Of a stretch of DNA of 34,804 bases, positions 1-34,804 are shown in pieces. The translations under genes were made by a program, and so were the position numbers. The notes under the pieces are model-generated. The model did no database searches. It was not told the DNA's origin and saw only the letters and a program-made list of their open reading frames with translations. Source of the stretch: Lachnospiraceae bacterium (lineage in GTDB: Bacteria; Bacillota; Clostridia; Lachnospirales; Lachnospiraceae); contig JALFIB010000243.1 in assembly GCA_022776305.1 (NCBI GenBank), forward strand, positions 1 through 34,804. Direction: 5' to 3'. The stretch's first letter is position 1; the number at the start of each line of letters is the position of its first letter.

Positions 1-300
1 TTACAGTTTGAAAATAGCGGCATAGCACCTCTTTATGAAAATTGGAAGATTTTGATTTCCCTGCGGGATGAACAGGGAGAATCTGTCTGGGAATGTGCAT
101 ATGAGTCTGAGCTTTCAAAGTGGATCCCCGGAACCTATACTTTTGAGACTGCAATTGGAGATGGGGTAGATCTGGAAAAGGGAAAATATACACTCTGGGT
201 AGGGATAGAAGACCCGCTCACCGGTAAACCGGGGGTGGCGATGCGGATGGATACGAAAGAAGAAAACATGATGTATCAGGCAGGAATCTTTGAGGTGTGA
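1..300 (+). CDS. C-terminal fragment of a DUF4832-like protein (5' end outside window)
   Basis: The reading frame is open from base 1 and stops with TGA at 298-300, so this is the last 99 residues of a longer protein. The visible part reads like a beta-sandwich: it has a short 'SGIAPLYENWKI' strand, a polar turn, 'WIPGTYTF', and an ending 'YTLWVGIEDPLTGKPGVAM'. This pattern of aromatic and Gly-rich strands is typical of the C-terminal beta domain in DUF4832 and related carbohydrate-active proteins. The family call rests on that short pattern and is tentative. An internal TTG at 52 could be read as a start, but the frame continues upstream without a stop, so I treat it as internal. No terminator is evident in the 76 bases that follow. 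Confidence 0.5.
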   Translation, partial: LQFENSGIAPLYENWKILISLRDEQGESVWECAYESELSKWIPGTYTFETAIGDGVDLEKGKYTLWVGIEDPLTGKPGVAMRMDTKEENMMYQAGIFEV

Positions 301-376
301 TAAATGCTCACCTCATTATCAGCTTAAGCGGTTGAAACCATTCATACAGTTGCAGGGATCTGCTTCCTATCATCAG

Positions 377-1273
377 TTACAAAAAGCTGTTTAAGATCAT
401 ACCAGCGATGATTAAGACAAGCCCTGCCACTCCAAGTGCATTTGGCATGGTATCCCCCAGAACTAAGATTCCGCCGATCAAAGTGAAGATTACTTCGCCG
501 CACTGGGTGGCTTCTACAATGGCCAGCTGCCTGTGGTTTCCTTTTACAAGATCCGTTGCGTGGAAAAATAAGATCGTGGCAATGACGCCGGAAAAAAGTG
601 CAACTCCCAGTGACTGGATCACCTGACCGGAAGAGGGAAGGCCGGAACGATACACAGCGATGCAGGAACAAATTATCCAAAAGGGCATACTGCATAAGGT
701 CATGCCAAAGACACGCTGGATGGCATCTATATTTTTAGGGCAGTACTGCATCATTTTCCGGTTTCCCAAAGGATAAGAGAAGGCGGCGATCAGAATGGGA
801 AGAAAAGCGATACAATTCTTTTTCAGATCCTGTCCTTGCATATTCGGAGCTTGCAGCAGAAAAATACCGGTGAGGATGACGAAAGCCATGGCAAGGTTTT
901 TCACAGGAATTTTCTTGCCAAAAAGAGGTGTAAGCAATACACCGGCCACGATGGTTATCTGCCAGGAAGCAGCTACCAGCCAGGATTCACCGTAGACAGA
1001 ACCAAGTGTAAGTGGGAGATAAAACAGACCAAATCCCACGGTACTCCACAAAATCCAGATCATAGGATTTTTTTTGATCGCTTGAAGTACAGGAGGAAAT
1101 TTCTTTCCGGGTAAGAGCAAGAGAAGCACTGCCAGCATCGGCAGCATAAAGAGATAACGTAGGCATGCACTCCACATCCAATAGCCGCCAGATAAGTTCA
1201 TACTCCGGTTGAGTAGAAAGGTAAATGCAAAGAACAAAGATGCCAGAATTCCGTATGTCATTGCTTTTTTCAT
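377..1273 (-). CDS. EmrE-type multidrug/metabolite transporter (DMT superfamily)
   Basis: A 298-residue hydrophobic protein with roughly ten predicted membrane segments, consistent with the two-repeat architecture of the drug/metabolite transporter superfamily. It looks most like the putative multidrug resistance efflux subgroup (PF13536). The N-terminus 'MKKAMTYGILASLFFAFTF' followed by 'LNRSMNLSGGYWMW' is characteristic. The frame is open a further 91 codons upstream, but I start at the ATG at 1273 because GGAGGAG lies 5 bases before it and the upstream part is not conserved-looking and overlaps the divergent gene. The gene diverges from the DUF362 gene, so the 175-bp gap between them must hold both promoters. 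Substrate cannot be deduced. It is predicted to sit in the cytoplasmic membrane and act as an exporter. Confidence 0.8.
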   Translation of the reverse strand: MKKAMTYGILASLFFAFTFLLNRSMNLSGGYWMWSACLRYLFMLPMLAVLLLLLPGKKFPPVLQAIKKNPMIWILWSTVGFGLFYLPLTLGSVYGESWLVAASWQITIVAGVLLTPLFGKKIPVKNLAMAFVILTGIFLLQAPNMQGQDLKKNCIAFLPILIAAFSYPLGNRKMMQYCPKNIDAIQRVFGMTLCSMPFWIICSCIAVYRSGLPSSGQVIQSLGVALFSGVIATILFFHATDLVKGNHRQLAIVEATQCGEVIFTLIGGILVLGDTMPNALGVAGLVLIIAGMILNSFL

Positions 1274-1448
1274 GATGTCTCCTCCAAAAGTATAAAGTAT
1301 CTGATTATGGTTTTTTATTATAACACAGGAAGAAAAAATGAGAAGAAAAAGAAATACGGTTTTTATGTAAAATATCGAAGAAATTAGGGAAAATCCCGGC
1401 AATATAGGAAAGAATGGAATAACAATATGGATCAAGGAGGAGAATGAA

Positions 1449-2549
1449 GTGAAAGATAACCAGATTTTAAAAATATATGGGACAGATTTTAAAGACATGA
1501 CAAAACAACTACTTGATGAGGCAAAACTGGAAGATAGGATCCCCAATGAAAACAGCAGGATCGGTATTAAGCCAAACCTTGTCTCATCTTCTCCGGCTTC
1601 CTACGGAGCCACGACCCACCCGGAGGTGGTTGCTGGGATCATTGAATATTTGCAGGAGAGAGGCTATAAAAACCTGATGATCGCGGAAGGCTCATGGATC
1701 GGAGATAAGACTTCAGAGGTGATCAAGGTTTGTGGATATGATAAATTGGCGGAAAAATACGGGGTAAAACTGTGTGATGCCCAAAAAGAGAAGTCTCATC
1801 TTGTAGACTGCGGCGGGATGGAGTTAAACATCTGTAATTGCATAGACAGAATAGATTTCCTGATCAATGTGCCTGTTTTAAAAGGACACTGCCAGACCAA
1901 GATCACCTGCGCTTTAAAAAATATGAAAGGGTTGATTCCTAATTCGGAGAAACGTAGATTCCATTCTATGGGGCTGCACAAACCAATCGCACATTTATCT
2001 AAGGGGATCCATCAGGATTTTATTGTGGTGGACCATATTTGCGGAGATTTGGACTTTGAGGATGGAGGAAATCCTGTGGTGCGCAACTGTGTGATGGCAG
2101 CCTGCGACCCTGTACTGGTTGATGCTTATGTCTGCCATCTTCTTCATTATTCCGTAGAAGAAGTGCCGTATATCCTCATGGCCGAAAAGCTGGGAAGCGG
2201 CTGTGCCGATCTTGAAAAAGCTGAGATCCTTACCTGCGGGGGAAAACAATGCGAAGAGGAGCTGCCTTTAGCCCGCAAGATCGTGGAATTGCAGGATGCG
2301 GTAGAAGAAGTGGAATCCTGCAGCGCATGCTACGGATATTTGATTCCCGCATTGGATAAGCTTCGGGAGGAAGGGCTTCTGGAAAAATTAGATGCAAAAA
2401 TCTGTATCGGGCAAGGTTATCAAGAAAAAACAGGGCATATTGGCATCGGAAGGTGCACCGGTGGATTTACTTATAATGTGAAAGGGTGCCCGCCCACAGA
2501 AGAACAGATCTATGAATTTTTAAAAGAGTATATAAACCAGAAGTTGTAA
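1449..2549 (+). CDS. DUF362 domain protein, cysteine-rich
   Basis: A 366-residue protein of the DUF362 family. The start is GTG, chosen because AAGGAGG at 1434-1440 lies 8 bases upstream and the nearby ATG at 1444 is out of frame. The N-terminal half carries the family features 'GIKPNLVSSSPASYGATTHPEV' (split here: GIKPNLV then THPEV) and 'INVPVLKGHCQTKITCALKNMKG'-like segments. The C-terminus has paired cysteines ('SCSAC', 'GRCTGG', 'KGCPP'). Cysteines are unusually frequent throughout (about 19). Family members have no settled function. Some are fused to ferredoxin domains, but no ferredoxin CxxCxxCxxxC cluster is seen here. It is cytosolic, with no signal peptide or membrane segment. It is divergently transcribed from the transporter at 377-1273 and is followed within about 50 bases by the SpoIIM-like gene. 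Confidence 0.85.
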   Translation: MKDNQILKIYGTDFKDMTKQLLDEAKLEDRIPNENSRIGIKPNLVSSSPASYGATTHPEVVAGIIEYLQERGYKNLMIAEGSWIGDKTSEVIKVCGYDKLAEKYGVKLCDAQKEKSHLVDCGGMELNICNCIDRIDFLINVPVLKGHCQTKITCALKNMKGLIPNSEKRRFHSMGLHKPIAHLSKGIHQDFIVVDHICGDLDFEDGGNPVVRNCVMAACDPVLVDAYVCHLLHYSVEEVPYILMAEKLGSGCADLEKAEILTCGGKQCEEELPLARKIVELQDAVEEVESCSACYGYLIPALDKLREEGLLEKLDAKICIGQGYQEKTGHIGIGRCTGGFTYNVKGCPPTEEQIYEFLKEYINQKL

Positions 2550-2601
2550 AAGGGATTCAGCCGCATAAACTAGAGAAAAGCGATGTATGTTCGGAGGCTT
2601 T

Positions 2602-3186
2602 ATGAAAAATGCCCGGGGCAAAATCGTACTATCTCTTCTGGTGATATTTGGAGGCTTTTTTGTGGGTACCCTGATGCCGGAATTGCTGAAGATGGGAACA
2701 GGGTCTTATGCAGGCCTTCTCAGCCTCTACAGCCTAAAAAAATATGAGAATGCATCCATAAATACTTCACGCCTGTATCCCTATATTTTGTCAATACGGC
2801 TGCAGACGCTGCTGTTTTTGTGGATGAGCTGTTACACTGCCATAGGAGTGATGATACACGCAGTGTATTTCTGGTGGCTGGCCTGTTCTGCCGGAATGCT
2901 CCTTTCTCTATTCATGCTTCAGGATGGATATAGAGGGATCCTGCTGTTCTTTTTCTGTGTGTTTCCCCAGTGGCTTGTTTATGCTTCCATGTGGAAGAGG
3001 GAATTCCTGTTTTTAGAAAAAAGGAGATATCGCGAAATCTACATCTCTTTAGAAGAAACTGCTGGGAACGGAAAAGAAGAAAGAAAGGAATTGTTGAAGC
3101 TGGTCCTTTTCTGCATCTTCGGCTGTTCGGTAGAAGCCTTTCTCGGAACATGGACTTTGAAAATTTTTATACAAATTTTTACATAA
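2602..3186 (+). CDS. SpoIIM-like integral membrane protein
   Basis: A 194-residue protein with about five hydrophobic segments. The central part 'LQDGYRGILLFFFCVFPQW' matches the SpoIIM signature, where a Gly-Lys/Arg-Gly leads into a membrane helix ending in Leu/Phe-Pro-Gln. SpoIIM in Bacillus is part of the DMP complex needed for engulfment during sporulation and lies close to xerD (ripX). The next gene here is also a XerD-type recombinase, which supports the assignment. I start at ATG 2602 because GGAGG at 2593-2597 sits just before it. An in-frame ATG at 2587 is possible but has no good ribosome binding site. The protein may act in sporulation or in a vegetative membrane role; sequence alone does not separate these. 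Confidence 0.7.
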   Translation: MKNARGKIVLSLLVIFGGFFVGTLMPELLKMGTGSYAGLLSLYSLKKYENASINTSRLYPYILSIRLQTLLFLWMSCYTAIGVMIHAVYFWWLACSAGMLLSLFMLQDGYRGILLFFFCVFPQWLVYASMWKREFLFLEKRRYREIYISLEETAGNGKEERKELLKLVLFCIFGCSVEAFLGTWTLKIFIQIFT

Positions 3187-3285
3187 TTTTTACCATATCT
3201 GGTAAGGCGAAAAACAGCCTTGACGAGATGTTGTAAAATACCGGAAAATCGCCGTTTTTTAGCCTTTTTAGAACAAATTTTCTCA

Positions 3286-3314
3286 TTGATTTTGACTATA
3301 TTTTTGAGTATAAT
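3286..3314 (+). promoter_or_regulatory. Sigma-A type promoter upstream of xerD
   Basis: TTGATT at 3286-3291 and TATAAT at 3309-3314 are separated by 17 bases, a near-consensus vegetative promoter. Transcription would begin near 3320, only about 20 bases before the hairpin and T-run at 3342-3370. Confidence 0.7.
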
Positions 3315-3341
3315 CATGTTACTTGAATGCTTGGGGAGTTC

Positions 3342-3370
3342 AAAACAGGAGAGAGATGCTCCTGTTTTTT
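3342..3370 (+). terminator. Hairpin with T-run in the xerD leader
   Basis: AAAACAGGAG (3342-3351) pairs with CTCCTGTTTT (3359-3368) around a 7-base loop, and the T-run continues to 3370. It has the form of an intrinsic terminator. It lies downstream of the promoter at 3286 and upstream of xerD, so it either attenuates xerD transcription, ends a roughly 50-base RNA, or terminates read-through from the SpoIIM-like gene. Confidence 0.65.
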
Positions 3371-3377
3371 AACGAAT

Positions 3378-3412
3378 CAAATAGCAAAGCGGATTGCGAA
3401 TATCCGCTTGAC
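3378..3412 (+). repeat. Dispersed 35-bp palindromic repeat, copy A
   Basis: First of three copies. The core begins CAAATAGC, then has an 8-bp inverted repeat AAGCGGAT / ATCCGCTT around a 7-base spacer TGCGAAT, and ends in GAC. It is preceded by TTTTTTAACGAAT. It lies in the xerD leader, just after the hairpin at 3342-3370. Copies B (15615-15649) and C (31339-31373) are in the same orientation and differ at only two or three positions. Confidence 0.9.
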
Positions 3413-3452
3413 ACGCAGGATGGGGAATTTTGGGAAGGTTGAGGAAGTGGTT

Positions 3453-4337
3453 ATGTGCATAGAATTACCCCTTTTTATTGATTATTTAAAAGAGTCGAAA
3501 AATGCTTCTGCGAGTACGGTAAGTTCTTACCAGAGGGATTTAAAAAAGTTAGATAAATACCTTGCAGACCATGGGATCGATGATGTGCAGAGTGTCACAG
3601 CGACAAACTTAAACTCATACGTTTTGTATCTGGAGAAGCAGGGGCTGTCCACTGCTACCGTATCGAGGAATGTGGCATCCATGAAGGCCTTTTTCCATTA
3701 TGCCTGCCGCCAGCATACCATTGAAACGGATCCCACAGAATCCATTAAGGCGCCGCATATTGAAAAGAAAGTTCCCGGCATTTTAAGTATGGAAGAGACT
3801 GTGCGGTTATTAGAGCAGCCTTCCGGGGATACGCCGAAAGCACTGAGGGACCGTGCCATGCTGGAGCTTTTATATGCCACGGGAGTGCGCGTGACAGAAC
3901 TGATTTCTTTAAAGCTTTCCGATATCCATATGGCAATGAATTATATTGTGTGCCGTGACGGTGATAAAGAACGCGTGATCCCCTTCGGGGAAAATGCCAA
4001 AGGTGCTTTGGATCGGTATTTAAAAAATGGACGGGAGGGTCTTTTGAAAGGGCAGGAAAGTGAATATCTGTTTATCAATTGCTCCGGCAAGATGATGAGC
4101 CGACAAGGCTTTTGGAAGCTTGTAAAGCAGTATGCTGCGAAAGCGGGCATTTCCTGCGATATTACACCTCACACCCTGCGCCATTCATTTGCTGCACATC
4201 TTGTGCAAAATGGGGCGGACTTAAAATCAGTGCAGGAGATGCTGGGCCATTCTGATATTGCCACTACACAAGTATACCTGAACATGAACGTAGAAAGAGT
4301 GCGCAGTGTCTACCGCGAAGCCCATCCACGAAGGTAA
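3453..4337 (+). CDS. xerD: XerD-type site-specific tyrosine recombinase
   Basis: A 294-residue tyrosine recombinase of normal Xer length. Residues 1-90 form the SAM-like N-terminal DNA-binding domain ('LPLFIDYLKESKNASASTV'). The catalytic domain carries the complete set: Arg146 (ATGVR), Lys172 in the beta-hairpin, His240 and Arg243 (HTLRH), His266 (LGH) and nucleophile Tyr275 (QVY). XerC/XerD resolve chromosome dimers at dif, with FtsK. XerD is preferred over XerC because of the neighbouring SpoIIM-like gene, an arrangement known near xerD in Bacillus. I start at ATG 3453 with GAGG at 3441-3444. A GTG at 3447 and a longer frame opening at 3327 are less likely because they would read through the leader hairpin and repeat. 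The 5' leader of about 130 bases contains a promoter, a terminator-like hairpin and the repeat copy A. Confidence 0.9.
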   Translation: MCIELPLFIDYLKESKNASASTVSSYQRDLKKLDKYLADHGIDDVQSVTATNLNSYVLYLEKQGLSTATVSRNVASMKAFFHYACRQHTIETDPTESIKAPHIEKKVPGILSMEETVRLLEQPSGDTPKALRDRAMLELLYATGVRVTELISLKLSDIHMAMNYIVCRDGDKERVIPFGENAKGALDRYLKNGREGLLKGQESEYLFINCSGKMMSRQGFWKLVKQYAAKAGISCDITPHTLRHSFAAHLVQNGADLKSVQEMLGHSDIATTQVYLNMNVERVRSVYREAHPRR

Positions 4338-4358
4338 GAAGTAACATATGATTTATAA

Positions 4359-4392
4359 ACGGGACTGTCGGAAAATAGACAGTCCCGTTTTT
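4359..4392. terminator. Terminator between convergent xerD and aroF
   Basis: ACGGGACTGTC (4359-4369) pairs perfectly with GACAGTCCCGT (4378-4388) around an 8-base loop, followed by T4388-4392. It ends xerD. Convergent aroF ends 44 bases further on, so the hairpin may also serve the other strand, although there is no matching A-run upstream. Confidence 0.85.
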
Positions 4393-4435
4393 GCACGGTT
4401 ATATTTCTAAAGGATCAAATTGCAACTACTTAGGA

Positions 4436-5470
4436 TCAGCAGTTTTTATAAATATCGTAAATCAGCTGTTCTGATTTTTCCCATCCAAGGCAAGGGTCTG
4501 TGATGGACTGCCCATAGACATGGGGAGTGCATCCGATCTTCTGGTTTCCGTCTACCAGATAACTTTCGATCATAAGACCTTTTACTAACTTTTTGATTTT
4601 TGGATTGTAATTTCTGCTGTGGAGCACTTCCGTGGCAATACGGATCTGTTCTAAATACCGTTTTCCTGAATTGGAATGGTTTGTATCAATGATGGCAGCG
4701 GGGTTTTTCAAATTGCGCTGTTCATACATTTCAAGAAGGAGCTGCAGGTCTTCATAATGGTAGTTGGGAATAGAATTACCGTGTTTGTTTGTTGCACCAC
4801 GAAGGACGACGTGTGCCAATTCATTTCCGTCTGTGTTCACATCCCAGCCGCGGTAGATAAAATTATGCTTTGCCTGAGCTGCCACAACAGAATTCAGCAT
4901 AACTGAGAGATCACCGCTGGTAGGATTTTTCATACCGGCAGGCACATCCATACCGCTGACGGTCATGCGGTGGTGCTGGTCTTCTACAGAGCGGGCGCCA
5001 ATGGCCACATAAGAAAGCAGGTCGTCCAGATAACGCCAGTTTTCCGGATAGAGCATCTCATCGGCTGCCGTCAGCCCAGTCTCTTCAATTGCCATGGCAT
5101 GGAGCTTTCTCATTGCTACAATGCCTGCAAAAACATCCGGTTTCTTTTCTGGGTCCGGCTGATGCATCAGCCCTTTATAGCCTTCTCCGGTGGTACGGGG
5201 TTTGTTCGTATAAATACGGGGAATCAATATGATCTTGTCCCCTACTTTGTCCTGCACTTTGGAGAGACGGTACAAATAATCCATGACAGAGTCCACATTG
5301 TCTGCGGAGCATGGACCGATAATCAGAATAAATTTATCAGATTCACCTGTAAAAACGTTACGGATTTCTGCATCCCTTTGCTTTTTGATTGCCACAACCT
5401 TTTCAGGAAGGGGATACTCTTTTTTTACTTCTGCCGGGATAGGCAGTTTTTTCACAAAATTGATTGCCAT
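4436..5470 (-). CDS. aroF: 3-deoxy-7-phosphoheptulonate (DAHP) synthase, class I
   Basis: A 344-residue enzyme that condenses phosphoenolpyruvate with erythrose 4-phosphate, the first step of the shikimate pathway. Family motifs are intact: 'LIIGPCSADN' near residue 50, 'RIYTNKPRTTGEGYKG' around residue 85, 'GARSVEDQHHR' near 160, and 'DTNHSNSGK' near 260. The N-terminus and length match the AroF/AroG/AroH type of Escherichia coli. No chorismate mutase or ACT domain is fused. The feedback specificity (Phe, Tyr or Trp) cannot be told by eye. The start ATG at 5470 is preceded by GAGGTGA at a 5-base distance. The gene is monocistronic: its own promoter lies at 5525-5553 and it converges with xerD. 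Confidence 0.93.
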   Translation of the reverse strand: MAINFVKKLPIPAEVKKEYPLPEKVVAIKKQRDAEIRNVFTGESDKFILIIGPCSADNVDSVMDYLYRLSKVQDKVGDKIILIPRIYTNKPRTTGEGYKGLMHQPDPEKKPDVFAGIVAMRKLHAMAIEETGLTAADEMLYPENWRYLDDLLSYVAIGARSVEDQHHRMTVSGMDVPAGMKNPTSGDLSVMLNSVVAAQAKHNFIYRGWDVNTDGNELAHVVLRGATNKHGNSIPNYHYEDLQLLLEMYEQRNLKNPAAIIDTNHSNSGKRYLEQIRIATEVLHSRNYNPKIKKLVKGLMIESYLVDGNQKIGCTPHVYGQSITDPCLGWEKSEQLIYDIYKNC

Positions 5471-5524
5471 TATGTCACCTCAGTAAATGATTATTCATCC
5501 CAGTTATTGTTTTGAACCGAAAAT

Positions 5525-5553
5525 ATTATAGTATAATTGTCACCAATTGTCGA
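5525..5553 (-). promoter_or_regulatory. Promoter of aroF
   Basis: On the minus strand, TCGACA (5553-5548) and TATAAT (5530-5525) are 17 bases apart, about 55 bases upstream of the aroF start. The intervening leader shows no obvious attenuator or T-box. Confidence 0.65.
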
Positions 5554-5631
5554 TAATATTTTTGGGTTTCCATTTTTAAATCCTTGTGGTATAGTTAAAA
5601 AAGATTGAAACAAACGAAAGAGGCAAAGGAT

Positions 5632-6201
5632 ATGAGAAACAAAAAGAAACATTACTTTCCGATGTTTATAGATCTTTCTGACAAAAAAGTAGTGGTTGCC
5701 GGTGCTGGGACGATTGCAAAGCGAAGGATCCGGTCCTTATTGGACTTTACGGATCATCTTGTGGTGATAGCACCGGAGGTGAATCAGGAGCTTAAGCAGC
5801 TGGAAGCAGACGGGAAGCTTACGATCCTCAGAAAATATTATGAAAGAGAAGACATTTATGACGCATCCCTTGTGATCGCAGCTACCAACGACAAAAAAAT
5901 GAATCAGGAAATATATTCAGCCTGCAAATGTCTGGGTATTCCCGTCAATGTATGTACAGATAAGACGAAATGCGATTTTTATTTTCCTTCCATTGCAGCC
6001 AGTGATGATATGGTAGTGGCGATCAGTACCAGCGGGAGGGAGCACAAAAAATCCCGTGAGGTAACAGGAAAGATACAGGAACTTTTACAGAAGGACAGTG
6101 AGGGAAAAGAAATACAAAGAGATTTACAGCAACATAGTGAGGAAAAGGAAATACAAAGAGATCTACAGCAAGGCATCATGGAAAAGGAGAGTCAGGGTTA
6201 A
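5632..6201 (+). CDS. Precorrin-2 dehydrogenase (siroheme synthase N-terminal type)
   Basis: A 189-residue Met8p/CysG-N family protein. The NAD-binding Rossmann fold is clear: '[14 protein letters not shown]' at about residues 21-34, 'VIAATND' near 90, and the family segment '[17 protein letters not shown]'. The aspartate and serine pattern '[12 protein letters not shown]' is also present. It would oxidise precorrin-2 to sirohydrochlorin and may insert iron. The usual helical C-terminal region is shortened and replaced by a charged tail made of two 13-residue repeats (6097-6174). I start at ATG 5632, with AGAGG/AAAGGA just upstream, rather than at TTG 5605. No uroporphyrinogen methyltransferase or other tetrapyrrole gene is adjacent. 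Its stop codon overlaps the start of rnhA (TAATG), so the two are translationally coupled. Confidence 0.85.
6097..6174 (+). repeat. Two tandem 39-bp repeats inside the precorrin-2 dehydrogenase gene
   Basis: Units 6097-6135 and 6136-6174 each begin AGTGAGG and share the stretch AAATACAAAGAGAT. They encode [13 protein letters not shown] and [13 protein letters not shown]. The period is a multiple of three, so the frame is kept. A weaker, older copy may precede them ('[10 protein letters not shown]'). Confidence 0.95.
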
Positions 6202-6674
6202 TGCTGGTAAAGATATTTACAGATGGGGCTGCCAGAGGCAATCCGGAAGGACCGGGAGGATATGGGACGATCCTTCAATACGTGGATCCTGCAGGAAAGC
6301 TTCATGAACGGGAATATTCTCAGGGCTATCAGAAAACTACAAATAACAGGATGGAGCTGATGGCGGCCATCACAGGGCTTGAAGCTTTAAACCGCCCCTG
6401 TGAAGTTGAGCTTTATTCAGACTCCAAATACCTGACAGACGCCTTTAACCAGCATTGGATCGACAGCTGGATCAAAAAAGGATGGAAGCGGGGAAAGAAT
6501 GAGCCGGTAAAAAATGTGGACTTATGGAAACGGCTCCTTTTGGCAGCAAAGCCCCACACCATTCATTTTATCTGGGTAAAAGGACATGACGGACATCCGG
6601 AAAATGAAAGATGTGACCATCTTGCCACCTCTGCGGCAGACGGTGATCACTTGATTGAAGATGTAATACTGTGA
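6201..6674 (+). CDS. rnhA: Ribonuclease HI
   Basis: A 157-residue type 1 RNase H that cleaves the RNA strand of RNA:DNA hybrids. The four acidic active-site residues are present: Asp8 (FTDGA), Glu52 (RMELM), Asp74 (YSDSKY) and Asp139 (ERCD), with the flexible-loop His129 (KGHDGHPEN). The basic handle region around residues 88-105 ('[10 protein letters not shown]') is also there, as in the E. coli enzyme. The ATG at 6201 shares its A with the stop of the upstream precorrin-2 dehydrogenase gene, indicating coupled translation. No terminator hairpin is convincing in the following 190 bases, where the next promoter starts at 6754. Confidence 0.95.
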
Positions 6675-6753
6675 CGGAGCAGACAACATCCGGATGATGC
6701 TTGAAAAAAGCTAAAGTATAACAGTTACAGTTAGATAAAGTATCACAAAAACA

Positions 6754-6782
6754 TTGAAAAGAAATGGCCACTGTGCTATGAT
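6754..6782 (+). promoter_or_regulatory. Promoter for the small membrane peptide and alaS
   Basis: TTGAAA (6754-6759) and TATGAT (6777-6782) are 17 bases apart. The transcript would cover the 48-codon gene at 6869 and alaS. No T-box specifier or antiterminator is seen between this promoter and alaS. Confidence 0.7.
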
Positions 6783-6868
6783 AAACAATAGGCTTTTATC
6801 ACTAAGAATAGTCCAATGCGTGATGTTTTTTGCAGCAACATGCAGGAGAAGAGAAAGGAAATGAGAGA

Positions 6869-7015
6869 ATGGCAGCATTTATAAGTGAATTTATAGTGGA
6901 ACTGGTAAAACTGATTTGTTTGATCGGCGTTTCTCTTGCAGCGATCTTCTGCGGAAAGAAGCTGCGGGACAGAAAGGACGCAAAGCGTGCTTCAGAGATG
7001 GAAAGCGAGAAATAA
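6869..7015 (+). CDS. 48-residue single-span membrane peptide upstream of alaS
   Basis: A short gene encoding a peptide with one hydrophobic segment (about residues 3-24, 'FISEFIVELVKLICLIGVSL') followed by 'GKKLRDRKDAKRAS', a strongly basic cytoplasmic tail. By the positive-inside rule the C-terminus faces the cytosol. The start ATG 6869 has AAAGGA at 6854-6859, 9 bases upstream. An in-frame longer version beginning at 6830 is possible but has no ribosome binding site. It ends 31 bases before alaS and shares its promoter, so the two are probably co-transcribed. I do not know a function. Small one-helix peptides of this pattern are common in Clostridia and are often misannotated. Confidence 0.7.
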   Translation: MAAFISEFIVELVKLICLIGVSLAAIFCGKKLRDRKDAKRASEMESEK

Positions 7016-7046
7016 TAGAAATATAAGAGACGTTGGAGGAATTATT

Positions 7047-9689
7047 GTGAAAAAATACGGAGTAAATGAGTTAAGAAAGATGTATCTTGATTTTTTCAAG
7101 AGCAAGGATCATCTGGTTATGAACAGTTTTTCTCTGGTACCGCACAATGACAACAGCCTGCTTCTGATCAATGCTGGAATGGCACCGCTGAAACCGTACT
7201 TTACCGGTGCTGAGATCCCGCCGAAGCGCAGGGTTGCTACGTGCCAGAAGTGTATCCGTACAGGCGATATTGAAAATGTGGGAAAAACAGCACGTCACGG
7301 TACATTTTTTGAGATGCTCGGAAACTTCTCATTTGGTGATTACTTCAAAAAAGAAGCGATCACATGGTCCTGGGAGTTCCTGACGGAAGTAGTAGGACTT
7401 GATCCGGAGCGCCTTTATCCATCCGTTTACCTTGAGGATGACGAGGCATGGAATATCTGGCATGAGCAGGTAGGAGTTCCTGCTGAAAAGATTTTCCGCT
7501 TTGGCAAAGAGGACAATTTCTGGGAGCACGGCGCAGGTCCTTGCGGTCCCTGCTCTGAGATCTATTATGACAGAGGGGAAAAGTATGGCTGCGGAAAGCC
7601 GGGCTGTACAGTGGGATGTGACTGTGACCGTTATATAGAAGTTTGGAACAACGTATTTACCCAGTTTGAAAATGACGGACACGGCAATTATGAATTGCTG
7701 AAACAGAAGAATATTGATACCGGTATGGGACTTGAACGTCTTGCTGTAGTGGTTCAGGATGTTGATTCCATCTTTGATGTAGATACCATGCAGGATCTCA
7801 GGGACAAGGTATGCGAATTTGCACATACCGTATATAAGACAGACGAGAAAAATGATATTTCTATCCGCTTGATCGTCGATCATATCCGTTCTGCTACATT
7901 TATGATCTCAGACGGTATTATGCCGACAAACGAAGGCCGCGGATACGTGCTTCGCCGTTTGATCCGCCGTGCAGCACGCCACGGACGTATGCTTGGTATT
8001 GAAGGAAGCTTCCTTTCCAAGCTCAGCGCTACGGTGATCGAGGGATCAAAAGACGGATATCCGGAATTGGAAGAGAAGAAAGAATTTATCTTTAAAGTCC
8101 TTGCACAGGAAGAAGAAAAATTCAGCCGTACCATTGATCAGGGACTGAGCATCCTTTCTGACATGGAAGAAGACCTTGCGAAAAACGGTGCGAAAGAATT
8201 GTCCGGAAAAGATGCTTTCGTATTGTATGACACATATGGATTCCCACTTGACCTCACAAAGGAAATCCTTGAAGAGAAGGGATACACCATTGATGAAGAC
8301 GGTTTCAGATCATGTATGGAAGAACAGCGCCAGAAAGCACGTAAGGCAAGAGGTACTACAAACTACATGGGAGCCGATGCAACGGTATATGACCAGATTC
8401 CGGCTGATATTACCACAGTATTTGTAGGTTACGATACATTAGTGAGTGAATCTGAGATCACTGTATTGACTACAGAGAGTGAAGTTACGGAAGCACTGAC
8501 AGAAGGCGTCCGCGGTACAGTTATCACAAAAGAGACTCCTTTCTATGGAACAATGGGTGGACAAAATGGTGATACCGGTGTGATCTCATGTCCGGCAGGG
8601 AAATTCATCGTGGAAGATACCATTCACCTTCTGGGGGGAAAGTACGGACATGTGGGTTACATGGAAGAAGGCATGATCAAGACCGGTGATAAGGTGACTC
8701 TTTCCGTAAATGCGGCAGGCAGAAAGAATACCTGCAAGAACCACAGTGCTACACACCTGCTCCAGAAAGCTTTAAAGGCTGTTCTCGGTTCACACGTGGA
8801 GCAGAAAGGTTCTCTTGTGACTCCCGACAGGCTTCGTTTTGACTTTGCACATTTTCAGGCAATGACACCGGAAGAGATCGCTCAGGTTGAGGAGATCGTA
8901 AACCGTGAGATCTCAGCAGCACTTCCTGTTGAGACAAATATCATGGGTATTGAAGCTGCAAAGAAAACAGGTGCTATGGCTCTTTTCGGTGAGAAATACG
9001 GAGAAGAAGTGCGCGTGGTATCTATGGGAGATTTTTCCAAGGAACTCTGCGGTGGTACCCACGTATCAAATACAGCTGAGATTTCCACCTTTAAGATCGT
9101 TTCTGAGTCAGGTATCGCTGCCGGCGTACGCCGTATTGAGGCACTGACAGGAGACGGAGTCTTTGCATATTATAAGGCAGCAGAAAAGGAACTTCATGAA
9201 GCTGCTAAGCTTTTAAAGACTACTCCGGCAGGCATTCTGGAAAAGATCAATGCACTGCAGGCTGAATTAAAAACTGTGTTAAGTGAAAATGAATCCTTAA
9301 AGAGCAAGCTTGCAAAAGATGCACTTGGAGATGTTATGGACCAAGTGTGCGAGATCGAAGGTGTAAAATTCCTTCCAGCTAAGCTTGAGGGTGTTGACAT
9401 GAACGGCCTGCGTGAACTGGGAGACCAGCTCCGTGAAAAGCTTGGAGAAGGCGTAGTGCTTCTGGCTTCTGTAAATGATGGAAAAGTAAACCTGATGGCT
9501 GCAGCTACTGATGGTGCGATGAAACAGGGAGCACATGCAGGCAACCTGATCAAAGGAATAGCAGCCCTCGTCGGCGGTGGCGGCGGCGGACGTCCCAATA
9601 TGGCTCAGGCAGGCGGCAAAAACCCGGCAGGTATTGATGAGGCACTGGAAAAAGCAAAAGAAGTATTAAAAGGCCAAGTGAACCGATAG
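7047..9689 (+). CDS. alaS: Alanine--tRNA ligase
   Basis: An 880-residue class II aminoacyl-tRNA synthetase, normal length for AlaS. The N-terminal catalytic core shows 'VPHNDNSLLLINAGMAPLKPYF' (motif 1 area; cited in parts) and 'RHGTFFEMLGNFSFGDYFK' (motif 2). A central tRNA-recognition region and the editing domain follow. Editing-site zinc ligands are all present: His566 and His570 (HSATH), Cys668 and His672 (CGGTH). The C-terminal domain ends with the glycine-rich 'GGGGGGRPNMAQAGG' typical of AlaS. Translation starts at GTG 7047, with GGAGGA 6 bases upstream. The frame continues 37 codons further upstream but overlaps the small membrane peptide gene. It is probably co-transcribed with that peptide. 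Codon use is strongly biased, consistent with high expression. No T-box was found, unlike many Firmicute synthetase genes. Confidence 0.97.
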   Translation: MKKYGVNELRKMYLDFFKSKDHLVMNSFSLVPHNDNSLLLINAGMAPLKPYFTGAEIPPKRRVATCQKCIRTGDIENVGKTARHGTFFEMLGNFSFGDYFKKEAITWSWEFLTEVVGLDPERLYPSVYLEDDEAWNIWHEQVGVPAEKIFRFGKEDNFWEHGAGPCGPCSEIYYDRGEKYGCGKPGCTVGCDCDRYIEVWNNVFTQFENDGHGNYELLKQKNIDTGMGLERLAVVVQDVDSIFDVDTMQDLRDKVCEFAHTVYKTDEKNDISIRLIVDHIRSATFMISDGIMPTNEGRGYVLRRLIRRAARHGRMLGIEGSFLSKLSATVIEGSKDGYPELEEKKEFIFKVLAQEEEKFSRTIDQGLSILSDMEEDLAKNGAKELSGKDAFVLYDTYGFPLDLTKEILEEKGYTIDEDGFRSCMEEQRQKARKARGTTNYMGADATVYDQIPADITTVFVGYDTLVSESEITVLTTESEVTEALTEGVRGTVITKETPFYGTMGGQNGDTGVISCPAGKFIVEDTIHLLGGKYGHVGYMEEGMIKTGDKVTLSVNAAGRKNTCKNHSATHLLQKALKAVLGSHVEQKGSLVTPDRLRFDFAHFQAMTPEEIAQVEEIVNREISAALPVETNIMGIEAAKKTGAMALFGEKYGEEVRVVSMGDFSKELCGGTHVSNTAEISTFKIVSESGIAAGVRRIEALTGDGVFAYYKAAEKELHEAAKLLKTTPAGILEKINALQAELKTVLSENESLKSKLAKDALGDVMDQVCEIEGVKFLPAKLEGVDMNGLRELGDQLREKLGEGVVLLASVNDGKVNLMAAATDGAMKQGAHAGNLIKGIAALVGGGGGGRPNMAQAGGKNPAGIDEALEKAKEVLKGQVNR

Positions 9690-9742
9690 GGAAATGTCTA
9701 GAATGGGTTTTCATATTTTTACGGCAAAATACGGAAAAATAG

Positions 9743-9770
9743 TTGACGAAACCTAAAAATATGGTATACT
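9743..9770 (+). promoter_or_regulatory. Promoter of rpsU
   Basis: TTGACG (9743-9748) and TATACT (9765-9770) are 16 bases apart. TGG directly precedes the -10 box, giving an extended -10. The leader to the rpsU start is about 72 bases long and can form CAGTTG (9799-9804) / CAACTG (9821-9826). Confidence 0.75.
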
Positions 9771-9848
9771 ACTTAATAGTGCAATTAAAATACCCAGACA
9801 GTTGTATTATGCACAATCTGCAACTGGAGGGAGGTTAGGTGTGAGACA

Positions 9849-10025
9849 ATGTCAAATGTAATCGTAAAAGAAAACGAAACTTTGGACAGTGCTTTACGTC
9901 GTTTCAAAAGAAACTGCGCAAAGGCTGGTATCCAGCAGGAGATTCGTAAAAGAGAGCATTACGAGAAGCCGAGCGTAAGACGTAAGAAAAAGTCTGAAGC
10001 AGCTCGTAAGCGTAAATTCAATTAA
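9849..10025 (+). CDS. rpsU: 30S ribosomal protein S21 (bS21)
   Basis: A 58-residue, highly basic protein, normal length for bS21. It contains the typical '[19 protein letters not shown]' start, '[25 protein letters not shown]' middle (cited in parts) and a Lys/Arg-rich tail ending 'KRKFN'. S21 sits on the 30S platform near the anti-Shine-Dalgarno region. The ATG at 9849 has its best ribosome binding site, GGAGGGAGG, at 9826-9834, an unusually long 14 bases away. A weaker GGTGTGA lies nearer at 9838-9844. It has its own promoter at 9743 and a strong terminator at 10034. Read-through from alaS is also likely, because no terminator follows alaS. Confidence 0.97.
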
Positions 10026-10033
10026 TGTGCAAT

Positions 10034-10066
10034 AAAATCCCTGGTCAATTATGGTCAGGGATTTTT
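10034..10066 (+). terminator. Terminator of rpsU
   Basis: AAAATCCCTG (10034-10043) pairs perfectly with CAGGGATTTT (10056-10065), followed by another T. The A-run and T-run are symmetrical, so it may work on both strands. Confidence 0.9.
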
Positions 10067-10072
10067 ATTACA

Positions 10073-10302
10073 GTTCAGGGCATCAAGAAATGAAAAGACA
10101 GTTCTAGGATCAGTACCCGAAGGGAAATGAATCCTAGAACTGGATTTTCATTTCGAAGTGGGCGGAACGCCCACAAAGCCACAGACGCAGGACGCGAAGC
10201 GGACAGCAGCCTTCGAAGAAGGCGGTCTGCGGCGTTGATGCCCTGAACGTGAGTAGTGGGCATCAGACAACTTAATTCATTCGACAGAAAGAGGTGGCAT
10301 CA
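10073..10302 (+). other. Nested-hairpin intergenic element before cls; candidate structured RNA or palindromic element
   Basis: GTTCAGGGCATCAA (10073-10086) is perfectly complementary to 10235-10248, giving a 14-bp closing helix. Inside are several arms. The first is a 24-bp arm (10087-10110 with 10131-10154, 22 of 24 paired) whose apical loop holds CCC-GAA-GGG. Next is GTGGGCG-GAA-CGCCCAC (10158-10174), and last GCCTTC-GAA-GAAGGC (10209-10223). Several arms share a GAA triloop. The right half is GC-rich compared with its neighbours. TGATGCC at 10236-10242 can also pair with GGCATCA at 10259-10265 or at 10296-10302, the latter touching the cls start codon. No convincing promoter or long conserved protein is seen here. 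A 62-codon antisense frame (10263-10075) is a by-product of the palindromes. Confidence 0.6.
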
Positions 10303-11838
10303 GTGAAGAAACCTTCAAAACGTTTACTTGGGAGAATCATTTCAGTTGCACTTGCGGTGGTGTTTCAAGTCCTATGGATCATTTTTGCCGTGTTTGTGCT
10401 TCGGAACAGATTTCCTTTTGTGGATGCATTGATCGAGATTGCCAGCATTGTTGCCATATTATGGATCGTTAGCAAAGATATTAATCCGGCATATAAACTG
10501 GCGTGGACGATTTTGATCCTTGCAGTGCCTGTGGCAGGAGCCGTAATTTACGTGATGTTTGGAAAGTCAAGGCTTGGAAAAGACATGCAGGAAAAACTGG
10601 ATGAATCTTTTCAAGAGGCATCACAGTATCTGGTTCAGGATGAAGAAATTAGGGGAAAACTGGAAAATGAGAGTAAGGCTGCAATGCGTCAGTCTATGTA
10701 CATCAGTGAAAAGGCCGGCTTTCCGGTTTACCAGAAAACAACAACGAAATACTTTAAAGTGGGAGAAGAGCTCTATAGCACCCTTTTGGATGAATTAAAG
10801 GCTGCGGAACACTATATTTTTATGGAGTATTTCATTATTGATGACGGTGAGATGTGGCAGGGAATATTGGATATTCTCGAAATGAAAGCAAGGCTTGGGC
10901 TTGACGTCCGGCTAATTTACGATGACTGGGGATGTGCCAGCACCATGCCGCAGGAGTTCCAGATGGCATTGCAGCGAAGGGGGATACGGTGTGAAGTATT
11001 TAATCCCCTTCTTCCCATAGCTTCCGTATTCCTGAATAACCGTGACCACAGGAAGATTACAGTAATCGACGGACATACTGGTTTTACAGGAGGCATTAAT
11101 CTGGCTGATGAATACATTAACCGGAAAGAGCGGTTCGGTTATTGGAAAGATACGGGAGTGATGCTGAAGGGAGAAGCCGTTTGGAGCTTTACCGTAATGT
11201 TCTTGCAGATGTGGAGTGTCCTGTCACATGATAAGATCAATTATGGAAAGTATCGTCCCCATGAATGGCATACGCAGGAATTTGAAGATGACGGTTTTGT
11301 ACAGCCATACGGAGATACACCTTTGGACCATGAGACAGTGGGTGAATCTGTATATCTGAATATTATCAACAGGGCAAAAGAATATGTGTATATTTTTACC
11401 CCTTATCTGATCACAGATAACGAAGTGATCACAGCGCTTTGCCTTGCGGCGAAAAGCGGAATTGATGTGCGTATCGTGACACCCGGTATTCCGGATAAGA
11501 AACTGGTTTTTCTTCTGACCAGATCCTATTATGAGACACTCTTAAAAGCAGGTGTACGTATTTTTGAATATAAGCCGGGATTTTTGCATGCAAAATCTTT
11601 CGTGTGCGATGACAAGATTGCAACAGTGGGAACCATAAACCTTGATTACAGAAGTCTATATCTTCACTTTGAATGTGGTGTCTGGATGTACGGTTCGCAG
11701 GCCGTGATGCAGATTAAAGAAGATGCTTTGAATATTTTGGAAGAGTGCAGGGAAGTGACTCTTGAAGACTGCCAGAATAAATCTGCAGCGACCAGAATAG
11801 GACAGAGCATACTCCGGCTTTTTGCTCCGCTGCTTTAA
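10303..11838 (+). CDS. cls: Cardiolipin synthase (phospholipase D family)
   Basis: A 511-residue membrane enzyme that joins two phosphatidylglycerols to make cardiolipin. Two or three N-terminal hydrophobic segments (about residues 8-32, 38-53 and 64-84) are followed by two phospholipase D domains. Each holds the HxKxxxxD motif: 'HRKITVID' starting at His249 and 'HAKSFVCD' starting at His429, each followed by the usual Gly/Thr-Ile-Asn-Leu-x-x-Glu/Tyr segment. I start at GTG 10303, because AGAGGTGG lies 5 bases upstream. An in-frame GTG at 10294 would overlap that site. It follows rpsU's terminator and the nested-hairpin element 10073-10302, which could control its expression. No separate promoter is clear. 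The next gene, a D,D-carboxypeptidase, is 66 bases downstream. Confidence 0.93.
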   Translation: MKKPSKRLLGRIISVALAVVFQVLWIIFAVFVLRNRFPFVDALIEIASIVAILWIVSKDINPAYKLAWTILILAVPVAGAVIYVMFGKSRLGKDMQEKLDESFQEASQYLVQDEEIRGKLENESKAAMRQSMYISEKAGFPVYQKTTTKYFKVGEELYSTLLDELKAAEHYIFMEYFIIDDGEMWQGILDILEMKARLGLDVRLIYDDWGCASTMPQEFQMALQRRGIRCEVFNPLLPIASVFLNNRDHRKITVIDGHTGFTGGINLADEYINRKERFGYWKDTGVMLKGEAVWSFTVMFLQMWSVLSHDKINYGKYRPHEWHTQEFEDDGFVQPYGDTPLDHETVGESVYLNIINRAKEYVYIFTPYLITDNEVITALCLAAKSGIDVRIVTPGIPDKKLVFLLTRSYYETLLKAGVRIFEYKPGFLHAKSFVCDDKIATVGTINLDYRSLYLHFECGVWMYGSQAVMQIKEDALNILEECREVTLEDCQNKSAATRIGQSILRLFAPLL

Positions 11839-11904
11839 GGGAAAGAGTGGCATATTTTTTCTGTCTGTTAATATAGTTTAGTAAGAAGTTGACAGGCGGT
11901 AGAT

Positions 11905-13074
11905 ATGAAAAAGGTTTTGCCGTATTTTGCTGCGCTTATACTTTTTGCGGTGTCTGCCATACCGGGGCGGGCTGTTGAAACAACAGATGCCCTTGCCGGC
12001 ATGCAGACGCCTCACGCCATTGTGATGGAAGTATCTACAGGCAAAATATTGTATGAAAAAGACGCAGATGCGAAAGTACATCCGGCCAGTGTTACGAAAG
12101 TTATGACTGTGCTGCTGGTATTTGAAGCTTTAGAAAAAGGGCAGATCACTCTTGATCAGGAAGTGGTGACCAGCGCCCATGCCAAATCTATGGGAGGCTC
12201 GCAGGTTTTTCTGGAAGAAGGAGAGATCCAGACGGTAGAAACACTTTTGAAATGTATCTTGATCGCTTCAGGAAATGATGCTGCGGTGTCCATGGCAGAG
12301 AAGATCGCAGGTACAGAAGATGCCTTTGTGTCCATGATGAATGAAGAAGCAGCACGTCTTGGTATGGCCAATACACATTTTGTGGATTGCTGCGGGCTGA
12401 CAGATTCAACAGACCACTATACCTCCGCCCGTGACGTGGCAATTGTTTCAAGGGAATTGCTCCTGCGGTTTCCTCAGGTAGTGGAATACACGGATATCTG
12501 GATGGAAGACATCACCCATGTGACAGCAAAAGGCAGCAGTATCTTCACGCTGACAAATACAAATAAGCTGTTGCGTGCCTACAATGGATGTGACGGTTTG
12601 AAGACGGGCAGTACAAGTATTGCAAAATATTGTTTAAGTGCTACGGCCCAGAGGGATGGGATCCGTTTGGTGGCATCTGTCATGACCTCACCGGATTCAA
12701 AAGTGCGTTTCCGGGAAGCAGGTGAGCTCCTTGATTATGGGTTTTCAAGGTGTTCCATGTATTACGATGAAAACATGGAGCCTTTACCCACCATTGAAGT
12801 GAAAGGATCGCTGGAGAAGCAGATAGAAGTGAAATATGCGAAAGAATTTTCTTACTTAAGTACAGAAAAGGAGGACTTTTCCTTAATTGAAAAGCGCACA
12901 GAATGGGAAAACGGGATTTCAGCTCCTCTTAAAGAGGGGGCTCAGGTGGGAACTTACATATATACTCTGGGTGAGAAGGAAATAGGCCGTGTCCCTATTA
13001 TCACAGCCGGAGCAGTAGAAAAAGCGGGTTATCTCGACTATTTGAATGAATTGTGGACACAGTGGGCAATCTAA
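11905..13074 (+). CDS. D-alanyl-D-alanine carboxypeptidase (S11 family, DacF-like)
   Basis: A 389-residue secreted penicillin-binding protein that trims the terminal D-Ala from peptidoglycan stem peptides. A signal peptide occupies about residues 1-23 ('FAALILFAVSAIPGRA'). The three active-site motifs are intact: Ser62-x-x-Lys65 (SVTK), Ser122-Gly-Asn124 (SGN) and Lys233-Thr-Gly (KTG). A C-terminal beta domain (about 290-370) follows, ending in a hydrophobic/aromatic stretch 'YLDYLNELWTQWAI' that could be an amphipathic membrane anchor. The ATG 11905 has GGCGGT a few bases upstream. It is one of two S11 enzymes in the window. The other is at 15700. No strong terminator follows; the gap to the phosphoesterase holds tandem repeats. 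Confidence 0.92.
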   Translation: MKKVLPYFAALILFAVSAIPGRAVETTDALAGMQTPHAIVMEVSTGKILYEKDADAKVHPASVTKVMTVLLVFEALEKGQITLDQEVVTSAHAKSMGGSQVFLEEGEIQTVETLLKCILIASGNDAAVSMAEKIAGTEDAFVSMMNEEAARLGMANTHFVDCCGLTDSTDHYTSARDVAIVSRELLLRFPQVVEYTDIWMEDITHVTAKGSSIFTLTNTNKLLRAYNGCDGLKTGSTSIAKYCLSATAQRDGIRLVASVMTSPDSKVRFREAGELLDYGFSRCSMYYDENMEPLPTIEVKGSLEKQIEVKYAKEFSYLSTEKEDFSLIEKRTEWENGISAPLKEGAQVGTYIYTLGEKEIGRVPIITAGAVEKAGYLDYLNELWTQWAI

Positions 13075-13111
13075 CAAAGGAAAAGGCAGTATGGGTCTGT
13101 TAGGGAAAATG

Positions 13112-13161
13112 CGTATCTGATAAAACGCGTGTCTGGTAAAAACACGTATCCAGTAAAAACA
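13112..13161 (+). repeat. Three tandem 16-17-bp repeats upstream of the phosphoesterase
   Basis: Units are 13112-13127 (CGTATCTGATAAAACG), 13128-13144 (CGTGTCTGGTAAAAACA) and 13145-13161 (CGTATCCAGTAAAAACA). A degenerate fourth unit CGGAGGATAAAAGG follows. They lie just before the promoter-like sequence at 13178-13206. Confidence 0.85.
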
Positions 13162-13177
13162 CGGAGGATAAAAGGGG

Positions 13178-13206
13178 TTTTCACATCTTTAAAAACATGG
13201 TATGAT
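13178..13206 (+). promoter_or_regulatory. Possible promoter of the metallophosphoesterase
   Basis: TATGAT (13201-13206) preceded by TGG makes an extended -10. The -35 is weak (TTTTCA, 13178-13183), 17 bases upstream. A GAGCCG...CGGCTC hairpin (13225-13243) lies in the leader. Confidence 0.5.
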
Positions 13207-13277
13207 ATACAATACATGAGTACTGAGCCGTGCTTTGCGGCTCTTATTACCTTTCAGGAAAGGACAAAGGTTTTGCA

Positions 13278-14075
13278 ATGCCAGATTTCAAAGTGACTCG
13301 ATATCGATTGCGGATAGGATCAGAAAAGCGGGACTTGGAGCAGCCGTTTTCGGCTGTATTTTTGAGTGACCTCCACAATGCTTCTTATGGGGAAGGCAAC
13401 AGCAGATTACTTCAGGAAATCCGCAATGAAAACCCGGAACTTATTTTAGTTGCAGGTGATATGATCACGGCATCAAGTGAGCCGTCCACAGATGCGTCTA
13501 TTGCTTTGATGGGTGAACTGACAAAGCAATATCCTGTCTATTATGCAAACGGCAACCATGAATACCGTATGAAACAAAATACAGATAAATACCAGGATGC
13601 TTATGAGCGATACTCTGATGCTATAAAAAGCCTTGGTGTCCATTTGCTGGAGAATGGCAGTGCCCGTGTAGAATTATACAAAGTTCCATTCCGCATTTGG
13701 GGTCTGGAATTAGACCAATCTTATTTCCGGAGAGGAAGGACTGCACAACTTACATCCTCTGTTATAGAAGGACTGCTGGGGAAGCCTGATGAGCAGTGTT
13801 ATAATATATTGCTGGCTCATCATCCCTCGTATTTCCCTGCCTATGCCGTCTGGGGCGCGGATCTTTCTTTGTCAGGACATCTTCATGGTGGGATGATACG
13901 TCTTCCTTTTTTGGGTGGAGTGGTAAGCCCGCAGGTACGGTTGTTCCCGAAATATGACAAAGGGATGTACATGTTGGATGGGAAAAAGCTGATCGTCAGT
14001 GCAGGCTTGGGAAACCATACCGTTAATCTGCGCATTAATAATCCGCCGGAGCTTGTAGTGATAGACTTTGTTTAG
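13278..14075 (+). CDS. Calcineurin-like metallophosphoesterase (YkuE-like)
   Basis: A 265-residue protein with the full set of metal-binding blocks of the calcineurin fold: 'SDLHN' (Asp31, His33), 'AGDMI' (Asp61), 'GNHEY' (Asn93, His94), 'AHHPSYF' and 'SGHLHGG'. These bind two metals and hydrolyse phosphomonoesters or diesters. The closest known type is YkuE of Bacillus. Substrate is unknown; membrane-lipid-linked phosphates and nucleotides are both plausible. No signal peptide is seen in the chosen form. I start at ATG 13278 with AAAGG 7 bases upstream. A GTG at 13230 in frame would place the start inside a hairpin and lacks a binding site. The scpA gene follows 69 bases later, probably in the same transcript. 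Confidence 0.85.
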   Translation: MPDFKVTRYRLRIGSEKRDLEQPFSAVFLSDLHNASYGEGNSRLLQEIRNENPELILVAGDMITASSEPSTDASIALMGELTKQYPVYYANGNHEYRMKQNTDKYQDAYERYSDAIKSLGVHLLENGSARVELYKVPFRIWGLELDQSYFRRGRTAQLTSSVIEGLLGKPDEQCYNILLAHHPSYFPAYAVWGADLSLSGHLHGGMIRLPFLGGVVSPQVRLFPKYDKGMYMLDGKKLIVSAGLGNHTVNLRINNPPELVVIDFV

Positions 14076-14144
14076 AAAATATATCAAAATGCAGGTTTCA
14101 GGCTGTGTTGAAAATGCTTAGTAATGGAAGAGAGGATAAGCTTC

Positions 14145-14927
14145 ATGGGAATACCGGTTAAGCTTGAGGCCTTTGAAGGGCCGCTGGACTTGCTGCTGCA
14201 TTTGATAGAAAAAAATAAAGTGAATATCTATGATATCCCGATTGTAGAAATCACTGAGCAGTATATGGAATACATCAGCCAGATGCAAAATGAAAATCTG
14301 GATGTGATGAGTGAATTCCTTGTGATGGCAGCCACCTTGCTGGATATAAAATCAAGAATGCTCCTTCCTCCGGAAGTGACGGAAGAAGGGGAGGAGATCG
14401 ATCCCAGAGAAGAATTAGTACAAAAACTTTTGGAATATAAGATGTACAAATACATGTCTTATGAACTTCGGGATCGTCAGGAAGACGCATCCTACCACAT
14501 GTTTAAAGAACCGACTATTCCGGATGAAGTAAAAGCCTACCGTGAACCGGTGGACATTGATAAGCTTCTGGACGGGATGACGCTTCAAAAATTACATAAC
14601 CTTTTTAAAGATATTTTAAGGCGGCAGGATGACAGAGTGGATAAAGTCCGAAGTGGTTTTGGCAATATCCAAAAGCAGGAGCTGGACTTAAGCGAGACCA
14701 TGCATTTTGTGGAAAGCTACATCATAGGCCATAAGACCTGCAAATTCAAAGAAATTTTATCACTGCGCCGAGGAAAAATGTATGTGATCGTCACATTCCT
14801 AACTTTACTTCAATTGATGAAAGAAGGAAAAGTGGAAGTTGACCAGACAGAGACTTTTGGTGATATTTCCATTGTTTATACAGGGAAAACCGGAGAGATG
14901 AGCGAATTGTCGCAGGATTACGATTAA
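14145..14927 (+). CDS. scpA: Segregation and condensation protein A
   Basis: A 260-residue kleisin that bridges the SMC heads and binds a ScpB dimer, forming the chromosome-condensing complex. The diagnostic N-terminus 'VKLEAFEGPLDLLLHLI' is present, and the C-terminal winged-helix region contains 'KFKEILSLRRGKMYVIVTFL'. The middle is acidic and probably flexible. I start at ATG 14145, because GAGGA at 14132-14136 lies 8 bases upstream. An in-frame ATG at 14124 would add 'MEERISF' but has no site. scpB follows 32 bases downstream, as in most Firmicutes. Confidence 0.95.
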   Translation: MGIPVKLEAFEGPLDLLLHLIEKNKVNIYDIPIVEITEQYMEYISQMQNENLDVMSEFLVMAATLLDIKSRMLLPPEVTEEGEEIDPREELVQKLLEYKMYKYMSYELRDRQEDASYHMFKEPTIPDEVKAYREPVDIDKLLDGMTLQKLHNLFKDILRRQDDRVDKVRSGFGNIQKQELDLSETMHFVESYIIGHKTCKFKEILSLRRGKMYVIVTFLTLLQLMKEGKVEVDQTETFGDISIVYTGKTGEMSELSQDYD

Positions 14928-14959
14928 TCTTATCATGCAAAGCGAAACGGAGAGACATA

Positions 14960-15529
14960 GTGGATAGAAGAAAAGCTGAGGCAGCCATCGAGGCAATCCT
15001 GTTTGCTGTCGGTGAGTCGGTGGAATTGGAAAAAATCGCAAAGGCGTTAGAGCTTGATAAAGAAACGACGAAAAAACTGATCTATCACATGATGGACAGG
15101 TATCAGGAAGAGGACAGAGGAATCCAGATTTTGGAATTGGAAGACTCTTACCAGCTTTGTACCAAGAATGAAATGTATGAATATTTGATCAAAGTGGCAA
15201 AACAGCCAAGAAAGATCGTTTTGACCGATGTGGTGATGGAGACACTTTCTATCATTGCGTACAAACAGCCGATCACAAAACTGGAGATTGAAAAGATCCG
15301 CGGAGTGAAGTGTGACCATGCTATCAATAAGCTGATCGAATACGATCTTGTCACAGAGCTTGGAAGGCTGGATGCACCTGGACGCCCTATTCTATTTGGC
15401 ACAACGGAAGCATTTCTACGCCACTTTGGTGTGGCATCCTTAGATGACCTGCCATCACTGAATCCTGTCCAGATGGAAGATTTTAAAGCGGAGGCAGAAG
15501 AGGAGATCCAGATGAAACTGGATGTTTAA
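14960..15529 (+). CDS. scpB: Segregation and condensation protein B
   Basis: A 189-residue protein with two winged-helix domains. It dimerises on the ScpA kleisin in the SMC condensin. Typical segments are 'AAIEAILFAVGESVELEKIA' at the start, 'LSIIAYKQPITKLEIEKIRG' at about residue 95 and 'GRLDAPGRPILFGTTEAFLRHF' near 140 (each cited in part). The start is GTG at 14960, with GGAGA about 7 bases before it. It is transcribed with scpA and ends before a terminator at 15553. In Bacillus scpAB is followed closely by dacB, and here too a D,D-carboxypeptidase follows. Confidence 0.95.
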   Translation: MDRRKAEAAIEAILFAVGESVELEKIAKALELDKETTKKLIYHMMDRYQEEDRGIQILELEDSYQLCTKNEMYEYLIKVAKQPRKIVLTDVVMETLSIIAYKQPITKLEIEKIRGVKCDHAINKLIEYDLVTELGRLDAPGRPILFGTTEAFLRHFGVASLDDLPSLNPVQMEDFKAEAEEEIQMKLDV

Positions 15530-15552
15530 CTACATAGAACGTCGAAAGAAAT

Positions 15553-15583
15553 TGCATGCCGGAAAATACCGGTATGCATTTTT
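15553..15583 (+). terminator. Terminator of the scpAB transcript
   Basis: TGCATGCCGG (15553-15562) pairs with CCGGTATGCA (15569-15578), with one G-T pair, followed by five T. A second small hairpin TAACCGAA/TTCGGTTA (15588-15610) follows directly and leads into repeat copy B. Confidence 0.85.
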
Positions 15584-15614
15584 CTTTTAACCGAAGCAGT
15601 TATTCGGTTATGAA

Positions 15615-15649
15615 CAAGTAGCGAAGCGGATTGCGAATATCCGTTTGAC
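15615..15649 (+). repeat. Dispersed 35-bp palindromic repeat, copy B
   Basis: Same core as copy A: CAAGTAGC, then AAGCGGAT / ATCCGTTT around TGCGAAT, ending in GAC. Here one stem base differs (T for C), giving a G-T pair. It is preceded by TAACCGAA and an extra hairpin that copies A and C lack. It lies between the scpB terminator and the next gene. Confidence 0.9.
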
Positions 15650-15699
15650 TTAGGGCATACAGATAAAAGAAGCATATTTTGTTGTGGGAGATTCTCTGT

Positions 15700-16926
15700 A
15701 TGGGTAGGAATATCATACATAAAATTTTCATATTTTTTTGCCTTTTGTCGCTGATGATACCTCTTAAAGGAAAAGCGGATGAAGATGTACTGGGACTTTA
15801 CGCCCGCAGCGCCGTTTTGATGGACGGTGACAGCGGGCGTATTCTTTACGGGAAAGAAGAGGAAATGGAGCTTCCCATGGCCAGTACCACGAAAGTCATG
15901 ACATGTATCATAGCATTAGAAGAAATGGCAGGGGATACGGTCTGTACGGTGTCAGAAAATGCAGTATCCCAGCCCAAAGTCAAGCTGGGGATGGTAAAAA
16001 ACGACCAGTTTTATTTAAAGGACCTTTTATATTCCCTGATGCTGGAATCCCATAATGATACGGCAGTCTGTATTGCAGAAACAGTGGGAGGAAGCGTGGA
16101 AGGCTTTGCCAGTAAAATGAATGAGAAGGCCCAAAAAATTGGCTGTAAAAAATCGTATTTCATTACACCAAATGGACTTGACGCTCAGGATGAAAACGGG
16201 ATCCACCATACAACCGCAAAAGAACTGGCATTGATTATGCGCTATGCGTTGACCCAGTCGCCAAAATCAAAAGAATTTATCGAATTGACAAGTACACCAT
16301 CCTATTCTTTTACAAATAGAAAAGGTAATAAAAGCTTCAGCTGTGTAAACCATAATGCATTGCTTTCTATGGTAAAAGGTGCGCTCTCCGGCAAAACGGG
16401 GTTTACAGGGAATGCAGGATATTGTTATGTAGGTGCAGTAGAGCAGGATGGGAAGTTGTTGATCATATCGCTTTTGGCCTGCGGGTGGCCCAATCACAAA
16501 GGATATAAGTGGGTGGACACGAAAAAACTTGTGACATACGGTATGGAAAATTTTGAGAAACGTAAGATTACAGAGGAACCTGCATATTATGGGGAAATAC
16601 CTTTGGAAAACGGGCAGGCAGAAACGGTAAGAGTATGTGAATGGCGGATCGAGTCGAAAGAAAATGGAAAAGAAGATTATGGTTGTGATGAGAGTGCGCA
16701 GAAAATCCCAGAGGTCCTCATGGGCCTGGAAGAGCAGGTGGAAAAAGAAGTGCAGGTTCCCACAGTCATAGAAGCTCCCGTAACAAAAGGGCAGAAGGCC
16801 GGATGGGTCAAATACTTCGTGGATGGGACAGAATTTGCTGCTTATCCTATTATAATATGCGAGACAGTGGGGGCGTTTGACTACTGGCATTGTTTGAAAC
16901 AGATCATAAAGGGCTTCCTTCTGTGA
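15700..16926 (+). CDS. D-alanyl-D-alanine carboxypeptidase (S11 family), second copy
   Basis: A 408-residue penicillin-binding protein. An N-terminal hydrophobic signal segment lies at about residues 8-22 ('KIFIFFCLLSLMIPL'). Active-site motifs are Ser62-x-x-Lys65 (STTK), Ser117-His-Asn119 (SHN) and Lys232-Thr-Gly (KTG). The His in the SxN motif distinguishes it from the first copy at 11905. The long C-terminal part (about 290-400) is charged and poorly conserved, ending in an aromatic/hydrophobic tail that may anchor it. Following scpAB, it occupies the place of dacB in Bacillus, where the enzyme acts on spore cortex; a spore role is only inferred. I start at ATG 15700 with GGGAG at 15686-15690, not at the upstream TTG 15679. 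Confidence 0.9.
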   Translation: MGRNIIHKIFIFFCLLSLMIPLKGKADEDVLGLYARSAVLMDGDSGRILYGKEEEMELPMASTTKVMTCIIALEEMAGDTVCTVSENAVSQPKVKLGMVKNDQFYLKDLLYSLMLESHNDTAVCIAETVGGSVEGFASKMNEKAQKIGCKKSYFITPNGLDAQDENGIHHTTAKELALIMRYALTQSPKSKEFIELTSTPSYSFTNRKGNKSFSCVNHNALLSMVKGALSGKTGFTGNAGYCYVGAVEQDGKLLIISLLACGWPNHKGYKWVDTKKLVTYGMENFEKRKITEEPAYYGEIPLENGQAETVRVCEWRIESKENGKEDYGCDESAQKIPEVLMGLEEQVEKEVQVPTVIEAPVTKGQKAGWVKYFVDGTEFAAYPIIICETVGAFDYWHCLKQIIKGFLL

Positions 16927-17002
16927 AAAAAACATATTGACAGAAACAAGAAAATGACCGGTGAAATTACGGTAAAGCATGTGAAATTCGTGACGAAAAT
17001 GC

Positions 17003-17031
17003 TTGCAATTTTCTGTCAAACACGGTACTAT
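17003..17031 (+). promoter_or_regulatory. Possible promoter of the carboxyltransferase/sodium pump operon
   Basis: TTGCAA (17003-17008) lies 17 bases from TACTAT (17026-17031), with an overlapping TATACT at 17031. It is the best candidate in the 157-bp gap before the operon. The leader to the first gene is about 50 bases. Confidence 0.45.
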
Positions 17032-17083
17032 ATACTCGGCAGAAATTGGTTAACATATTAATATAGCAATGGAGGGCTGAATA

Positions 17084-18520
17084 ATGAGTAATACAGCACA
17101 AAGCTTAGCAAGTACAAGAATCGCTTCTTTACTTGATGAGAACAGTTTTGTTGAGATCGGCGGATACGTAACTGCCAGAAATACTGATTTCAACATGCAG
17201 CAGACAGAAACACCGGGTGACGGCGTTGTTACAGGTTACGGTGTGATTGACGGACATCTGGTATACGTTTACAGTCAGGATGCGTCCGTATTAGGCGGAA
17301 CCATTGGTGAGATGCATGCAAAGAAGATTGCAGGCCTTTATGACATGGCACTGAAAATGGGCGCACCGGTGATCGGATTACTGGACTGCGCAGGACTTAG
17401 ACTTCAGGAAGCTACCGATGCATTAAATGCATTTGGTGAGATCTACCTGAAGCAGACGATGGCATCAGGAGTAGTTCCGCAGATTACAGCGATTTTCGGA
17501 AGATGTGGCGGTGGACTTGCCCTTGTACCGGCACTCACAGACTTTACTTTCATGGAAGGCAAGAAGGCAGAGCTGTTTGTTAATTCCCCGAACGCACTGG
17601 ACGGAAATTCAAAAGATAAATGTGATACAGCTTCTGCAGCATTCCAGAGCGAAGAGTCAGGACTTGTAGATTTCGTCGGTACAGAGGATGAGATCATGGC
17701 TCAGATCCGTGAACTGGTATGTATGCTTCCGGCAAACAATGAAGATGTTATGTCTTATGAAGAGTGCACAGATGACTTGAACCGTGTAAGCGCTGACCTT
17801 GCAAATGCAGCAGGGGATACATCCATTCTTCTTTCCAACATTGCAGATGACAACAACTTTGTAGAAGTGAAAGCTGCTTTTGCACCGGATATGGTGACAG
17901 GATTTATCCGTCTGAACGGGACTACAGTAGGATGTGTAGCAAACCGTACAGAAGTTTACGGAGAAGACGGAACAGTAGAAAAGAGCTTTGATTGCGTACT
18001 TAGCGCACTTGGCGCACAGAAAGCAGCTGAGTTTGTTACATTCTGTGATGCATTTGAGATCCCTGTTCTTTCCCTGACAAACGTTGCAGGTTTCAAGGCT
18101 TCTAAATGTACAGAGAAGAGAATTGCAAAAGCAGCAGCAAAGCTGACTTATGCATTCGCCAATGCGACAGTTCCGAAGGTAAATGTGATCATCGGCAAGG
18201 CATTTGGTAGTGCATATGTTGCAATGAACAGTAAGGCAATCGGTGCAGATGTGACATTTGCTTGGAGTCAGGCTCAGATCGGTATGATGGATGCACAGCT
18301 TGCAGCTAAGATCATGTATGCAGATGCAGATATTAAAGTAATTAATGAAAAGGCAGCTGAATATGCAGCACTTCAGTCAAGTGCTATGGCAGCAGCAAAG
18401 AGAGGATATGTTGATAACATTATTGAAGCTGAGGACACAAGAAAATATGTAATCGGCGCTTTTGAAATGTTATTCACTAAGAGAGATGATCGCCCGGCCA
18501 AAAAGCACGGAACAGTTTAA
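17084..18520 (+). CDS. CoA-dependent biotin carboxyltransferase, 12S/MmdA-like
   Basis: A 478-residue protein with the two crotonase-like halves of acyl-CoA carboxyltransferases (methylmalonyl-CoA decarboxylase alpha, transcarboxylase 12S, propionyl-CoA carboxylase beta). The N-half oxyanion region reads 'GRCGGGLALVPALTDFTFM' from residue 139. The C-half has 'GKAFGSAYVAM' from residue 371 and 'ADVTFAWSQAQIGMM'. It would move CO2 between biotin and an acyl-CoA such as methylmalonyl-, malonyl- or glutaconyl-CoA. The usual Met-Gly-x-x-x-Ala segment is here Met402-Asp-Ala-Gln-Leu-Ala, so the substrate is uncertain. It is about 30 residues shorter than 12S. It starts at ATG 17084 with GGAGGG 7 bases upstream. 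It heads an operon with an anchor subunit, biotin carrier, OadB pump and 5S-like enzyme. Codon bias suggests strong expression. Confidence 0.88.
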   Translation: MSNTAQSLASTRIASLLDENSFVEIGGYVTARNTDFNMQQTETPGDGVVTGYGVIDGHLVYVYSQDASVLGGTIGEMHAKKIAGLYDMALKMGAPVIGLLDCAGLRLQEATDALNAFGEIYLKQTMASGVVPQITAIFGRCGGGLALVPALTDFTFMEGKKAELFVNSPNALDGNSKDKCDTASAAFQSEESGLVDFVGTEDEIMAQIRELVCMLPANNEDVMSYEECTDDLNRVSADLANAAGDTSILLSNIADDNNFVEVKAAFAPDMVTGFIRLNGTTVGCVANRTEVYGEDGTVEKSFDCVLSALGAQKAAEFVTFCDAFEIPVLSLTNVAGFKASKCTEKRIAKAAAKLTYAFANATVPKVNVIIGKAFGSAYVAMNSKAIGADVTFAWSQAQIGMMDAQLAAKIMYADADIKVINEKAAEYAALQSSAMAAAKRGYVDNIIEAEDTRKYVIGAFEMLFTKRDDRPAKKHGTV

Positions 18521-18534
18521 GCGAGGTGAATCAC

Positions 18535-19377
18535 ATGAAACGTAGATTAAGTGCATTATTACTTGCAGCAGGACTTGCCGTTTCGGCTCTTTCCATGGGC
18601 GTATATGCGGAAGAAACAGAAACAGAGACTGCACAGCAGGTAACAGAAGCTGCAGAAGAAGACGTTCTTGATGAAGCAGAAGCAGAACTTGAGTCAGAAG
18701 CTGATGCAGAAGAAGCAGGTGCAGTTTCACAGGAAGACGCGATTAAGCAGATTTTAGAGTCACAGCTTCAGCAGATTTCCGCATGGACAGATGACCAGAT
18801 CGAAATGCTGATCAGCAGTGACGACATGACAAGTGTGGCAATTGCAACAAACTGGAAATCCGTTAAGGAAGAGCTTGGAGCATTCATAGAGGTGACAGAT
18901 GCACAGCTGAACGCAGAAGGCACAGAGATCACCGGCCATGCCAAATATGAAAAAATCAATGAAAACACAGACGTTGTTGTTACGTATTCTGTCAACGCAG
19001 AGACGCAGACAGCTTCCATGACATGGGACATTGATTATCCTATGGGTATTTTGATGCAGAGAGCAGCCATGAATACGGTAATGGGAATCGGTATTGTATT
19101 CCTGACTCTGTTATTCCTGAGTTTCCTGATCGCACAGATGCATTTTATCCCGGATATGGTGGAAAAAATGGGTAAAAAGAAAGCACCGGCAGCTCCGGCT
19201 CCGGCACCCGCACCGGTAGCAGCACCGGCACCTGTTGCAGAGGAAGACCTGACAGATGACCTTGAACTGGTTGCTGTCATCACAGCAGCGATCGCAGCTT
19301 CTGAAAATACATCAAGCGATGGATTCGTAGTTCGTTCTATTAAAAAAGCAAATAAAAGAAATTGGCAGAGAGCCTAA
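18535..19377 (+). CDS. OadG-like sodium pump anchor subunit with secreted N-terminal domain
   Basis: A 280-residue protein with four parts. Residues 1-25 are a signal peptide (ending 'GVYA'). Residues 26-170 are an acidic tail plus an alpha/beta domain predicted outside the cell, resembling DUF3887-type modules. Residues 178-202 are one membrane helix ('VMGIGIVFLTLLFLSFLIA') like the OadG gamma subunit. After an Ala/Pro linker (216-235), residues 241-280 carry 'ELVAVITAAIAASE' and 'GFVVRSIKK...RNWQRA', which match the delta/gamma C-terminal motif that holds the biotin carrier complex. The start ATG 18535 has GAGG 8 bases upstream; GTG 18526 is also in frame but overlaps that site. It lies 14 bases after the carboxyltransferase and 18 before the biotin carrier. 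Confidence 0.8.
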   Translation: MKRRLSALLLAAGLAVSALSMGVYAEETETETAQQVTEAAEEDVLDEAEAELESEADAEEAGAVSQEDAIKQILESQLQQISAWTDDQIEMLISSDDMTSVAIATNWKSVKEELGAFIEVTDAQLNAEGTEITGHAKYEKINENTDVVVTYSVNAETQTASMTWDIDYPMGILMQRAAMNTVMGIGIVFLTLLFLSFLIAQMHFIPDMVEKMGKKKAPAAPAPAPAPVAAPAPVAEEDLTDDLELVAVITAAIAASENTSSDGFVVRSIKKANKRNWQRA

Positions 19378-19395
19378 GTACAGGAGGACATATTC

Positions 19396-19770
19396 ATGAA
19401 AACTTATACAATTACAGTAAACGGCAATGTATATGATGTAACAGTAGAAGAAGGCACAGGTTCCGCAGCACCGGCAGCAGCTCCGAAGGCAGCTCCGAAG
19501 GCTGCACCGAAAGCAGCTCCGGCTCCAAAGGCAGCAGCACCGGCGGCAGGCGCAGGCGCTGTTAAAGTAACAGCTTCCGTACCGGGTAAAGTATTTAAGG
19601 TAGAAGCTAGTGTAGGACAGGCAGTGAAAGCTGGTGACCCGATCATCATTCTTGAAGCTATGAAGATGGAGATCCCGGTTGTTGCTCCGCAGGATGGTAC
19701 AGTAGCAAGCATCGATGTAACAGCTGGACAGGCAGTTGAGTCTGGTGATGCTCTGGCAACAATGAACTAA
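19396..19770 (+). CDS. Biotin carboxyl carrier subunit of the sodium pump
   Basis: A 124-residue biotinyl/lipoyl-attachment protein. A short N-terminal beta region (1-21) leads into a long Ala/Pro/Lys linker (about 22-55), which acts as a flexible arm. The C-terminal hammerhead domain has the biotinylation site 'EAMKM' with Lys90, 35 residues from the C-terminus. It carries CO2 on biotin between the carboxyltransferases and the OadB pump. AGGAGG lies 8 bases before ATG 19396. There is no biotin carboxylase or biotin ligase gene nearby, so loading must come from a carboxyltransferase or from CO2 through the pump running in reverse. Confidence 0.93.
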   Translation: MKTYTITVNGNVYDVTVEEGTGSAAPAAAPKAAPKAAPKAAPAPKAAAPAAGAGAVKVTASVPGKVFKVEASVGQAVKAGDPIIILEAMKMEIPVVAPQDGTVASIDVTAGQAVESGDALATMN

Positions 19771-19829
19771 TACCGATTCTGTTTTGGGTATTAAGCCATT
19801 GACAGAGAATACGAACTGGAGGTAGAAAA

Positions 19830-20987
19830 ATGTCTTACATTACAAATACATTGTCCAACTTACTGGATCAGACGGCATTCCTGAATCTGACTGTAGGCAA
19901 CTATGTCATGATTGCAGTGGCTTGTGTGTTCCTGTATCTGGCAATCAAACATGGATTTGAACCTCTGCTCCTCGTTCCGATCGCATTCGGTATGTTGCTG
20001 GTAAATATCTATCCGGATATTATGGCGCAGCCTTATACCGATGCAAACGGTATCGAACATGCAGGCGGTCTTCTTCATTATTTCTATTTGATGGATGAGT
20101 GGAGTATCCTTCCGTCCTTGATCTTTATGGGTGTGGGAGCCATGACAGACTTTGGACCGCTGATCGCTAACCCTAAGAGCTTCCTTCTTGGTGCAGCAGC
20201 ACAGCTGGGTATTTACATGGCATACTTCCTTGCCATCTTCCTTGGATTCAACGGAAAGGCAGCAGCAGCTATTTCTATTATCGGTGGTGCTGACGGCCCG
20301 ACTTCCATCTTCCTTGCAGGTAAGCTGGGACAGACGGATCTGATGGGGCCGATTGCGGTGGCAGCATATTCCTATATGTCACTGGTGCCGATCATCCAGC
20401 CGCCTATTATGAAACTTCTGACTACAGAAGAAGAGAGAAAGATCAAGATGGAGCAGCTTCGTCCAGTATCCAAGCTGGAGAAGATCCTTTTCCCGATCAT
20501 CATTACTATCGTAGTATGTATGCTTCTTCCGTCCACGGCTCCTCTTGTAGGTATGCTGATGCTTGGTAACCTGTTCCGTGAGAGTGGCGTTGTAAAACAG
20601 CTGACAGAGACAGCATCCAACGCTTTGATGTACATCGTAGTTATCCTTCTCGGTACTTCCGTAGGTGCTACCACAAGTGCGGAAGCATTCTTGAACCTTG
20701 CAACCATCAAGATCGTTATCCTTGGCCTTGTGGCATTTGCTTTCGGTACAGCCGGTGGATGTCTCTTTGGAAAACTGATGTGTAAATTGTCCGGCGGCAA
20801 GATCAATCCTCTGATCGGTTCCGCTGGTGTATCCGCGGTACCTATGGCAGCCCGTGTATCCCAGAAGGTAGGTGCTGAGGCAGATCCTACAAACTTCCTT
20901 CTGATGCATGCAATGGGACCAAACGTAGCCGGTGTTATTGGTACGGCCGTTGCTGCCGGAACCTTTATGGCCATCTTCGGTGTATAG
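19830..20987 (+). CDS. oadB: Sodium-translocating decarboxylase beta subunit (OadB)
   Basis: A 385-residue membrane protein with about ten hydrophobic segments. It decarboxylates carboxybiotin and exports sodium. The hallmark 'SIIGGADGPTSIFLAGKL' contains the key Asp155. A second conserved region near the C-terminus reads 'GSAGVSAVPMAARVSQK' and 'NFLLMHAMGPNVAGVIG', which in studied family members line the sodium path. The 'PPIMKLLTTEEERKI' segment is also a family mark. An extracellular loop (about 65-85) is slightly enlarged. Ribosome binding site GGAGG lies 8 bases upstream of ATG 19830. It is the fourth gene of the operon, which explains how carboxyl transfer can be coupled to a sodium gradient. 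Confidence 0.95.
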   Translation: MSYITNTLSNLLDQTAFLNLTVGNYVMIAVACVFLYLAIKHGFEPLLLVPIAFGMLLVNIYPDIMAQPYTDANGIEHAGGLLHYFYLMDEWSILPSLIFMGVGAMTDFGPLIANPKSFLLGAAAQLGIYMAYFLAIFLGFNGKAAAAISIIGGADGPTSIFLAGKLGQTDLMGPIAVAAYSYMSLVPIIQPPIMKLLTTEEERKIKMEQLRPVSKLEKILFPIIITIVVCMLLPSTAPLVGMLMLGNLFRESGVVKQLTETASNALMYIVVILLGTSVGATTSAEAFLNLATIKIVILGLVAFAFGTAGGCLFGKLMCKLSGGKINPLIGSAGVSAVPMAARVSQKVGAEADPTNFLLMHAMGPNVAGVIGTAVAAGTFMAIFGV

Positions 20988-21046
20988 TAAAGTTGGCGCT
21001 GCGAATAAAAAATTACGGTTTAATTTGAAATATATAGGAGGAAAAC

Positions 21047-22459
21047 ATGGCTGAACAAGTTAAAAAACCGATTAAAATTACTGAAACAATCCTGCGTGAT
21101 GCTCATCAGTCCCTGATCGCGACCAGAATGACCACAGAGCAGATGCTTCCGATTGTTGAGAAACTTGATAAAGTAGGATACCATTCTGTAGAGTGCTGGG
21201 GCGGTGCTACATTCGATGCATCCCTCCGTTTCCTGAAAGAAGATCCGTGGGAGAGACTTCGTAAACTTCGTGATGGATTCAAGAATACAAAGCTCCAGAT
21301 GCTGTTCCGTGGACAGAACATTCTTGGATACCGCCCGTATGCAGATGATGTAGTAGAATATTTTGTACAGAAGTCTGTAGCAAACGGAATTGATATCATT
21401 CGTATTTTTGACTGTCTGAATGATCTTCGTAACCTTCAGACAGCAGTGAAAGCAGCAAACAAAGAAAAAGCACATGCTCAGGTAGCACTTTCTTATACAC
21501 TGGGTGATGCTTACACATTGGATTACTGGAAAGAGATCGCAAAGAGAATCGAAGATATGGGTGCTGATTCTATCTGTATCAAAGATATGGCAGGACTTCT
21601 TCTTCCGTACACAGCTACAGAGCTTGTTACGGCATTGAAAGAGACAGTGGATCTTCCGATTCAGCTTCATACACATTACACATCAGGTGTTGCTTCTATG
21701 ACATATCTGAAAGCTGTAGAGGCTGGCGTAGACGTAATTGATACTGCTATGTCACCGTTCGCCCTTGGTACATCACAGCCGGCTACAGAAGTTATGGTTG
21801 AGACCTTCAAGGGAACACCGTATGATACAGGATTTGATTCTAAGCTTCTGGATGAGATTGCAGATTACTTCCGTCCGCTTCGTGATCAGGCACTTGAAAG
21901 TGGTCTTTTGAATCCGAAGAACCTTGGCGTGAATATCAAGACTCTGTTGTATCAGGTACCGGGCGGTATGCTTTCCAACCTGACATCACAGCTGAAAGAT
22001 CTGGGTGCAGAAGACAAGTACTACGAAGTACTGGAAGAAGTTCCGCGTGTACGTAAAGACCTTGGTGAGTGTCCGCTTGTTACTCCGTCATCACAGATCG
22101 TAGGAACACAGGCTGTTATGAACGTTATCCAGGGTGAGCGCTATAAGATGGTTCCGCAGCAGACAAAAGATATCCTGAGTGGAAAATACGGCGCAACAGT
22201 AAAACCGTTCAATCCGGAAGTACAGAAGAAGTGTATCGGTGATGAAGAAGTGATCACTTGCCGTCCGGCTGATCTGATCCCGGATGAGCTTGACACACTG
22301 CGCAGCGAGATGGCTCAGTGGTCTGAGCAGGATGAGGACGTATTGTCCTATGCACTGTTCCCGCAGGTAGCTACAGAGTTCTTCAAGTATAGAGAAGCAC
22401 AGCAGAAAAAGGTAGATCCGGCTGTTGCAGATACGGAAAACAAAGCATATCCGGTATAA
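21047..22459 (+). CDS. oadA: Oxaloacetate/pyruvate carboxyltransferase, 5S-like (OadA without biotin domain)
   Basis: A 470-residue TIM-barrel carboxyltransferase like transcarboxylase 5S and OadA. Metal ligands are present: Asp18 (ETILRDAHQS), the Lys179 that becomes carbamylated (CIKDMAG), and His208 and His210 (HTHYTSG). Other family marks are 'ECWGGATFDASLRFL' and 'FDCLNDLRNL'. It moves CO2 between oxaloacetate/pyruvate and biotin. The biotin domain fused to OadA in Klebsiella is missing; the separate carrier at 19396 replaces it. The start ATG 21047 has AGGAGG upstream. It is the last gene of the operon; a hairpin terminator is at 22532. Confidence 0.93.
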   Translation: MAEQVKKPIKITETILRDAHQSLIATRMTTEQMLPIVEKLDKVGYHSVECWGGATFDASLRFLKEDPWERLRKLRDGFKNTKLQMLFRGQNILGYRPYADDVVEYFVQKSVANGIDIIRIFDCLNDLRNLQTAVKAANKEKAHAQVALSYTLGDAYTLDYWKEIAKRIEDMGADSICIKDMAGLLLPYTATELVTALKETVDLPIQLHTHYTSGVASMTYLKAVEAGVDVIDTAMSPFALGTSQPATEVMVETFKGTPYDTGFDSKLLDEIADYFRPLRDQALESGLLNPKNLGVNIKTLLYQVPGGMLSNLTSQLKDLGAEDKYYEVLEEVPRVRKDLGECPLVTPSSQIVGTQAVMNVIQGERYKMVPQQTKDILSGKYGATVKPFNPEVQKKCIGDEEVITCRPADLIPDELDTLRSEMAQWSEQDEDVLSYALFPQVATEFFKYREAQQKKVDPAVADTENKAYPV

Positions 22460-22531
22460 TCTGGCAAAACGGCAGATGTCTGTGTCCTTAGGCAAAGACA
22501 TCATATAATAGGATTTGTCTAAAAAAGATTT

Positions 22532-22569
22532 AAGACCGCTGTTTTGGTTTTTTCCAAGGCAGCGGTCTT
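22532..22569 (+). terminator. Terminator hairpin of the sodium pump operon (part of repeat pair)
   Basis: AAGACCGCTG (22532-22541) pairs with CAGCGGTCTT (22560-22569), with an inner TTGG/CCAA. The T-run is short. The hairpin is directly joined to the 39-bp tail repeated at 24831-24869. Confidence 0.75.
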
Positions 22570-22604
22570 TGTCATGGCGACGAGGAAAATTGACATCATG
22601 CTTG
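22566..22604 (+). repeat. 39-bp tail repeat, copy 1
   Basis: Begins TCTTTGTCATGG and ends GACATCATGCTTG. It matches 24831-24869 at 34 of 39 positions, and both follow a strong hairpin whose right arm ends in the first T residues. Confidence 0.85.
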
Positions 22605-22652
22605 CATGAATGGAGATTTGACATAAATAAAATAGATGGGAAGTGAGAAGAG

Positions 22653-23300
22653 ATGAAAAAGAATTGTTTTATTGTTGGAGCTGGATCATTTTCCGGAATG
22701 AAATATAAACCGTCCCAAGGTGACCTTGTGATAGCTGCAGACGGTGGGTTTCAGTATTTACAGGAAGAAGGAATCTGGCCGGATGTTCTGCTTGGGGATT
22801 TCGATTCACTGGAATATGAGCCGCGGCATGAGCACTTGATCCGCCACTCACCCATCAAAGATGATACAGATATGGCACTAGCGGCTGCGTATGGAATGGA
22901 ACAGGGCTGTGAACGATTTTTTATTTACGGCGGCCTAGGAGGACGATTGGACCATACCATAGCAAATATCCAGCTCCTAGCCGGGCTTTCCAGAAAAGGA
23001 ATGGAAGTTTATCTTCTAGGAGAAGGCATCGTGGTCACAGCCATTACAAATGAAAGCATTGCCTTTGACGAAATGGCAGAAGGAATGATATCGGTGTTCT
23101 GCCTTGGAGAAACAGCAACCGGTGTCTGGGAACGAGGATTGAAATATGAATTAGAGGATGCTTCCCTTACATGTGACAGAGCCCTCGGCGTCAGCAATGA
23201 GTTTACAGGGGAAAAGGGCAGTATTGAAGTGCACACAGGTACCTTACTCATTCTATGGGAAGAGAAGAACGGGTTGCCCTGTGAAAGGAGGCAAAAATGA
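22653..23300 (+). CDS. Thiamine pyrophosphokinase
   Basis: A 215-residue enzyme that transfers pyrophosphate from ATP to thiamine, giving thiamine diphosphate. Acidic metal sites are present: Asp30 (AADGGF), Asp49 and Asp51 (LGDFDS), and Asp70-Asp73 (KDDTDM). The substrate motif is 'GGRLDHTIAN' (Arg98, Asp100, His101). The C-terminal thiamine-binding half has the family's beta-sandwich pattern, including 'TCDRALGVSNEF'. The start is ATG 22653 with a modest site (AGTGAGAAG). It has no TPP riboswitch. Its last four bases overlap the next gene (ATGA), so the two are coupled. In Bacillus the matching gene is thiN. Confidence 0.92.
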   Translation: MKKNCFIVGAGSFSGMKYKPSQGDLVIAADGGFQYLQEEGIWPDVLLGDFDSLEYEPRHEHLIRHSPIKDDTDMALAAAYGMEQGCERFFIYGGLGGRLDHTIANIQLLAGLSRKGMEVYLLGEGIVVTAITNESIAFDEMAEGMISVFCLGETATGVWERGLKYELEDASLTCDRALGVSNEFTGEKGSIEVHTGTLLILWEEKNGLPCERRQK

Positions 23301-23716
23301 ATCGGATTTACCCCAAAAAATCATATAAATTATTTGTCCTATGGCTTATACTATTATTCGTTGTTTTACTTGCTGTTTCTTATTTTGAAGTAGGTGTAGA
23401 TTCTATTGGTGCAGGGAAAGCGGTAGGTATCACACTTTGCCTGTTGCTTGATTTTTTGTTTGTATTGATATTTTTTACTGAGAGTATTTATTGGATCAAT
23501 GGAGTAACATATGAGGAGGCAGAACAGGCAGAGCCGGAAGCGCGTAAAAGATATGCCTTTCGACATTTAAAGGTATTCTTGGTTGCAACTGCGGTATATC
23601 TGTTTTATTGTTTTGTTTTATCCCCATGCTTTTCATTAGGAATCATCTCGGATTCCCTTATGGCAGGTGCTGTCATATGTATTGCCGCCCTTTTTACTAT
23701 AAAGATCCATTTATAA
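23297..23716 (+). CDS. Small four-helix membrane protein, unknown function
   Basis: A 139-residue protein not recognised. Four hydrophobic segments are visible at about residues 11-29, 43-66, 91-109 and 113-135. Between the second and third is a charged cytoplasmic-type loop ('YEEAEQAEPEARKRYAFRH'). The start ATG overlaps the thiamine pyrophosphokinase stop (ATGA), and GGAGG lies 6 bases before it. Coupled translation suggests the two are made together, but there is no other evidence that it handles thiamine. No terminator is obvious apart from an AT-rich 8-bp stem after the stop. Confidence 0.7.
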   Translation: MNRIYPKKSYKLFVLWLILLFVVLLAVSYFEVGVDSIGAGKAVGITLCLLLDFLFVLIFFTESIYWINGVTYEEAEQAEPEARKRYAFRHLKVFLVATAVYLFYCFVLSPCFSLGIISDSLMAGAVICIAALFTIKIHL

Positions 23717-23771
23717 ATGCATAAATTGCTGAATGAATGAGAAAAAATGCATTTGTTTTCTTTTTTAGGGG

Positions 23772-23799
23772 TTGCATAATTTTAAAAATCCGTTATAAT
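23772..23799 (+). promoter_or_regulatory. Promoter of the amino acid importer operon
   Basis: TTGCAT (23772-23777) and perfect TATAAT (23794-23799) are 16 bases apart. The leader to the binding-protein start is about 70 bases. Confidence 0.75.
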
Positions 23800-23875
23800 G
23801 AATAAAAGTTGATAACAATTTATATTTATGCATGGTTTCCTCAAAGAGAGATCAAGGCAGAAGGAGGATGTTATT

Positions 23876-24715
23876 ATGAAAAAAAGATTATTAGCTCTTA
23901 CAATGGTAACATGTATGGCAGCAGCTATGACAGCATCTGCTGAAGTTGACACAGATTCTATCGAGACAGTGACAGACGGAAAGCTGACAGTGGCTACCAG
24001 CCCGGATTTTGCACCGTATGAATTTTATGCCATTGGAGAAGACGGTTCTCCTACACTGGCAGGCTTTGATATGGCTCTTGCACAGTATATTGCAGATTAC
24101 ATCGGTCTTGAGTTAGAAGTTGTTACCATGGATTTTGACGGTGTACTCAGTGAACTGCAGACACAGTCAGTAGACCTTGGTATGGCAGGTCTTTCGCCGG
24201 ATCCGAAGCGTGAAGAGGCTATGGATTTCTCTGATATTTACTATGAAGGCGGACAGTCTCTTGTGACGATCAAGGACAACGCAGATAAATATAATTCTTT
24301 CGAAGCAGTAAATGATCCGGACGTTTCCGTAGGTGCACAGACGGGTTCTATCCAGATGGACCTTGCGACAGAAAACACACCGGATGCTGACATCATTTCC
24401 CTTCCGAAGGTTACAGACATTATCTCAGAGCTGATCGGCGGCAAACTGGATGCTGCATACATTGAGACAGCTGTTGCAGAAAGCTATCAGAAGAACTATC
24501 CGGAGCTTGAGATCGTTTTGGATGTTCCATATGATGTAGAAGGTTCTGCAATCGGTGTGAGCAAAGGAAACGAAGAGCTTTTAGCAGCAGTAAATGAAGC
24601 AATTGCAGCTGCAAAAGAAGATGGCTCTATTGATAAATTTGTAGCTGAAGCAAACGAGCAGGCTTCTGGAGAGACTTATGAAGGTCTTCTGGATAGCGAT
24701 GGAAATGTTCAGTAA
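23876..24715 (+). CDS. Polar amino acid ABC transporter, substrate-binding protein
   Basis: A 279-residue family 3 solute-binding protein. A signal peptide covers about residues 1-22 ('LALTMVTCMAAAMTASA'). Typical family blocks follow: 'KLTVATSPDFAPYEF', 'LAGFDMALAQYIADYIG' and 'MAGLSPDPKREEAMDFSDIYYEG' (cited in parts). The Cys in the leader is not in a good lipobox, so secretion or anchoring by another route is possible. The ligand is probably a polar amino acid or a small derivative. It starts at ATG 23876 with AAGGAGG 8 bases upstream; an in-frame ATG at 23828 lacks a site. A strong hairpin at 24791 lies between it and the permease, which could give an excess of binding protein. Confidence 0.92.
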   Translation: MKKRLLALTMVTCMAAAMTASAEVDTDSIETVTDGKLTVATSPDFAPYEFYAIGEDGSPTLAGFDMALAQYIADYIGLELEVVTMDFDGVLSELQTQSVDLGMAGLSPDPKREEAMDFSDIYYEGGQSLVTIKDNADKYNSFEAVNDPDVSVGAQTGSIQMDLATENTPDADIISLPKVTDIISELIGGKLDAAYIETAVAESYQKNYPELEIVLDVPYDVEGSAIGVSKGNEELLAAVNEAIAAAKEDGSIDKFVAEANEQASGETYEGLLDSDGNVQ

Positions 24716-24790
24716 TGACAATATTTTGAACTGTCTGTCATAAAAGTGTGGGTAGATCTGTGAGAGACAGGAATTAAATTGCAAAATGAC

Positions 24791-24834
24791 AAGAAGCTGC
24801 TGCATGACAAGGAAGAAAAGTGCAGCGGCTTCTT
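24791..24834 (+). terminator. Hairpin between binding-protein and permease genes
   Basis: AAGAAGCTGCTGCA (24791-24804) pairs with TGCAGCGGCTTCTT (24821-24834), one G-T pair, loop 16 bases. The T-run after it is poor, so it may be a partial terminator or an RNA-stabilising stem inside the operon. It is joined to the tail repeat copy 2. Confidence 0.7.
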
Positions 24835-24869
24835 TGTCATGGTGGCGAGAAAAATGGACATCGTGCTTG
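24831..24869 (+). repeat. 39-bp tail repeat, copy 2
   Basis: Begins TCTTTGTCATGG and ends GACATCGTGCTTG. It matches copy 1 (22566-22604) at 34 of 39 bases, in the same orientation. The hairpin arms in front of the two copies differ in sequence but not in position. Confidence 0.85.
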
Positions 24870-24912
24870 GAAGCAAACAGGCATTGATACCTTAAGAGGA
24901 AAGGAGCCTTTC

Positions 24913-25698
24913 ATGGGTCAATTTATTAAACTAAGTAACTTCTCAAAGATAGTACCGTATGCCCAGCTTTTTAAACAGGGCATGATCGTTACAGTTTTAC
25001 TGTCTGTATTTACGGTCCTTATCGGTTTTTGCCTTGCGCTTATATTAGCGCTTATGCGTATGTCAAACGTCCGTCCCTTCCGTTTCTTGGGATTGGATAA
25101 AGACGGACACCAAAGAGAGCGGGGATTCCTTGCATTCCTTAGCCGCTTTAATCCCTTGGATTTTATTGCAACTGCTTACGTTGAGATCCTGCGTTCTACA
25201 CCGGTGATCGTTCAAATTTTTATTATCTATTATGGGGTATTCAGCGTGATCGACCTGCCGGGCTTCAAATTGTTCGGATTCATAAAATTCAGCAGGTTTT
25301 TCCCGGGTGTTGTCGCACTGGGCATGAACTCAGGTGCGTATCTTTGTGAGATCATCCGAGCAGGTATCCAGTCAATAGACGGAGGCCAGACAGAGGCAGC
25401 CAGGTCTTTAGGATTATCACAGACACAGAATCTGCGCTACGTAATCCTTCCACAGGCATTAAAAAATATCCTGCCGGCTATTGCAAATGAGTTCGTCGTA
25501 ATCATCAAAGAGTCGGCTATCACCTACACCATCGGTGTACAGGATATCATGTCTGCTGTAAATGCGGTAAAGGGAGCAACTTTTGTGATCATAGAGCCGC
25601 TGCTTGTAGCCACAGCGATTTACTTCTGTTTATGCTTCCCGACTTCCAAGATTATTGCATATTTCGAAAGGAGAATGAGCCGTGGCGACAAGAGATAG
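24913..25698 (+). CDS. Polar amino acid ABC transporter, permease
   Basis: A 261-residue integral membrane protein of the HisM/GlnP permease family. About five membrane helices are visible. The cytoplasmic EAA loop that contacts the ATPase reads '[21 protein letters not shown]' (split in two) followed by '[13 protein letters not shown]'. The loop '[18 protein letters not shown]' after the first helices is longer than usual. I start at ATG 24913 with AAAGGAG 7 bases upstream. The frame opens earlier at 24820 but that part crosses the repeat. Its end overlaps the ATPase gene by 17 bases. Confidence 0.92.
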
Positions 25699-26458
25699 TC
25701 TGATTCAGGTAACGGATTTAAAAAAGCATTATAATATGGGCGCAATCAAGGCTCTTGACGGTGTGACAACGGAGATTTATCAGGGAGATGTTATGGTAGT
25801 TATCGGACCTTCCGGTTCCGGAAAATCCACATTTTTGCGCAGCCTTAATCTTCTTGAGGAGCCCACTGGCGGTGCGATCATTTTTGACGGCATCGATATA
25901 ACAAAAAAGAAATACAAAGACAAAGACGGGAAAATGGTAAAACTGGACATAGACGGACTTCGTCAGAAAATGGGAATGGTATTCCAGCATTTTAACCTGT
26001 TCCCCCACATGACTATTTTGGATAATATGATCCTTGCCCCTACAAAAGTGAAGGGAATGAACCGTGATGAGGCTGCCGAGAAAGCACTGCAGCTCCTTGA
26101 CCGTGTGGGATTAAAAGACCGTGCAGATGCGTATCCGATCCAGCTTTCCGGTGGCCAGAAGCAGAGGGTAGCCATCGTACGTGCCCTTGCCATGGAGCCG
26201 GAAGTGATGCTTTTTGATGAGCCCACATCTGCCCTTGACCCGGAGATGGTAGGCGAGGTTCTGGATGTTATGAAAGAACTTGCCAAAGAAGGAATGACCA
26301 TGGTCTGCGTTACCCATGAAATGGGATTTGCAAAAGAAGTAGGAAACCGCGTGCTGTTTATGGCTGACGGGAAACTGCTTGAGGAAGGACCGCCGGAAGC
26401 GATTTTTGGAAATCCACAGCATCCAAGACTGAAAGATTTTCTGGCTAAGGTTTTGTAA
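25682..26458 (+). CDS. Polar amino acid ABC transporter, ATP-binding protein (GlnQ-like)
   Basis: A 258-residue ABC ATPase. Walker A is 'GPSGSGKST' (42-50, Lys48). The Q-loop Gln lies in 'VFQHFNLF', the signature is 'LSGGQKQR', Walker B is '[12 protein letters not shown]', and the switch His is in 'VTHEMGF'. These match the GlnQ/HisP group. A small insertion of about ten charged residues ('[15 protein letters not shown]') after the Walker A region is common in some clostridial members. It begins with GTG 25682, inside the permease gene, with AAAGGAG upstream, so translation is coupled. Sixteen bases separate its stop from the amidohydrolase gene. Confidence 0.95.
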
Positions 26459-26474
26459 AAGGGAGAGATTTTAA

Positions 26475-27917
26475 ATGGATCTAAAGAAACAGGCGGCCAT
26501 AGACCTGATTGAAGCAAAAGCAGATAAAATAGCAGGCATCGCAGACCGTATCTGGGAATATGCAGAGCTTTCTCTTCAGGAGTTCCAATCTTGTGAGTTG
26601 TACTGCCATTCTTTAAGAGAAGAAGGGTTTGAGGTTGAAAAAGGAATCTGTAATATTGAGACAGCCTTTAAGGCAACCTATGGACAGGGGCGGCCAGTGA
26701 TCGGTATTTTAGCCGAATATGATGCCCTTTCCGGATTGTCTCAGGATGCAGGTGCTCTCCAGCGACAAGAGCTGAAGCAAGGAGGCTGCGGTCATGGATG
26801 CGGGCATAACCTGCTTGGGGCCGGTGCATTTGCAGCTGCCCTTGGTGTGAAAGCATATTTGGAAAAAACAGGAGTTTCAGGTACAGTGGAGCTTTACGGA
26901 TGTCCCGGAGAGGAAGGGGGCGCTGCAAAAGCTTTCATGGCAAGAGACGGCTTGTGGAAGCACCTCGACGCTGCACTTACCTGGCATCCGGAGGATGTAA
27001 ATGAAGTGTGCACGGGTTCCTCCAACTCCTGTATTCAGGTACAGTATAAGTTTTCAGGAGTGGCTTCCCATGCGGCAGGAGCGCCGGAGATGGGAAGAAG
27101 TGCCCTTGACGCTGTGGAATTGATGAACATCGGGGTGCAGTTCTTACGCGAGCATATGAGTGACAAAGCCAGAGTACACTATGCAGTCACAGATGCAGGA
27201 GGCTGCAGCCCAAATGTGGTGCAGCCACGGGCCAGTGTACTGTATATGGTTCGCTCAAACCACGTTTCGGAGGCAGTAGAGCTGCAGGCGCGAGTAGACA
27301 AGATTGCCGAAGGCGCTGCACTTATGACAGAAACTACGTTTGAAAAAAAGTTTATTGACGGACTGGCAGATACTGTTTCCAACCACACGTTGGAACAAGT
27401 ATTATATGATAATTACAAAGAATTAGGTGTGCCTTCTTATACGAAGGAGGAGCTGGAATATGCCGATGCTCTGGCAAAGACTTATCCCGGTAATGATGCA
27501 GTGCCAAGTATTGCTGCTGAATACGATACTAAAATGAAAGAAGCAGTTAAGAAGCTTCGCAAGGAATACGGGCATGCAATGAATGCCTTTCTTGCCCCTC
27601 TCTACAAAGGAGAAGCGTTTCAAGCAGGTTCCACGGATGTGGGAGATGTGAGCTGGCTGACGCCCACAGCGCAGATTCATGTAGCTTCATGGCCAAATGG
27701 ATGCCCCGGGCACAGTTGGCAGAACGTATCCTGTGACAGGACAAGTATCGGACATAAGGCTGCCGTACATGCAGGAAAAGTCCTTGCGGCAGCAGCAATC
27801 GATTTGATTTGCCATCCTAAGATCTTGGAGCAGGCGAGAGCCGAATTTGAAAAAAGAACAGAAGAGGGATATATTTGCCCGATTCCCCAAGATGCAGTTC
27901 CTGTAGTTCCGGATTAA
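26475..27917 (+). CDS. M20 family amidohydrolase (AbgB-like)
   Basis: A 480-residue metallopeptidase of the M20D/AbgB group, which removes acyl or amino-acid groups from amides such as p-aminobenzoyl-glutamate. Metal ligand candidates are His107 and His111 ('GCGHGCGHN'), Glu146/Glu147 ('CPGEEGGAAK') and His171 ('WHPED'). The lid/dimerisation domain carries 'SGVASHAAGAPEMGRSALDAVE' (in parts). The C-terminal helix region ends 'CPIPQDAVPVVPD'. It starts at ATG 26475 with GGGAGAG upstream and is the last gene of the importer operon, with no promoter of its own. The pairing suggests the importer brings in an N-acylated amino acid or dipeptide-like compound that this enzyme cleaves. Confidence 0.88.
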   Translation: MDLKKQAAIDLIEAKADKIAGIADRIWEYAELSLQEFQSCELYCHSLREEGFEVEKGICNIETAFKATYGQGRPVIGILAEYDALSGLSQDAGALQRQELKQGGCGHGCGHNLLGAGAFAAALGVKAYLEKTGVSGTVELYGCPGEEGGAAKAFMARDGLWKHLDAALTWHPEDVNEVCTGSSNSCIQVQYKFSGVASHAAGAPEMGRSALDAVELMNIGVQFLREHMSDKARVHYAVTDAGGCSPNVVQPRASVLYMVRSNHVSEAVELQARVDKIAEGAALMTETTFEKKFIDGLADTVSNHTLEQVLYDNYKELGVPSYTKEELEYADALAKTYPGNDAVPSIAAEYDTKMKEAVKKLRKEYGHAMNAFLAPLYKGEAFQAGSTDVGDVSWLTPTAQIHVASWPNGCPGHSWQNVSCDRTSIGHKAAVHAGKVLAAAAIDLICHPKILEQARAEFEKRTEEGYICPIPQDAVPVVPD

Positions 27918-27931
27918 AAACGATTGGCTTA

Positions 27932-27960
27932 TTGCATTTCAAAAGTCCAAGTGGTATACT
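27932..27960 (+). promoter_or_regulatory. Promoter of gpmI
   Basis: TTGCAT (27932-27937) and TATACT (27955-27960) are 17 bases apart, and TGG precedes the -10. It begins 15 bases after the amidohydrolase stop. Confidence 0.75.
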
Positions 27961-28008
27961 ATCCGCGGAAGCAAGCGAAAAGCAAACTTTGAGTGAAGGA
28001 GAATTAGA

Positions 28009-29550
28009 ATGAACAAGAGACCGACAGTTTTAATGATTCTGGATGGATATGGTTTAAATGATAAAAAGGATGGAAATGCCATTGCACAGGCAAAGACCCC
28101 GGTGATGGATGGACTGATGTCCACTTGTCCTTTTGTAAAAGGATACGCAAGCGGATTGGCAGTAGGACTCCCTGACGGACAGATGGGCAACTCAGAAGTG
28201 GGCCATTTGAATATGGGAGCAGGACGTATCGTATATCAGGATCTTACGAGGATTACAAAAGAGATCGAAGAAGGTTCTTTCTTTGAAAATGCTGAGTTGA
28301 AGCGTGCCATGGAAAATGCAAAAGAAAAGGATTCCAGCCTTCATATGTATGGACTTCTTTCTGACGGCGGCGTTCACAGCCATAATACACATCTTTATGC
28401 ACTCCTTGAGATGGCAAAAAGATATGGCCTTTCAAAAGTATATGTACATTGTTTTTTAGACGGACGTGATACACCGCCTGCATCAGGCAAGGATTACGTT
28501 CAGGAACTGACAGATAAAATGCAGGAGATTGGTGTAGGACAGATTGCTACAGTTATGGGACGTTACTATGCAATGGACCGTGACAATCGCTGGGATCGTG
28601 TAGAAAAAGCATACCGTGCTATGACATTGGGTGAGGGAGATCAGGCAGAAAGCGGCGTAGAAGCTGTTGCGCAGTCTTATGCAAAAGAAGTTACAGACGA
28701 ATTTGTAGTACCGACTGTTGTGATGAAAGACGGCGCTCCTGTTGCGACCATCAAAGATGATGATTCTATTATTTTCTTCAACTTCCGTCCGGACCGTGCA
28801 CGTGAGATTACACGTACTTTCTGCTGCGATGAGTTTGACGGTTTCGACCGCGGTCCGCGCAAAAAAGTTGTTTACGTTTGCTTTACCGAGTATGATGTGA
28901 CGATTCCGAACAAAACCATTGCATTTAAGAAAGTATCCATTACGAATACATTTGGTGAATTCCTTGCAGCAAATGGATTAAAACAGGCAAGGATTGCTGA
29001 GACTGAAAAATATGCTCACGTAACTTTCTTCTTTAATGGCGGTGTAGAAGCTCCCAATGAAGGGGAAGACCGTATCCTTGTAAATTCTCCGAAGGTTGCT
29101 ACGTATGACCTGAAACCTGAAATGAGCGTATATGAGGTATGCGAAAAAGTTGTAGGTGCAGTGACATCCGGAAAATATGATGTTGTCATTACAAACTTTG
29201 CAAATCCGGATATGGTTGGACATACAGGGGTTCCGGAAGCAGCTGTTAAGGCAATTGAAGCAGTGGATGAGTGTGTAGGAAAAGTTGTGGAAGCAGTCAA
29301 AGAAGTAAATGCCCAGATGTTTATCTGTGCAGACCACGGAAATGCTGAACAGCTTGTGGATTACGAGACAGGCGCACCTTTTACCGCCCACACCACAAAT
29401 CCGGTACCATTTATTCTTGTAAACTGCGATGAAAAGTATGGACTGAGAGAAGGTGGATGCCTTGCAGATATCGCTCCAACTTTGATTCAATTAATGGGAA
29501 TGGAACAGCCATCTGAGATGACAGGAAAATCACTTCTTGTTGAAAAATAA
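28009..29550 (+). CDS. gpmI: 2,3-bisphosphoglycerate-independent phosphoglycerate mutase
   Basis: A 513-residue, manganese-dependent mutase of normal length that interconverts 3- and 2-phosphoglycerate in glycolysis. The metal and phosphoserine sites are visible: Asp12 ('MILDGYG'), Ser62 ('MGNSEVGHLN'), 'HCFLDGRDTPP', 'RPDRARE' and the C-terminal 'ICADHGNAEQ' with 'AHTTNPVPF'. The start ATG 28009 follows AAGGAG at a short distance. It has its own promoter, and enolase, the next glycolytic step, lies 3.6 kb downstream. Two hairpins follow (29555 and 29647). Confidence 0.96.
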   Translation: MNKRPTVLMILDGYGLNDKKDGNAIAQAKTPVMDGLMSTCPFVKGYASGLAVGLPDGQMGNSEVGHLNMGAGRIVYQDLTRITKEIEEGSFFENAELKRAMENAKEKDSSLHMYGLLSDGGVHSHNTHLYALLEMAKRYGLSKVYVHCFLDGRDTPPASGKDYVQELTDKMQEIGVGQIATVMGRYYAMDRDNRWDRVEKAYRAMTLGEGDQAESGVEAVAQSYAKEVTDEFVVPTVVMKDGAPVATIKDDDSIIFFNFRPDRAREITRTFCCDEFDGFDRGPRKKVVYVCFTEYDVTIPNKTIAFKKVSITNTFGEFLAANGLKQARIAETEKYAHVTFFFNGGVEAPNEGEDRILVNSPKVATYDLKPEMSVYEVCEKVVGAVTSGKYDVVITNFANPDMVGHTGVPEAAVKAIEAVDECVGKVVEAVKEVNAQMFICADHGNAEQLVDYETGAPFTAHTTNPVPFILVNCDEKYGLREGGCLADIAPTLIQLMGMEQPSEMTGKSLLVEK

Positions 29551-29554
29551 AAAT

Positions 29555-29607
29555 GATGCCAGAATTGTGGGAGTGCGAAGCACGGAACAATCCGTATGGC
29601 ATCTTTT
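29555..29607 (+). terminator. Long hairpin after gpmI
   Basis: GATGCCA (29555-29561) pairs with TGGCATC (29597-29603), followed by TTTT. Inside, ATTGT pairs with ACAAT and GTGC-GAA-GCAC forms the tip. Confidence 0.65.
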
Positions 29608-29646
29608 GATCATAACATCATAAAAAAGTTAAAAATGAGTGAAAAT

Positions 29647-29688
29647 AAAAAGATCCGTTAGGCGTACAGTGCCTGCCGGGTCTTTTTT
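29647..29688 (+). terminator. Second terminator after gpmI
   Basis: AAAAAGATCCG (29647-29657) pairs with CGGGTCTTTTT (29677-29687), one G-T pair, with inner AGGC/GCCT, and a six-T run. Confidence 0.8.
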
Positions 29689-29831
29689 CCTGCCATTGTG
29701 GCAAATTCCCCAAAAATCCGTAGAAAATTCATTGGACACAGAATTCCTACCAGAAATTCACACTATGGACACAAAAACCAGTTATATTAAAACCAATAAA
29801 AAGCACAAGAAAACAGAAGGGGGATCATCTC

Positions 29832-31322
29832 ATGGATAATCTTGAAAATAAAAAAAATAAAAAACGTGGTTTAAATGCATGGAAGCGTTACGGTGCTGTG
29901 TTTATGGCAGGGATCATGTTTGTAGGTGGAGCTGCCGGTACAGCGTCTCTGCTTACTCCTAAAACAGTGCAGGCAGAAGAGAAACCGGAAGTGACACTGA
30001 ACATTGCAGGTGAAAATGAAGATTCCGATCAGGAGGAAGAGACGGAAACTGAGACTGAGACGGAAACTGAGACTGAGACAGAAACTGAGACTGAGACAGA
30101 ACCTGAGACAGAAGCAAAACAAGTCTTTGATGCGGTCGGAAATGTTGAGGTGGGTGATGCAGCCATCGTTACTACCGATGTTTCAGGAATCGTCGAGAAC
30201 TGTATGCCTTCTATCGTTTCCATTACTACGAAGTCTGTGGAAGAAGTCCAGACTTATTATTACGGTGTACAGGAGATGGAAGCAGAAGTTTCCGGTTCCG
30301 GTATCATTATTGCCCAGAATGATGAAGAGCTTTTAGTTGCTACCAACAGCCATGTTGTTGCAGACAGCACAGACTTGACAGTCACCTTTACTGTGGATGC
30401 AGAGAATGAGGAAGACTTGTCGGTTTCTGCCAAGATCAAAGGTATGGATAAAAACTATGAGCTTGCAGTATTAGCAGTACGTCTCGAAGACATCGACGAT
30501 GAGGTGCGTTCGCAGCTGAAAATTGCCCAGCTTGGCAGCTCAGATGCTCTTCATGTAGGTGAAGCAGCCATTGCCATCGGTAATGCCTTAGGATACGGAC
30601 AAAGCGTGACTTGTGGAATCATCAGTGCTTTAAACCGTGAAGTGACCATTGATAATTTCACAAAAGAACTGATTCTTACAGATGCATCTATCAATTTTGG
30701 AAATAGCGGCGGCGCACTGCTGAATTCCAAAGGACAGGTGATTGGCATCAATGTTGCGAAAGAAGCTGGTGACTCTGCTGAGGGAATGGGATATGCGATC
30801 CCTATTGATACTGCCATCCCAGTACTGAAAAATTTGGTTAACAAAGAGACAAGGGACCAGTTGGCCGATGATGAGAGGGGATATCTTGGTGCCACTGTGG
30901 TAAATGTATCAGACGATGCAAAAGAGCTTTACAATATGCCGGAGGGTGCATTTGTATATGAAGTGACAGAAGGATCTGCAGCAGAAGAAGCCGGTATCAA
31001 GAAAGGTGATGTCATCACGAAATTTGATGGAGAATCCGTTACAAGCTCTGATGACCTGATCGATAAGATCCGCTATTATGGAGTGGGTGAGAAGGTTAAG
31101 ATTGAAGTACAAACTGCAAATAATGGAGAGTATGAAAGCCGCGAAGTAGAAGCAACGCTGAAAAAAGGTACCTCCGCAGTGGAAGAAGATGAGACAGAAG
31201 AGGAGGAAGATACACAAGGAAGAAAGGACAGGGAAGATGACGGAATCGAAGAATTCAGCTTCCCGGAAGGCGGAGTTTTTGAGGAACTGCCTTTCAATTT
31301 TGGAGACAATGATATGTTCTAA
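29832..31322 (+). CDS. htrA: HtrA/DegP-like serine protease with PDZ domain
   Basis: A 496-residue membrane-anchored protease for misfolded secreted proteins. A basic N-terminus is followed by a membrane segment at about residues 20-40, then an extracellular linker rich in Glu-Thr repeats (about 64-95). The trypsin-like domain has His174 ('TNSHVV') and Ser292 ('FGNSGGA'). The catalytic Asp position reads 'KNYELAVLAV', that is Glu210 instead of Asp. A single PDZ domain spans about 355-440 ('EEAGIKKGDVITKFDGESV', in parts). The C-terminus is very acidic (445-496). The start ATG 29832 has GGGGGAT upstream. No clear promoter was found, only direct repeats in the upstream region. Terminator at 31404. 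Confidence 0.9.
   Translation: MDNLENKKNKKRGLNAWKRYGAVFMAGIMFVGGAAGTASLLTPKTVQAEEKPEVTLNIAGENEDSDQEEETETETETETETETETETETEPETEAKQVFDAVGNVEVGDAAIVTTDVSGIVENCMPSIVSITTKSVEEVQTYYYGVQEMEAEVSGSGIIIAQNDEELLVATNSHVVADSTDLTVTFTVDAENEEDLSVSAKIKGMDKNYELAVLAVRLEDIDDEVRSQLKIAQLGSSDALHVGEAAIAIGNALGYGQSVTCGIISALNREVTIDNFTKELILTDASINFGNSGGALLNSKGQVIGINVAKEAGDSAEGMGYAIPIDTAIPVLKNLVNKETRDQLADDERGYLGATVVNVSDDAKELYNMPEGAFVYEVTEGSAAEEAGIKKGDVITKFDGESVTSSDDLIDKIRYYGVGEKVKIEVQTANNGEYESREVEATLKKGTSAVEEDETEEEEDTQGRKDREDDGIEEFSFPEGGVFEELPFNFGDNDMF
30039..30110 (+). repeat. Four tandem 18-bp repeats coding for Glu-Thr
   Basis: Units start at 30039, 30057, 30075 and 30093, each of the form GAGACGGAAACTGAGACT with small changes. 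Each encodes six residues, so copy-number change keeps the frame and only alters linker length. Confidence 0.95.
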
Positions 31323-31338
31323 TATTGTTTAACCGAAT

Positions 31339-31373
31339 CAAGTAGCAAAGCGGATTGCGAATATCCGCTTGAC
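31339..31373 (+). repeat. Dispersed 35-bp palindromic repeat, copy C
   Basis: CAAGTAGC, then AAGCGGAT / ATCCGCTT around TGCGAAT, then GAC, preceded by TTTAACCGAAT. It lies 17 bases after the htrA stop and before its terminator, so it would be part of the htrA 3' UTR. Confidence 0.9.
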
Positions 31374-31403
31374 GAAAGAATCCGGCATATAAAAAATGAG
31401 TAC

Positions 31404-31463
31404 ACCGCTGTATTGGTATATTCCCATGATATTTGTTTGGGAGAACCAGTACAGCGGTTTTTT
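31404..31463 (+). terminator. Terminator of htrA
   Basis: ACCGCTGTA (31404-31412) pairs with TACAGCGGT (31450-31458). Inner GGT/ACC and CCCA/TGGG pairs extend the stem, and six T follow. Confidence 0.85.
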
Positions 31464-31529
31464 ATTATAAAAAGGATGTATTTTTGCCCATTTGTCTCTT
31501 GGCTCATTTTATCATTACAGGATAATTTA

Positions 31530-31558
31530 TTGCAATCTTTTCTGGTATAACGTATAAT
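31530..31558 (+). promoter_or_regulatory. Promoter of the Big2/NlpC-like protein gene
   Basis: TTGCAA (31530-31535) and perfect TATAAT (31553-31558) are 17 bases apart. Confidence 0.8.
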
Positions 31559-31652
31559 TTAGTCATAAAAGTACGGATAGCTATGCCGAATTAGAGATGA
31601 TAGTGTTTCATCGGATGGCATAATAAATGGATTGGATGGGAGGATAAGTGGG

Positions 31653-33011
31653 ATGAAAAGAAATAAGAAAAAATGGTTTTGCCGTGTGTTACTTCTTTTG
31701 ATGATTGCCTTATTGGCGATGCCGGCACATGCATCGGCTGCGTCCAATATCAAATTAAATAAAACGAAGGTCAGCATTTTCAAAGGAAAAGGGTACACGC
31801 TGAAATTAAGTGGAGCCAGTGGAAAAATAAAATGGAGTTCTTCAAAGACTTCCGTTGTGACTGTAAATGCAAACGGAAAGATTACTGCAAAGAAAAAAGG
31901 TACAGCCGTTATCACTGCAAAATATAAAGGAAAGAAATATAAATGTAATGTGACTGTCAAGCAGCCGGTTACCAGTATTACATTGAGCAAAAAAACACTA
32001 TCCTTGACAAAGGGTAAAACATATACACTGAAGGCTGCCGTAAAGCCGTCCAGTGCTAATAATAAAGCTGTTACGTGGTCCAGCAGTAATAAAAAAGTAG
32101 TGACTGTTTCTTCAAATGGTAAAATAAAAGCTGTAGGGACAGGTAAAGCAACAATTACTGTTAAAGCAAAAGATGGAAGTAAGAAAAAAGCAGTCTGCCA
32201 AGTTACAGTCAAAGCTTCCACAATGAAGATCAGCAAATCTACACTTACACTTTCTGTAGGTGAGAGCATTCCTTTGACAGTTTCTTCAGTGGGTAGCGAT
32301 GCGATCATATGGGGAAGCTCGGATCGAAATATAGCCAATGTATCTGCAAAGGGTGTGGTTACCGCAAAAGCAGCCGGTACTGCTGTGATTGCAGCTTGTA
32401 AAGCAGATGGAAGCCAGACTGCTTATTGCCGTGTTACGGTAACTGAGAACGGTACGAATACGATAGCAGCCGGAGCGAAAGAACTTCTGGCAACACTACA
32501 AGGTTATTCTGAACAGATCCAAAGCGACTACGGTACGAACTATATTTGGACCTACGGTGGAAGACTTGCAGATGGAACAAGCGAAAAGAGTACATGGGCA
32601 AAAGCATACAATGATACGAGAACAAAAGGAAAGGCAGTTTGCAATTGCTCTCTGCTTGTGCGATGGGCGCTCAGGGATATGGGCGTAATCAATGAAAAGA
32701 ATTTCTGGGGTGAGATCGGAGGAGAATTTGTCTTCCGCGGTGATATTAAAGAACAATTCTTGAAACGATGCAAAATCATAAAAGTTTATCAGACACCAAA
32801 CCAGCTTCTGGCAGAAGGGAACCTGCTTCCGGGAGATATTTGTTCTTGGGTAGAATTCAGGCATACGAATGTTTATGCAGGAAATGGATTGTGGTATGAC
32901 GCAGGGCGGGGATGCAATTATGTAAATAGCGTATTTGCTTCTTTCGGGCCATCGGCGACCATCAGCATGTCAGGATCAAAGGTGGGCTATATCATTCGTT
33001 TTATAAATTAA
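31653..33011 (+). CDS. Secreted protein with three Big2 domains and an NlpC/P60-like C-terminus
   Basis: A 452-residue exported protein. The signal peptide covers about residues 1-29 ('LLLLMIALLAMPAHASA'). Three bacterial Ig-like (Big2) domains follow at about 31-103, 104-187 and 189-264, each with the 'W-S-S-S/W-G-S-S ... V ... G-x-I/V-x-A/T-x-x-x-G-T/K-A' pattern. The first two are very rich in Lys. The C-terminal part (about 270-452) looks like an NlpC/P60-type cysteine hydrolase: 'CNCSLLVRWAL' provides Cys332 (with Cys330 near) and 'RHTNVYAGNGLWYDAG' provides His404. Such domains cut peptidoglycan peptides. The usual Asp-Cys is Asn-Cys here. The start ATG 31653 has GGGAGGA 8 bases upstream. 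The basic Ig domains may bind anionic wall polymers, which is inference. Confidence 0.85.
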   Translation: MKRNKKKWFCRVLLLLMIALLAMPAHASAASNIKLNKTKVSIFKGKGYTLKLSGASGKIKWSSSKTSVVTVNANGKITAKKKGTAVITAKYKGKKYKCNVTVKQPVTSITLSKKTLSLTKGKTYTLKAAVKPSSANNKAVTWSSSNKKVVTVSSNGKIKAVGTGKATITVKAKDGSKKKAVCQVTVKASTMKISKSTLTLSVGESIPLTVSSVGSDAIIWGSSDRNIANVSAKGVVTAKAAGTAVIAACKADGSQTAYCRVTVTENGTNTIAAGAKELLATLQGYSEQIQSDYGTNYIWTYGGRLADGTSEKSTWAKAYNDTRTKGKAVCNCSLLVRWALRDMGVINEKNFWGEIGGEFVFRGDIKEQFLKRCKIIKVYQTPNQLLAEGNLLPGDICSWVEFRHTNVYAGNGLWYDAGRGCNYVNSVFASFGPSATISMSGSKVGYIIRFIN

Positions 33012-33145
33012 GAATTTTTTGTTATAAATCCAGCTGGAAAAAAGAGGCATGGTCGTGTAGCGCAAAAACGCTGCGGAAATAGAGTGAAAAGTGTTGCGGC
33101 TGGAAATACTATTGCAAAGCCTAAATAAGAATAGGAGGTTGCAAT

Positions 33146-34474
33146 ATGTGTAATTACATGCCGATTTCAGATGTATATGCAAGAGAAATACTGGATTCAA
33201 GAGGAAATCCCACCGTGGAGGTGGAGATCATGACTGAAGATGGAAGCGTCGGGAGGGCAGCAGTACCTTCCGGCGCTTCAACTGGTCAATATGAGGCAGT
33301 AGAATTAAGGGACGGGCAGCAAAGGTATCAGGGTAAGGGTGTGGAACAGACTTGCCATTTCGTAAATACCATTTTAGCAGATGCCATCATTGGAGAAAAT
33401 GTGTATCATCAGGCTTCCATTGACCGGATCTTATGCAGGGAAGACGGAACGAAAAATAAAAGAAGACTTGGTGCCAATGGTATACTGGGAGTCTCTATGG
33501 CCACAGCTGCGGCTGCGGCAAGATCACTGGATATGCCGCTTTTTCGTTATCTGGGCGGGATGCATGCGCACCGGATGCCGGTGCCGATGATGAATATTTT
33601 AAATGGAGGCTGCCACGCTGATAATACAGTGGACTTGCAGGAATTTATGATTATGCCTGTGGGTGCGGAAGGATTCGCCCATGGACTTCAGATGTGTACG
33701 GAGATCTACCACACTTTAAAGAAAATGCTGAAAGAGAGAGGATATGCAACAGGTGTGGGGGATGAGGGTGGTTTTGCACCGGATCTGGAAGATGCTTCTT
33801 CTGTATTGTTTTTGATTTCAGATGCCGTGGAAAAAGCGGGCTATCAGATGGGAAAGGACATAGTGATCGCATTGGATGCAGCATCAAGCGAATTATACCA
33901 AAAAGAAAAACAGGCGTACTTCTTTCCCGGAGAGAGTAAGATGAAAGGGAAAGAGGTATACCGCACCACAGAGGAAATGATTTCTTATCTGGAACAGCTT
34001 TGTAAACAGTTTCCCATTGCATCAATCGAAGACGGCCTAGATGAAAATGACTGGGATGGATGGCAAGAGCTTGGAAAAAGACTCGGAAAACACGTACAGC
34101 TTGTGGGAGATGACCTCTTTGTCACCAATGCAGAGCGCCTTCAAAAGGGAATCGAATTGGGAGCAGGTAATGCGATCCTGATAAAAGTCAACCAGATTGG
34201 CACATTGACCGAGACATTCCATGCCATTGAGCTGGCACACCAAAACGGATACCGGACTGTGATCTCACATCGTTCCGGAGAGACAGAGGATACGATGATT
34301 GCAGATATTGCTGTTGCAGTAGGTGCCGGACAGATCAAAACAGGTGCACCCTGCAGAAGTGAGCGGGTAGCAAAGTACAATCAGCTTTTAAGGATTGAAG
34401 ATACCATCGGATATTTTGCTTCTTATGAGAACCCATTTAAAAAGAACTGCCTTTATGATGAAAAAAACAGTTGA
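33146..34474 (+). CDS. eno: Enolase
   Basis: A 442-residue glycolytic enzyme that dehydrates 2-phosphoglycerate to phosphoenolpyruvate. Metal ligands are Asp244 ('IALDAA'), Glu295 ('SIEDGL') and Asp322 ('GDDLF'). Catalytic Glu207 ('GDEGGF') and Lys347 ('KVNQIG') are present, as is 'SHRSGETED'. The substrate-loop sequence 'NGGCHADNT' has a Cys where most enolases have Ala. It is slightly longer than the usual 428-432 residues, from a longer N-terminus and a C-terminal tail ('[12 protein letters not shown]'). The start ATG 33146 has AGGAGG 7 bases upstream. No strong promoter could be picked in the preceding 134 bases. Its end overlaps the secG promoter. Confidence 0.95.
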
Positions 34475-34499
34475 AATCTGCTATATCCTGTGGTAGACT
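34471..34499 (+). promoter_or_regulatory. Promoter of secG
   Basis: TTGAAA (34471-34476, overlapping the eno stop) and TAGACT (34494-34499) are 17 bases apart, with TGG before the -10. Confidence 0.65.
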
Positions 34500-34531
34500 G
34501 ATTATGTTTGACATAGGAGGTGTAGTACGCT

Positions 34532-34759
34532 GTGAGAATATTTTTAACGATTATTTTTATATTGGTATGTATTGCGTTAACTGTTCTTGTTCTGGTTCAG
34601 CAGGGTAAAGATGCCGGCCTTGGAGCAATTGGTGGAATCGGAGATACTTACTGGGGTAAGAATAAGTCACGTTCGATGGAAGGAAAACTTGTAAAGTTCA
34701 CCACATTGCTGGCGGTATTATTCGTTGTAATAGCTGCTATTTTGAATTTGAATTTTTAA
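34532..34759 (+). CDS. secG: Preprotein translocase subunit SecG
   Basis: A 75-residue protein with two membrane helices (about residues 2-22 and 53-73) joined by a glycine-rich cytoplasmic loop. The family mark 'VLVQQGKDAGLGAIGG' is present, followed by 'YWGKNKSRSMEG'. SecG is the small accessory part of the SecYEG export channel. The start is GTG 34532. AGGAGG at 34515-34520 is 11 bases upstream, a little long. In Firmicutes secG is often followed by rnr and smpB; here the window ends soon after its terminator, so that cannot be checked. Confidence 0.95.
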   Translation: MRIFLTIIFILVCIALTVLVLVQQGKDAGLGAIGGIGDTYWGKNKSRSMEGKLVKFTTLLAVLFVVIAAILNLNF

Positions 34760-34766
34760 AGGACAG

Positions 34767-34799
34767 AGGACTGATGCGATCACGCAGCAGTCCTTTTTT
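34767..34799 (+). terminator. Terminator of secG
   Basis: AGGACTG (34767-34773) pairs with CAGTCCT (34788-34794), with an inner TGCG/CGCA tip, then six T. Confidence 0.85.
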
Positions 34800-34804
34800 C
34801 ACGA

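Follow-up and report, generated by a model that had tools for sequence, protein, structure and literature searches.

A cloverleaf-shaped repeat between rpsU and cls in a Lachnospiraceae genome is probably an old copy of a MITE family

The rpsU-cls spacer and its cloverleaf

Here we report the analysis of the spacer between rpsU and cls in a Lachnospiraceae bacterium, which lies within a 34,804-nt stretch of DNA (the window). The spacer holds a strongly folding unit flanked by the two genes on the same strand, and the features of the locus are as follows.

9849..10025, + strand: rpsU, ribosomal protein S21 (Pfam PF01165, E 9.7e-24), the gene upstream of the insertion
10034..10066, + strand: terminator-like hairpin and T-run after rpsU, read by eye; the element starts just past the T-run
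10073..10248, + strand: whole 176-base unit of the probable cloverleaf MITE (R1 covariance model, 123 bits, E 2.2e-36, the window unit being itself one of the 47 model-building sequences)
10073..10086, + strand: left strand of the closing helix, the inner part of the left terminal inverted repeat, an exact complement of 10235-10248
10087..10154, + strand: arm 1, a long hairpin of 24 bp with 2 mismatches
10158..10174, + strand: arm 2, a GGGCG-GAA-CGCCC hairpin
10178..10233, + strand: arm 3, GCCACAGAC...GTCTGCGGC, with two inner hairpins (RNA and DNA folds; helices 7-9 of the covariation model)
10235..10248, + strand: right strand of the closing helix, the inner part of the right terminal inverted repeat
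10249..10270, + strand: worn right end with a probable remnant of another unit (GGGCATCA at 10258-10265)
10303..11838, + strand: cls, PLD-family and cardiolipin synthase-like (Pfam PLDc_2 E 1.3e-39, PLDc, PLDc_N), the downstream neighbour outside the element

By eye, a hairpin similar to that at 10034..10066 also lies 3' of rpsU in the relatives inspected; a pattern scan for promoters and terminators with a loop limit of 3-8 came out empty, and this hairpin was not among its output. The helices listed in the preliminary description are present in the sequence: the 14-bp closing helix is perfect (14/14), the arm formed by 10087-10110 and 10131-10154 has two mismatches in 24, and the hairpins CCCGAAGGG (10116-10124), GTGGGCGGAACGCCCAC (10158-10174) and GCCTTCGAAGAAGGC (10209-10223) occur as claimed. 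The last of these is contained in a branched third arm, 10178-10233, which completes the shape. The predicted RNA fold of 10067-10302 reaches -108 kcal/mol where shuffles average -60.5 (z -9.7), and the minus-strand DNA fold of 10067-10255 reaches z -13; in both cases none of 200 shuffles was as good. In these folds 10073-10248 forms a cloverleaf in which the closing helix surrounds three arms, arm 1 being long and arm 2 short with a GAA loop. A search of the window against Rfam gave no match at the gathering score, and relaxed thresholds added sub-threshold hits only, with nothing credible among them.

One reading is that this unit acts as a translational or attenuation switch of cls, in which TGATGCC (10236-10242) pairs with either an upstream or a downstream GGCATCA and thereby bares or hides the cls start. 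All of the strings exist, with GGCATCA at 10079, 10259 and 10296, the last touching the GTG start, and they belong to a leader with a very stable fold; the window contains GGCATCA 13 times where 6 would be expected, and none of 100 shuffles reaches 13. The three pairings, however, are very unequal. In an equilibrium calculation, the structures in which TGATGCC is made to pair with one or the other downstream partner are less stable by 9.6 and 15 kcal/mol, and the outermost pairs of these alternatives have ensemble probabilities of 1.1e-7 and 7e-11. The sequence that follows the unit is predicted to fold about as well as its shuffles do (z +1.05). The conserved association with a regulated gene that would mark a riboswitch or a cls leader was not found either, the element being absent from all 18 syntenic rpsU-cls spacers of relatives (26 relative loci were collected, and 8 in which a simple motif did not find rpsU were left out of the count). 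One of these 18 relatives (L234) carries a copy upstream of rpsU instead, and one of the 8 uncounted loci (L236) has a copy upstream of cls. Gene arrangements around 75 classified elements include every orientation, with (-,-) in 27, (+,+) in 18, (+,-) in 17 and (-,+) in 13 cases by crude ORF calling. Because copies are scattered over many sites in mixed orientation, the syntenic spacers lack the element and the rival pairings are negligible, a cls-specific switch is unsupported, and we regard it as very improbable. At rpsU-cls the element would be a passenger, with an incidental effect on cls at most.

Dispersal and insertion of the repeat family

The alternative raised in the preliminary description, a mobile palindromic element, is supported by dispersed copies and by clean insertions with 8-bp duplications. 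BLASTN found relatives in 31 of 98 genomes, all 31 inside the genus of the window (31/47, own genome included). When a single mismatch is tolerated, the end motif GTAACAGTTCAGAACAG is present in 16 of 20 genomes tested, with as many as 75 (G009), 69 (G035), 65 (G036), 53 (G030) and 50 (G040) hits, and has no hit in the own genome. In the latter, the R1 covariance model built from 47 copies gave 6 matches at E <= 0.001, two of which are strong (the window unit and C140:9175-9337). At E <= 1e-6 it matched 20 of 150 family genomes, own included, the per-genome counts being lower bounds since up to 19 candidates were scored in each. A pattern scan of named genomes recovered at least 119 stretches; among the matches listed, most are from Lachnospiraceae, and the others come from Clostridiales, Candidatus Choladousia, Anaerostipes butyraticus (one record) and some records labelled Oscillospiraceae, Eubacterium or Ruminococcus. 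Of 20 stretches read in other genera, 14 differ from GTWACWRTTC by at most two mismatches at the left end (L183-L185, L195, L198 and L199 fall outside). Judged by eye, most of the 20 form closed folds with several arms, the third arm being simpler in some. By crude ORF calling, 16 of 95 elements overlap an ORF of at least 100 aa. Virus contigs searched with two exact patterns gave no match, nor did plasmids and phages in a distant blastn search with one unit. The repeat is short (~175 bp), lacks coding capacity and is present in many dispersed copies, as expected of a miniature transposable element (MITE). With copies spread across related gut bacteria, it most likely represents a parasite-like repeat, not a control switch of cls.

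Empty sites were sought among 151 loci, and of several pairs inspected only two were clean. L104 compared with L138 shows an 8-bp duplication TTTATTTT, and L138 compared with L104 shows AAATTCGA. In both, the inserted unit is 176 bp long, starts with GTAACAGTTC and finishes with GAATAGTTAC (GTAAC...GTTAC). These two pairs, with their clean unit and duplications, identify the family as a non-autonomous transposon. Terminal inverted repeats and a target duplication of fixed length were also found at the family level: in 1.06 Mb of loci we collected 44 non-redundant units of 150-185 bp with paired ends (at least 13 of 20 positions alike), whose flanking octamers are identical in 16 cases, agree at 7/8 in 3 and are lower in 25. 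The identical octamers are 81% AT, compared with 48% in the loci. The family inserts as one unit with GTAAC...GTTAC ends, duplicating 8 bp at AT-rich sites. Points that weigh against the MITE explanation are the 25/44 end-paired units without a duplication of at least 7, the state of the window copy described below, and the conserved cloverleaf itself, which ordinary MITEs do not need.

The window copy has ATTACA for GTAACA at its left outer end and a worn right outer end unlike the consensus, and its flanks show no clear target duplication. We regard it as an insertion on the basis of its homology to the family and of the 18 relatives with an element-free rpsU-cls spacer. The repeated GGGCATCA had been put forward as a possible duplicated target, which does not hold because its first copy sits within the closing helix. 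An 8-mer copy of an element's own left end lies downstream of 24 of 107 elements and upstream of 4 (re-paired flank control for the downstream copy: mean 11.4, largest 18 in 200 draws), and the downstream GGGCATCA is probably a scrap of a second unit.

Hairpins combined with high copy number are also features of REP/RAYT-type elements moved by a single-strand Y1 transposase. Such transposition is not expected to give 8-bp target duplications together with inverted terminal repeats, both of which the cloverleaf family has, and we give this origin almost no credence.

Several smaller observations were made on the copies. Genome G039 carries very short derivatives with the same ends, of 39, 64 and 73 bp (L166:3011-3049, L167:324-387 and L168), and a supposed 2-kb autonomous copy there (L166) was rejected as two short derivatives flanking an ordinary gene. 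Another palindromic element, small (~50 bp) and with an end near GTTTAGCGCCGACCGAAGCGGAG, sits inside cloverleaf loops or arms at L171 and L173 (arm 2 loop), L170, L024, L041, L166, L121 and L149. By eye, G007 and G012 share its position within the arm-2 loop, and L024, L041 and L166 share its position within arm 3; an exact 19-base piece of it was found in 2 of 248 loci. The orthologous copies L073 and L090 are identical over 174 bp while their 200-bp flanks share 95% identity, a hint of conversion or of strong constraint.

Covariation and the upkeep of pairing

Base pairing was analysed in an alignment (A1) derived from 123 places, of which 118 have the closing helix and 108 are inside the helix and length limits; 47 were chosen by k-mer distance and L069 was removed by hand, A1 comprising the window and 46 of the 108 units. 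Two segments, GGGCGGAACGCCC and AGCCNCAGAC, are invariant in A1 by construction, as they were part of the search pattern and regex. The invariance of arm 2 is likewise an artefact of the search pattern, which also included the 5' side of the arm 3 basal helix, and different sequences stand at the position of arm 2 in other genera. Among 2333 cells of A1, 94.1% pair; shuffles reach 80.4%, and slid registers 35-44%. Two-sided (compensatory) changes occur in 34 of 50 helix pairs, a count reached in none of 500 shuffles, and they affect 9/9 modelled pairs of the closing helix and 10/10 pairs of modelled helix 3 in arm 1.

Few of these pairs are G-T. Cells changed on both sides number 316 against 48 G-T cells, G-T makes up 2.2% of standard pairs (48/2195), and A-C mismatches occupy 26 of 2333 cells; in 12 tRNAs from the fetched loci, a small set in a notation blind to A-C, G-U accounts for 9.5% of standard pairs (26/274). 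So few G-U pairs despite covariation point to upkeep of the pairing at the level of DNA and not to an RNA switch. We read the pairing as probably kept up in DNA, through a need for the fold in transposition or through hairpin template switching at replication, an RNA role being possible and not needed.

Orthologous copies were compared in addition. Across seven pairs, a small sample in which one pair contributes 17 of the 33 paired differences and the L017/L140 flanks align badly, paired sites differ at 3.5% (33/940), loops at 7.5% (16/214) and flanks at 11.0% (263/2383). The lower divergence of paired sites and the covariation of 34/50 pairs would both fit a structured RNA with a regulatory or trans-acting role that transposition has spread and that is under selection as RNA, for instance for mRNA stability or termination in UTRs. 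Published work on Bacillus cereus offers a parallel, as intergenic repeats are reported there to be transcribed (84/165 and 62/155 in two strains) and bcr3 to correlate with mRNA decay (PMC3446304). The shortage of G-T pairs relative to tRNA, the few A-C mismatches, the mixed gene orientation and the lack of an Rfam family all argue against selection of this kind, which we consider improbable.

Compensatory changes may also arise without function if template switching at replication keeps repairing the arms of inverted repeats towards perfect palindromes, a process by which, according to one published proposal, hairpins with compensatory changes arise and persist (PMC8794818). The large excess of cells changed on both sides over G-T cells is in line with this process. 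The orthologous comparisons speak against it: in the 7 of 11 with an element identity of at least 0.93, 1 pair is compensated, 4 are changed on one side but kept, and 10 are broken, the corresponding numbers in the 4 more diverged ones being 23, 14 and 43. Template switching alone would moreover leave the recurring multi-arm layout in other genera unexplained. We regard it as possible, though less likely than not, and it is compatible with a MITE origin of the element.

An unlikely further reading makes the cloverleaf the working part of an unusual transposition route, where a single-strand or cruciform fold would join the ends and be recognised by an IS66-type transposase. If true, it would account for both the strict Watson-Crick upkeep and the recurrence of the multi-arm layout across genera.

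IS66 as a candidate mobiliser and relation to known repeats

Two IS66 elements are tabulated with the value 8, taken here as duplication length, in a published list (PMC3281130), and the GTAA-type ends and 8-bp duplications of the cloverleaf family suggest IS66 as its mobiliser. Complete IS66-family elements with the same type of end, GTTACTRTTCA, were found in other genomes, and GTAA/GTTA ends together with 8-bp duplications are common to the repeat and to IS66 elements (L163, L207), which differ from it in that their interiors carry genes.

Within the genus, kinship of ends was limited to the related GTTACTATTCAC of G014. This complete IS of 2267 bp has GTTACTATTCAC ends and an 8/8 duplication ACTATTTT, and encodes a divergent IS66 transposase (PF03050 E 1.9e-10, 41.0 bits, cut-off 23.1; NF033517 E 8.9e-41, below its cut-off). 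Relatives of the transposase occur in 3 of 47 genus genomes and 2 of 250 family genomes, and lie beside GTTAC[TC]ATTCAC ends in G042, G007, G124 and G052; all 58 plasmid records with relatives are below 60% identity, at 21-25% among the 20 matches listed. Beside the G124 copy, a second ORF starts at an end GTAACTATTCAGCC. It has relatives in 4/250 family genomes (E <= 1e-15) and 9/397 (E <= 1e-8), with none found on plasmids, and an ORF in G113 shares 64% identity with it over 80 aa. The ORF is placed 233 bp (G113) and 318 bp (G314) inside GTAACAGTTCAGCC ends; the end-like motif closest to it in G230 is GTTACTACTCAG, present twice, and in G137 the ORF end is GTAACTATTCAGAACCC.

The closest match between the two kinds of end is in G113, where the ORF-side end and the end of a cloverleaf unit on the same contig are alike at 20 of 21 bases and the duplication flanking the cloverleaf unit, GTATCATC, is perfect. 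Among 264,778 control positions, the 14-base end had a single match when one mismatch was tolerated. G113 is the only genome on both the R1 element list and the ORF-relative lists. The ORFs of G113 and G124 stop at contig ends ahead of the catalytic domain, and scanned alone these pieces matched no IS66 family. Their assignment to IS66 follows from a weak relation to full-length IS66 proteins, the G124 ORF being 28% identical over 151 aa to that of G052. Both full-length relatives are IS66 transposases by PF03050 (cut-off 23.1), in G052 with 71.8 bits in a 2207-bp IS with GTTACTGTTCAG at both ends and in G386 with 82.3 bits in a 2265-bp IS with ends GTTACTGTTCAC and GTTACTGTTCAA. The truncation of the G113 and G124 ORFs and the lack of an 8/8 duplication at the G052 and G386 ISs weigh against the IS66 link.

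Searches nearer to the window gave negative results. Relatives of the G113 ORF were found in 0/47 genomes of the genus (a 105-aa query without positive control), and PF03050 at E <= 0.001 had no match in the copy-rich G009, G030, G035, G036 and G040 (a search over 16 of the 47 genus genomes). No convincing ends were found for the IS66 copy of the own genome (L210) or for L211. Other IS66 copies of the genus were rejected as partners, their ends GTAAATGTAAAACC (L207, duplication 8/8) or GTAAGCGCAAAATAAACC (L209) being unlike those of the element. Two composite loci were observed along the way: L218:1405-2711 is a fragment that has a GTAACAGTTCAGCC end and the start of an IS-like ORF and leads into a Cas1 frame (PF01867 E 4.2e-62), and L203:34-2178 holds two different IS-like elements end to end, the second beginning where the right end of the first should close. 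From the likeness of ends, IS66 is a likely candidate mobiliser of the cloverleaf MITE; an IS66-family transposase made elsewhere would recognise the shared ends and move the element.

We therefore consider it probable that the window unit is an old copy of a Lachnospiraceae MITE family of ~175 bp, in which terminal inverted repeats close a three-armed cloverleaf; IS66 would move the element, the arms would be kept paired in DNA and the copy at cls would be a passenger. Short structured intergenic repeats, some derived from MITEs, include Correia, RUP, BOX and ERIC, which differ from the cloverleaf family in their ends and target duplications. In the Bacillus cereus group, bcr1 folds into a conserved structure. 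Like our element, bcr1-bcr3 are described as intergenic, MITE-like and present in many copies per genome (PMC3446304, PMC6542083), whereas bcr mobility is tied to a TTTAT motif (PMC6542083) and the cloverleaf element has GTAAC ends and 8-bp duplications; the latter also differs in its cloverleaf fold and in having relatives in several Lachnospiraceae genera. A published description of the cloverleaf repeat was not found in the open-access PMC literature.

In place of a riboswitch that was tempting but false, the analysis puts a family of mobile repeats with a covarying cloverleaf in their interior. When covariation is strong, a functional RNA is often considered proven; the present case suggests that repeats acting as DNA can satisfy the same criterion, and that a scarcity of G-U pairs then gives the warning. 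A partnership between IS66 and a MITE in gut bacteria is proposed as well, in a form that can be tested.
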